Shown: positions 1-64,000 of the stretch, in pieces
How the letters are laid out: every line of letters starts with the position of its first letter
Position numbering within the stretch: position 1 is the stretch's first letter
Source: Neelides folsomi
Taxonomy: Eukaryota; Arthropoda; Collembola; Neelipleona; Neelidae
Length of the DNA stretch: 64,000 bases
Assembly: GCA_034687125.1 (NCBI GenBank)
Contig: JAQGBZ010000264.1
Coordinates: forward strand, 1-64,000
Direction: 5' to 3'
Translations under genes and position numbers: made by a program
The notes under the pieces: model-generated
The model's input: the letters and a program-made list of their open reading frames with translations, nothing else
Told to the model about the DNA's origin: nothing
Databases searched by the model: none

Positions 1-208
1 ACATTCTTTTGACAGGGCTACAAATTAATGTTAAAGATAAATTTTGTTTCTTGAATAATTTGAATTGATATTTAATTAAATAAAAATATATTCAATAATT
101 AGATAAAATATTCATTACCTGGCAAAAGATAATTTTCCCATCCGTGGTGTATTGACTTGAATCAACCTTTTTAATCCAGATTGGTAATAAAGTATTATCT
201 TTAGGCAT
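1..208 (-). CDS. CGBP1/hAT-like (BED-type) protein, first two exons, truncated by window edge
   Basis: Seen: on the minus strand an ATG at 208 opens a 30-codon exon (208-119) followed by a clean GTAATG donor. An acceptor (TTTGTAG) near position 18 joins in phase 0 to 17-1. The joined protein begins MPKDN, carries a YTTDGKIIFCQPCQKNV stretch, and then runs off the window. Family knowledge: a 'DGK.FC..C...V' knuckle near the N-terminus is typical of the zinc-binding domain of CGG-repeat-binding protein 1 and of related hAT-transposase-derived proteins. Inference: the 5' end of a hAT-derived or CGBP1-like gene, perhaps a transposase. A hAT-type MITE with 8-bp target duplication lies at 38042-38819, so such an element family is present in this genome. 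The rest of the domain is not visible. Confidence 0.55.
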
Positions 209-1154
209 ATTTTCTATTTAATTTATAATATGTAAACGAAATTGAAAAATTATAAAATGGTTAGAGTTAAAACGTTTTGCCATGCCATCATATCACTCAC
301 ATGAGCTATGTACATAATAGATTTCTCTTATTACCCAATGGAATATTTGTAAATTTAGTGTAAAGTTCCAGCTTAACATTTGGCCCTTTGAAATTAATAT
401 TACCATTACAGAACATGTATATATTTTAATAAATTATGTTAGGAAAGTAAATATTCAAAATATGCACGAAATGCCTAGATATGCAAAACATGCAAAATAT
501 GCAAAACATGCACGATATATGCATTTGCATAGATATCCGCCCTTTAATAATAATATAATACAGATATTATATGTTGAATACAGACAAGGTTCTAACTCTA
601 CGCTAAATATTTGTATACTTTTTTCTAACAATACATATTTTACACTATGATTTGTTTCATACACCTTTATCTTGCATATAAGGATTTGTAAGAGTTTCAA
701 GGAAAAGATTAAAAATCATATTTCCCCTAAACATATTTGACCTATAGGAGGAATTAAAATAGGTATTTATTGGAGGTATGCCTCTAATGTGTTGTATCCT
801 TAACATTTATTATTATAATTCCACAATTGTCATAATGGATTTATAGAATCATCGGCGAGATAAGGATATAAATATAATATATTGATAAGGATACTTTTTC
901 AAAGGAATTTACTTCATGATTCATACAAAAAATTAAACCTAAGAATTATATAAATAATATTTATTACTTGTTCTGTTTGCGTTTCAAGGAAATACATCAT
1001 TTATCTTAAACTGAATTTTATTGTGAGTATAGAAGCAAATATACTTTCTATTAAAAAGAAAATAAGGCTATATCTATATCTGATTTAATTTGTTGATACA
1101 GTGGTAAAAAATCTACAAATAAAAAGCCAAGAGAAATAAAATTATTTTAAGGAA
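209..1154. other. Intergenic, no gene seen
   Basis: AT-rich sequence with no convincing coding signal. Around 462-530 there is a short imperfect tandem array of ATGCAAAA(C/T) units; the short open frames on both strands there are produced by that repeat and are not believable genes. Confidence 0.5.
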
Positions 1155-1966
1155 ATGGATAAAACTAATGTTAGTAACAATAACAACCTTAAATTAATTC
1201 AGTTAAAGTTATTTATTTGTATATTTTGCAATCAGTTTTATAAAATATTGAGTCAGTTGTTTACTCGTATTAGATCACACATTAAAGAAAAGCCATATAA
1301 AAGAATTTTTTTATAAGAATGGAGATTTAATATCGCTCAAAAGAATTCACAGTGGTGGAAACCATTTGAATGTAAATTATGCAATAAGTCATTTTCACAA
1401 AATGAAAATTTAATAACGCACATTAGAGTTCACACAGGTGAGAAACCATTTAAATGTAAAACATGCAATAAACAATTTTCACAAAATGGACATTTAATCA
1501 CTCACACCAGAGTTCACAGGTGAAAAACAATTTAAATGTAAAACATGTAAAAAAGCATTTTCAGAGAGTGGGAATTTAATAACTCACACTAGAGTTCACA
1601 CAGGAGAAAAACCATTTAAATGTAAAATTTGCAATAAGGCATTTTCAGTAAGTGGTAGTTTAATAAAACATACTAAAATACACACAGGTGAAAAACCATT
1701 AAAATGTAAAATTTGCAATAAAGCATTTTCAGAAGGTAGTAGTTTAATAAAACATACTAGAACACACACACACACATGAAAAACAATTTAAATGTAATTT
1801 ATGTAATAAGAAATTTTCTGACAGTAGGTATTTAATCCAACACACTAGAATTCACACGAGAGAAAAACCCTTTAAAGTCGCCAACTTTATTCCGAAGAGT
1901 TTAATTATAACCACAGCTTACAAGTCAATATTATTTTTAACCATCGCTTTGGACAAAAATTCGTAA
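1155..1966 (+). pseudogene. C2H2 zinc-finger gene, frameshifted (at least five recognisable fingers)
   Basis: Seen: an ATG at 1155 opens a frame with a degenerate finger (CIFCNQF) and a KEKPY linker, then hits a stop near 1315. From about 1363 a different frame gives well-formed fingers ([19 protein letters not shown], then [12 protein letters not shown]). A 2-nt deletion in a linker near 1517 shifts the frame, and further fingers continue to about 1880 ([11 protein letters not shown] type), including one whose linker is replaced by a CA run near 1760-1785. The last finger ends with a REKPFK linker and then runs into unrelated IR-like sequence. Family knowledge: TGEKP-linked C2H2 arrays bind DNA. 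Inference: a recently decayed ZNF gene or retrocopy with two or three frame lesions. A two-finger relative lies at 30094-30270. Confidence 0.8.
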
Positions 1967-2811
1967 TCGTGCGAAACATTTGAAGAGTTGGCTTATTCGA
2001 ATAAGGATCCAAATATTTATTCAAACAATATAATCGCACCCGCTGAGGTAATTTGAGAATATTTTAGATTGAAAAAGCTTTAATTCAAATATGAGCAAGA
2101 TATTTTATTATGAAAATTCTCGACCAAGCTTTTTTGAGACATTGAAATATTCCACAAAACGGATAGAAATGTTAAACCTTTCAAAAAATCAATCAGCTAC
2201 ATTCCAAATTCTGTTTTAAGTTTCAACAAAACGAGTGATCGAATTCTGGTTGAATATTGGTCCGGGAATTTCAATATGCCCTACAACTTTATTCTGTTAG
2301 ACGACGAGAAGTTTATTTTGAGGATTAAAAAACTTGTCGATATTACACCGGACAAATATTACACTGTGAAAGAGAGGGAGTTTAGAAATAGCGAATACAC
2401 GACCGGGGAAAGTCATTATAAACGTTACAACTTTACGTACTACAATTTTAATTCAAATTTTAATGAACAATTAAACCTATTTTTGGCTCCTTATTTCAAT
2501 CTGGCATTTGGCAAATGTGGGACGAAGGACATCAAATTGTCTCCCATTCTTGAAACTGGAATCATGGAATGAACATGTTTTGGCCAAAAAATGGAACAGT
2601 CAATTTTGATAAAATCAACACTTTTAAAAGTTTATTGAAATCCCCGGAAGTTTACAATTCGCGTCCTTTGATAATTAGAAAAATCCTTCCCATTTTGGTC
2701 ATTTGTGGATTGTTATTTGCCAGTTCAGTTTTAATTTGGTCCGCTGAAATTATTATAAATTATTATTTTTTAAAATATATTTTTAGCGTTTTATACAATC
2801 ACATCTCTTAA
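1870..2811 (+). pseudogene. Ionotropic-receptor-like pseudogene (C-terminal half)
   Basis: Seen: immediately after the zinc-finger remnant the sequence encodes an ITTAYKS block resembling the SSAYKGN segment at the end of M3 in the intact receptor at 3765-6197. After interrupted frames an open stretch from 2276 to 2572 (VKEREFRNSEYTTG) ends early, and the rest continues in a shifted frame from 2569, with FDKINTFKSLLKSPEVYN and a final hydrophobic helix to 2811. The neighbour has the matching YDKINTFKNL and its own M4. Inference: a frameshifted paralogue whose 5' part has been lost or replaced by the zinc-finger pseudogene. The shift lies at about 2530-2575. Not a functional channel subunit. 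Confidence 0.7.
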
Positions 2812-2881
2812 GAATTCATTATTAGAAATAGAATTTCTCTAATCGCATTGTAATTGGTGATCAATTGAAATTGATTTAATG

Positions 2882-2965
2882 TACCGTATTTATTCGAATA
2901 GTAGCCTAGTCTCAATTGGGAAAATTTCAATAGTAGCCTAGGCTACTATTTGAATAAATACGGTA
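2882..2965. repeat. Short perfect-looking hairpin (28-bp arms)
   Basis: Seen: arms 2882-2909 and 2938-2965 are reverse complements at 27 of 28 positions; both contain TACCGTATTTATTC. A second, smaller palindrome (AATAGTAGCC/GGCTACTATT) is nested at the right arm. Total length 84 bp, no coding content. Probably a minimal fold-back transposon relic. Confidence 0.75.
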
Positions 2966-3764
2966 TTCATTGTACGAAGATAGAAGAATATTACAGCCAA
3001 ATATTTCATTATACTTTTATTATATTCCAATAATTGATGGAGGAGACGGGGGAGTTTTGGTATTTTCTAGCTTTGTTGGGTTACATCCAGTGCTCCATCC
3101 GGCATTGCCAGATGCCTTTTAATGCCAGATGACAAAATACCAAATGCAATCTGGCACATACCAGATGCCAGTTTAAGGAACTGTTAGAATTATTTGAGAA
3201 ATATTTTATACAAATGACAGAAAGTCGAAACTTTAAAATTCACAGGCTTTTTTTGTTATTCAAAAATTATTTTTCTTTGGAATTAGAATAATTATTCTAT
3301 CTAAATACTTAATGTTAGTTAAGAAAAGCTATAAATGAGTATTAAAATCTATCGTGTCATACATTTTAAGTGATTCAATCTCTTTGGAATTGGATCGGTA
3401 TTCGGTACTTACAAACAAGCTTTAGCCATAAAGGCAGCAATGAGCCACAAAGGCTTCGCCGCGCAGCCAGCGAGGCTATTATATTAAGTTATCTTTATAC
3501 CTATCTTCAAAGGGGAGAACAAAATATGAATTTTAAATATTTTAATTTATAGTGGATAGCTAAAAACTAATTGATTTTAACGATTTTAATTATTTTTTTA
3601 TTTGCTTTACTTTCAATGTAAATATTGAATTCACATTTTTAAATAATTTATAGAAATTATTTTGATATCACAAAAATAGCCAATTATTCAATATGATTAG
3701 ATTTGTTGATAAGTGATTGGATATTGCTTAATTATAATTTATCAGTTTTGTCCTCATTAAAAAA
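2966..3764. other. Intergenic; degenerate CCAGATGCC repeats, upstream region of IR gene
   Basis: At 3100-3172 several imperfect direct copies of a (T/G)CCAGATGCC motif occur, some inverted (ATCTGGCA). Around 3430-3480 there is a short GC-rich island (CTTCGCCGCGCAGCCAGCG) unlike its surroundings, probably a repeat scrap; the 60-codon frame across it (3370-3552) resembles nothing I know. The remainder is AT-rich upstream sequence of the receptor gene. Confidence 0.45.
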
Positions 3765-6197
3765 ATGTATTTAAATTTTTGTGATAATTTTTTCCCCTCA
3801 AATCTGTTTAAAGTAAATTTTCTCAAGTTATTAATAGTTTTACAAATAATTTATGTTGGAGCTTTGGCTCATTTTAACTCATTTGAACATACCGATACAA
3901 ATACATTTTATAAAAACGTTTCGTTTTATTTAAGAATTCTTGGAAACTGTGATATTCATTTAATAAGATTACTTGATTTCAATTCGGTGAGAGATGTTGG
4001 TTTATTTAATAATTATATTAACTTTTATTCCAATTACTTGAAGTCAATCGTTACAATCAACTCTGATTATATTGACAAGATTCGATCAGACTTTAATGAT
4101 CCTCATGGTGAATATTTATATCAAATAAAAAATGCAGTTAATATTCCAAAATTGTATAACAATTGTAGAGCTATACTTTTAATATCCGATAAAATATTCA
4201 AAAACGACGTAGACATGCTGATCTTACAATATCAATTGATTACCATAAGGATTAGATTATCAATTTCGGTAAACGATATTTTTGTTATTGCTTTTGTTGG
4301 AAATCTGCAGAAGATAGTTGAAACTCAAAATTGGCAAACAATTTTAGATGCATATAAAAGACAATTATACTCACTTTATAACGATTTCAACAGTTTTAAT
4401 TATCCAGCTGACTGCCATGCAATTTATGCAATTTCGAATAAAATTCAAGAAATTCCTTCTCGAATATACACATTAAATAGTTTTATTAAATTTATAAACA
4501 TTGAAAAGGAAAGCCGTAGGAACATTTGGAGAAAATTTCATTCAAATTTAAAACTTTGCATGGAGCCAATTAATATGAAGGTGAATAAGATTGATAAACT
4601 GAATTTAAATAATTTAATAAATATATTATTCTGCATTGGTGATTGCAAAGACTTTGAAGGTGCCGTGTTAACTAATAGTAAAATCAAATTTAATAAGATT
4701 TTAGGAAATGACCAAAAATTTCAAACAAATCAATGTCAAATGTTATCAAAATTTCCGCATTTAATTGATCAGAATTACTGTTTTATGATCACGGCAGCCG
4801 TGAGATTAAATTTTTCATTAAATCCCACTGAATATAATGGGAAAGATGTGATTATAAGAGTTGGCTGGGGGAAAACTTCGCATTCAGTTTTAAAATCAAT
4901 TTATATTGTGGAAAAGAATAAAAATTTCACAAGAAGGACTACAAGGCAATATTATACAACACCAGCGACGAGAGATCAATTTACATTTACAAAATATATA
5001 AATAAAAATAAAATTATCAATTATGCAATTATGTATCGGCCGTATGAAATAAGCGTTTGGATTTCAATTTGTGTCTCATTTGTTTTTATTTTTGTTACTA
5101 TGAAAATTATATGTTCAATTAGTCCGAAAAATCTTAATTTAGTTTTAATTAATTACACGATTTCATTATCAATAATAATTGAACAATCAAATTGCAAATT
5201 ACAAAATTTTTCAAAACTAAAATGTTCGCTATTTATTTCGATTTTAATTTTAGCTGGATTTATTTTAAGTTCAGCATACAAAGGAAATATGTTTAAACTG
5301 ATGGTATACGATCCACCGCCAAAAATATTTCAAAAATTTGAATTATTGGGAAACTTTAATAAACACTTAATTTTTACAACTTCATTCAGGAGAGACCTTT
5401 TTGAAACAAATGATTTAAATAAATTGAATTTTAGTTCTCAAAATAAAAGTTATTATGATTATTATTTTGAAAGAACACAATCCTCATTTCTATTAAATCT
5501 GAAACATTCTTTAAGAAATAGCGAAACTGAATTAAAAAGTAAATTTCACCATTCAGTGCATTTGTTTTATGAATTTATGAATTTAATTGAATACATAAGG
5601 TTAAATAAACCATTGATAACAAACAAAGAATTTGTCAAAATGCCAAATGTATTTTATTATGTGGATACCACAACGAATTGCCTCAATTTTGAAAAATTGA
5701 TTCGATTTTATTATCCAAATAAATATTACATCGTCAATCAATTTGAGTATGAACCTAAATATTCTGTCACGACCTTTTTTAATTATGCAACAAATACACA
5801 AATTAAATATGAAATGGAGCTTCTTCGATTGCGAATTATTGAATCAGGAATTTACAGGATGTGGACTGAAGGTTACACTAGCAATTTGGTTTTAGCACCT
5901 TCAAAATCTCTTTTAATTGATAAAGATTATTTAAAATTGCGATCCTGGAATCGCAAGAATTACGATAAAATTAATACATTTAAAAATTTAAAGAGATCCA
6001 AGGATGAATATGATCCTAAGCCATTAAAAGTAAGGAAGTTGTTGCCATTTTTTGTCATTTATATTGTATTATTTCTCATTGCCTTTTACATTTTAATCGG
6101 GGAATTTATTTCTTTAGTTAGCCTTGTTCAAATGTCTGATATTTTTATTTCAATAATCAATTTGATAAAAAATAAACTAATTAAACTTTTAAAATAA
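3765..6197 (+). CDS. Divergent ionotropic receptor (IR) family chemoreceptor-like channel, intronless
   Basis: Seen: one uninterrupted 810-codon frame without introns. Hydrophobic segments sit where an ionotropic glutamate-receptor-type channel would have them: a leader near residues 20-35, M1 about 428-450, a pore-like stretch about 458-472, M3 about 487-504 ending LSSAYKGN, and M4 about 760-783. The part between M3 and M4 would form ligand-binding lobe S2. No typical glutamate-binding Arg/Asp pair can be recognised with confidence. Family knowledge: divergent arthropod IRs act with co-receptors in taste or smell and are often intronless and recently expanded. Neighbours: decayed relatives at 1870-2811, 7150-7311 and 44550-45208 show a birth-and-death cluster. 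The start is the first Met of the frame. Family assignment is fairly safe; ligand and tissue are unknown. Confidence 0.75.
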   Translation: MYLNFCDNFFPSNLFKVNFLKLLIVLQIIYVGALAHFNSFEHTDTNTFYKNVSFYLRILGNCDIHLIRLLDFNSVRDVGLFNNYINFYSNYLKSIVTINSDYIDKIRSDFNDPHGEYLYQIKNAVNIPKLYNNCRAILLISDKIFKNDVDMLILQYQLITIRIRLSISVNDIFVIAFVGNLQKIVETQNWQTILDAYKRQLYSLYNDFNSFNYPADCHAIYAISNKIQEIPSRIYTLNSFIKFINIEKESRRNIWRKFHSNLKLCMEPINMKVNKIDKLNLNNLINILFCIGDCKDFEGAVLTNSKIKFNKILGNDQKFQTNQCQMLSKFPHLIDQNYCFMITAAVRLNFSLNPTEYNGKDVIIRVGWGKTSHSVLKSIYIVEKNKNFTRRTTRQYYTTPATRDQFTFTKYINKNKIINYAIMYRPYEISVWISICVSFVFIFVTMKIICSISPKNLNLVLINYTISLSIIIEQSNCKLQNFSKLKCSLFISILILAGFILSSAYKGNMFKLMVYDPPPKIFQKFELLGNFNKHLIFTTSFRRDLFETNDLNKLNFSSQNKSYYDYYFERTQSSFLLNLKHSLRNSETELKSKFHHSVHLFYEFMNLIEYIRLNKPLITNKEFVKMPNVFYYVDTTTNCLNFEKLIRFYYPNKYYIVNQFEYEPKYSVTTFFNYATNTQIKYEMELLRLRIIESGIYRMWTEGYTSNLVLAPSKSLLIDKDYLKLRSWNRKNYDKINTFKNLKRSKDEYDPKPLKVRKLLPFFVIYIVLFLIAFYILIGEFISLVSLVQMSDIFISIINLIKNKLIKLLK

Positions 6198-6582
6198 AAT
6201 TGACTCTAGCTAGGGACATCTATAAGTAATTATGTAATATTTAAGTTTAATTAAAATTGAATAAAAACCCAAGTGTTATAAAATTGAGAAAATTGAAATT
6301 GGACTAATAGATTTTATTTTTGATCATGTAAAAAATCATAATTCATATTTCTCTAAACAATTTTAATTAAAATTTCATTAATAATTTAAAAGCCATGAGT
6401 GTAAATTTTCTAGAAAATTACTATTAATCATTTGGAAATATTTTAATGTTTTAATTTTGAGGTCTGAAATGAGCTAATATTATTTAATATTACTAAAAAT
6501 GAAAATACTTTTTGAGATGCATTGAAATAATATAAAATCACAGTTTTCTATCTAACTGTAAAAAAACTTACAATTATCAACC
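6198..6582. other. Intergenic, AT-rich
   Basis: 3' flank of the receptor gene; AATAAA at about 6260 could be its poly(A) signal. Nothing else seen. Confidence 0.4.
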
Positions 6583-6786
6583 CTATTTTTGCTTATGACC
6601 ATGATGGCCGCTTTCTCCATGTACTTTTTTCAGGAAGAGTCGAATGTAGGGATGATGAGGGTCGAGAATGATAGGACATTTTACATCCTCGCAGTCCTCC
6701 CCTTCACGCCGAAAGATGAATGGGAGAAAGTACTGGTGAAAGTTTGGCCAGCCGACTTTCTCACTCCAATTGCCTTCCCTCTTCAA
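6583..6786 (-). pseudogene. BEL/Pao-type retrotransposon fragment (integrase H2C2 zinc-binding region)
   Basis: Seen: a minus-strand frame of 67 codons, much richer in GC than the surroundings, ending ECEDV-like then CPIILDPHHPYIRLFLKKVH with a following GHHGH. Family knowledge: the order PIIL-x2-HP-x2-RL-x5-H-x4-H(G)G is the hallmark of the H2C2 domain that precedes the integrase core in BEL/Pao and related LTR elements. Inference: a dead scrap; no protease, RT, complete integrase or LTR is visible next to it, and upstream frames are interrupted. It indicates the same type of element as the DUF5641 fragment at 56597-56935. Confidence 0.6.
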
Positions 6787-6930
6787 CGGCTCTCATCTAC
6801 TTTCCAAACGAGTCCATTTGGCATTGCATGGTCCATTGTCGCTCACCTTCTTTCAACAATCCGATGGGCAACGAAAGGTTAGGTTAGTCCGTCCAAAAGG
6901 TCACTGCGGTAATCTCCACACGATGTTCCA

Positions 6931-6971
6931 ATCAAAGTTGCAATCAAAGTTGCGAGACTCGCAACTTTGAT
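6931..6971. repeat. Palindrome with duplicated arm
   Basis: Seen: ATCAAAGTTGC at 6931-6941 is repeated at 6943-6956 as ATCAAAGTTGCGAG, which is followed after one base by its exact reverse complement (6958-6971). A 14-bp perfect palindrome beside the retroelement scrap; function unknown. Confidence 0.8.
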
Positions 6972-7149
6972 CTAAGTCTGATTTCAATCTTTCCCATCTT
7001 CTCCACCCGGAAATACCCGACGCTGACGCTATATGGTTCCAGTGGTTTTAATGGTTTAAATTTTGTTCCCACGACGTACACCCTGACCTAATGGATATAA
7101 TTATGCCAATGAAAAAACCTTTGAAAAAACATCTAAAATTTTGCAATCG

Positions 7150-7311
7150 ATGAGTTTTTGTGAAATAAATTTGGTGAAATTAATCATTGACTTGCACTCA
7201 ATAGATGAAGTTAATTTATTTGACCAATATGTAAATTTTTATTCAAATTATCTTCTACCAATGAAATGGGACTTTAAAAGAGAAACAATAATTTACAATA
7301 AAATTTATTGA
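7150..7311 (+). pseudogene. Ionotropic-receptor N-terminal fragment
   Basis: Seen: a 53-codon frame containing CEINLVKLIIDLHSIDEVNL then FDQYVNFYSNYL. The intact receptor (residues 61-92) has the aligned CDIHLIRLLDFNSVRDVGL and FNNYINFYSNYL. The frame stops at 7309-7311 and no further homology is visible. Inference: a decayed paralogue of the receptor at 3765-6197, retaining only the start of the extracellular region. Confidence 0.7.
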
Positions 7312-7480
7312 ATAACTTTTTCAAAACTTATTGTAATTATTTATCCATTATTTTTAACTTATACAATCACTCGTCAAATTTATGATATTTTATATTAAGA
7401 ACAAATGAATTTGATTTACAAAATGTATTGCACTTATTACATTGTAATATCAATGGATTTCATTTACCTTACAATAAAAG

Positions 7481-7660
7481 TATATTTGGCTGAGATTCGG
7501 AGTCTCTGCAAAACCATGCTAGAATCATGGGGCACCATGTTTCCCAATTCTTATATCTTAGGCTAGGTTAGGTTAGATGGCACTAATCACCATTCCTATT
7601 CAAATGCACGCTGGAACCATATAACATGGTTTTGCAGAGATTCCGAATGTTAGCCGTATA
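7481..7660. mobile_element. 180-bp inverted-repeat element (MITE-like)
   Basis: Seen: 7481-7518 and 7625-7660 are imperfect inverted repeats sharing TCTCTGCAAAACCATG as an exact core. The inside is non-coding and contains a (TTAGG)-like tract at 7560-7577. The ends (TATA..) would allow a TA target duplication. Inference: a small non-autonomous DNA transposon. Confidence 0.65.
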
Positions 7661-8038
7661 TTTTAATATCAAAAATTACATCAATATTGGTGGCAAAATT
7701 TTGACCATAGATTTTGCCATTCAGTGTATGATTGAATTAATTATACTTATAATTATGAATTATACCTATGATTATGAATTATATAGTTAGTTTGAACTTA
7801 AAAACTTACTTGTTACAAACTTTTCCATTTTCTATTCTATTGTGCACTCAGGGAGTACAGTATGAACATTAATAGGGTCTAATTTGGGTTTATATTAAAG
7901 TTTTATTTGTTAAATTGGTCTGTGTGAATTCTATCAAAGTCATAACATAGGTGAATACCCTCCAAGTTTTCAGAGAAATTTTCCTAAAAATTACAGAGAT
8001 AATGGACGAAGCTGACGAAAGTTCCTATAGTAATAATT
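7661..8038. other. Intergenic, nothing seen
   Basis: AT-rich 3' flank of the GT31 gene. No open frame or repeat I can support. Confidence 0.4.
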
Positions 8039-9297
8039 TCAGTCTGTTATAACTTTATTAGAATATATTTCTTTAAGTTTATTATGAAGACAAAAAATAT
8101 CAGGAATTAATGTTTTCCCCCTATCCAAATCAATAAAGATTCCTGTAAATTCTTCATCTGTTAAACTTTCACTTGAATTTGATTTGCACCAATTGGACCA
8201 AAAATCTCTTTGTCCGAAGAAATGAGTGTTGACCAATTGATACAAATTGATGGCCGCGTTGTGAACAAGTTCGTAATATTCGCGAAGTAATCCGGTGAAG
8301 AAAACATCTTCAGCCCAAAAGAAAGGAATAGAATTCCTCACTGAATATTCAGCCATTAAAGCTTTTCTGGTTGAAATGGACGCGGGACCCAAACAGAAAT
8401 CGGGGAAATAATATCTTGAATATTCTTTATAAGAAACATAAACATGGCTTTTAGGATCTCTAATTGGCATTTCTTTTGAATAAATCCAACAACCGAAATG
8501 ACCAATCGACTCATTTTTAATTTGTGGCTCCATGTGAGAAATAAATTTAATCATTTTAAATATGTCGGGAAAAACGTCATCGTCAATCTGTTTATAAAGT
8601 TAAATATATTAATTAATTAATTAATTATAATTATTATTTATAATGAGAATTGATTTTAATATTTGTATTTTAGTATAAATGTATAATTAATGAGTTAATT
8701 TCAGTTAATAACCTTTAATATGTATTTAGCATTTGGACAATGATCAATTATCCATTTAGAACTTAAAAGTCTTTTATAAGACAAATTCTTATAAGTGTCA
8801 ATGAAATTCCCCATGATTAAATCTTCATATGCAAAATTTTCTTGGATTAATTTCGTGTCACGTGTAAAATTATCAGACGCTTCGACTCCAATCAAAAACA
8901 CATTGGCGAATATGAAATTTTCGTAAATTAAAGTTTTCCCCCAAGTTTTTCTTATTGCTTGACGCATTTCAAAATCTTTACTTTGGACAAATTGTGTTGA
9001 GATAATTAAAGTTTGATTTATTAATCTGTTCCAACACTGAGAAATATTCCCATTCAAAATTATTTCAATTTCAAAATTGTCGTGCTTACATTTTTTAATG
9101 AGTTTATTAATTTTTAATTTAGGAATAAGATTTTTAAAATATTTCGAATGAAGAAAAACCGTCGTGGCAACCCAAATGCAAGAGATTACAATCAACTGTA
9201 ATTATCAAAAACAATTAATTTCTAATAAATGATTAAATCTTATCATTTGTTATAAAAATAATCCAATTACCATTTTTCTCTTAGACCAATTCACCAT
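8039..9297 (-). CDS. Beta-1,3-galactosyltransferase-like protein (GT31), copy 1
   Basis: Role by family: a Golgi type II membrane enzyme adding galactose or GlcNAc from a UDP-sugar to glycans. Seen: three exons, 9297-9271, 9195-8713 and 8587-8039, all phase 0, giving 352 aa. The first exon encodes MVNWSKRKM, the cytoplasmic tail; the second opens with the membrane anchor (LIVISCIWVATTVFLHS) and carries the GT31 motifs MRQAIRKTWG, VFLIG and NFIDTYKNLSYKR. The split YILK|IDDDVFP contains the DxD metal-nucleotide site (residues 172-174). FPDFCLGPASISTRKA and the EDVFFTG catalytic motif follow. Neighbours: tandem copy 2 upstream at 9868-11065 and a third copy, opposite strand, at 39118-40384. Acceptor unknown. 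Confidence 0.88.
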
Positions 9298-9867
9298 ATT
9301 GAAAAAATGCAAATACTTTGGATTTTTAAATTAAAAACAAATCCAATTTTCCGTAAAATGATGAAATTGTCTCAATATGGATTTATATGCATACATTATA
9401 AATGAATTTTTCTATGGTTACGCTTCAAAACCAAGTATTTTGTCCTAATTTTATTGTCACATCAGTTTTGACTATTTACTGTCAAATTAATTGAGAATTT
9501 ACTTTTCATAAGGTTGTTGACAGTTTCCGTTTCTTTGTTGAAAAATTGAATCATAATAAGAGTTACAGGTTTATCACGTAATACATTTAATTCATTGTGT
9601 GATGTGTAGAATCACGTTTAATATTTTTAGATTAGTTCAACGTTATAAATACATAGTTGATAATAAAATAATAATTAGAGTGCGAACTTATATGCCCTAT
9701 CGAATGCGATTATATGCATGCAATATGCAGGGGAAAAAAGGCGAAACATTCGTGCATATTTATGTTTAATCAGAATGGTACAAAATAATATATTTATGCA
9801 CATTATATTAAAAGTAGGTATACAGTATTGTATGGTATTGTATGGTGTTCCAATGAAGAATTTTAAT
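9298..9867. other. Intergenic between tandem GT31 genes
   Basis: Contains the promoter of copy 1 and the 3' flank of copy 2. A short tandem of GTATTGTATG lies near 9822-9848. No gene seen. Confidence 0.4.
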
Positions 9868-11065
9868 TTAATTTATTAAACTTTTATTGGAATGTATTTC
9901 TTTAAATTTATTATGAAGACAATTAATATCAGAAATTAAAGTTTTTTGTTTTCCCAAATCCACAAATATTCCTGTAAAGGATTCATTTGTTAAACGTTCC
10001 GTTGTATTTGACTCGCACCATTTAATCCAAATGTGTCGTTTCCCATAGAAATGAGTTCCGACCAATTGATACAAATTGATTGCGACGTTGTGAAGAAGTT
10101 CATAATATTCACGAAGTAATCCAGTGACGAAAACATCTTCAGCCCAAAAGAAAGGAATGGAATTCCTCACTGAATATTCAGCAATTAAAGCTTTTCTGGT
10201 TGAAATTGACCCAGGACCTAAACAAAAATCTGGAAATATATTTCTGGGATATTCTTTAAGAGAAACATAAAGGTGATGTCTGGGATTTCGAATTGGGATT
10301 TCTTTTGTGTAAATCCAACAGCCGAAATGTCCAAGCGACTCGTTTTTAATTCTCGGCTCCATGTGGGAAATAAATTTAATTATTTTTATCACATCTGGAA
10401 AAATGTCGGCGTCGATCTGGTTATAAAATTATTATTATATTAAAATAGTTAAAATTGGGAATATTAAATTTTGTAAATTTTAATTAAAATACCTTCATTA
10501 TGTATTTAGCATTTGGGCAATGATCAATTATCCATTTATAAGTCGAAAGTCTTTTATAAGATAAATTTTTATATTTGTCAATGAAATTTCCCATTATTAA
10601 ATCTTCATATTTAAGATTTTCTTTTATTAGCTGCGTGTCACGTGTAATGTTATGCTTCGATTCAACACCAATAAAAAATACGGTGGTAAATATGAAGTTT
10701 TTGTAAATTAATGTTTTCCCCCAAGTGTTTCTTATTGCTTGACGCATTTCAAAATCTCTAGATTGGACAAATTGCGTTGTGACAATTAAAGTATGATTTG
10801 TTAAATTGCCATTACATTGTTGAATATTCCCATTCAATATAAATTCTATTTCAAAGTTTTGACTTTTAATAAAGCTGTTAATTTTTAATTGAGTTGTCAT
10901 AATTTGGAATAATTTTGAATGAAACAATATTGTTGTGGCAACACACGTTCCACAAATTAAAATCAACTGTAATTTTAAAAAATATAATTATTAATTTATA
11001 ACTTTTGGGGTTTAATTTAAATTTTTTTAATAACTTGCCATTTTTAATTTAGACCTCTTGGTCAT
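9868..11065 (-). CDS. Beta-1,3-galactosyltransferase-like protein (GT31), copy 2
   Basis: Seen: three phase-0 exons, 11065-11039, 10966-10493 and 10416-9868, giving 349 aa with the same design as copy 1: short tail MTKRSKLKM, anchor LILICGTCVATTILFHS, MRQAIRNTWG, VFFIG, NFIDKYKNLSYKR, EDVFVTG. Two differences stand out. The metal-site triplet is D-A-D (KIDADIF) instead of D-D-D, which still satisfies DxD. The first intron starts with GCAAGT, so it is a GC-AG intron where copies 1 and 3 have GTAATT. Family function as for copy 1. Frames are intact throughout, so it is probably active, though the middle Asp of the triplet is lost. Confidence 0.86.
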
Positions 11066-11884
11066 AATGGAAATTAAAGTGAAATTGTCAATTTTGTATT
11101 TTTTTCTTATCGTTCAAATTTCATTTTCCCTCCTCTTAATTATCATTATTTTTTATAACGCTTTTGGTTGGACTAATTTAAATTTTTTTAAAATTATCAA
11201 ATTAAATGATTAAAGTTTATTTACAAATTACCCAAATAAGGCAAAATTGAGTTCATTTGTTAAAATGTTAAGTAAAAATGAGTTAAAACAGATTTATTTG
11301 TACAGTAGTTCAAATATGGGCCAAATGTATGATATTTACAATTAGATTACGATTTTGATGGATAATGTCTGTAATTCTGTAAAGTCATCTTTATGTAAAT
11401 TTTGAGGAATTTATTAATAAAAATTACTCACTTCGTATGTGCATAAAATCATTTAAATGGACTTAACCATTTTTAATATCAATTCTGATATTTTTTATAA
11501 CAGGCAAAGTCCTTCATAATTGGAGCCATTCACACAAACACAAACATCTTCATGAGCTGATAACTTAATACCTAATTTGACTAATTACATATGTCTAAAT
11601 CCGAAATCAAAATCTAAAAATGTCTTATACATATTGTAATTTATAATATAGTAAAATGAACTCCACAATCAAATCAAAAATATCATTTTCATATCTCATC
11701 CAGACGTTATTACGATGAAACATTCAATGAATTGATAATTCCAACCAAGCATTAAATATACGATATTTACCTGATAAAGTTTTAAGGTTGAAAAAATATT
11801 CACACGGTCATTCGTCAGCAAATTCATCTTGTTGTTAAATGTGAGCGTGAGTCATAGTCATAGTACAGATAATACATAAATTGA
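11066..11884. other. Intergenic, nothing seen
   Basis: AT-rich upstream region of GT31 copy 2. No supported gene or repeat. Confidence 0.4.
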
Positions 11885-11886
11885 TA

Positions 11887-11926
<40 letters not shown>

Positions 11927-11936
11927 ATATATATGA
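11885..11936. repeat. (TA)n microsatellite
   Basis: About 50 bp of alternating TA with one or two interruptions. Short frames across it (Ile-Tyr repeats) are artefacts. Confidence 0.9.
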
Positions 11937-12909
11937 AAATCGTCTAAGGAGAGAAATCAAATCAAATCCGTGGGAAAATTCCTTCAATGAAGAATTAAAT
12001 ACTGACATAAATCGCGCCAATTATGAGGCTTTGAAAAAGATTTATAAAAGAGAAGACGAAGGCAAAAAGAGGAAAACAAAGAAACTGGCGCAGCCGCAGG
12101 TGCAGGCGCTGCTGGCGGGGAAGTCAAAATGGCAGATTCCGAAACATTAAAAATGATTATTGAAACTTTGGAAAATTGCAATGAACATCCCAAAACATTG
12201 TATTTTAAAGAAAAAATTAATGATGTAAAAATAATTTAAATATATAATTATACATAATTTAAATATCCAAAAGACTAATAACGCTCAATGTAATAATTAA
12301 TTTTAACATTAATTACAAATTATAAAGAATGATTAATTGAATATATTTTACAGAAATCGCGAACTTATGTTTACATGAAAAAACGGTGCGACTGAAACTC
12401 CGCTTTACATTTTTAGAGAACAAGCGGAAAATGAGTTTGCTTTTAATTGGATCATTGAAATGAATTAGAAAATGTTTGACACGGGTTTGGGAATTTGTTC
12501 GACCCAGAAAGCTCAAGGTTCAATGTTCTTTTCACACTTTTACGCCCTTTACGCTCACGACATCATGAACACCATCAAACATGTTTGGTAAGTGCAATAA
12601 GTTAATAATATCAGTCATGATTTAATTACCAAAACCATGATTAATATTCTGGTTAAAATAAACATAAATAATGGTTTTCTAATTATTCTTAATGGTTGAC
12701 TTATAATTTCAATTAATTATTTTCTAAGGGTCGACCCCAAAGACAACACAATCTTTCAATTCATCCTTGGTGAATTTTACAAAGGAGACGCCGAGTTCTG
12801 GGCGACTCAATACATGGAAGCAGCATTCATTGAAACCAATTCAAGTCCATACAGACCAATATTGGTTAATGAAGGATCGGAAATTAATTATGTTATTAAT
12901 GGAAAATAA
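11934..12909 (+). pseudogene. Decayed gene of unknown family, two or three exons
   Basis: Seen: protein-like sequence beginning near 11934 (RREIKSNPWENSFNEELNTD, then ANYEALKKIYKRE). It passes a probable frame slip into an Ala/Gly-rich segment and SETLKMIIETLENC with a donor at about 12224. A second exon (about 12355-12587) reads ATETPLYIFREQAENEFAFN and later GSMFFSHFYALYAHDIMNTI, but has in-frame stops (two in 12355-12485). A clean GTAAGT donor at 12588 joins an acceptor at 12728 to the last exon ending YVINGK and a stop at 12909. I do not recognise the family. The stops and slip suggest a pseudogene, though the last exon and its junction look intact, so a different start could rescue a shorter protein. 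Confidence 0.45.
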
Positions 12910-13167
12910 ATCTAACTAATTAAAACTCAATTATGCTCAATTACTAATAACTAAATACTAATTAATCTAACTAATGTAATTAAATATAAGAATAAATCAT
13001 AACTTATACAATATTATGAATGAAATTGGAAAAGAACTTGAAAATATTGGAATTTATATTTATTTTCATTATAGCATATAATAGTCTAATTTAATATCAT
13101 TATTAAAGTCATTACCCCGTCTGTATAATTGTCATATGGAATCAATTGTTATTAATTAATATTTAAT
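12910..13167. other. Short intergenic
   Basis: Convergent 3' flanks of the decayed gene and the GST. Nothing seen. Confidence 0.4.
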
Positions 13168-14269
13168 TCACTTGTTCCCGAATCTTTTCTTGAAATCTTC
13201 ACCATGCGACCAGATTTCTTTATGGCCTTCTGCATACAGCGGATTGAGCGTGGAATTCATTCGATCCAAATAAGCCACGATTTGGGGAAATTTTTCTTTC
13301 ATGTCATGGCCAACCATTTCTGAATAAAAAATTATTAATTATAATTATTATTAAACAATATTTATTAAAATGTATATTTTGATTAAGTTGTGAATTAAAA
13401 TTAATTTACTTGGCTGTTCAAGTTCAGTTGCAGCTAAAATATCAGCAATTGTGATTTGATCCCCAGTGATGAATGGCTTTTGATTGAGGAAAAATGTTTG
13501 GAATGATTCGAGTGCATCGTCCATCTTATCATTGGCTTTTGACACTCTGTCGGCATTTGCATCGCCAAGAGCTTTTGACAAGGAATGATTTGGTCCCAGA
13601 AGGCCGCTGGCAGAAACTTTGAGAAGGAAATAAAGTGACATCGGAGCTCGAAGGTTCATGTGATGCCAGGACATGTATTCGTCCATCTTGGCCATTTGAC
13701 GACTGTTGCTCGGAAACCACGGGTCTTGGATTTTGTAATTGGAACACAAATATTTCATTATGGCCACACTGTAGAAAATAATTAAAACATCCGATTTTAA
13801 ATTATGTTATTTTTCATTTTAAATAGAACATGCAGTTTATAATTATTTATTAAACCATAACACGCTTACTATCGTTAATCGTTAGTAAAATATAAAAAAG
13901 TAAATTAAATGAAAATTCTACAATGAGTATTTTAATTATATAATTCTTAATGAGAATGCTTTAATAAAGATTATACCTTTCTGTCAATTTAAATCCATCA
14001 TGTTCGATTGCAGGGACCTTTTTTAATGGATTGATTTTTTGAAACTCCGGTTTATTTAAGTCACCTGTAAAGGATTAATAAGGAATTATAAATTCTGGAA
14101 AAATATTAATTTAATAAAGTTTAGTAAAATTAGTAAAATTTATTATTTTCTTACCTCCGAGAATATTAAGCCGCACTTCTTTCATAGGGAGTTTGTTTGC
14201 TTTGAGAAAGATCCAAACGGCTCTTGCAGGTTGTGACAAAGGGTCAAAGAAAAGTTTGATTTGTGACAT
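13168..14269 (-). CDS. Glutathione S-transferase, theta-like
   Basis: Role: cytosolic detoxification enzyme conjugating glutathione to electrophiles. Seen: four exons, 14269-14155, 14064-13977, 13768-13410 and 13319-13168, whose phases close to about 237 codons. The N-terminal thioredoxin-like domain begins MSQIKLFFDPLSQPARAVWI, where the Ser of PLSQPARA matches the theta-class catalytic serine position. NPLKKVPAIEHDGFKLTES carries the cis-Pro (VPA) and the glutathione-contacting ES. The C-terminal helical domain (residues about 85-237) includes PFITGDQITIADILAATELE, the conserved N-cap/ITIAD motif. Start: the Met directly before SQIKLFF; an upstream in-frame Met at 14368 lies in the probable 5' UTR. 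A TATA-like box at 14398-14407 supports transcription starting about 100 bases upstream. Confidence 0.93.
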
Positions 14270-14397
14270 CGTAAAATTGGAATTTAATGAAATTAAAAGT
14301 GTAATGGAAGGATTAAAATGAGCGAAATAAATAATTTGAGCGAAACTCACAAACTCACAACACTTCAATTCTCAAGGGCGATGTGTTTACTGTTTAG

Positions 14398-14407
14398 TCT
14401 TTATATA
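14398..14407 (-). promoter_or_regulatory. TATA box of the GST gene
   Basis: CTATATAAAG on the minus strand, about 130 bases upstream of the GST start codon; a plausible initiator (ACTAAACAGT) follows immediately. Confidence 0.55.
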
Positions 14408-14930
14408 GGATTGTTTAATAAGTTTATAACCATTTGCACATTAGTATTACTTGTAATTCTACTCTAATATGGAATCGTGATGTTTGCGAATTGTAGAATT
14501 GTAATTGTAGATAAAGATAAAATAAATGTCAAATCAAGTCCACAAATTCGTATTTGAATCCAACGTACAATATTTCTATCATTTGCATGTCTTTAATTTC
14601 TCAATATACCCCAATTGAAAGACAACGCGCATTGCCATAAAGAAAGTAAAACGTTATTTATTTTAAATGACTTTAAATACATAATCAAATAAGTAAAGTT
14701 TAGTTAAATAAGTTAACAATCTTATGCAAGTATTGTTAACGAATTAATTAAATAAGATTATTAAGCAAAAAATATTTGACAAATTAATTATGTAAATTGG
14801 AAAGTCATTGGTGCTTAAAACAAGCGATTGACTTGAGGAAATTTAAATTCTGTTAGCAATATTTTGTCGTTTGGTGTTTAAACATAAAACTTGGTTTTAA
14901 GAATTAATTAATTGCATAATTATTATTAAG
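14408..14930. other. Divergent intergenic region
   Basis: Between the GST (-) and the ZAD-like gene (+). AT-rich; no other feature seen. Confidence 0.4.
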
Positions 14931-14964
14931 AGCTTTAATCACAGTCCCGGTGTTTTTGTTAACA

Positions 14965-15871
14965 ATGCTCTGCTTGCTTTGCAATGTTCCAATCCCGCCA
15001 TCGATTCTTCGGGCCGTCAAAAATGACTCCGAGGAGGTCAAAGCGTTTGTCAAGCTTTTTGCCTTGGGAAATTCCGTCGACCTCAACGGGTCGACCTTTT
15101 GTGCTGAATGTACAATCAAGCTTAGAAAAACCAATTGGTGCATCGCGTCCATTATGGGAATAACCGAAAAACTCCACGAAGTCCAGAAAGAGCTTCAAAA
15201 CACGTACATCTTCGAATCAGTCCGCATCGTGGAGAACGGATTCCAGGAACAAGGGAAAAGGCTCGAGATTACTAAACGTAATTTAATAATTCCATTTGTT
15301 AATCCATATTTAAATTTTTTTAATATTGTATTAATAATCATTAAATTAATAAGTCATCAAATAAAAAGTAATTTGATTCATTTAGAAATTCTTCAAAGCG
15401 AAGGCGGAACATCGAAAGTCGAAATGGAAATTCAGACCGAACGTCTCGTTGCAACTCGAAGTGTTCAAACAACGGAAGATTTGAAACCCATAAAGGGAAT
15501 TGATATCTCAACCCAAGCAGATTTTCCTTATCAGATTATGTAATTATTTAATTGGTGATTAAATTTTACCACTATAGTTAGATTTTTAATCAAAACAGGA
15601 GAGAAAATATAATACTTGACCCTCCTCCATAAATGAACAAAGTTGTTGGGCAGTGTATTAAATATCATAAAGAATGAGAATCTATTTAATGTCAATTATT
15701 TTATTAAATAGATTTGTCAACGATCTTACCGGTGAAGGTTCATTTTCGCCAATTGAAGAGATTTCAATCCTAAAGAGTGAAATGGAACAAAGGAATATCG
15801 AGTATCTCGAAGTTCAAGAAACCCCATCGGATTTCCTTATGAGCGATTCAAAATATTATTTGCTGGGTTAA
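14965..15871 (+). CDS. ZAD-like zinc-binding protein without C2H2 fingers
   Basis: Seen: a probable non-coding exon boundary just upstream (AATCACAG acceptor near 14944), then an ATG at 14965. Exons 14965-15277, 15386-15539 and 15712-15871 close in phase to 208 aa. The N-terminus has CLLC and, about 45 residues later, FCAEC followed by a helical stretch; this spacing is that of the zinc-finger-associated domain (ZAD), which mediates dimerisation of insect C2H2 factors. The rest (SVQTTED..., KGIDISTQADFPYQI, SPIEEISILKSEM) is low-complexity and acidic with no fingers. Reading through the second intron would instead stop at 15541-15543. Inference: a stand-alone ZAD protein or a shortened transcription factor. 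Family assignment moderate, as the domain is short. Confidence 0.55.
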
Positions 15872-16049
15872 GGAAACTTAAAACTATCTTAATTATTTAA
15901 ATTAATTAAATTAATTAACTCAATCAATTTTAGTTATTTGACATTGAAATTTTTTATTACTTTATGAGTAATCAATTTTTATATAAAGTTTACTTATATA
16001 TTGTATTTATATATTTAATTATTTATTTGTTTAATAAATCTTCAAAACT

Positions 16050-17083
16050 TTAACAATGATTCCCAATCTTTCCAACCACACTGAGGAATTTAAGCCGCGA
16101 TCCAAAGGCACATTTCAATTTCTTCATTCTCAGATCGCTGCATTTTTCTTGATGGGGCAGAATTAGGTGATTGACATCGATGTAAGGATCTTGGCTCATT
16201 TGTTCAGATATGTAATTTCGGAGTTGCTGGGTCAAAGTTCCGCTGCAGTGAGGTTGGGGATGATCGTATGATGAAACCAATAACCCACGTGGACAGAATC
16301 CGATGCTTCCCACACGCCAACAATTGCCGTTTTCTTCAAACCAGAAGTTTGGATCTCCTGGGGAATTTTGGGGACATTGATGAGATTCGCACATTGGAAC
16401 TCCTTGACGAACTACGAGCCATTCACCATTTTTGCAAGGACCCTAATTAATAATTAATTTAACATTAATTATTAATTACCATTATTTAAAAAATCATCAT
16501 TAAGTTTTAAAATGCAAGATTCCTAACATTACATTAAAATCGTTATTAGATTATTTACTATTCATAATTTTTATACGGGAAATGTTTAAACCTGAGAATA
16601 AATCTCGTAGCATCTTTCATGTGAGGAATAAAAGGTCGAAGGTCGAATTTGGCAATGAGAAGAAAGATGTTCGAATTTCCGATCTGAGCAATCGCAAATT
16701 CCAAATCCTTTCACACCTGGATCTTGAAAAAATGTCATTTCTGCTCCGCATGGTCCTTGAGTTTGGGCATAAAAACACCGACTTGTTTCCGGATCGTATA
16801 ATGAATTCCCATAACCAAAATGATTACAAGGAAATCTTAAAACAGGAAATATTCATTTAATTTAATTGTAAATAACATAATTGTAATTAACATAATTAAT
16901 ATAAGATTAAATTATTTTGTTAAGTTGCATAAAACATCATAAAAGCCTTTTGTTTTATCAATAGAATAATAAATTTTTTATTTGAACTTACGCGGGGTTT
17001 CCATCATTAACCCAATAAACAGGATTACACTCACCATTATAAATAATTAAAACTATAGTTAATGCTGCTATTATTGAAAACAT
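16050..17083 (-). CDS. Secreted DUF4789-domain protein
   Basis: Seen: exons 17083-16992, 16835-16592 and 16442-16050 (92, 244 and 393 nt) close in phase to 242 aa. Signal peptide MFSIIAALTIVLIIYNGEC. The body has the pattern LYDPETSRCFYAQTQGPCGA followed by GICDCSDR, and a second partial copy with QGPCKNGEWLVV and CESHQCP. Family knowledge: this C...yDp.t..C..l.tqGPC...  CxC arrangement is DUF4789, common in arthropod secreted proteins of unknown function. At least a dozen cysteines suggest extensive disulphide bonding. No enzyme motif seen. Neighbours: convergent with the ZAD-like gene, 178 bases apart. A confident gene model, but biochemical role unknown. Confidence 0.85.
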
Positions 17084-18152
17084 AATTGGAGTTTCCAATT
17101 TGGAAATAATTTAAATTTTGAAATTAAAAGAGATTCAGAGCATTTAAGAAGAGAATGAATTGGAACTGCTGTTGAGTCTGGAGGTTCCAATGATTAAACC
17201 GAATGTGTGAAGTGGAAAACAACGAAAGACTTTTAATTTTAACTTTATGTTAAACAAATATATTTGATACGTTTTATATAACATATATAAATATAAAGCA
17301 CTGGGATTTGTATTCCATTTGGGTTGTAAACCAGTTTAATGACAAATCCACACACAAATGCCGACAACGAGATTTTTATATAAAATGATATTTATAAATA
17401 CACTTTTATATTCCTACCTAACCTGTTCTCACCTCAAATTGGCGAACCAAAAAGAATTCCCTTGCTTTTACAAAAGTTTACAATTTAATCAATTTGTCAC
17501 CTAAATTACAAAATCATGGAAAAAACTCACTCGGTAAAAAAGAAACGTCCAATTAAATTATTTAAATATTTTTCACAGATTGTCAGCTCTGAATTTATGA
17601 GATGCTTTTTGTATGTTAAAATTACTCTTTTTATTAAATGCAAAATTCTCGTTTCATTTCAGTGTAAATGAACTAATGTAAATAAACTTATAATGTTTAA
17701 TGGAAAAAAGTAATTTGAATACAATTTGTAAACGTGTTAATTGCTTAGCTAAATTCTCCTAATTTATGAAACACTTCCTTAGAGTTAAAAAAGCATGAAG
17801 GTCATTTGTTATTTATAAGCTTATTCTTATCCTAACTAACTTTATATACATTAAAAGGAGATTATTAATTTATAAATGTTTATATTAAATATTATTAAAT
17901 TATGATTAAATTATGATAAAATTGAAAGTACAAAATCGTTTTATTCAAATAAGGTTTTTGTTAACTAGGGTCATGAACTCAAGTTATCTTGGCATAAAAC
18001 ATCATACGTCACTTGGTAAAAGTTTCATAATTGAAATAATAAAAATAATAATAAAATGTATTTGTTTCATAATTATCAATCCCCAGTTGGAAAAAGATGA
18101 TTAAAATTGAGCATTATTGTTTAAATGGAAGTTCGGCTAAATTTTGGTAAAT
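17084..18152. other. Intergenic, no supported gene
   Basis: Upstream of the DUF4789 gene and downstream of the ceramide synthase. A 52-codon frame from 17517 has splice-like signals inside but no recognisable content. Confidence 0.4.
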
Positions 18153-20069
18153 TTATTTTATGTCGCCGTTTTCCTTCACTTCCGATTCCTCTTCTTCTTC
18201 TTCTTCTTCTTCTTCTTCAGACGAACTCCGCTCGTCTTTTTCAATCTTATGGAAATCAAAAAGTAAAAACGTCAAAACCATACAACTAATAAAATTAAAC
18301 TTACAATTAAAAAAGTTTTAATTACAATTAAAACTTACAATCAAAGCAAAGCAATTTACAGCTTTATTACTTTAATTACAGTAAGAACATCAAGACATTA
18401 ATATTAATTTCTAATTAAAGAAATTTATAGTTAAAAGCAAACACTAAGCGTCTAACAAAAAGCAAAGTTTATTAAAGTTTATTAAAGTTCAAAAGTGAAG
18501 TAAGTTAGTAAAACAGTTATAGCTTAAATAAAGCAGTTAATAAACAAAAATCACAATTAGCACAGAATAAATACAAAGCATAAATAATTTAAATTTTTAT
18601 CTTAATCTGCATTCACATACATTTCCTTTGTTAAGAATCGTCTTGTAAAGCGCCTTGAAGATCAACAGCGACCAAAAGACATGAAGAATCTGAAGAACGA
18701 CCAACATTCCTTTCATCATCATAAGAGGATAAACCGCGACAAGAGTTGGTGGGACGGCCAAGGCGCTAAAATTTAAATTTTAACAATATTAAAAGTAAAT
18801 TAAAATATTAATTGTTAATAGTTAATAGTCAATGATGGTTAATAATTTATAGTGGTTAATTATCGGTAATTAAATTATAATGGTTAATTGTTGTTTAATT
18901 CCCTTACTGTTTAAGAATATAAAAAGGAATAATTCCAAGTCGTGTGACGATCCAAGTGACAGTGAAAAGACCAAAAAGAACATTGCACACCGTTTGTCGT
19001 TTGGCATATTTGGCAAGTTTGGCGAGTTCGAGGAAAACGTCGGAAACGTCGTGGACGAAGAGGACGATGCTTCCAAAGCGGGCCAAATTGGTCGCAAATG
19101 AAAAAGTGAGAAGAGTCAAAGTGGCCATGTGGTGAATGAACATTTGCCAAAAGTCCACACGTTTGATGTCAAAGAACTGCGAGACTGCGAGAGACAAATA
19201 AAAACTCGTGCCGACCAAATAATATAAAAATAAATCATTCGTCAGCCACTGGAATAAAACAAAATTATACAAATTCAATAATTAGGAATTTTATTAATTA
19301 AAATTTAATAATTAAAATTTAATAATTTAATAATCTCAATTACATGTCTTGGATAGTCTTCAAAACAATAACTGATGTCCCAAAACCATTTTTTGCCATT
19401 CAAGAGAAATATTCCGTAAATTACACTAGAGGAATAAAACAGGTACCGCCAACTTCAAAAACAAAATAAAAACCAATTAAAATTCCAATTAAAAATTACT
19501 TTAATTAAATAATAAAGTTAAGTTTAAAATGAAGATTTAAGATTAAATTTTACTTACCCAGTTTCAGCAAATTTATCTAACTTTGTTGGTCTTGATTTCA
19601 TAAGTTTCCTCCTGACCCATCGTTCCACAACTCGGAGATCAATGTCGAGTTTCTTGGCCAAAATGGCAATTTCTTCTGTTCGGGGCTTTGAGGAAATTTT
19701 GAGGGTTTGGGAAGTAGATTCGAGTTGAAGGTCCAATTTGCTCATTTCTGACGCTCCTTTGCGGAAATTCTTGATCCCGAGATGACGACCAAATGGACGG
19801 AACACGTAACTATTTAAAAACAATTGTTATTTACATACTATGGTAATTTTATTAATTAATGTAATTTCATCGTTATTAATTAATTAATGTTACTTCACTT
19901 ACTTTTCCACAACTTTCCTTAAGACAATGATGAAGAATGCAAGCGGAATTGCCCAACACAAAGACTCAAACTTTGCCCCTTCTTCCCGAATGTCGTTCCA
20001 AGTGAAGCCGTGAGGAAGCCAAAGTTCATTCCGGAACATCCGAGTTCCAAACACCGTGACTGACTCCAT
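18153..20069 (-). CDS. Ceramide synthase (TLC/Lag1 domain, schlank/CerS type)
   Basis: Role: ER membrane enzyme that N-acylates sphingoid bases with fatty acyl-CoA to make (dihydro)ceramide. Seen: six exons, 20069-19903, 19809-19558, 19452-19344, 19248-18908, 18765-18621 and 18245-18153, closing to 368 aa. Order: N-terminal membrane segment; homeobox-like domain (about residues 70-130, ending VVERWVRRKLMKSRP), present in most animal CerS; WRYLFYSSS; WFWD; YYLVGTSFY; the catalytic Lag1 motif HHMATLTLLTFSFATN with HD in FVHDVSDVFLELAK; further membrane helices. The last exon encodes an acidic tail (SSSEEEEEEEE, from a TTC-repeat tract), as in family members whose tail is phosphorylated. A 5' UTR exon probably lies at about 21013-21060 (GTAAGT donor). 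Very confident. Confidence 0.95.
18189..18225. repeat. (TTC)n trinucleotide repeat coding the poly-Glu tail of ceramide synthase
   Basis: Roughly ten TTC units read as Glu codons on the minus strand inside the last exon; likely length-polymorphic. Confidence 0.85.
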
Positions 20070-21012
20070 CTGAAAATTAATTAAATTAAGTATTAGCAGT
20101 CAAGTTCAGTAATGTTATTACTCGGTTAATTATAATTAACTGTAATGGACAAATTAGCTTTAATGAATTAGCTTAAATTACCTTTCTCTAAACAATGCCC
20201 AATTTTTTAATTTTGTTCAATTTTCGCTCTTACACTTTTAGTAAAGTTTTTGTGAAAAATTATAATGTGGAAATTAAACGCAATTGTTGTTTCACATTGT
20301 TGCTAATGTTATTTTATTAATGAAGCTAATGGTATTTAGCTAAATGGCATTTAACTAATGGTATTTAACAGATTGTGTAATTAACATAGGAAATGCTTTT
20401 TTGTTCATTTGATGGTTAAAAGTTAATGATTAAATGGTTCAAATAATATTGTAATATTGGACGTGTTGTGAATTGAAGGAGGATTTTCACAACTTGACAA
20501 GTGAAGTGAGATAGAAAAAGGAAAAAAACTCGAGTTTTTAATCTTGTTTTGTTTAACCTCTGATAAAAGGAGAAGTTTAATTGGGAAATGAACCTTGGGC
20601 GAATTCCTTCAACTCAACTTCAATTTACAAAATTAAAAATCCCATCTACAAGAACCGCATTAAACTCGCTTATGTATCATTACCATTATTTATTATTATT
20701 ATTATAGGGATTAACTCACATTGAGTCGTAAACTTGAACCTGCGATTTTTAATCATTTCCTCTTTTTACCTCATCCAAATTAACATAACCACCATTATGC
20801 TAATTTTTCTCTCACAGTTCAACTGGGAATGGTCCGACAATTTTTTCTCATCAAAATAACCAAATCCTTATCTTACTTTAATCACACTTGAAATTTAATT
20901 TGTTATTTAACATTAATTGGGGTTGTAACTTTAATTAATTAATTATTAATTACACTTGTAAGGTACAAAAGTTCAATTTAATTTTAGCAATTAATTTTAA
21001 TTAAGGACTTAC

Positions 21013-21060
21013 TTCGCGTTCCAACATGAGGCAGATGACCTTTTGAACTTGGCAGTGTAA
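21013..21060 (-). other. Possible 5' UTR exon of ceramide synthase
   Basis: A consensus GTAAGT donor (minus strand, at 21012-21007) follows sequence GTTGGAACGCGAA that is richer in GC than its surroundings; no other gene uses it. The exon's 5' end is not determined. Confidence 0.35.
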
Positions 21061-23562
21061 ACAAACCACTAATTAAATCCAAATTAATAATTGGTCCGTA
21101 ACTTTAAACTTTAAAAACTTTAAATTGATTTGAAATTATTAAAATAAAAACGAGGAGTTGAAACTTCCGGGACGATTTCAAACCTCGGGTCAGGATTTAA
21201 GATCCGTCGACCCCAATCTGAATGGCTGGATTGAATGTAAATTAAATAAAATTAACTCCAGTGGTGTCGAATGTCAAATAGAGTTTCATGAAGAGTAAAT
21301 TCATTTTAATTGACTCCTCGATCCTTCAATTGAACTCTTAATCAGAACATTATTATCGAACATGATGCAATTTATCTGACACGAGCTTTTCTATTACATA
21401 AATCACCAATTCACGTTTTTTACCAACAATCAATAAATGACATTTATCAAGTACAATGATTTTTCACTTCAATTGCTTAAATTACATACAGTTAAACAAC
21501 ATATAAAATAACTTGCAATTAATTTCCAATTACAATTTGTAATAAATAAATTATTAATTAACAGTCGAGTATTAAATTTAACTGAACAATGGCACAGAAA
21601 TCACAATTGCATCTAACTATACAGAAATTTAACTTTAATGTCTCAATATAAATTCCAAAAACGCAGTTAAAGATTTAAACTGACATTGAGTGAATTAAAT
21701 TAACCACGAGGGGTTTAAATAAGAAAAACCTCTGCATTTGATGTCAATAATTCTCAGAATCAATAACAAAACTGGTCTAAAACCCAAACATTCGAAATTC
21801 CCAGGTTGAGCCGCAATGAGGAAAATGAATGTGAATTTTCTCATTTAACTTCCTTCTCTTTTATCCAAATTTCAATCCTCGGAAATTTATCACATCACTC
21901 CCATCTTTAACAACAAAACTTAATGCACTTAATATACTTTTTGTAATTGTAATTAAATACTTTTTCTACCTATTTGTTTTCATGGGTTCTCGATATCTAA
22001 TTAAGATAAGCTCCAAGGATGGGCCAATTCTGAGTAAATAAAAATATTAAACTTCCAGTTGTTGAACTGAAAGATTCAAAAAGGAACTCTGAGATTCAAC
22101 ATGTGTTCCGACCAGAGATAATATAAAGTTACAGACATATAGAATATGACGAAGATAATATAATTGAACTATGTAATAGAAGTATGTTGCTAATAGCAAC
22201 TTGCTATCATAATCATAGCACAATTGTTGATTCTGGACAGCTACACTATTTGTATGTAAAATGGAAATAGATATAGGGATGATATGGACATGATATATTT
22301 AAGTATGGTGCAGAGTTGGAATAATGAATGAAAAATGAAGAACGGGTTTGGTGAGTCGTAATTCCCTGACCATGTGCTTTAAACCACATACATAAAACAT
22401 GAAGTAAAAGAAGGTTATATGGTTTAATTATATTCCTATCTAACAATACCTATCTAACAATAAGCATTTCTATCCAACCTGTGTAAAAGTATAAATAAGG
22501 CAATGGGAGGAAAAAGGGTCAAAAAGCTTGAGGGGTTAAGAGGAAGAAGAAAGGAGAATTTCTCATTACTGGAGAACTGAAAAGGAATTCCCTGGAAATT
22601 CTTTATATGCAACTGACAAAATAATCATTTATATTTTTGTAATCCAAAATTATGTATTTGTAATCTTACGCATTTAATACTATGATTATATAAAGTATGT
22701 TATATTTTTATATAGGTGCTTATATTGGTGCTTATATCTACTTATTAATGCGGATTTTAACTGTAAGGTTGTAAGTGTGAATTTATTATTAAAAAAGGTT
22801 TATAAGAATGAATATATGTATAAGTGCTATAGTTAAAATAAACATTAATTAATGGATGGATAAAGGTGTAAATGTGTTATTTACTCACACGCCTTTTGTA
22901 TTGTTAATTTTTTCAATGTCTCGTTATTTTTCAATGCAAAGTTGAATGATGTAATTTGCAATGCTTAAGCTTTGAGAGAAAAATTGTAATAAGAATTAGT
23001 CTGAAAGATTCCAATGGTTTAACTTTTAAGTTCCTGACGTCTGACGTCGCAAGGTTAATTACAAAAATAAAAATTCCAATTGCAAAAATTACACAAACCA
23101 TTTTCTGCTTAATCAACAATCAACAACTCCCAAGTTACATTTACTTCTCATGTTAAATATAATTGTGAAAATATAAAAATGTATAATAAATAATACTAAT
23201 GACAATTAAGATAATCTTAATACAATTATAATTATCAATTATGATTATCAATATGCATATTATGATAATTATGAATATATTACAGAAATGTAAATATATG
23301 AAAAATGAAATCGATATTTTGGCCGTTTTTTCTTAAATATGAAAATATATAAATATGAAATACAAGTTTAAAAAATTGTGTTATAAAAATTTATTAATTT
23401 TGAATAATAAACCAAATTAGTTTCAATTAACAAATTGATCTAAAATTGTATAGAATAAATAAATTATAAGGAGGAGAATCAAAGACAAAAGATTTTAATA
23501 ATTTAATTGAAAAATGAAACATTAGAAAAGAGAGTTGGATTATTTGTATTTGTTTTGGATAT
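21061..23562. other. Long intergenic region, nothing coding seen
   Basis: AT-rich with scattered runs. Short frames at 22246-22446 and 22931-23156 show no recognisable content and overlap on both strands. Confidence 0.4.
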
Positions 23563-24460
23563 TTATGAGCAACAATATCCCTTGTAGAAAGAAGGTCCAG
23601 ACTCGGCATTGGTGACACATTGGAACAATGAGTTGGCACAAGTGAGGCTGCAAGTCCAACTTTGAGTGACGGATGATCCATCGGGGCAAGCTCCGACAAG
23701 AGTGTCGACAACGGCGTCAGCACTGCAAGTGTAACCGTTGATTCCTTGGATTTGCTATTAAAAATAAACAATATTAGACAACCGTTATAATATTCAAAAT
23801 AGCCAAATTTAAATTTAAATTAAACTTAATTGGTAGTTAAGATTTCAGCTAGAGTTTAATTATTTTTAATTTACCACTCCTGGAGCTGGGCATTTGCAAG
23901 CTTCACAAGTAAAGAGCGGAGATTGTGTCGCTGGGCAAAGGAAGTCAATGTCAACAAGGTCGTTGTTCACTCCGCCGTTGGAAATCTCGAAAATGATGGT
24001 TGAAGGAGTTCGGACGTTGCAAGAGCATGGGTACAATCTGAGGAAATAATTGAAATTAAATTAAATAAAGGTAATTTAATTTGATTGTTAACTATTAATA
24101 ATGAACAAGTCCTTTAGTTAATTGTAATTGTTTCAATGTCTTACGAGAGTGGGTCGCAGTTGGGGTCACGGAATGGAGCACAGAGATCTGAAGAAGGACA
24201 GGCGTATCCAGTAAGAAGGGGAGAAATGTCCGTACAAGATTGCAAATTCATTGTGTTCTTCTTCTGTGGTAAATTGGATTTACTAGCTGCTCCGTAAACA
24301 ACGCCAATCTGATTTAAAATAAAAACACGAGATTCAATTAAAAAATTAAATTCATCAAAATTTCTCGAAATTTGAAAAAATTAAAATTTTCTCAATTTAG
24401 TTTGGATTTTCAAAATTCCTAACTTACAATGGCAAAAAGGGCAAAGAGAAACTTGGCCAT
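23563..24460 (-). CDS. Small secreted cysteine-rich protein, unknown family
   Basis: Seen: four exons, 24460-24428, 24308-24145, 24037-23875 and 23754-23563, whose phases close exactly to 183 aa. The signal peptide is split by the first intron (MAKFLFALFAI then IGVVYGA). The mature part has about eighteen cysteines in loose pairs, for example LYPCSCNV, TCEACKCPAPG, WTCSLTCANSLFQC, and ends YKGYCCS. A TATA-like TATTTAAG lies at 24562-24569, about 100 bases before the start. I do not recognise the family; it is not CBM14 by spacing. Extracellular location and disulphide-rich structure are inferred; a cuticle, haemolymph or secretory product are all possible. Confidence 0.8.
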
Positions 24461-24561
24461 TTTCTGCAGAAATGGAAAATTTGAAGAAAAATGAGATTGG
24501 GAAGTTTGGGAAGGAAGTGAAGTTTAAAGTTGACTGTGAACTTAAGGGTTGAGATGGAGAG

Positions 24562-24569
24562 CTTAAATA
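24562..24569 (-). promoter_or_regulatory. TATA-like element of the Cys-rich secreted gene
   Basis: TATTTAAG on the minus strand about 100 bases upstream of the start codon at 24460. Confidence 0.5.
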
Positions 24570-25051
24570 CCCGGAAAGTAACTGTAATTAAAGGACACTT
24601 GCCCTTGCCTTTGAATTATCAACGGACTTTGAATTATCAAGGGATGTAAAATTAAAACCATGTGTTGACCATTCACCCCATTTACCATCCTTTCCCTTAT
24701 TGTCCGTTTCATGGTGAGGATGAATGATTTCCTTATTGGATCCCTTCCAGTCCCAACGGTTCCAAGTTCCCAATTTTAGACTTTTTCTTGTCTATTGATT
24801 AAAAGTCCGTTAAGTACCCAAAGGGTCATTCAATTTTAGAACCAATCTCTTAAACTTGAAGGCAAATGCAGTATTAACTAAACAGAACCAAACAAAATGT
24901 TCTTTGTTGAGATTCGTGAGATATTAAAATACCGTTAAATGTAAAGTTAAATTCCAATTTTATCGTATATATTTAATTTTATAAAAAATAGATTAGGAAA
25001 ACAGCATTCACAATTGTGTATTATTTATAATCTATCTTGAGAGTACGAATG

Positions 25052-25125
25052 TACAGGGTGGGCCATAGGTATCTCTCTTTTTTAGATTGTTTATTTAAAA
25101 ACGAAAGATTATGGCTCACCCTGTA
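25052..25125. mobile_element. 74-bp Tc1/mariner-type MITE
   Basis: Seen: TACAGGGTGGGCCATA at the left end and its near-perfect reverse complement at the right, flanked by TA on both sides. A composite relative is at 40415-40549. TA flanks are the target duplication of IS630/Tc1/mariner elements. Confidence 0.75.
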
Positions 25126-26051
25126 TTTCATGATATTCAAATAAATGGATAAAATATTAAATAACAATTTGAAGGCATATTCCTGTGTATCACATCATAT
25201 CATTCATATATATATACATATAATTATGTATGTGAGTACATTACCCACATTGGGTACTATAATAAATAGTGATATACACAATTACACAGTATTATATACA
25301 TGAATGTAAATGCATATATCCTAATACTTTAATAGCATAAGTGCATAGGTATAAAATAAAATATTGAAATGTAACCATTTTAATTTTAATTAAAGGAAAG
25401 TTGTATTATGCTAAAACCCTTTAAGTATTTATAATGGATGATGATTCCCCACTTCCTCGTTCGTACTTTGGTTAAAGTAATTCTGAGTAATAAATAATGA
25501 GTCAGATGACGATTTGTGATTATAGTATATCAAGATTTATATTTTATATTGCAAACGCGGTTGGATTCGTCGAAATATAATTATGGCAATAATTTATTTA
25601 TTCATTTACGCAATTATCAGTATTTAGATTATAATTTAGTAAACTATTTTGATTGATTTAACACTATCTAAACTTGTAAAATTACCAAATGAATTTAACA
25701 CGTATTATATTATGCACACAGTATAATCGGTATTGTAATGTTACAATTTTATAACAAAAGGATATTCTTCATCAATGTCAATACGTCAATTCTGCTACAT
25801 TATGAATAAATTAAATAAAATGAAATAAAAAAATCTCTGTTTGTATTCAATCAGAATCTATAATCTACCATAAAGGAAGATGGGAATGTTTAAGTTTTAA
25901 TAACACATGTTGTAATTAAGTTAATTAATAAAAAAATAATTACTTACCCAATAGAAATCGAATACTTGACCCTTCCGAAGTTGTTTGCTATTAGGGTGGA
26001 TTGAAATTGCATTTGCATATTTAGTGATGACTCATTGAATATTGTTATTGT

Positions 26052-26192
26052 ATGGAAAAGAATCAAAATGATATTTTTAATCGAATGGGAATTCCTCGTT
26101 CTGCACATCCACAAACTCAACAAGCAAAACTCAATGGAGCAATTAAAAGACATTTGGAAAATATCGATACAAAATATTCATTGTACTTTTAA
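26052..26192 (+). CDS. Possible 46-aa ORF or orphan exon, unknown
   Basis: Seen: ATG at 26052 to stop at 26190-26192. Composition is protein-like (NRMGIPRSAHPQTQQAKLNG), unlike the Lys/Ile/Phe-rich noise typical of this AT-rich DNA. No neighbouring exon could be joined. It may be a microprotein, an exon of an unfinished model or a retrocopy fragment. On the other strand a GTAAGT donor at about 25947 is also present. Confidence 0.3.
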   Translation: MEKNQNDIFNRMGIPRSAHPQTQQAKLNGAIKRHLENIDTKYSLYF

Positions 26193-27052
26193 GTGTAAAG
26201 AATTTCAATTGTCGCTCGATACCTCTTTCGTAACTTTGAATCATTCCATTCATAAGTATGTACATACCAGTACTGCTTAATTATGTTACGTATGTATTGT
26301 AATACATATATATATGAAAATATTCATTCATATTTCCAAATTTGAGCTAACTAACTTTATTTAATTTAATTTTAATAGTGTTAATTGTATGGTATGATAT
26401 TTCATGGTTTGAGTTCAAGTTCAAAGTCTGCAAAAATTTGGTTCTGGTTGGTATATTGACGTCAGCAGTATAGGAAGTGAAAGCACTTGAAATAGGAATT
26501 TGATAATTGAATAAACACCATATCATTGATTTCATTCAAGAATTTGATTGATCGAGAAATCCAAGTAAAAAGTGTTAGACATGGATTCAGTTAAAGTTAA
26601 TTATGATTAGGAATATCCTTTTTATCTATTTTGTACGTACTCATAATTACGAACAGTTTCACGAAGCTTAGCACGTGCATACAATCGGTAATTATAATTA
26701 CGCAAAAGGAAGAAAAATGCAATTGAACAATGCCGATTTTCTATCAATTAATTAAATCTAGTTAATTTCCTTTCAATTTTAATTTTTTAAAAATTTGCGT
26801 ATTGGTTTCAAATACAAACAAGTCGAATTGCGTTTGAGTGTTTATTTGGACTTTAATAAAAAAATAATTAGGAAAGGCGTGAAAGATAATTAGAAAGATA
26901 ATTAATTTTGTGTTTTAAAATGATAAATGTTATCAGGTGTTATCTGGATAAAATACATAAATTGGAGAAACCCTTTGGCTCTTCAATCAATTAATGAATT
27001 TCACTAAGAGGAGAAACACCAAACACAATTAGTAGTTAAGTAGACATTCAAA

Positions 27053-28468
27053 ATGTCTTTTTTATTTAAAGTTTTGATTCTCACATTTTGCATTGGTTTC
27101 CAATTGCAGTCTGCGATAGCAAAACCCAACACGCATGCTTCAATCCACCGAATTCGGGATCCTTCCCTTCATCGAAATGTCGTTGAGGAAGATTTAAACA
27201 AACGACTTACTTGGCCACCAAAATGGCCAACATGGCCACCAAGAACCACAACCACCACCACAACAACTCAAGCACCAACAACTCGTCGCCATCCAACTTG
27301 GCCAACATTGCCAACCAAATGGCCAACATGGCCAGCGTGGCCAACCAAGAAAACCACCACGACCACCACAACCGAAGCCCCAACAGAACCACCCACAACT
27401 CGTCGTCGTCCAACTTGGCCAACTTTACCAACAAAATGGCCAACATGGCCAGCATGGCCAACCAAGAAAACCACCACGACCACCACAACCGAAGCCCCAA
27501 CCGAACCACCCACAACTCGTCGTCATCCAACTTGGCCAACTTTACCAACAAAATGGCCAACATGGCCAGCATGGCCAACAAAAAAGACCACCACTACCAC
27601 CACCACAACTGAAGCTCCAACAGAAGCCCCAACAGAAGCCCCAACTGAGGCTCCGACAGAGGCTCCAACAGAAGCCCCAACAGAAGCCCCAACTGAGGCT
27701 CCAACTGAGGCTCCAACTGAGGCTCCAACTGAGGCTCCAACTGAGGCTCCAACTGAGGCTCCAACCGATGCCCCAACCGATGCCCCAACCACAACCAGAC
27801 GTCCACATCCAACTTGGCCAACTTTGCCAACCAAATGGCCAACATGGCCAACATGGCCAACTTGGCCAACAAGAAAGACTACGACCACAACCACCACAAC
27901 CGAAGCCCCAACAGAACCACCAACCGATGCCCCAACCGAGGCTCCAACCGATGCCCCAACTGATGCACCAACCACGACAAGACGTCCTCATCCAACTTGG
28001 CCAACCTTACCAACAAAATGGCCAACATGGCCAACATGGCCAACTTGGCCAACAAGAAAGACTACGACCACAACCACCACAACTCAGGCACCAACTGAGG
28101 CTCCAACTCAGGCACCAACCACAAGACCAACAACAACGGCCAAGCCAACAACAACCGCTAAGCCAACAACGACAACTCAAGCTCCCACAACCACAACAAA
28201 GAAGACGACGACCACAACAGTGAAAACCACCACAAAACCTCCATCTTGCCCAACAGTCGATTGCAAGAAATTGTCCAATGGAAACTATGCCAATCCAAGT
28301 GATTGCACAAGTTTCATTTCATGCTCGGGTGGAAACAAATACGTGATGGATTGCCCATCTAATCTTCATTACAATACCAAGCTCGGAGTTTGCGATTGGC
28401 CACAAAATGCTAATTGTAGATCTTGCGATAGCGAAAGTGGATCTTCTGGTTCTGACTCATCAGATTAA
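27053..28468 (+). CDS. Secreted Thr/Pro/Trp-rich mucin-like protein with one CBM14 chitin-binding domain
   Basis: Role by family: extracellular chitin-associated protein of the peritrophic matrix or cuticle. Seen: a single 471-codon exon. Signal peptide about residues 1-24 (ending LQSAIA). Residues about 50-390 are repeats: PTWPTLPTKWPTWPAWPTK blocks alternate with T-rich runs and a long EAPT array (about 14 units). The C-terminus has a single peritrophin-A/CBM14 domain with six cysteines (CPTVDC, NPSDCTSFISC, CDWPQNANC) and ends in an acidic Ser-rich tail. Threonine runs are likely O-glycosylated. Intronless, and codon-rich in C and A, unlike the AT-rich neighbours. Length is likely polymorphic. 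Strong call for the domain; anatomical site inferred. Confidence 0.92.
   Translation: MSFLFKVLILTFCIGFQLQSAIAKPNTHASIHRIRDPSLHRNVVEEDLNKRLTWPPKWPTWPPRTTTTTTTTQAPTTRRHPTWPTLPTKWPTWPAWPTKKTTTTTTTEAPTEPPTTRRRPTWPTLPTKWPTWPAWPTKKTTTTTTTEAPTEPPTTRRHPTWPTLPTKWPTWPAWPTKKTTTTTTTTEAPTEAPTEAPTEAPTEAPTEAPTEAPTEAPTEAPTEAPTEAPTEAPTEAPTDAPTDAPTTTRRPHPTWPTLPTKWPTWPTWPTWPTRKTTTTTTTTEAPTEPPTDAPTEAPTDAPTDAPTTTRRPHPTWPTLPTKWPTWPTWPTWPTRKTTTTTTTTQAPTEAPTQAPTTRPTTTAKPTTTAKPTTTTQAPTTTTKKTTTTTVKTTTKPPSCPTVDCKKLSNGNYANPSDCTSFISCSGGNKYVMDCPSNLHYNTKLGVCDWPQNANCRSCDSESGSSGSDSSD
27230..28130 (+). repeat. Coding tandem repeats in the mucin gene
   Basis: Three near-identical units of about 120 bp (27290-27600), an array of 12-bp GAGGCTCCAACT-like units (27612-27790), then two further copies of a longer unit (27795-28090) that share the WPTLPTKWPTWPTWPTWPT segment. 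Confidence 0.9.
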
Positions 28469-30093
28469 ATAAAATAACTAAAAATAATCTTCAAGATAAC
28501 GAGGATTAAATTATATGTTTAAATTAAAAATTAAATTTTGTAGTAACACAATTCAAGAGCATTTTTAATTTCTTTATTCGAATAAAATTCATTTGCATAT
28601 TTCAAATATTTGATAAGGATTATTTCGTATAATAATATTATGAATGGCAAGGGCAAAGCATTAGTAAAAATAAATTTTTTCAGATTGCAATTAATAAATT
28701 TTTTCAGATTGCAATTTTATTTTTATCATAATTTCATTCAAAAATAAAATAATGTATTCATTGTCATTGTCATTTTAAGAGCGTAAAGGGTGGTAGAAAA
28801 TTTCATATTAAATTTCAATTCATACGAATTTACGTAATTCGTAGTAAATTACGTAAATTGCTACATTCATTTTTATCGGTACTTTCCAAAAGATAAGTTG
28901 AATAATCAATCAAATTAAAAAAGAATTTGAACAGAATAATTGTTAGAATACTTTCCGACTTAAATTAGATAACTAACCTAACTAAACTAGACGTTTGTGT
29001 TATTTCATTATTTAATTTATCGTTAGTATAATTAATTATTCTAATCTCACTTATTCTGACATTTTCACATCGGTCAAATCTCAAATTAATTATTTTAAGC
29101 ATACATAAATATGCACACATCGTTTTTATTATCTGTTTAACCTATAGTTTAAGATTTTAAAGTTTATATTAAATATTAATACGTTATAAATATTTATTTG
29201 GGTTTTAAATAATATACGTATTTAATATTTGGCTTGTTAATCAATTGTTGTTAAATAGGTAAACGTTAATTAAAACATTAAAGAAAAAGTTGAATAATCA
29301 GTAATTTGCTATTTTTTATCAAAAGCGCGAGTTGAACATATTCATCATTTTTTATATCTTACTACCTGTACCTATTTTGTAAATATGTTGAGCATTTGGT
29401 ACCAGTAAAACTAGAAATAACAGATAATTATAAAAGTCTATAAACTCATAATATAAGACTAACAATAAATGGGTATAATTAAACTAAATTCGTAGTTTAA
29501 GAATGGACTTTGGGAATTAGAATGAGAAAATGAGCTTATATTCTATATTTATTTATGTCCACAGTCCACACATAAGTACATGAGCATATACATACGGGTA
29601 TTGCATTATATTTTGAACCTTAGAACTAGGATAATTAATTTGGTACTTTTAAAAGATAATCCCTATATATTTTAATCTTATAAATATACATTATTTATTT
29701 TCACCCTATTTTACCCTTTTAAAACCTAAAGTTTAAAAATATTTATTTCCTTCTATATATTAAAACATTACGCTTTACTTATAATTTAGGAGATAAAATG
29801 CATTTCTTTGCCCTGGTATTATGGTGTGACTCACTCAGTCAAAAACCTACAAACGGTAAATATATAATTTGTCATTGTCAGATATAACAATTTTTTTGAA
29901 TCTAATTTTAAGTAGCGTAATTGAAATACAGCTAATGGGTCAAAGCAAATTATTATTTAAGGTTTGCCTTTATCGCTAATTTGCAAAGGAAAGGAATATA
30001 ATAAATAAGAATCTTCTCATATTAAAGATTTTGCTAATCGATTTTAATGAGTGGCAATTTAAAAACATACAACAGCTTAAACAAGTTAGATGA
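28469..30093. other. Intergenic, no supported gene
   Basis: At 29798-29855 a short frame (MHFFALVLWCDSLSQKP) followed by GTAAAT looks like a signal-peptide exon, but no partner exon was found. Confidence 0.4.
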
Positions 30094-30270
30094 AAAAAAT
30101 TTAAATGCAGAATATGGAATAAAGTATTTTCAAAGAATGGACATTTAATAAAACACATGAGAATTCACACAGGTGAAAAACCATTTAAATGTGAAATATG
30201 CAATAAAGAATTTTCACAGAATGGAAGTCTAATAAAGCACACTAAAATTCACCCAGAGGACAAATCATAA
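30094..30270 (+). pseudogene. Two-finger C2H2 remnant
   Basis: Seen: [20 protein letters not shown], in which the second Cys of the first finger is Trp, then [20 protein letters not shown] and a terminal HPEDKS before a stop at 30268-30270. A stop codon lies immediately upstream (30091-30093). The sequence is close to the array at 1155-1966 (shared SQNG and LIKH blocks), so both come from one expanding ZNF family. Confidence 0.75.
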
Positions 30271-31343
30271 TTGTATTGTGCATGAAAAGCTTTAGACAAA
30301 TTCATAATATGCTATCTCATATTATAATCCTACTTGTGAAAAACCTCAATAAAAGTTTGTTTATTCTGTTACAAGCATTTACTTATTAACGTAAATTAAC
30401 CAATCGAATCTATTGAGTACTTCAAGATTTTGCCGTTCATCTGGTCCTTATTCCTTAACAGAGTCAAAAAAAGTTATCCTTAAAATTCCTTTAAAATCCA
30501 TAAACTACAAATTAATAAATTAATTATGTAGTAGAAATTCAAGGTTTGTAAAATATACAGATACATACAATATAGTAAGAATTAAGAATACGTAATTACA
30601 TAAGTACTTAAATAGATACATGAATATATGTTGCATAGCGGTAGTATAATTAATAATAATTACTTAATTGCAGTAAATTAACTAAATATGGTATAGTAAT
30701 GTTCAAATTATAATATATTGTAATTTAATTTAAAGAAATTCTTCAAATAAAATAGTATTTGCGTAAAAGTAAGTTTAATTCTCATTTACTTATTATATTG
30801 TTAGTTTAATTATTGCATATCGTGATTTACTTTTTTTTTGATAATTCACCTATTGTTAATAAAAAAAGAATATGTACGTATTATCTTAAACTTCCAAAAT
30901 TGTTTAATTGATGCATAAAAATAATAATGATAAATACTCATATGGCAGAAATGACAGTACTTACAATCTATACAATTTATCCATAAGACTATGTATGTTA
31001 ATTTTATATAATTATTAATTATGTACCTTACCTACAAAGTATATGAAGTTTATACATTTGACACTTATACAAAATACACACACAATGTTTATCTACTTAT
31101 ACCTGTAAAAATATATGCATAGTGTAAAAGCAAAGTAAATATAAACATGTGCATAGGCACAATGATATTTTTATATTTATGACGAGTCTACAAGAGTTTA
31201 AATGAAAAGTTTCAAGGGCGCACCGATAAGAAATAAACTTGAAACCTTAATGGAATTAAACATATATAATGAATAGATTCTAAATTTATTTCAATTATTC
31301 TAATTGATAGACAACTCATCAATTGAACCAACTTTAAGTCAAA
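30271..31343. other. Intergenic, nothing seen
   Basis: AT-rich; no supported gene or repeat. Confidence 0.4.
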
Positions 31344-33650
<2,307 letters not shown>

Positions 33651-34124
33651 TTTAAGTAATTATTATGAAATATAATGTAATAATATGTGAACATATAATA
33701 TGAAATGAAATAAAAATTAAATGCAATTTCCCATTTCTTAAGAATTTATTAATCTTCATAAGCTAACAATAAGCTTAAAAGTTTTATTTTTTATTATCGA
33801 ACTTACAAAAGACACTTGTTAGACAAAAATAATTTTAAAATTTTAGTTAAACAATAAATCAAAATAGTCGGATTTAATTGTTATTTTTAAATTTCGCCTT
33901 TCAGATAGCAATATATAAGAGTGGAAAATTATTTTTTTCTCATTCACTCGACTTTTTCCATCTTACCAACTTTTGGCCTTTTAAACATTATTTTAAATAA
34001 AATTGAAAAATCGCTAAACACTTCTAATTGTCATATCTCTTGACGTATATATGCGAAATGAGTTTCATCTGGAGCGACGTGGTGGGCTGGGGATGTGGGC
34101 TGAAGATATGACTGATTTTATGAG
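33651..34124. other. Intergenic
   Basis: 3' flank of the reductase; nothing else seen. Confidence 0.4.
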
Positions 34125-34320
34125 AATATAAATTTACGCTCCACAAATGAATTTCCTGAAAGCTATTATGGTGTTGGTCAGACTTTTAGATTCACAGTCC
34201 TGTATTTGATTAATTTGACAAATCCAATTGATTACGAAATTACGAGAACTCGCCATTGTGTGGCTATGAATGACCCATCAGTGGAAATTATGTACGATTA
34301 CGATTATACTTGTTCAGCGG
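34125..34320 (+). pseudogene. Orphan exon-like fragment, unknown
   Basis: Seen: an open stretch between an AG at 34124 and a GTAATT donor at 34321, reading NEFPESYYGVGQTFRFTVLY and, further on, RHCVAMNDPSVEIMYDYDY. It is protein-like but no flanking exon, start codon or stop belonging to it could be established, and a stop lies just upstream. Either part of an unfinished model or a gene relic. Confidence 0.35.
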
Positions 34321-34901
34321 GTAATTTTAAATTGCATTTTTTTCTATCAATCCACCTCAAATTGTTCAGAATGAGGAACCACATCCAATGATGGAGATTC
34401 TTCTACTACCTATTATTAATTGTAAAATGAAAGTATTTATATAAATATTATGCATGGACAAGTGCATGAAAATAAGGAACAGAATAGAGAAAATTGTCAA
34501 CTGTTGGGTCGTTGGATTATTGTCAATTAGGACTAAATTTTGATTTGAGCATGTGTCAGTATACATGTAATGTTATATCGGTCAATTGTAGTGCAGATGC
34601 GAAACGTTCGGAGCCGAGTGGAATTATTCCAGCATAACAATATTAACACATAAGGTTGTTATTGTCCTCGTAGCATAAGTTCCCTAGACCTTTTTTTAAA
34701 TCTAACCCTTAAAAATTGAAAATAATAGAATCCCAGAAATTTTCTATTCAATTTTCATAAAAATGCACAAATTAATTGTGGATCGCTATTCAAAGATTTA
34801 AAAAGGACTAATAATGATAAAAAAGTGTTTTAATCAACTATAATAAAAAAATTAAGAATTCCTAATCCATAATATACATATTTTATTATCCCTACTAATA
34901 T

Positions 34902-35526
34902 TCAGGATACAGCCCTTGGGTTTCCCGGATATGGAGGCGGCGGATCTTCATGAACTAAATATTATTTTAATAATAATTTAATCATAATTTAATTATAAAA
35001 TTATTGTCATCACATATTGGATTTTGAATATAAAATGAACCTCTTTGAGAATTCTGGACCCAACTGTGTGTTGATGCAAATCTTGGATTATAATTTTGAT
35101 TTACAATATAATAACTTTCTTGTGCAGAAATGACTCCAATTCCTCTTGAATTCTCGTTTGTATTTGTAATTCGTGCGTCATGAACAATACTCCATCCTGG
35201 TTGCCGCTGGCGATTCATTTCAAATGCACTATCTCGATTGCTCTCATAAATTATCACATTTCCTAAAGTGCATTAAAATGATTCATCATTAATTCATTAA
35301 TCACTTTCATTAAATAAAATAAAGTTAAGTTAATAAATTTAATTTAAAACTTGTTTCTATTAATTATTCTAATTAATATTTTACCTATTGAACGTTGTGG
35401 TCCTCCAGTATCTTCAAGACTGTCAGTTCTCATTCTACCAAAGAAGAATTTATAAATGAAATAAATTGTCAAAGCGAAGAACAAAATGGTACTTATAATT
35501 ATCACAATGTCATATGCAGTATTCAT
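34902..35526 (-). CDS. Small single-pass membrane protein with C-terminal PPxY motif, copy A
   Basis: Seen: three exons, 35526-35385, 35262-35014 and 34954-34902 (142, 249 and 53 nt), both introns phase 1, giving 147 aa. Residues about 6-29 are a hydrophobic helix (DIVIIISTILFFALTIYFIY) followed by a basic KFFFGRMR, so the long C-terminal part should be cytoplasmic. It is polar and Asn/Ser/Gln-rich, and ends HEDPPPPYPGNPRAVS. Family knowledge: PPPPY-type PPxY motifs recruit WW domains, notably of NEDD4-family ubiquitin ligases. Retaining intron 2 would end the protein after CDDNNFIIKL without the motif. Copy B (36174-36803) has the same exon plan. No known family recognised; an adaptor or sorting role is inference. 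Confidence 0.65.
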
Positions 35527-36173
35527 TATTAATTATAATCTCATTTAATTCCAAATTTGAACTAATAACAATTAGAGTGAAAACAGTATTGGATTTAATT
35601 ATAATAAACAGTAAGCAGAAATGCTAAATGTTTCAAATAAAATGAAAATAATATTTCCTGACGTACTTCAATCTGGATTCAATTTTAATTGAAGCATCAA
35701 ATGTTCGAATAATTGAAATAATTGAATGTTAACTGTAAATCATTCGGCGATAAAATATGACGTCCAAATAGGGCAAAACAATTCAAATCATATCTTATTG
35801 AATAGCATACAAATTTATTATTTTGGCATAGAGTTCTCATTATCATATTCTTCACATTGTGTATGGTATTTCTGATATACATATAACTATAGAAATTTTC
35901 AGATATTATAATCTACATAATAAAAGGATGATTCATTTTATCGCTAATGCTTGTGGATATAACAAAACGTATTTAACATTGTCACCTTGAATGATAAAAT
36001 ATTTGCCTTTATCAGTCTTAACAATTTTAAATTACATAAATACAAGAAAATAACAGATGTAGAATTATGAACGGCAACGGTTTTATTCAATAATGTTTAA
36101 TGTAATATCAAAGATATTGATAATTATCATATAAATACTTGTATTATATTCTGTTCGCTTTTTGAATTATTTT

Positions 36174-36803
36174 TCATATATGATGAATTGTTCCAGGATA
36201 AGGAGGTGGAGGATCTTCCCACTCTGTATATAAATAAAAACATTACCTTTAATTTAAAACTTCATAATTAAGAATTTAAGAAATCAAATTAAAGGAATTA
36301 AATAAAGTTAAAAATGAGTTAAGTTATTAAGATAAGAATTTCTCATTGAAGTTAATTCATTTGCGGGTATTACTTGTATTAAAGTTGGGCCTCCGTGGAT
36401 ATAAAGACGCTTCGCAAATTGTCCTTTGTTCATTTAAAATGTTTATGGGATTTGTTCGCATATTTAAATTAGAAAAATTCGGACACCTCTGGGGAGAATT
36501 GAAATCGATTTCATTATTCATTGAACTGTTTGTATTCTGAGACATCTCGACATTGACTATCAAGTGTAAAACAGTTAAAAGTTAAAATTGACCAAAAATT
36601 TTGGTTTTTTTTTCAATTTTGAGCCAATAATTTTAAAAAGAAAAAGAACCTCTTGAATTTTGATATAAATTTTCGTTAATTCTTTTTTGATATTTACATT
36701 CGTATTTGCATATCCTTATAAGAACATTAATAAGGACAATAATAAACAGAAAACTGATTGGCATGGAAATGCTAAGAATGTCATTGGGGGTAATTTCGGC
36801 CAT
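36174..36803 (-). CDS. Small single-pass membrane protein with C-terminal PPxY motif, copy B
   Basis: Seen: exons 36803-36650, 36556-36374 and 36223-36174 (154, 183 and 50 nt), again both introns phase 1, giving 128 aa. A short N-terminal segment (MAEITPNDILSIS) leads into a helix (FLFIIVLINVLI), then a basic Cys-containing stretch RICKYECKYQKR that could be palmitoylated. The middle is Asn-rich and unlike copy A except in character; the last exon encodes WEDPPPPYPGTIHHI, sharing EDPPPPYPG exactly with copy A. Reading through intron 2 stops after SNTRK without the motif. The conserved tail on its own small exon in two otherwise diverged paralogues points to selection on the PPxY element. Confidence 0.65.
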
Positions 36804-37699
36804 CAAGTCTTTAGAAAAATAAACTTTTAAAAAGTTAAATCAAAGAAATTGTTAATAACTGTATTTAAAATATAATTAATTAAACAAGTAATCAAATTTA
36901 TAACTCGTGATTCTAACACCGATGAGATATAATAACTGTGTAAGATCGTGTAACATCAAATACTATTACATCTCAAATAAATAAAAATGATCCAATCCAA
37001 TCCAGACCTTATTATTTTTAAATCAATTTAAATATGTTGAAACCACCGGGAAAATTTATTCGCATTTATCATGAAACCATAATGAATTTATTCTGTTTTT
37101 ATTTAATATAATACATAAAATACATATAACCTACTATGTATCTAACCTATCTTATATACACAATTATTTGATTATTGTGCCACAGCCAAAGTTAAACTAA
37201 ACTGAAATTCAAATGATTACGACACTCCTGTAATTATGAAATAACTTTTTAACAAACAGGAATTTATTCTTATTAATTTTATAAGGCATGAGGGAGGTAA
37301 TATAAGTTCAAGTTTTAAAAATTTACATTGTTACCCTATGTAAATTTTTCTGCGAATTTTAAAACTCGGACACTTTGCTTATTGGAATGAACTATAGTTG
37401 ATTCATTCTAAAATTATCATAAGGTATCGATTGTTAAATTTTGTTAATAATTCACACTTTATTAAGTATAATACAATTAGCAATACATGGTAGGTGATTT
37501 TCAGTTATTGAAAATGAAAAATGATTATTTAATTAAAAATCTTATTTCAACGATCACTTATACTCATTAATCATTAACTTGTACTATGCCAAATAAATTT
37601 GGACAGATAAAATTCATGGAATGATTATTGATACTAAAATTACGATTTCTTCATATAAAGTAAAATAATGCTTTAAAGGGTTAACTTTTAAGAGAAAAG
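36804..37699. other. Intergenic, nothing seen
   Basis: AT-rich upstream sequence of copy B; no supported feature. Confidence 0.4.
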
Positions 37700-37940
37700 G
37701 AGACATAAAAAGTATTTTAATCAAAAGGTCACTTTAAGTTTTAAATAAGAGGATTATAATTTTAATAATAAATTAACCCATTGAGAGGAGAAACGAAAAT
37801 TCCCAGAATCTTTATTTCAATGTCTCTCTGAATTGAATACATTACTCATATGCCATTTCATGCTTATCGTTAATAAACTATATTTCATCATACAGAGTTT
37901 GTCTAATAGAAAAATGGTATTTAACACAAAAAATTAATAT
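37700..37940 (+). pseudogene. Duplicated 5' region and dead first exon of a GT31 gene
   Basis: Seen: this stretch matches 38945-39160 over promoter, leader (TTTCAATGTCTCTCTGAATT in both) and first exon. The exon copy (37890-37916) reads as in the live gene from CAGAGTTTGTCTAATAGAAA to the ATG|GT donor, but the initiating ATG has become ATA. No second exon follows. Inference: a tandem duplication of the GT31 5' end, now dead, split from the live copy by a hAT-type MITE. Confidence 0.75.
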
Positions 37941-38041
37941 GATTGTAATGATGATTAAAAAAGAAATAAATTATTATCAACATCCTGATATATTTGTTTC
38001 ATAATGTTTATTCCAATATCTAAACTTGTGATTGTTATATC

Positions 38042-38819
38042 CATGCATGGGCGGTATTCGAATACTCGAATACTGAATACGAATACTTAATACGTATTCT
38101 GTATTGGATACTCTTCGAGAAATATGTATTCGGTATTCGAATACTTTCGTAGACGCTTGTATTTTTGTATTCACGAATACATGTAGAGTATTGAATACTT
38201 TCGAATACATTATTAATTATTGTTTGAATATTATTAAAACGAGAGGTGGCGACATTCCATGAATTAAAATATGCAAAATAAATAATTTATTATATTAAAC
38301 TTAAATTACCACATTTATAATTTAAAAAATTAAAATTAAAATAAATAATTTTTAGATTGATGAGAAGTTTAGCTCTGAGAAGATTCAAAGGAACTCATAG
38401 CTAAGACCGAATTGCTGAAATGTTAACGGAAATAAATGAAGGCTAATATTTAATAATTAAATATAATTAATAACAAAATCAAATGTATCAAGTTTTTAAG
38501 AAAACATTCCTAATTTAAGTGTATGAACTTTGTGAGTATTATTTATTTTTTATTATTACATTATATTTCATATGTCAAATTTGTAATTACAAATTTAAAC
38601 AAAATTAAATTGTCATTTTTTCTAACTTTCGTTTTGAAAATTATTCTCAATATTTTAATGTATTTAATACTCTTAAAGTATTCTGAATACTGTACTTGTA
38701 TTCAGTCTTGAATACATTTGTTAAAAATATTCATATTTGTATTCAAATACTATTTTTAAAAATGAGGTATTCGCTATTCAATATTCGAATACATTTTTTA
38801 AAGTATTCACCCATGCATG
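38042..38819. mobile_element. hAT-type MITE with 8-bp target-site duplication
   Basis: Seen: the element begins CATGCATGGGCGGTATTCG and ends with the inverted CACCCATGCATG; it is flanked on both sides by the identical octamer GTTATATC (38034-38041 and 38820-38827). Sub-terminal regions on both sides are packed with GAATAC/GTATTC motifs in both orientations, typical of transposase-binding arrays in hAT elements. 778 bp, no transposase. The TSD is perfect, so the insertion is fairly recent. Confidence 0.88.
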
Positions 38820-39117
38820 GTTATATCCAATTGTAATTTCTCCAATCTGAATAAATAATTTATTTATTATTATTTATTAATTTTCCTTTATAATGTAATG
38901 CTATTGTTGCTGAAAAAAGCCCTAAAATGAAACCCTTGAATTGAATTGAATAAAAAAGTATTTTAGTAAAAAGGTCACTTTAAGCTGATTATAATTTTAT
39001 TAATAAACCCATTGAGAGAACAACGAAAATTTCCAGAATCATATATTTCAATGTCTCTCTGAATTGAATATATTACAGACACATAGCATATACTTATTGA
39101 TAATATACAATTTTATC

Positions 39118-40384
39118 ATGCAGAGTTTGTCTAATAGAAAAATGGTAATTAACAAATTAACACAATTAGTTAAATAAAAAATTTAATCATTATTTCAATA
39201 TATAATAAGAATAATCTTTCGTATAATTTCAGCTAATTGCAATTGCTGGCATTTGTATTGTCACATTTTTATTCTCGCATTCAAAATACTTCCAGAACCT
39301 TGAATATCAATTAAAAATTGACAAACTCGTTAAAAAGAACAAGAGCGGAAGTTTTGAAGTTAAAATAATTCTGAATGGGAATATTCCGCAATGTAGAGAC
39401 AAATTACCAAATCGCACATTAATTATCTCAACACAATTTGTCCAAAGTAAAGATTTTGAAATGCGTCAAGCAATAAGAAAAACATGGGGAAAAACTTTAA
39501 TTTACAAAAACTTCATTTTCTCCAATGTGTTTTTAATTGGAGAATCAGAAAATTCGACAATTGACGAGAAATTAATTAAAGAAAATTTTGAATACCAAGA
39601 TTTAATTGTTGGAAATTTCATTGACACTTATAAGAATTTGTCTTATAAAAGACTTTTAAGTTTTAAATGGATAATTGATCATTGTCCAAATGCTAAATAC
39701 ATATTAAAGGTTATTAACTGAAATTAACTCATTAATTAGACATTTATACTAAAATACAAATATTAAAATCAATTCTCAATTATAAATAATAATTACAAAT
39801 AATTAATTAATTAATATATTTAACTTTATAAACAGATTGACGATGACGTTTTTCCTGACATATTTAAAATGATTAAATTTATTTCCCACATGGAGCCACA
39901 AATTAAAAATGAGTCGATTGGTCATTTCGGTTGTTGGATTTATTCAAGAGATAAACCGATTCGCGATCCAGAAAGTAAACATTATGTTTCCAATGAAGAA
40001 TATTCAAGATATTATTTCCCAGATTTCTGTTTGGGTCCCGCATCTATTTCAACCAGAAAAGCGTTATTTGCCGAATATTCAGTAAGGAATTCCATTCCGT
40101 TCTTTTGGACCGAAGATGTTTTCTTTACTGGATTACTTCGCGAATATTACGAACTTGTTCACAACGAGGCAATCAATTTGTATCAATTGGACAACGCTCA
40201 TTTCTATGGTCAAAAAGATTATTGGATCAAATGGTGCGAATCAAACCGAACGGAAAATCTAACAAAGGAAGAATTTACAGGAATTTTTATTCATTTGGAA
40301 CATGAAAAAACTTTAATTTCTGATATTTTTTGTCTTCATAATAAACTTAAAGAAATAAATGGGAATAAAAATATTATAAATTAA
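39118..40384 (+). CDS. Beta-1,3-galactosyltransferase-like protein (GT31), copy 3
   Basis: Seen: three phase-0 exons, 39118-39144, 39233-39709 and 39836-40384, giving 350 aa. Tail MQSLSNRKM, anchor LIAIAGICIVTFLFSHSKY, then MRQAIRKTWG, VFLIG, NFIDTYKNLSYKR, KIDDDVFP (metal site split by intron 2, as in copies 1 and 2), FPDFCLGPASISTRKA and EDVFFTG. It is closest to copy 1 by eye (long identical stretches in exon 3, and similar intron 2), although it lies 29 kb away on the other strand. Function by family as for copy 1. Its 5' end has been duplicated (37700-37940). Confidence 0.88.
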
Positions 40385-40414
40385 ATTTAAATTATTGACG
40401 CTTATAGTCCATTG

Positions 40415-40549
40415 TACAGGGTGGGCCATTAGTTGCTTTCTTTTTTATACGATTGTTTATTTAAAAAAGAAAGCAACTTTTAATTCACCCTGTACAGGAT
40501 CCATAAATTGCTATCTTTTTTAAATAATGTGTTTTCGGCCCACCCTGTA
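40415..40549. mobile_element. Composite Tc1/mariner-type MITE
   Basis: Seen: TACAGGGTGGGCCATT at the left, an internal CACCCTGTACAGG junction near 40487-40498, and GGCCCACCCTGTA at the right. It looks like two short copies fused or one inserted in another; same family as 25052-25125. Confidence 0.75.
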
Positions 40550-41076
40550 TAGTTAATTATTAATTATGTTAATTTTTAATAAATGTTTTGTACAGACGAT
40601 TTTTGTTTATTTAATTTGATACATTGAAGTTCCATATGGGCATTGCGATTAATTAAAGAAAGCATAAGCTTAAAGTAAGCGATGGTTCAAAACCAAGTTC
40701 AAATTCAAGGTTTGCCCTTTAATTTATTAACATTAAACTTCCCATATTTTCGCAAATGTTAATTTCTTAACTAACCATTAGATTTGTGTTCCATATATTA
40801 ATTTGTTTCCCACATCCTGTGAATACTCATTGTCACAAATGTTAACCAACGACTGATTATTCGTTTTATCTTTATTCTAATTACGATAACAGAAATGTGA
40901 CTCGATGAATAATTCAAGCTCCGACCCTTTTATTTTTATTTCTTCCAATTAAAGCTTAATTATTAAACCAACCTTAATTGGTTCTTAAACTTATTCGCTT
41001 AATTTAAAATAATTTCCTTTGATAATTTAACTTAATTAGTCACAATTAACCAATTTAATTTAATTCATTTTTACAA

Positions 41077-41326
41077 TTATGGTCACTGTGATAAAATTTC
41101 TCAAAAGTCAAAATCGGTTTGGAGTCACAAATGGAAAAGTATTAATTTTGTAACAATCTTTGTGAAATTAAATGTTCAAATTTATTACAAACCAAACTTC
41201 TCAAAAAACATTCAAACTTTTCATATCAACGTCGGACATCGTGAAGTGTTTTTGATTCGAATGGAAATTCCCGACATTTGGTTCAACATTGACGATGAAT
41301 CTAAGAACAATTTAATTGCCATTTAA
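41077..41326 (+). other. Open frame without start codon, unknown
   Basis: Seen: more than 80 sense codons up to a stop at 41324-41326, long for DNA this rich in A and T, with protein-like content (FHINVGHREVFLIRMEIPDI). It ends 62 bases before the TMEM184 start, so it may be a fossil last exon or 5' UTR. The only in-frame ATG lies near the end. Confidence 0.3.
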
Positions 41327-41388
41327 AATCGTCGGATCGTCGGGTTTTTTAGTTGGATTCGAAGATTATCGATTTAGTCAAAGTGAAA

Positions 41389-43886
41389 ATGAGTTCCTGT
41401 GACGATTGTATGTTCAAAATGGGAGAATGGTGGTGCAATTTATTTATGAGGTTAGGACAATTACAAGCAATTGTTAATTATAGTTGATTCACTCTCAACT
41501 GGCCGGTGAAAATTGAATCATGTTACTTGATTAGTTATTTGAAGTTAAAATAAACCGATATTTAGTTACATTTAAATGTACTAATAATTTTCTGGTGACA
41601 TGAAATTCTATTCCCCGGTCAATTAACATGATTCACTTTTCACCGGTCAGTTGAAAGTGAATGAACTTTTTTTATAAACATTAACATTAAATATTTATTT
41701 TTATTTTTAATTGTTTTAATACATTTATTAAAAATGTTTAATCGGAATTAAGACTGATTTTAATTAATTTCAGGTGGAGACTTTGGATTCGCCCTTTTGT
41801 AATATTAGGCTACATCATTATCTTAATCGGACTTTTGCCATTTCTTGTCATTAACTGCTTTGGGACTGAATGTAACAATCAGCAAAGGACAATTCTCATC
41901 GGAGGTTCAAATTAACAATTAAATAAAAAATCCAATTTTAAATATCAGTTCAATGTCAAATGTCAGTCCAATGTTAAAGTCAGTCCAATTCAATGTTTAA
42001 ATAGTTAACGGTTATAAATTAAAAATTAAGCTTAATAAAGTAAATAATTTTAATTTGTAGGAATTTTCGCTTTGATGGCTCTTCCTATCAATTTCTACGA
42101 ACTCACTCAGCACCTCGTTCACTATACAAAACCGGATCTTCAAAAACACGTCATACGGTACTACATTCTTATAGTTAAATTAAATTAAAGAATTTTAATT
42201 AAAATTAAAATATTAACAAAATTAACAAAATTAATTTAATTATTTATTTTGCAGAATTCTTTGGATGGTTCCAATTTACGCTTTAGATGCCGTAAGTTAA
42301 TTATTTATATTTTTGACAATTTGTCTCTTGTTGAAGTTAATTAACTATTTAATTTGCAATTAAGTTAATTAAGATCAGAATGTTTATTAATTAATATTTT
42401 TTTATTTCCAGTGGCTTGGTCTTTTGGCTCCTCAGTATTCGATCTTCGCTAATAGTTTGCGCGAGACTTATGAAGCCTACGTAATTTACAACTTTATGAA
42501 ATTCCTCCTTAATTATTTGAATGCTGAAATGGATTTGGAAGCGACGTTGGAATTGAAGCAGCAAGTGAAACATCTTTTCCCACTTTGTTGTATTCGGGAT
42601 TGGGAAATGGGAAGGGAATTTGTGCACAAGTGCAAACATGGAATTCTTCAATACACAGTCATTAGACCAATTACAACCGCTATCGCTTTGTAAGTTAAAC
42701 TTTGTAATTTAGTCAAATAATTAATTCTCTAATAACTTCAATTTAACAATTTAACTTCAATTTAGCTTTTAAACAGATGATTTATAATGAATGATGTAAA
42801 TTCATGATTTCTTAATCAATGTTATTTTCAGCATTTGTGAATTGTGTGGAGTTTACGGTGAAGATGAATTTCGTGCCGATGTTGCTTTCCCGTACATTAT
42901 TGCAGTAAATAACATTTCGCAAGGAATAGCAATGTACTGTTTAGTTCTATTCTACAAAGCAAGCAAAGATGAATTGGCGCCGATGAGACCTTTAGGGAAA
43001 TTCTTGTGCATTAAAGCCGTCGTTTTCTTTTCATTCTTGTAAGTTCAATTAAATTAAAGTGATTCTTGAACTTAATTAAGTAATTTTATCACTTACAATT
43101 TTTTACAATCAATTTACATCACTTGTTAGTTGTTAGTTAATTTAATAATTATTTTAATAGCCAAGGAGTTGCCATTTCAATTCTTGTCAACACGGGTGTC
43201 ATCACAAACCAAATATTTGGAACGACGGATAAAACCGATGTGAAAGATGTTTCCTCAAGTTTACAAAATTTCTTAATTTGCATCGAAATGTTTTTCGCGG
43301 CCATTGCCCATCATTACGCTTTCTCCTACAAGGCTTACATTGACTTAGCTGCAGATCAACCTAATTGTTGCGAAAGCTTTTGTCAAATGTGGGATGTTTC
43401 CGATGTGAGAAAAGATCTTGAAGAACATTATGGAGTTGTTAGTAAGTGAAAATATTAATTAATAAACTCAACTTTATTTAAATAATAATAACTTGATACT
43501 TAATAAAGTTAAAAAGAACTGAAGTTAATTAAAGTAAATTTAAAATTTTGTTAAAATTAATTAAATTAATTAAAATTGGTTAATATTGATTAATTAAAAT
43601 TTTTATAATTTTAGAGAGCACAGTGAAGAATGTAATTCCATCAAAGCGAGTTTACAGACATCCAGGTGGAGTTCGAACCGAAAGAGCTCGACTTTTATCT
43701 GCAGGGGAATCCACGGATTATCAAAGTGGAAGTGAAGAAATAATTCCTTCAACTTCGGGTGTTGTGAGATCGGCAAGTTTAACAATTTTAGCCGAAATCT
43801 CACCAATTTCTCCAACAAGTCCGCCGTCACCAGATGAACAAAATTTCACAGACCTCACAGAAGATCTCATTTCGGATTCTGAATAA
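41389..43886 (+). CDS. TMEM184C-like multi-pass membrane protein (OST-alpha family)
   Basis: Role by family: seven-helix membrane protein of the organic solute transporter alpha / TMEM184 group; TMEM184C itself has no settled function. Seen: eight exons, 41389-41450, 41774-41904, 42061-42157, 42255-42291, 42412-42689, 42832-43038, 43161-43441 and 43615-43886, closing in phase to 454 aa. Characteristic blocks follow the vertebrate protein closely: [113 protein letters not shown] and [10 protein letters not shown]. The cytoplasmic tail is Ser/Pro-rich and acidic. Orthology is very secure; transported ligand, if any, unknown. Confidence 0.94.
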
Positions 43887-44549
43887 GAATTGACAAATTT
43901 TCACGCTGCTTTGCCACTTTCAAATTGACTGTCAAATTTACCTCTTTTGCGTCCTATCATTCATATTATAAAAATACTTATATAAAATATAAGTAAATAT
44001 TATCTATTACTTCAACATTATATCATTTATGTCTAATGAAACAAAGTTATACGTATATAAATATTAACACTATATGTTTATCAAATTACTATTTATTATG
44101 ATTATGATATATATTCTGAATATACATGTAGTTATATTTATATGATGTGATTTATATATTGTGTTTACTTTTGAAAAAAAAAAGATATTGTTTATATACT
44201 CATTGTAATGTGAATCCTTAATTAGTAATTTCATATATTACGCTACTTATAACTTTATGTTATTTTGTTAATGCATAGTTAGTGCTTATTAAAATTTTCC
44301 TTATAAAGAATTTGTGATTTATTTAATGTAAAATTATGATTAATAAATGTTTATTCGAATAATGTTAATATGTGAGTTTTTAATCATATTTATCGCTACA
44401 TAAAATTATCCATGATGAATAATGAATTACATTACATATTCATTTTATTTGTTCGTGGGATTTTTTCATTTAATGATTTTGATGGTGAACAATAGATGAA
44501 ATAAAGTTTTGAATATAAATTTTAAATAAAAGTTATTGAATAATAATTC
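43887..44549. other. Intergenic
   Basis: 3' UTR and flank of the TMEM184-like gene; AT-rich, nothing else. Confidence 0.4.
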
Positions 44550-45208
44550 CTAAAGATAAATCAAACATGAAATTGCCAAAAGTGAACATTCGATGATAAA
44601 AACAGGTAGAAACTTTCGAATGATTAAAGATGTTGGGTTGTAAGTTACAGGAGGTTTAAGTAAACTTCTAAATGTGTTAATTTTATCAAAATTAATTCTA
44701 TTCCATTTATTAGCTTTATTAAACTGAATTAGATTTTTTTGCATACTGTAAAAGGAGTCAATAATTAAATTTCCTTCTTCCCACATTTTATATATTCCAG
44801 ATGCAAACAGAGAATCAAAAATGAATTTGAACTTTTCATTAAAACTGGATTTAAAATTGAATTTAATAAAATAATAATCGGAATAACTCATTTTATAAGA
44901 TTTCAAATCCCGAACTTCTCTTTCTTTGATCATGTAATCATGCCGGGAAAATTGAATTCAAGATATATTTCATATTGATATATATATTTTCTCATATCTG
45001 TCTAATATAAAAAAGTTTGATGGAACTTTGGTTTGGCCCAAAGGTGTGGAAAAATATTTTCTAAATTATCAATAAGTTTATTTTCAAGTGGAATATGGAT
45101 AATTTTATCAGAAAATTCATTTTGAATCTCGTTATTAATTACCAAAGAAAATATATTTAAAACCTGGGAAATAATTGAAAGATTAAAATAAAAATTGAAA
45201 ATATGCAT
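44550..45208 (-). pseudogene. Ionotropic-receptor pseudogene (internal deletion)
   Basis: Seen: 44960-44550 encodes RHDYMIKEREVRDLKSY, SGIYKMWEEGN, NFDKINTFRSLLKPP and a final hydrophobic helix after RKFLPVFII. These match the S2-M4 part of the intact receptor (ESGIYRMWTEG, YDKINTFKNL, RKLLPFFVI). A separate upstream frame (45208-45002) begins MHIFNFYFNLSIISQV and could be the N-terminus of the same gene, but there is a stop between and the channel core is missing. Inference: a dead paralogue with a large internal deletion. Confidence 0.65.
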
Positions 45209-45442
45209 TGTTAAATTTCAAAAATTAAGACTTTGTTTAAAGAAGTCTTATTTACTTCAAATTAAGAAAAGAAATCATAAATTATAATAGATAAATATAA
45301 TTATGTAATTAAACCACGGCCATACAATCAAATTAAAAATTTATTAACACATCATTTTAAAATTACATACATTCGTGCTAATTCAATTAAAATATTTATT
45401 TATTCATAAACCTTTCAATTTTATTAAGGGAAAAAACTAATT

Positions 45443-47258
45443 TTAATCCATCCTTAAATTTGCATATGTTTTGCTTGTGGTTAACAAAATGTTGTCAATT
45501 TCCACTTTGTTATAAGTCCAGAAAATCATTCCACAATACAAAGACTCTTTGGGAAAAAACGGATCTCTAAGGAACAAATTTTTTTTAACAACATTGTCAA
45601 TCAAAAATTCGAATTGTTTCCCATCTTGGTCAATCGCAAGTTTTATGACATGCGTATGCCCAGAAGAGTCATTTCTCTTTTCTTGGTTTTCATTAAAAGC
45701 AAATCCCTTTTTGGATTTTGAAATTCCATCGTTTGTTAAATAGGTATCTTCGTTGTAATTGTACAATACAATTTCGCCCCTTCCGTAGTTAAATTGAAAC
45801 AAAGGATTCCCAGTGGTTGTGTTGGTTTTAAATCTCGATTCGCAATCATAAAAACTAAAAGACGTCCGCCTTTTATCATTAACTTCATAAGATTTCAAAA
45901 TGTATTGAAAAATTAAAGATTTTCCTTTAAAGGAAAATGGCGGAAATGTTGCATACATATTTTGAATCGATTCGCTCAAATAAGAATTACCGGAATTGAA
46001 CGTTGATTTAATCCGATTGACTTTAAAATCTTCATAAATTACGTAAGGAGTTTCGCTATTGTTATTGTTAGTTTTTGTTAGATCGGAATAAATTTGAATC
46101 CATTTATTTGAATAATTCCCGCTAACATCTCGTTCGAAATCTTCTTCGAAAGCGATCTCACTTTTGAACTCAATTCTTTCTACAGTTTTTTCCATTTTGG
46201 CCAGTTTTTCTTTCATTTGTGAATTACGTTCAAATAATTTTTTATTGAATTGTTCCGATTTTGCAAATTCTTCCTTTCTGATTTCCTTCTCATTTTCATG
46301 TAAACCTCTGAGGTCCGAAATATCAGTTTTTACCATTTTTAATTCTTCGGTAATTTTGAAAATAATATTATTAATTCCATCTGTCACTGAATGAGAAACA
46401 TGTTCAATGACAATTTCATTCATTGTTTTAATTAAATCAATTTGTTTCTTTTCAATTAACCGTTTTATTAATTCGCTTTCTTCTTTGACATTTAATTTCA
46501 AATTTGATTCTAAATCTTGTAAATTTATTCCATTGGGCTTGGACCTTTCGCCCATACTTGTATCATAATCAGGATTATTTTCTTTCCAACCCTCAACACA
46601 TTTTTTTTCTAATTCATCACCAGCCAATTTTGTATTTTTACACATTTCCCTGTTGATCTTATCCAATTTTTTCTAAAATAAAATTATATCGATCATAATA
46701 TAAGTACATGGTATTTTATGTAATGATGTAGGTATGTTATATATTCAATTTTAAATGTTTTACCATTGTCATGTTAAACATATCCAAATCATTTGTAAAT
46801 TCGCATTCGCGAGATCTCTGCAAAAAATTATTAAAAATTACTCAAATATTTATAATATAATATTTATTTTATTAACAATTAGCTTTTACAAGATATTCCT
46901 CATTTAAAATTCTGTTTAGGGTCGAATTCGTGGACTGGATCCAATTGCCTATAAAATTCTAATGAAAAACAAGCCATTTGTTCAATATAAATATCGTTAA
47001 TTAGTTTTAATAAAATATATTGACATATAATATAATACCAGTTTATTAATAACTTCATTTTGCCATGGACTATAACAATTGCAATAACAGTCTCGATTTT
47101 GACTTCCTCGATTTTGACTTCTCTATAATTAAATAACCCAATTAATCAAATCCAATTTACATATATATAACATAAAAGTGTCGCTAACGAAATAATAAAT
47201 GTTTCCACAATCTTACACAAACAATGACGAATCCAAAAAACCATAATAAAATTTTCAT
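45443..47258 (-). CDS. Secreted coiled-coil protein with C-terminal beta-sandwich-like region, unknown family
   Basis: Seen: five exons, 47258-47217, 47122-47039, 46958-46890, 46817-46764 and 46672-45443, all junctions phase 0, giving 492 aa. Signal peptide MKILLWFFGFVIVC, a short CYCNCY cluster, then a long heptad-like, Glu/Lys-rich coiled coil (about residues 130-255). The C-terminal 220 residues alternate hydrophobic and polar with aromatic positions (FSFYDCESRF, FQFNYGRGEIVLYNY, HVIKLAIDQDGKQFEFLID, GMIFWTYNKVEIDNILL), suggesting a lectin- or LamG-like jelly roll. I do not recognise the family. Inference: oligomeric extracellular protein, perhaps sugar-binding. Intron sizes are small and splice sites good. 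Confidence 0.75.
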
Positions 47259-48293
47259 TTTAGATTTATTCGGAAAATTTTATGAAAATTTGTAATATGA
47301 TAATATTACTTATAACCAACAAGTTTTTATTTGACTAAGCAAAACTATGTGCATTCATTGATTCCTAAAACCAAATAAAATTGTATAAAGTAATAATTAC
47401 AGACTTAAAGTTCGATCATAAAGTACTTCCAAGATAATCTCATATTTAACCTTTCATGATCTTTTCTTGAATTTATTCCCTATTATATCTTGTGAATAAA
47501 CATATAATACAAACTTAACTTTACTCATTTTATATCTTCCATATATGTATCTGTTATCTGTATGTATGTATGAACAAAATGAATATACACATTCATAAGT
47601 TTATCATAACAAATAATTCTCAAGAAAAAGATAAATCCTTTTAGTTTCATTTCATAATTCCATAATAAAAACGGATCGAGTCATTGATTACGATTCCACG
47701 TATACGATAACGTATAGGATATTATTGATATATTATTATTTTATAAATTATACATTGAGAGATAAAGACGTATATCATAAATCATCATCATAATATAATT
47801 ATAATATTTAAATAGAATTACATATTTGATGTGCAAGTGTATTAAAGGTTTAGGGGCACATCGAATATTATCACTATTGCTCGCTCAAAAGTCCGCCAAA
47901 TATTTTTGCTTGCGAGACTTGCGACTTTTGCACTAATATTAATGTTGCAGTTATTGCACTATTGATTTGGATTGAACTTTTATTTTTAGTTAAAATTTAT
48001 TGTTAAAAGTTCTAAATTTTAAATCTATTGTTTATTATTTCATTTACAAACTTATGATAATTACTTCACCTAATTATAACACAAATTGGTGAGTAATTAT
48101 TCGAATCAAAATATATTTTATATCTTTGTAATTTATTTTGTGGTTTTAATACTTTAATTATTATTAATTATAAGCAACTTATCTCAACTTACAATTACTA
48201 TTGATTCATTCATTTGTTAATTTTACTCAAGATCACGAACGAAATTGAACATTGAAATTAATTAAAAATTTATTACTTTTTCAGATATTAACG
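47259..48293. other. Divergent intergenic region
   Basis: Between the coiled-coil gene (-) and MGME1 (+). An acceptor at 48285 implies a 5' UTR exon of MGME1 upstream. No other gene seen. Confidence 0.4.
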
Positions 48294-50013
48294 ATGCGGC
48301 GATCATTTAATTCTTCACTTGTTTCAACAATGAGAAATTATTGCACAAAGAAGAAGACAAAAGCAGCGGACCGAATAAAATCTCAATATCGCGAAGCAAA
48401 ACTTTTGTACGGAGAACTCGCCGAGTCAAAGGCCATGCGAATGAAAAGGATGAGGAAGGATTTCAAAGAGAAAATTGCCCTTGGAGAAATTCCAATCCTC
48501 AACAAAGTCCCACAAGACAACACAGCTGAAGCTGAATGGAACACCAAAAGTTTCCCATCGAGATTGAAATTCCTCAACATCGTGAAAGACAACTGGGACC
48601 CCAAATTTCCCAAAGATCCGATTCATTCAAAATACCCACAATTTTCACTTCATGTAAATAATCCTCCATTGCCAGATTCAGAACCTCAGTCAATTTACAA
48701 TTATCAAAATAATAATGAAATCCCCGTAGATCAAAATAATTTATTTAATGAAAATAATTCATTTAATGACAATTCCCATCAAGTGCCTTTAAATGAATTT
48801 AATAAAGAAAATTCAATTAAAAATATTCTCAAAGTGCCAATTGAAAATCCCGAAAGAGAATCTTTGAATTTTACTTCACAACAGCTGAAATGGAATCGGA
48901 AGGATTTAATCATTTCCAATCCTTTTGAATATTCTTCGCCTCGATTGCCAAGCGTTTCGAAAATCCTTTCAGCGACGATGCCACCAGAGCAAGCTGAAGC
49001 TTTACTCAAATGGGAAAAGAGAATGATTGACAAATTGGGAATTGATGGATTTCATGCTTACAAAAAAGGTGATTTGAATAATTTCAATTTTAATTTTAAA
49101 TAATTAGAATTAAAACTATAATTATCATTTAATAATAATTATTATTTCAATTGTCCCAATATCTGTAAATTGCAATTATTAAATTAAATTAATTTCGTTT
49201 AGATTTACTCGACGGTGGTAAAGAACTTCATCACAACATTCGATGTTTTCTGAGCGGAACCGAGGAATCTTCATTGACAATTTCGCCGAGAATTTCTGGA
49301 CATTGGGAAAGCTGCACGGGGATTTTGAGCCAAGTTGAAAATGTTGTGGCTTTGGAAAGTCACGTTGTTCATCCAAAGTTGAATTATTGTGGGGTTGTCG
49401 ATTGTGTAGGATTTTTCAGGTGAGAATTTAAAACTTTAATCATAATTAAAATATGAATTAACATATTTCTAATTATTCATGATTGCTATGCAATTTGCTT
49501 AATTGGCTTTAAAATTAAATTAAATGCAATTGTTTTAATTTGAAGGTAAATTATGCTAAATTTTAAATTTATTATTTTGTTATTAGAGATAAACTTGTTT
49601 TGATTGATTGGAAAACTTCTGAGCGAGCGAAGAATTCCGTTGCGATGACTTACGACACTCCGATCCAAATCGCTGCTTACATCGGGGCCATCAATTACGA
49701 TCCAAAATATTCATTTCAAGTAATTTAAGATTCAATATTGGATTTTATGATTAAATTTATTTACTGTGTTGTACTTGCATTTAATTATTGTTTATTAATG
49801 TTTATTGTTGACACAATTATTATTATAGTTTATTTAATAAGAGCGCTTTTATTGTTTTTTGTTTAGATCAATCAAGGATTAATCGTCGTTGTTTATAAAG
49901 ACGGATCAACAGCGAATCCTTTTATTCTTTCCACATCAATCTTGGAGAAAAATTGGGGCAAATGGCTTAAAAGACTCGAGCAGTTCAAAGATCTCAATAA
50001 AGAATCAATTTAG
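48294..50013 (+). CDS. MGME1: Mitochondrial genome maintenance exonuclease 1
   Basis: Role: PD-(D/E)XK single-strand DNA exonuclease that trims 5' flaps during mitochondrial DNA replication. Seen: four exons, 48294-49068, 49203-49419, 49587-49719 and 49867-50013, closing to 423 aa. The N-terminus (MRRSFNSSLVSTMRNYCTKK) is basic and Ser-rich like a mitochondrial presequence. The middle is low complexity; then LPSVSKILSATMP with ALLKWEKRM, G-x3-H-x2-I around HHNIRCFLSG, VVDCVGFFR and LVLIDWKTSERAK supply the D...DWK active site, followed by YDTPIQIAAYIGAIN. Start: the Met after the splice acceptor at 48285. The gene ends 291 bases from the end of the convergent receptor kinase. Confident. Confidence 0.93.
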
Positions 50014-50303
50014 CACAATTACAATTTGGTCGCTTTTAAGCATCATTTATTATCATTATCGGTAATATTATTATTTAACATTACTAGTTTTGAGTAGAAT
50101 TGCATAAGGACAATTTATATATAGTTATAAGGGGATGCTAATTAAATGTAATAGACAAAAATGTCAATGGTGTATTTCCTTTTTTATTCAGTTACATTTC
50201 TTAAGTGATCTACTTTTTCTACTCTACATTAATTAGGAATTAAATATAATATTATTCTAACAATAAATTATACATGATTAGTGATTAGATATTCAAAATC
50301 AAT
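50014..50303. other. Convergent intergenic region
   Basis: 3' flanks of MGME1 and the receptor kinase; nothing else seen. Confidence 0.4.
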
Positions 50304-53300
50304 TTACTTTGAAAAATTTTCCAACTCTTTTTTAACGCGAATTGATATTTCAAAAAATGGTGGGCGATCGTAAACTGAATCTTTCCAACAGTCCAACATT
50401 AAATTATATCTGTATTATTTAGATTGAATTAAAATTAAATAATCTACTTTATAAACAATAAAGATTAATGAAACAAATTTAAAATTTATGGGATATTATT
50501 GGATGTAATGAAAAATTGATAAATGTTAAATTACATTTCATTTGTTGAATAATTTGGTTTGTGCATTCTCATCCCATCTTTAAGTCCTTTAACAAAATCC
50601 AAACTCCAATTACATCCAGGATAAGGATCATTTCCCATTGAAAACATTTCCCATAAAGTAATTCCGTATGACCAAACATCAGACTTTTCAGAAAAAGTTA
50701 AAGTTTCCAAAGCTTCAATTGACATCCATTTCCAAGGAAGCGGACCCTACGTTCATTATACGTAAATTTAACAATACATTTAACTTATTTAACAATGTTA
50801 CTGTTTTCATATATCAAGTTATTATGACTAGTTAAAAATTTTACTTGTGATTTTTTGATATAATTAATCTCTTCAAATATTTGTCTTGAAAGACCAAAGT
50901 CACAAATCTTAACTTCATATTTAGATGTAAGCAAAATGTTCCGTGTTGCTAAATCACAATGGACCACCTGAATATTTTAAGTTTTATAATCAAATATAAA
51001 ATATCCTTAAAAGATTTAAATTATATTAATGTGTTCTTAATTTAATTTAATTTTTACTTTATTTTCAGCAAGATATTTCATTCCTTCAGCTATTTCAATT
51101 GACCATTTAAGTAACGTTTTAATTATCATATTCTCTTCATTGTTCTTTTCATTTCTAAATCATTAATTTTTTTTATAAATTATTAAATTGATCAACATTA
51201 GTCATATTCTTAAAATTGCCATTTATAATTTCCAATATTGATAAAACGAATTGAACTCACGCGAAACAGTTTTGATAAATTGAATCCTCTTGTGAAACAT
51301 TTGCGTATGCACTTTCATTCCAAATCAATTTTCCTTTTCGCAAAACATCCAAAAGGCATCCATTTTCACAGAATTCAACTGCTACGTATATTTCATCTGG
51401 AAGTTTATTTTGTTTTAATTAAAATTAATTGGATATTTAACGTTAAACCTTATATGCATTGAATTATTTAGTTAAAATATTAAAATTACTCTCCCGGATA
51501 TTTTCTGTACAGGCAGCAACTAAGGAAACAATATGTTTGTGTTTTCCAACAGACGCCATCAATTTTAATTCATTGAGCAGAGATTTCACTTGAACCAATT
51601 CAACTCCAGATTTAACAATTTTAATGGCAACTTCTTGATTTGTTTCTTTTAAGTCTACAGAACCTTTCATTACATAACCAAAACACCCTTGGCCTAACAT
51701 TTGATCTCCTAAAATAATTAAATGTTTAAACTTAATTACAATTATGTTAAAGATAATTAATTATTTCATTATAGAATAATTAATTGCTAGCAAACTAGCA
51801 ACGCGCCATTCTTGCGCAACTTTTAGCGCCAAGTAGGTTGCGCATTGAAAGTATGTAGGTAATGACCCGCTACCGCTGAATGTTTTGTTACCAATATTAA
51901 TCTTTGTTCTTGGAATTTCGTATGAGAAATTATATTTAATATTTTCAGTGTTGACATATTGATTATCTTTAAAAGATTCAAATCCTTCTTCAAATGCTTT
52001 GATTTCTTCTTCTGTTAAAAATCTCACTAAAGCTTTTTTGTTTTCATTATACTTGTAAAATAAAAATAAGATGATCAACAATAGAGATAAGATCAATGAA
52101 GCTATAGATCCAATAATGATTTTTGTTTTTTCTTCGTTTGGATCTACATATATCAATAGTTAAAATTTAGAAACATGTTATTGTTTAAAATTTTAATTAT
52201 TTTAAAGATTTAATTATATTTATTTAGTCATTTTAGTATAATTAGTTTTTATTACCTTTATATTTGACAACGAAAATCTTTTCGACTGTTCCAAATGGAT
52301 TACTCATTCTGCAAATATATCGACCTTCTTTTGAAATTCTCAATATTTTATCATTTGTTTTGATGGCATCATGCTATATCAAATAATTGTAATTTTATTT
52401 AAGTTATAACTTTAAATATTATTAATATGAAATTTAATGTAACGAATTATTATAAATTATCTCAACCATAATTCCGTAAATCCATTCTATTTTTGGTTTA
52501 GGATTTCCAAATGTATTATTGCAAAACAAGTCCAATTCGTTATTTATAAACAATTCTTCATGATCAACTTCAAATGAAGGTTTTTCAGGAACTGAAAAAT
52601 GAAATTATTTGAAAATAATTGTTGATTGTAAATTATATTTTTATTACCGGATAATTTTATATTTAATGATTTGTTATAGAAGGCGTTATTTAGCCAATAT
52701 AATCCTTCACAAGAAATCTTCTTAATTTTGTCCTTTAATTCAAATTTTTTTGTTTTAATTACACTATTAACGTTCTGAATTGGATTGTATTGGACAAATT
52801 CTTCAACATTCTCTTCTATATAAATGTCAATTTTGAATCAATAATTAAGATTAGGTTAGGTTAAGTTTTAACTTTAATTCGTATTTAACGTTTAATAAAC
52901 CTTTTATTGTTCCATTTAGAAATTCGTATTTTATAAATAATGGCCCATCATAAAATACTAATTTTGACCAAATGCATTGGAATGTAATGTTTAAAGTGTA
53001 AACTAAATCCTGATCTTCATGAATATATAACTCCATCATTTGTTTGATATCAATTTTATCCCAATGATTATCTAAAAATGTAGAAAACCTTATAAAAATA
53101 TCAATAATAAAGTTAATTTTTAATTAAGATATTAATAGTAATGTTAAAAATACTATACAGTAATTTGAATATTTGGGAAGAGAAAAAATGAGAAAATTTA
53201 ATTTCTTAGTGGACCCATCTTGACAATAGTCAACAAAATAACCAGCACTTTTATACTTAATTTGAACAGAAGATAAAACCGTTGTGTAATTTTGATAATC

Positions 53301-56007
53301 TTCACAATGCGTTAGCTAAAAATTATATTTGAGAAATAAGCAAATTTAAATTAGTAAATTTTAATCAAGGAAGTTTCATAATCATTTAAAAAGCCTCAAA
53401 TTCATTAAATTATCTTTTTTGTTTAATTATTTTTATTTTAAAACTAACATGTTCCAACAAATAATAAAATTTAATAATGCAATCATTCAACGTTAAGCAT
53501 TCTTTTGTATTCGATAGTGTTTTCTTATCACAATTAAAATTTATATTTTCATTTGTCACAATTGGACGATTGCAGAAAAGATCTTCATTAAGATAATCGA
53601 TTTCAGTTTCACTGGATATTTCAACTTCGTTAATTGTTGCACCTTGAATTAAAAAATTAAAATAAATTGTATTAAAAGGTTAATAATTATTTTAGTTGTA
53701 GTTTTAGGTGTATAATTATTCTTATGATAAATTTTAATTAACTAAGCATATTATATCTTGACAATAATAATCTCGAGTCGCGTTGAAGTAAAACTTGAAT
53801 TGCTTCTTCGGAATTAATCAAAGATGCGCATGTGTACTTTTTTGAATACGTTTCATAATAAATTCCTTCATATGAGAAATTCAAGGAAGATTTGTAAAAA
53901 GACGTTTCGTTAGTTTTAATGTAATAATACATAGCATCGATTTCAGAATCTTTGAATTTAAAAATCAATTTAATTTTGTAATACTAATTTAATTAATTAA
54001 TTTATATATAATATTTAATTAATTTATTTGATAAATTTAATTAATGATTATTTATTTATTTAAGGTGAAATTATTTACAATAATTTGTATCTTTGAAATA
54101 ACTCCAAAAGAGTGGTTGTGGAGAATAACATTCAAATAATATTTTCTGGTTACTATCATCCGTTAAAAAGTCTGTAGCAAATTCTTGGTCAATTTCGTAT
54201 TTGTGAAATTCGTAATTTGATGTGTTGATGTCTTTTTTCAAAGTTAGTAGAAATGGAATTTTATTAAGATTTCTTGCTTTGTCAATTTCTACAGGTTCTC
54301 TTCTTAAAGGTTTATCTGTCATACATTTCATTTTGAAAATGAAATTAATTTTAATGGGGATTTAATTATTTTAATTTTTGTTACCTCCAATTATGACATT
54401 TTTAGTAACGAACATAAATTTATTAATATCCCAAATTAAACAAAAACATGTAACATTTGAAAATAAATCTCTTGGTTTGTACAAATGATATTCGAATTCA
54501 TCATTGTGATAATCGAAATTCAAGTATAGGGGATTTTCATATTGAGGTATTACTAAAGTAATAAAGTTTAAATTTAGTTAGGTAATTGTTAATTAATATT
54601 AAATATTTAATATTATAGTTAAATACCTTCATTAGAATAATAAATTTCCTTTGAGCCATTCTTAAGTTGAACAATTATTCCATTTAATCCTGAGTTTTTA
54701 TTTGATAATTTATAATTTAATTTGCATGCAACTGAAAGGCTACGTCCTTTCAAAAACTTAAGGTCAATCTTTATATCAAATTTAATGGCTTCCAAAGTAT
54801 TATTTACTAAAAGAAATTCCAAATTTTATTTCATTATTAAAGTTTTCAGAATATTAAATTAATTAAATTAATTAAAATAAATCAATAAAATTCATTTCTA
54901 ATTAATACCAATATTTTCATTTTTGACATTGTTTAAAAGTAAGCGCGATTCATATTTGGTCCCATTAAATGTACAATATTGAAAATGCGCAACTTTTCTT
55001 TCATTTATAAAAGATTGCTTACACGAAATATTTTCGTCTACATCACAAATCCCTCTTAAATCTGGATAAATTCCTCTCGTGGTACATTTTGATGACTAAA
55101 TTTGAAAAATCATTAATTTTGACAAAAAATCGTTAATTATACAAAGCGTCATTTTTGGAATTTTGAATTTACCAATTTCTGAATTCCATAAATGCCAATT
55201 CGTGAACATTCTGGATGTGAACAAATGTCAATTTCTTCTTCTTCAAAGTCAAAAGAAGTTCCATTTTTAAAATCATTGAAATTATTTGTTGCCATAACAC
55301 AATGACTTTTATAATGATATGGTGAAACAAATGTATGAAATATTATCGGACAATCCTCAATTTCATTTTTCAAATACTCAGCCTTGAAATCTGAAATATA
55401 ATAATATAAAAATTCTTTAATATTTAAAAATACGAAAAAGTTACTACTATAATTGTAAATAAATAAATTTATATGAACCTTTGATGGGTATGTCAATTGA
55501 ATTGAAAAATCCATTATTAAAAATATTTTTTGTAACAGTTGAACAATTATTTTCCATTAGTTCTTCACAATAAAATGTAACATTTTCTAATTCATCTTCT
55601 AGTGGATTGAAATGTAACAGCGAAGAATAAATATATTTTGATGTATCATTTGTATCAAATATATCAAATTCGATTTTATTACAAATATTATATTTTATGT
55701 CGATATTCTATAAAAAAATAATAATCAACTTAATAAATCGTTAACTAACAATGGTTAATTAATAATTGTCTTGCTATCTTCAACAGATTCATGGAATAGA
55801 ACTTACAATATCCGGAATTACAAACCATCTTATTGGCGTTAAATTTGAAGAACAATTTAATAAAATTGTTTCTTCGTCAATCGAATTGATGATTACTTTT
55901 GTTGAATTGCACACTTGTGCAAGTAATTGCATATATACTTGCGAGGAGAAAAATGTGTGCAGAATATAAAAATTAATTAACACTGATTTTAAAAATATCA
56001 TATGCAT
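50304..56007 (-). CDS. Receptor tyrosine kinase, VEGFR/PDGFR-like, with HCD instead of HRD
   Basis: Seen: 21 exons whose phases all close, 1234 aa. Exons: 56007-55807, 55707-55479, 55390-55173, 55095-54909, 54806-54627, 54552-54385, 54315-54079, 53949-53743, 53642-53449, 53315-53159, 53071-52901, 52815-52648, 52591-52467, 52373-52256, 52143-51892, 51708-51490, 51396-51261, 51154-51058, 50967-50845, 50746-50535, 50409-50304. Signal peptide; about 830 extracellular residues with repeated Cys and N-glycosylation sites; a clear Ig-like unit near 800 (LFCNNTFGNPKPKIEWIYG); membrane helix about 863-884; kinase from about 930: GQGCFG, VAIKIVK, HCDLATRN at 1091, CDFGLSR, WKWMSIEAL, DVWSYG, short insert, DCWKDSVYDRPPF. 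HRD Arg is replaced by Cys; the catalytic Asp and Asn remain. Ligand unknown; extracellular exon ends are less certain than the kinase. Confidence 0.85.
51784..51880. repeat. GC-rich double-hairpin insert in a receptor-kinase intron
   Basis: Seen: TTGCTAG/CTAGCAA (51784-51801) and TTGCGCAAC/GTTGCGCA (51812-51844) form adjacent stems, in a stretch much richer in GC than the rest of the gene, just inside the intron between exons 15 and 16. No coding continuation in the kinase frame. Likely a short inserted repeat. Confidence 0.5.
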
Positions 56008-56412
56008 AATTTTATTAAAAGTATTAAACGTTTAATATTAAAAGTTGTGTTAACGACTTCTGTTATACATTTTATAGGAATTAATAAGGAAGTGGAATTA
56101 TAAATATTAACAATTTAATTTTCCTTCAATTTCAATTTCACTGTAATTTAAGCATAAAAATTTATTTATATTCTAATTTCGACCAATTTCTTGAATAAGT
56201 ACGATTTTCCTCTCATATTTCTAAGATAAAGAAATCCAAGGTCTTAATTAAACTATTTTATATAAATAAATATTTAATTTGAATGTCAGTCTAATAGAAA
56301 ATGCAATTTTAATGTCATTCTTTGCAATCGGCAAATTAACAAGTAAATTTCTTTAATTAAAATTCTAATTTCCAGAAATATGAAAAAAAAGTTAATAATA
56401 ACAATTTTCTTT
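56008..56412. other. Intergenic upstream of the receptor kinase
   Basis: AT-rich; no TATA box or gene that I can support. Confidence 0.4.
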
Positions 56413-57037
56413 CAATATTCATTTAGTAAACGTTATAACATCAGTCAATACATATGTATTTATGTATTCAAGAATGAAATGATGTAATACTTAAGTATTA
56501 GTATTGTAAGTGAGTACGAATTGTTTTTAAATTAATAATGATTAAAAACTTTAATAATGATTTTAATCATTCTTAATTTAAAAATAACCACTTTCCATGG
56601 GATCATCGGCTGGTGAAAAACAACCGGGTACATTTGACCACGGTGACATGTGCCATAGGACGAGATGGCGAAGAACACAAGCACTGGCTGATACGTTTTG
56701 GAAACGTTGGACTCGCGAATGCATTCCGACCCTCAACAAGCGACAAAAGTGGCACGGAAAGGTGACCGAAGTGGAAATCGGTGACGTGGTCTTGCTCTAT
56801 GGACCTGAGATGCCAAGGAACACATGGCCCAAAGGCATAGTGATGAAGACGTTCCCAGGAACGGATGGAACAGTTCGGACAGTGAAGGTGCGGACCAGGA
56901 ACGGAACCTACATCCGACCAGTCACCAGAGTTTAGTCCTCTACGTGAAAAAAGAATAAATTGTTTTGGTTTATGTTCCGCCGGAACCGCCGGCCCGGTGT
57001 ATTGACTGATGTTATAACGTTTACTAAATGAATATTG
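56413..57037. repeat. Perfect 40-bp inverted repeats bracketing a retroelement fragment
   Basis: Seen: 56413-56452 and 56998-57037 are exact reverse complements (40 of 40), with TGTATTGACTGATGTTATAA at the inner end of the right arm. Homology stops sharply at both ends and no target duplication is visible. Between them lies the BEL/Pao DUF5641 fragment. The right arm starts TGT just after the coding region, where a 3' LTR would begin, so the arms may be opposite-facing LTR starts. Confidence 0.85.
56597..56935 (+). pseudogene. BEL/Pao retrotransposon C-terminal fragment (DUF5641)
   Basis: Seen: a 112-codon frame of clearly higher GC content than its surroundings, with RTRWRRTQALADTFWKRWTR, IPTLNKRQKWHG, IGDVVLLYGPEMPRNTWPKG and TVKVRTRNGTYIRPVTRV before the stop. 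Family knowledge: this is the DUF5641 domain that ends the Pol polyprotein of BEL/Pao elements, downstream of integrase; the RPVT(R/K) end is diagnostic. Only this last piece is present, about 340 bp, with no integrase core upstream. The frame is intact and the base composition has not drifted to the local AT-richness, so the insertion seems recent. Confidence 0.85.
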
Positions 57038-57325
57038 GATGATTATAAATTGTGACTATGGTATTATTTAGTGTGTTACTATGTTTTGTTATAATATGAA
57101 TATGAAAAATGATGATTATTGATTGTATTTTCCGACAAATAAAGTCGCACTTTTTATTCTCTCGCATTTTAATTTGACCTTTGACCCAGGCCGTTTTCAC
57201 TATTAGGAAAACGAGGAATTTGAGTATTAGATAATACAACATTTATATAAATTTTTGAATAATGATTTTTTTTGTTTTCAAATGTTAAACATTAAGCTAA
57301 CATAAACATTGTACAAGGAATATAC
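57038..57325. other. Intergenic; possible LTR remainder
   Basis: If the right arm at 56998 is an LTR start, the AATAAA near 57138 could be its poly(A) signal. Not provable here. Confidence 0.3.
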
Positions 57326-58015
57326 TTATTGACACACACACCTAGGTGGTCTAGGCGCCGCACCCCCGAATCGTATATCATTAATATTACGTTGTGTATC
57401 TGTACGACGTCTTCTACCAAATGGACGGACTTGATCACTCGAAGGCGCAGAAGATGGTATAATACTTTGTGAATCTGGACCGACTTGACCACTCGCAGGC
57501 GCCGAAAATGGTATAAAACTATCTGTATCTGGACGGACTTGACTACTCGCAGGTGCCGAAAATGGTATAAAACTTTCTGTATCTGGACGGACTTGACCAC
57601 TCGCAGGCGTCGAAAATGGTATACTTTGTGTATCTGGACGACTATGTCCTCTACCAAATGGACGAACTTGACCACTCGCAGGCGCCGCACCCCCGTATCC
57701 CATATTTTTAATATTAAATTGTGTACCTGGACGACGATGTCCTCTAACAACTGGACGGACTTGATCACTCGCAGCCGCCGAAGTTGAAATAAAATGGGTT
57801 GAATAGATTGGACTCTTTTTATATTTTGAGAATGAGTATGTTGGGCGTGAAGAATATGTATAGGTTTTGATCCCTGGTGCATAATGGCTAAATGATGGCG
57901 AAGAAAAAGAACCGAGGTGATTGTAGTCGAAATGATCAATTCCATGGTTCAACCCAAGTAAATTTCCACCTAAAACTCCGCTCAGGGAAAGAACCAAAAA
58001 GATAATTTGATTCAT
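57326..58015 (-). CDS. Secreted repeat protein, possible peptide precursor
   Basis: Seen: one exon of 229 aa. Signal peptide MNQIIFLVLSLSGVLGG, a Tyr/Ser-rich segment, then six degenerate repeats sharing a core PASGQVRPDT or PASGQVRPFGRG. Long units with QVRPFGR or QVRPVVRG lie at both ends and short units (QVRPDTESFIPFSA) in the middle; the end is PPRCVCQ. Two units read QVRPFGR, the last with a polybasic run (FGRRRR), a pattern that in neuropeptide precursors gives a C-terminally amidated -RPF peptide. This could equally be a structural or silk-like secreted protein. A TATA-like element (ATATAAATA) lies near 58267-58277. A decayed copy lies upstream at 59288-59360. Confidence 0.7.
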   Translation of the reverse strand: MNQIIFLVLSLSGVLGGNLLGLNHGIDHFDYNHLGSFSSPSFSHYAPGIKTYTYSSRPTYSFSKYKKSPIYSTHFISTSAAASDQVRPVVRGHRRPGTQFNIKNMGYGGAAPASGQVRPFGRGHSRPDTQSIPFSTPASGQVRPDTESFIPFSAPASSQVRPDTDSFIPFSAPASGQVGPDSQSIIPSSAPSSDQVRPFGRRRRTDTQRNINDIRFGGAAPRPPRCVCQ

Positions 58016-58234
58016 TATATCTGTTGAAAAATAATATTTAGATTTAATTCAATTTTATTATGAGTGTTAAAATTAAGATTAATATATAACAATTAATATT
58101 ATTCTTGATTATTTTAAATACGTAAATAAATTATTATTAAATAAATTTAGTAATTTTTTAATGATTATTTACATTTTTAGACAAGTAGTAATGAGGAAAA
58201 GAGATTGAGGGAAAATGAGTTAGAAGACTTTTCT

Positions 58235-58253
58235 GGCTCTTCTGTGACAAATT
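58235..58253 (-). promoter_or_regulatory. Conserved 5' element of the repeat-protein gene
   Basis: AATTTGTCACAGAAGAGCC on the minus strand, identical in the decayed duplicate at 59561-59579 while surrounding sequence has diverged. It sits just downstream of the TATA-like element, so it is probably the transcription start region or leader. Confidence 0.5.
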
Positions 58254-58688
58254 CCCACTGATTTTATATTTATATATTGTCTTAACCTTGCTAACCTTGC
58301 CTTTGTTAAATTAAAGTTAAAAATTGGTGAATTTTATGATGATTAGTGTCCCTGTCCTTGCTGTCAACTGTACACGACAAAGAATTCGCATATAAATATT
58401 AAGTATGTTAACACCTTATATAATTTAGATTTTATATGGTCGGAAGAGTTGAATGGTTCTTAAAGTAAATAAAGTGAAAGTTGATTCATCAGTCTTGATA
58501 TGATTAAAAACTAATTTGGCAATTGTTCATTTGGAATAAGAAGTGCCAAGAAAAATTGCACTGTTATCTTCGGAAATGAATAAAATGTCAATAGTGACAA
58601 ACTCTCCCATACGCATCCCAAAGGTAAAAAGACATCTCATCAGAATCATTACTTTAGAAAAAATTGGAAAAGCTTTACAATGTAACTA

Positions 58689-58975
58689 TAGGGTCATTCC
58701 ATGAACTAAGGGAAATGAGACATTGAGACACGTCACGTGACCTCCGTCTAAAATGCATGGGATTTTCTTATTTCTCAGAAGTCGCCTGCCCAAATATTTA
58801 TTTAATATGATAGATAAACATAAAATAACCATAAAAAAGATTAAATTTGGCCTTCTGAGAAATTAATCTAAATGTCAATTAACCCACAGTGTTGAATATA
58901 CGCGAATCAACCTTGATGGAGAATGTGAGACATTTTCGGGTTTAAATCCTTCCCTTAGTTCATGGAATGACCCTA
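58689..58975. mobile_element. 287-bp MITE with 27-bp perfect terminal inverted repeats
   Basis: Seen: TAGGGTCATTCCATGAACTA at the left end and its exact reverse complement at the right, extending to AGGGAA, flanked by TA on each side. Non-coding inside. TA target duplication indicates the Tc1/mariner superfamily. Confidence 0.88.
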
Positions 58976-59287
58976 TAGGTTTATTCGGCTGTTATTAAAA
59001 ATTAGGTCGAAATAAAAGATCTCCATAATCATATACTATTCCCTCCGACTGGACCTTACAAAACACTAACAAAGTAAATGGAAAAAGAAGATTGGTTTAA
59101 TTTAATAAATTAATAATAAGCATAAAAATTATCACTATCTATTTATAGATAATACTTGACTATAGTTAACTTTAACACTGAACATTATACATTTATGTCG
59201 AACATAAAAACACCCAGGAATTTTATTTGGTTACAACTGATAAACTTACATAAACATTGTAAATGGGATTTTATTACCTTAGAAATT

Positions 59288-59360
59288 TTGTGATGATTAA
59301 ACCCAAATTCCACCATAAACTCCGCTCAAGGAAAATACCAAAAAAGATAATTTGATTCAT
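59288..59360 (-). pseudogene. Decayed duplicate of the secreted repeat protein (start only)
   Basis: Seen: ATG at 59360 opens MNQIIF as in the live gene; one extra T then shifts the frame, after which the other frame gives FSLSGVYGG. Homology fades by about 59288. Upstream sequence, including AATTTGTCACAGAAGAGCC at 59561-59579, matches the promoter of the live gene. A tandem duplication that lost most of its coding part. Confidence 0.75.
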
Positions 59361-59786
59361 TGTATCTGTTAAAAAAATATTAGAGTTATTAATTTACAAT
59401 CGGTTTCTTTTTATAATATTTTTAGTTCAATGTGAGTGTTAAGATAAAGTATAAATATATTCTCGGTAATTATAGGTAAATAAATAAATTTAATTATTTA
59501 TAGTGATTATTTACGCTTTGAAGTGGAAATGAGAAATTAAAGAGCGAAAAGGAGTTGAAAGGCTCTTCTGTGACAAATTCAATTTATATTATGTCTTATA
59601 TATTATTATGTCATTATTATGTCAATTAGTTTAAAATAAAAGTTAAAAAATTATCAATTTTATAATGATTGTAATGGCCATTATCCCTTGTTGACAACTG
59701 TAAATGGCAATTAATTACAAATAGGAATAATCATTATCATGTAAGAGATTAATTCGTGTATAATGGCTAATGTATTTTCAACACTT

Positions 59787-59918
59787 TTACATTTTTATAT
59801 TTGTGAAGCCTTGAAGGAGAATTAAGCTCGGACAACTCACAAAGAAGAGAGTTGTATCCGGACATGGGCTACGTTGCACCTCATGATCAACTCCATTTGG
59901 ACAAATAAATCTAAACAT
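59787..59918 (-). CDS. Possible 43-aa ORF or Cys-containing exon relic
   Basis: Seen: ATG at 59918 to stop at 59787-59789, with FRFICPNGVDHEVQRSPCPD and then FFVSC. The Cys spacing is vaguely like half of a chitin-binding domain. No partner exon or signal peptide. Weak. Confidence 0.25.
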   Translation of the reverse strand: MFRFICPNGVDHEVQRSPCPDTTLFFVSCPSLILLQGFTNIKM

Positions 59919-60628
59919 TGATTTGGCCAACAATACATTCATATGACCATTTATAGATGATGCATAATTAATCCATTATTCATATAATGTGCATAAATAG
60001 GAACATTAACTACTTTAATTACATACATTTGTAAGGTTAGTTGTGTAATCTGTACTTATAAATATGTAAAGGTATTTGCTTAATGCACATATTCAAAAGT
60101 GAGTAGTGATCTATAGTCACTTCTTATGTATATGAAGAATTTCTAGGCATGAAAATTATTATTGATATTTTTTTCATTTAAATAGGTCAATATTATGATT
60201 CCTGATATGAAGGTAATTTTAAGATTCGAATTTTAATTGCAAAATAACTTTAATAAAATTTAGTTTATACTTTTATTGTTTTTAAGTAAATAAGGCAATT
60301 AAAGCAAATAAAATAAATGAATTAAAGTAATACCTAATGAATGACAATGTTACACACATCCTAGGAGATTGAGATGCGTGTTTCACAGAAACTCCCAAAT
60401 CGAAATCCAAAATACTATAGTAGGTAATAAATAATTACACAAAACAATGAATGGGTTAAAACGTTGACACCATCAGTATAATTATTCTTGTCACCAAAAA
60501 TCCATTTATATTAAATTAATGGCCGCAATTATGTTTAACATCAAATAATGGAGACTGTTGAATTTATTTGAGTACCTAAATTTTAAAATATCTCTCAGTA
60601 GTTGCGAGGAATTTGCACAAATTTCAAT
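59919..60628. other. Intergenic upstream of aldehyde oxidase
   Basis: AT-rich; nothing else seen. Confidence 0.4.
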
Positions 60629-63600
60629 ATGGGTTCTGAACATAGCAGTTTATCGTAAGGAATAAATTTGACTATTTAAAACTTAAATACTTAAACAACT
60701 TTAAACATTAATGTTATAACATTGAAATTTTTAAATTTTAAACATTCACTAAAATTTCTATAATTTGGATTGCAGGGAAGAATTTGGGTCAGAAAAAGTT
60801 AAAAGAAATAAAGTTAATTTTAAAATCAATGGAAAATCATATAATGGTAAGATTATAAATCTAAAGTTTTTTAATACCTATATTATTTGGGTATTTATAT
60901 CAGTTATATTCTTATATCACATATACAATAAACTTGATAATTAATATATTTATTCACATATTTGAATATGTTTATTAAAAGCTTATGTTTTTATATATTG
61001 AATTCAAAGTGAATGAAAATGAAGAAATTGATCCAAATTCCCTTCTGGTTGATTTCATTCGTGACAAAGCGGGTTTGAAAGGGACAAAGTTCATGTGCAG
61101 AGAAGGAGGCTGCGGAGCTTGCGTTGTCACACTCAAATCTAAATGTCCAATCACACACCAAAATATATTTAAAGCTGTCAACTCAGTAAGTACATTTAAA
61201 CTTAATTCAATTGTTTTCAGATAAATATTAAGTATTTTATTTATAAATTAACGCTATTTCATATAAGTAATTAAGTAATTAAAGACAAGTTTTAATATTA
61301 ATAATGATTATTTTTTAGTGTTTAATTCCAACTTTATCTTGCGATGGAAAAGAATTTCTCACTATTGAAAGCTTAGGAAATCGTTCGAAAGGATATCATC
61401 CAATTCAAGAGCGCTTAGTCAAATTTGGCGGGAGTCAATGTGGATTTTGTTCACCTGGAATGGTCATGAGCATGTACAGGTAAGGATTTTAATTAATGAT
61501 CAATATAATTTATTTTTCATATATTTTTGATGCATTTAGATTTATATGTATCATCTTAACATTCATGATTTATTTCGGTTTTTAGTCTCGCGTCTTCTAA
61601 TAAGAAAATGACATGCAAAGAAATTGAGGATAATTTAGATGGGAACATTTGTCGTTGCACGGGATATCGACCAATATTAGAAGCATTCAAATCATTTGCA
61701 GTCAACGCAAGTGAAGAGCTCAAAAGAAAAACAGCAGAATTCTCAGTAAGAATTTTAACATTTTAACACCATATGTACTAAGCTATGGGATGATCATCGC
61801 ACACCTACTTCCACTTATGATATTTAGATAGAAGTAATTAAGCTAGGAATTTGATATTTTTTCTAATCCTCAATTAAGTATATGTCCATATAAGACCAAA
61901 ATTTCAAGAAATTTTAATTTCAATTAAACTTTTTAAAAATCAAAAACTGCCAAAAAACTAAAATTTCCTTATGGAGAGCCATGTAAAACAAGGATATCTA
62001 GAAATCTTGATGGGTGGTCCCTTACCTTCCTCGACTCTCTTTAATAGCGTAACTCGATGGTATATTGGGGAGCTTTTACGGAGTTTCTTACACAATATGT
62101 TATAATAACAGATTTCATTTACTGCTTAGTATTTCCTTATTTGCAACACAATGGTGAAACAGAGATACTGCTATAAACAAGTTTTCACCATGTTTTACTA
62201 TTCCCTATGATTATTAATATGGTGGAACACATGGTGAAAATTGGTTTATTTTATATCAATGGTTGACCATTGTTTACCAAATAAAGTTATCGCTTGGCTA
62301 GCCAATAATAAGCATTGAGATGTTAACATCTGGAATATGTAAAACACAAATATAATTTACTGGGAGAAAGGAGAGGGACCTGACGTTTAGTTACGCCACT
62401 GTGTAAAAACGAGCCTATGTGATGATCATCCCATGGGCTCGTGTTTTTCATGACTTGGAAATCGCCGTATAGGAAGAATACAATGAAATAAATAAAATAA
62501 ATAAATACAATGTTTAAATTTAATAACATCTTTCGCTCCTTATAGCCATGTTCCTCATCTTGCGCATGTTCTAAAATTGAAGAAGGAAAAATTGAAGAAA
62601 TCTCCCTTGAAGATTGCGAAATTGGTGAAGAAGCTGAAGAAGTTGAAAGTCTTCATTTGTCCATTTTAACAAGTGGGGAAGAATGGGTCAAAGCAACAAA
62701 TCTCGGAGAAGCTTTTAAAGCTTTACAGGAATTTACCCGAGCACGTTTGAACTTTATGATTGTGGCGGGAAACACCGGAAAAGGTTAAAATCTGATATTG
62801 TGAAAAATATTCCAATTTTTACAAAATTTCATAAAAGATTTAATTTAATTATTATTTGATCTTAAATATTATTTAATCTTAAATATTTTTTAATCATAAA
62901 GGTGTTTATCCGTTAAATGGAGATTGCAAAGCATTTCTTGATGTCAGCAGCGTCCGTGAGCTCACATTTAATTCGATCCAAGCTGAAGGGATAAATCTCG
63001 GTTCTTGTGTCACTTTGGCCAATGCAATCCAATTGTTGAAAAAAGCATCTGAAACGGATGGATTTTCTTATGCACTTCCAATGGCAAAACATCTTCAACG
63101 TGTTGCGAATACGCCAGTTAGAAATGTAACGACAATATTTAAAAATATAAACAGATATTTACTTATGATTTCTTTATTGACTTTTATTTTCTATAAGTAT
63201 TTAAACCATTTTTCATTCTTTCTTTATTTAAATAAGATGGCCACTTTGGGCGGAAATTTGATGATTAAACATCAGCATCGGGAATTTCCATCAGATGTTT
63301 TCACTCTGCTTGAAACAATTGGAACAAAGATCATAATTGGTAAAATTAAAATCTTAATTTTATTAATTGACCAAAACAATACTTTATTGTTATTATACAT
63401 TGAAAGGTAAAGATTTCATTTTATTTATATAATTGTATTTAATCACTTTATGTATTATTTGAATAAAATGGGGTTTTAATTCGTTTATAAATGTAATTGT
63501 ATAAAAATAGGTTATGGATTTGGCCAAGCGAGAACAATGGGACTTTTAGATTTTCTAAATCTTGACATGAATGGAAAAATCATCATTGGTTTGGCATTGC

Positions 63601-63933
63601 CGTGCTTGAAAGGAAATTATTTTTTTAGAAGCTTCAAGGTGTCAATTTAATTTATTTTAATTCTAAATTTTCTTTTTACGTCAATTATACGTTTTTGTCA
63701 TTTTTGTGACACCTTGTTTTAAATGCTAGCGCCAACGCCCAATGACAACTTAATTAAGGCTTAATTGCACATTTATTGTTATAAATATTTTCTTTCTGTT
63801 TTAGATTGCTCGGAGATATCAAAATTCGCATGCTTATGTCAACGCTGGATTTCTATTCAAATTGGACCCCAAGAGGAATTTCAGCATTAGAGAAAAACCA
63901 TCAATTGTTTATGGAGGCGTTAATCCAAATTTT
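60629..63933 (+). CDS. Aldehyde oxidase / xanthine dehydrogenase family, N-terminal part (continues past window)
   Basis: Role: molybdo-flavoenzyme oxidising aldehydes and N-heterocycles. Seen: ten exons, 60629-60654, 60776-60846, 61010-61185, 61319-61479, 61586-61745, 62546-62783, 62902-63125, 63237-63339, 63511-63638 and 63805-63933, in consistent phase. First [2Fe-2S] domain: [14 protein letters not shown]; second: [17 protein letters not shown] with [20 protein letters not shown] domain: [14 protein letters not shown], the [20 protein letters not shown] block typical of insect aldehyde oxidases, and [11 protein letters not shown]. The molybdenum domain lies beyond the window. An insertion-like segment enlarges intron 5. 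Aldehyde oxidase is favoured over xanthine dehydrogenase from the FAD motifs, but the decisive Mo-site residues are not visible. Confidence 0.9.
61782..62440. mobile_element. Probable transposon insertion in aldehyde oxidase intron 5
   Basis: Seen: CTATGGGATGATCATCGCACA at about 61783 is matched in inverted orientation by TGTGATGATCATCCCAT at about 62419. In between are several copies of ATGGTGAAA / TTTCACCAT (62150-62250). The intron is about 800 bp, whereas neighbouring introns are 100-160 bp. Ends and target duplication not defined. Confidence 0.5.
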
Positions 63934-64000
63934 GTATGATAATAATGCTTTTGACAATCTGGAATTATGGAATGTATGATTTTAAGAATTTAAATTGTTA

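Follow-up and report, generated by a model that had tools for sequence, protein, structure and literature searches.

Two neighboring gene models on the minus strand, which we refer to as genes A and B, lie head to tail within the 64,000-nt stretch of DNA analyzed here (the window), and both end in the same nine residues, EDPPPPYPG, containing a PPxY (PY) motif. This raises the question of whether they are genuine genes of common descent, what such a tail could do on a small membrane protein, and whether proteins of this kind have been described before. From the sequence, the two genes make a real-looking, albeit modest, case for a tandem pair of orphan membrane proteins with PY tails, and the evidence for this, together with the readings that compete with it, is set out below.

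Gene Models and Coding Evidence

Each gene can be modeled with three exons, with all introns bounded by GT-AG and in phases 1,1, and the earlier note's description of two adjacent same-strand genes sharing an N-terminal helix and an identical exon plan is thus borne out by models that splice cleanly. In gene A, exon 1 (36650..36803, minus strand, as for all features of the pair) carries the start codon, an acidic 10-residue N-terminus, the helix SISMPISFLFIIVLINVLI and a basic juxtamembrane stretch, as judged from the splice model, hydropathy and the open frame; exon 2 (36374..36556; model and open frame) encodes an Asn-rich part that is predicted to be cytoplasmic; and exon 3 (36174..36223; pattern search and model) is the tail exon, which encodes WEDPPPPYPGTIHHI followed by a stop codon, with the EDPPPPYPG-coding motif placed at 36193..36218 by genome pattern search. 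The corresponding exons of gene B, supported in the same ways, encode the start codon, the residues MNTAYD, the helix IVIIISTILFFALTIYFIY and a juxtamembrane part (exon 1, 35385..35526), a Ser/Asn/Arg-rich part that is again predicted to be cytoplasmic (exon 2, 35014..35262), and the tail HEDPPPPYPGNPRAVS followed by a stop codon (exon 3, 34902..34954), with the motif at 34924..34949. The introns span 93 and 150 nt in gene A and 122 and 59 nt in gene B, and the predicted proteins comprise 128 residues (A, with exon 1 ending at 36650) and 147 residues (B). Describing the cytoplasmic parts as Asn/Ser-rich, as was done originally, suits A (17% Asn) better than B (11% Ser, 10% Asn). Candidate AATAAA poly(A) signals lie approximately 90 nt beyond the stop codon of gene A (36082..36087) and approximately 15 nt beyond that of gene B (34882..34887); both are weak candidates, as 18 AATAAA/ATTAAA hexamers occur in the 2.7 kb scanned.

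Two details of the models deserve comment. An alternative first donor in gene A, GTAAAT at 36697, would give an exon 1 of 36803-36698 and a protein of 112 residues, also in phase 1, and looks more usual than the other first donor. However, inspection by eye of two galactosyltransferase copies in the window (see below) shows the donor AAG/GTTATT, such that GT-T donors seem to be in use here; for this reason, we make no choice between the two, and exon 1 could equally end at 36650 or 36698. At the 5' end of gene B, an in-frame stop lies ahead of the ATG with only two codons between them and no AG in that interval, which leaves no way for a coding exon to be spliced on ahead of this ATG. Gene A has AGs at -22 and -7, which would allow an upstream coding exon. 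We also considered the earlier proposal that retention of intron 2, which removes the motif, acts as a splice switch. This proposal finds no support, as an in-frame stop is expected in any case at the base composition of these introns (with probabilities from 0.81 for 59 nt to 0.99 for 150 nt), which makes stops in retained introns uninformative.

The coding evidence is uneven. In composition-keeping single-base shuffles of the exons, a frame as open as that observed arises with frequencies of 0.013 (A, exon 1), 0.011 (A, exon 2), 0.020 (B, exon 1) and 0.001 (B, exon 2), values which overstate the case for coding, as the frames had been picked for their openness; the short tail exons are often open by chance (0.42 and 0.55 for A and B, respectively). 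The G+C content of the exons (0.28-0.57) contrasts with that of the four introns (0.10-0.22) and the flanks (0.23-0.27). Codon usage, trained on 18 long open reading frames (15,447 nt), does not support coding, with scores of 0.001 (A) and 0.010 (B) per codon, near the non-coding mean, and single exons scoring between -0.22 and 0.009. This test is, however, too weak to count against coding, as it separates its own training set poorly (training mean 0.07 per codon, compared to -0.01 to 0.02 for non-coding open stretches, with a spread of 0.08).

Elsewhere in the window, three very similar two-exon pairs of open reading frames (8039-9201, 9868-10987 and 39227-40384) make up a dispersed galactosyltransferase group, with 39824-40384 matching Pfam Galactosyl_T. 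An open frame of 819 codons (3738-6197, plus strand) contains several hydrophobic stretches and has a shorter look-alike at 44550-44957 (minus strand); neither shows a Pfam match near a cut-off, and both may resemble divergent ionotropic receptors. The window also contains a long Thr/Pro/Trp repeat protein with PT repeats and a C-terminal CBM_14 chitin-binding domain (27044-28468, plus strand), and two open reading frames that match the organic solute transporter Ost-alpha (42391-43449, plus strand).

The Shared Tail and the Relationship between the Genes

The tail is the most distinctive feature of the pair. A search for all codon patterns encoding EDPPPPYPG across the genome (75.1 Mb in 840 contigs) returned two places with zero mismatches, namely genes A and B, and again just these two when up to two mismatches were allowed (counts that can be lower bounds), with the reversed-pattern control giving zero in both cases. 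The claim that the tail is exact in both proteins and sits on a last small exon is therefore upheld by both the translated models and the genome search. Four of the nine tail codons differ between the two genes, in each case silently and at the third position of a proline codon; this pattern speaks for selection acting on the peptide and counts against both a recent copy and gene conversion. Immediately after PPPPYPG the two proteins are unlike (TIHHI and NPRAVS).

The shorter string PPPYPG has 11 places in the genome, compared to one for the reversed pattern, and is present in several unrelated genes. Were these 11 places random, approximately 0.001 same-strand pairs within 1.3 kb would be expected, and the tails of A and B lie 1.27 kb apart; the one other close pair consists of two motifs 21 bases apart inside a single open reading frame (C587). 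We note that a separate PPPYPG tail exon is found at at least three of the 11 places, and is thus not unique to A and B. Still shorter PY strings, taken alone, are no signal: PPxY occurs three times in the window (4.1 expected), and PPPPY at 132 genome places compared to 125 for the reversed control.

Apart from the tail, A and B have nothing recognizable in common. The full-length alignment of A and B beats all 5000 shuffles, but once the tail is removed 1950 of 5000 score as well, such that the remaining similarity is not above that of shuffled sequence; the same is true of exon 1 (1986), exon 2 (2034) and the 40 residues that close exon 2 (1719, each out of 5000). The BLASTP alignment is confined to a stretch that includes the tail (residues 91-123 in A, 116-141 in B; E 5e-6, as a single comparison), and at the DNA level the top match between the two gene regions is the tail itself (28 bases at 86%), with the remainder at E 0.001 or weaker. 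The middles had been described as diverged almost beyond recognition; the divergence is confirmed, but the qualifier is too generous, as they are fully unalignable. As the bodies are no more alike than shuffles, we infer a duplication from the tail, the common exon plan and the adjacency of the genes rather than from the bodies of the proteins.

Other PY Candidates in the Genome

Searching the genome by tblastn with each protein returned only the query gene itself (3/3 places each). The looser GAYCCNCCNCCNNNNTAY pattern has 19 genome places (reversed control 4), namely the A/B pair and 17 others, which we read as 701-base stretches, following the three that end soon past the motif approximately 2.2 kb upstream; no third copy was recognized by eye among these places or by tblastn. 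The motif on C10 (DPPPPYP, then a stop) sits where the G+C content is high (0.446), and no helix candidate there scores above 1.8; that on C754 (DPPPPYCNTL) has hydrophobic frames upstream to which no exon chain could be assigned. The place on C215 (YDPPPSYDQ; about 96.3-97.3 kb, minus strand) looks like a single-pass PY candidate in its own right, in which one exon encodes a helix (2.56) and the final exon, of approximately 37 residues, ends in YDPPPSYDQITQIKTT; it is not a copy of A or B. A coiled-coil-like open reading frame on C17 (about 201.6 kb), with PPPYPG and further P-x-Y motifs, presumably resembles angiomotin.

A further one-helix gene, with a Cys-rich helix end CLCCPICLLAKF, lies on C274 (about 9895-10702, minus strand). 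By eye, it has a stop just before its ATG, a phase 1 intron of ambiguous donor after a basic stretch, and three introns in total, the last of which is in phase 1 and directly precedes ELPPPYPG. This PPPYPG tail exon and the YDPPPSY tail on C215, both in the same genome, speak against treating the architecture of A and B as without parallel.

Topology and Proposed Action

In both translated models, a membrane helix and a PPxY motif are predicted on one polypeptide. The best 19-residue hydropathy window starts at residue 11 in A (score 2.46) and residue 7 in B (2.56), leaving 10 and 6 residues ahead of it, respectively. The net charge is -2 (A) and -1 (B) on the N-terminal side, compared to +3 (A) and 0 (B) over the next 15 residues on the C-terminal side. 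This charge bias suggests an N-out/C-in orientation with a cytosolic PY tail, more firmly for A than for B, where the juxtamembrane net charge is zero.

Potential partners are encoded in the same genome, with WW domain matches at 21 places and HECT matches at 37. On C10, C113 and C129, WW and HECT matches lie close together on one strand, and we read these sets as three putative NEDD4-type ligases, which keeps the earlier assignment of the tail as a ligand of such ligases plausible. We note, however, that NEDD4 is just one option, as PPPPYP is also the core of a YAP ligand (PMC4301871), and the motif by itself does not discriminate between NEDD4-type and YAP-class partners.

Taking these observations into account, we propose that A and B would be old tandem duplicates that, if expressed, encode small single-pass membrane proteins of type III (N-out, C-in). 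Their cytoplasmic part would serve as a rapidly evolving and probably disordered spacer, with EDPPPPYPG, encoded by the final exon, presented to cytosolic WW domains. The helix would keep such an adaptor in the plasma or endosomal membrane, the tail would recruit a NEDD4-type ligase, and the ligase could then ubiquitinate the adaptor, an adjacent membrane cargo, or both. As a whole, this reading, in which A and B would act in the manner of Commissureless, CYYR1 or Rcr1, is one that we would accept about as readily as reject. As each protein has one PY motif, WW binding may be weak, since Commissureless (Comm) is described as having two (PMC12101832), and CYYR1, which is found at late endosomes, as binding WWP1 through three PPxY motifs, with the loss of one barely mattering and binding lost only when two are removed (PMC11399591).

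Weighing the Alternatives

The origin of the tails could be explained differently. They may have converged in neighboring orphan genes that are unrelated, or at least one of the models may not be a real gene, in line with the dissimilarity of A and B outside the tail, codon usage near the non-coding mean, the lack of PPxY enrichment in the window and PPPPY counts hardly above the genome control. However, convergence would have to produce two copies of a nine-residue string, otherwise unseen in the genome, on one strand, at a distance of 1.27 kb and after an intron of the same phase, and the G+C contrast between exons and introns, together with the open frames, speaks against spurious models; we therefore regard this explanation as very improbable. 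It is also conceivable, albeit doubtful, that A and B share ancestry with the one-helix gene on C274, taken in this case as Commissureless- or Shisa-like, and have since diverged so far that only the helix, the exon layout and the PPPYPG tail were retained. The C274 gene shares with them one helix, phase 1 introns and a separate PPPYPG tail exon, and its spliced protein gives a sub-threshold match to the Comm profile (19.2 bits, or 17.6 bits once the splicing was revised; cut-off 27). Other findings oppose such kinship: BLASTP aligns it best with B and A over PPPYPG (E 0.013 and 0.022, respectively, as single comparisons), it has one intron more than either gene, a genome search with its protein finds only itself (4/4 places), and it is not among the matches when the genome is searched with the Comm profile. 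Another reading, which we consider rather unlikely, is a minimal family in which selection would act solely on a membrane helix and on a WW tag of nine residues with a phase 1 exon to itself, while the middle could vary freely. This plan, in which phase 1 introns set off a loose middle from a helix exon on one side and a PPPYPG exon on the other, would have arisen or been kept repeatedly in this lineage, with C274 as a third case, and the proteins would be competing membrane decoys for WW proteins.

A separate alternative accepts the pair as proposed but changes the partner, with the tail tethering a YAP/Yorkie-class or other non-ligase WW protein (of the KIBRA or WWOX type) to a membrane without driving ubiquitination. 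In LATS1/2, the YAP ligands have PPPPYP as their core, and phage display with YAP-WW2 yielded AGRPPPPPYPGPPL 14 times within a set of 42 peptides (PMC4301871); in addition, WW matches exist on contigs without HECT matches, such as the three on C36. Set against this, several small one-helix PY proteins whose action is described as tested use NEDD4-type ligases, and the residues beyond the motif differ between A and B. Such an anchor is a possibility to be kept in mind, although we consider it unlikely, and we retain recruitment of a NEDD4-type ligase as the preferred reading.

Comparison with Known Systems

The earlier note knew of no described family with this architecture. This puts it too strongly, as Commissureless, yeast Rcr1/2, PRRG, Shisa-like proteins and CYYR1 are all described as combining a helix with cytoplasmic PY motifs. 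Commissureless genes form a tandem cluster, and the part of Comm ahead of the helix is far longer than in A or B. As predicted for A and B, the Commissureless proteins (Comm, Comm2 and Comm3) are short and transmembrane, lack a signal sequence, carry cytoplasmic PY motifs and show very low conservation elsewhere (PMC5578492). Unlike them, A and B have no Pfam Comm match, no LPSYDEAL-type motif and one PY motif rather than two. Specifically, Comm (PF15957) is unlisted up to E 1 for the long form of A and up to E 10 for its short form and for B, and the weak Pfam matches of the two proteins look like chance (WSS_VP for A, 13.1 bits with a cut-off of 24; DUF6768 for B, 12.2 bits with a cut-off of 27), and LPxY, part of the extended LPxYDEAL motif described for Comm (PMC5578492), is absent from both translated models. 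Across the whole genome, the Comm profile gave one place (C189, E 0.046) and none over the cut-off, and no convincing gene was seen by eye on the strand of that match.

The Shisa-like/STMC6 group (Shisa, CYYR1, WBP1, WBP1L, VOPP1 and TMEM92) is described as consisting of proposed transmembrane adaptors with one helix and a cytoplasmic PY tail, and in A and B, too, the motif is predicted to follow a single helix. They differ in having no signal peptide and no six-cysteine lumenal domain, with only 6 (B) or 10 (A) residues ahead of the helix window. The tested family features of both Comm and Shisa-like proteins are therefore absent from the predicted A and B proteins. Yeast Rcr1 and Rcr2, which we liken to A and B by description only, are described as Comm-like in overall structure, with a cytoplasmic PY motif that binds the NEDD4-type ligase Rsp5 (PMC5578492); their motifs are PPSY/VPEY. 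The plan alone does not predict function, since in a fly assay on Robo1 PRRG4 acted like Comm, which uses its PY motifs to bring Nedd4 and Robo1 together in a complex (PMC12101832), but CYYR, Shisa and Rcr did not (PMC5578492).

A literature text search, with coverage lying mostly outside subscription journals, returned PPPPYPG in four papers but the string DPPPPYPG in none, and no description of this pair among the matches listed. If A and B are expressed and bind WW domains, they would exemplify very small PY adaptors that are missed by sequence searches because just nine residues persist, and an exon plan combined with a short motif can flag relatives where similarity searches fail. Comm itself is described from insects, apart from a single candidate in C. 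elegans (PMC5578492, PMC12101832).

In their proposed role, A and B also resemble Ndfip1/2, described as PY adaptors of NEDD4-type ligases. Ndfip1/2 differ in that they contain three helices and carry their PY motifs toward the N-terminus. Thus, while the A/B pair itself matched no family model tried, small one-helix PY membrane proteins, the kind to which its predicted products would belong, are known.
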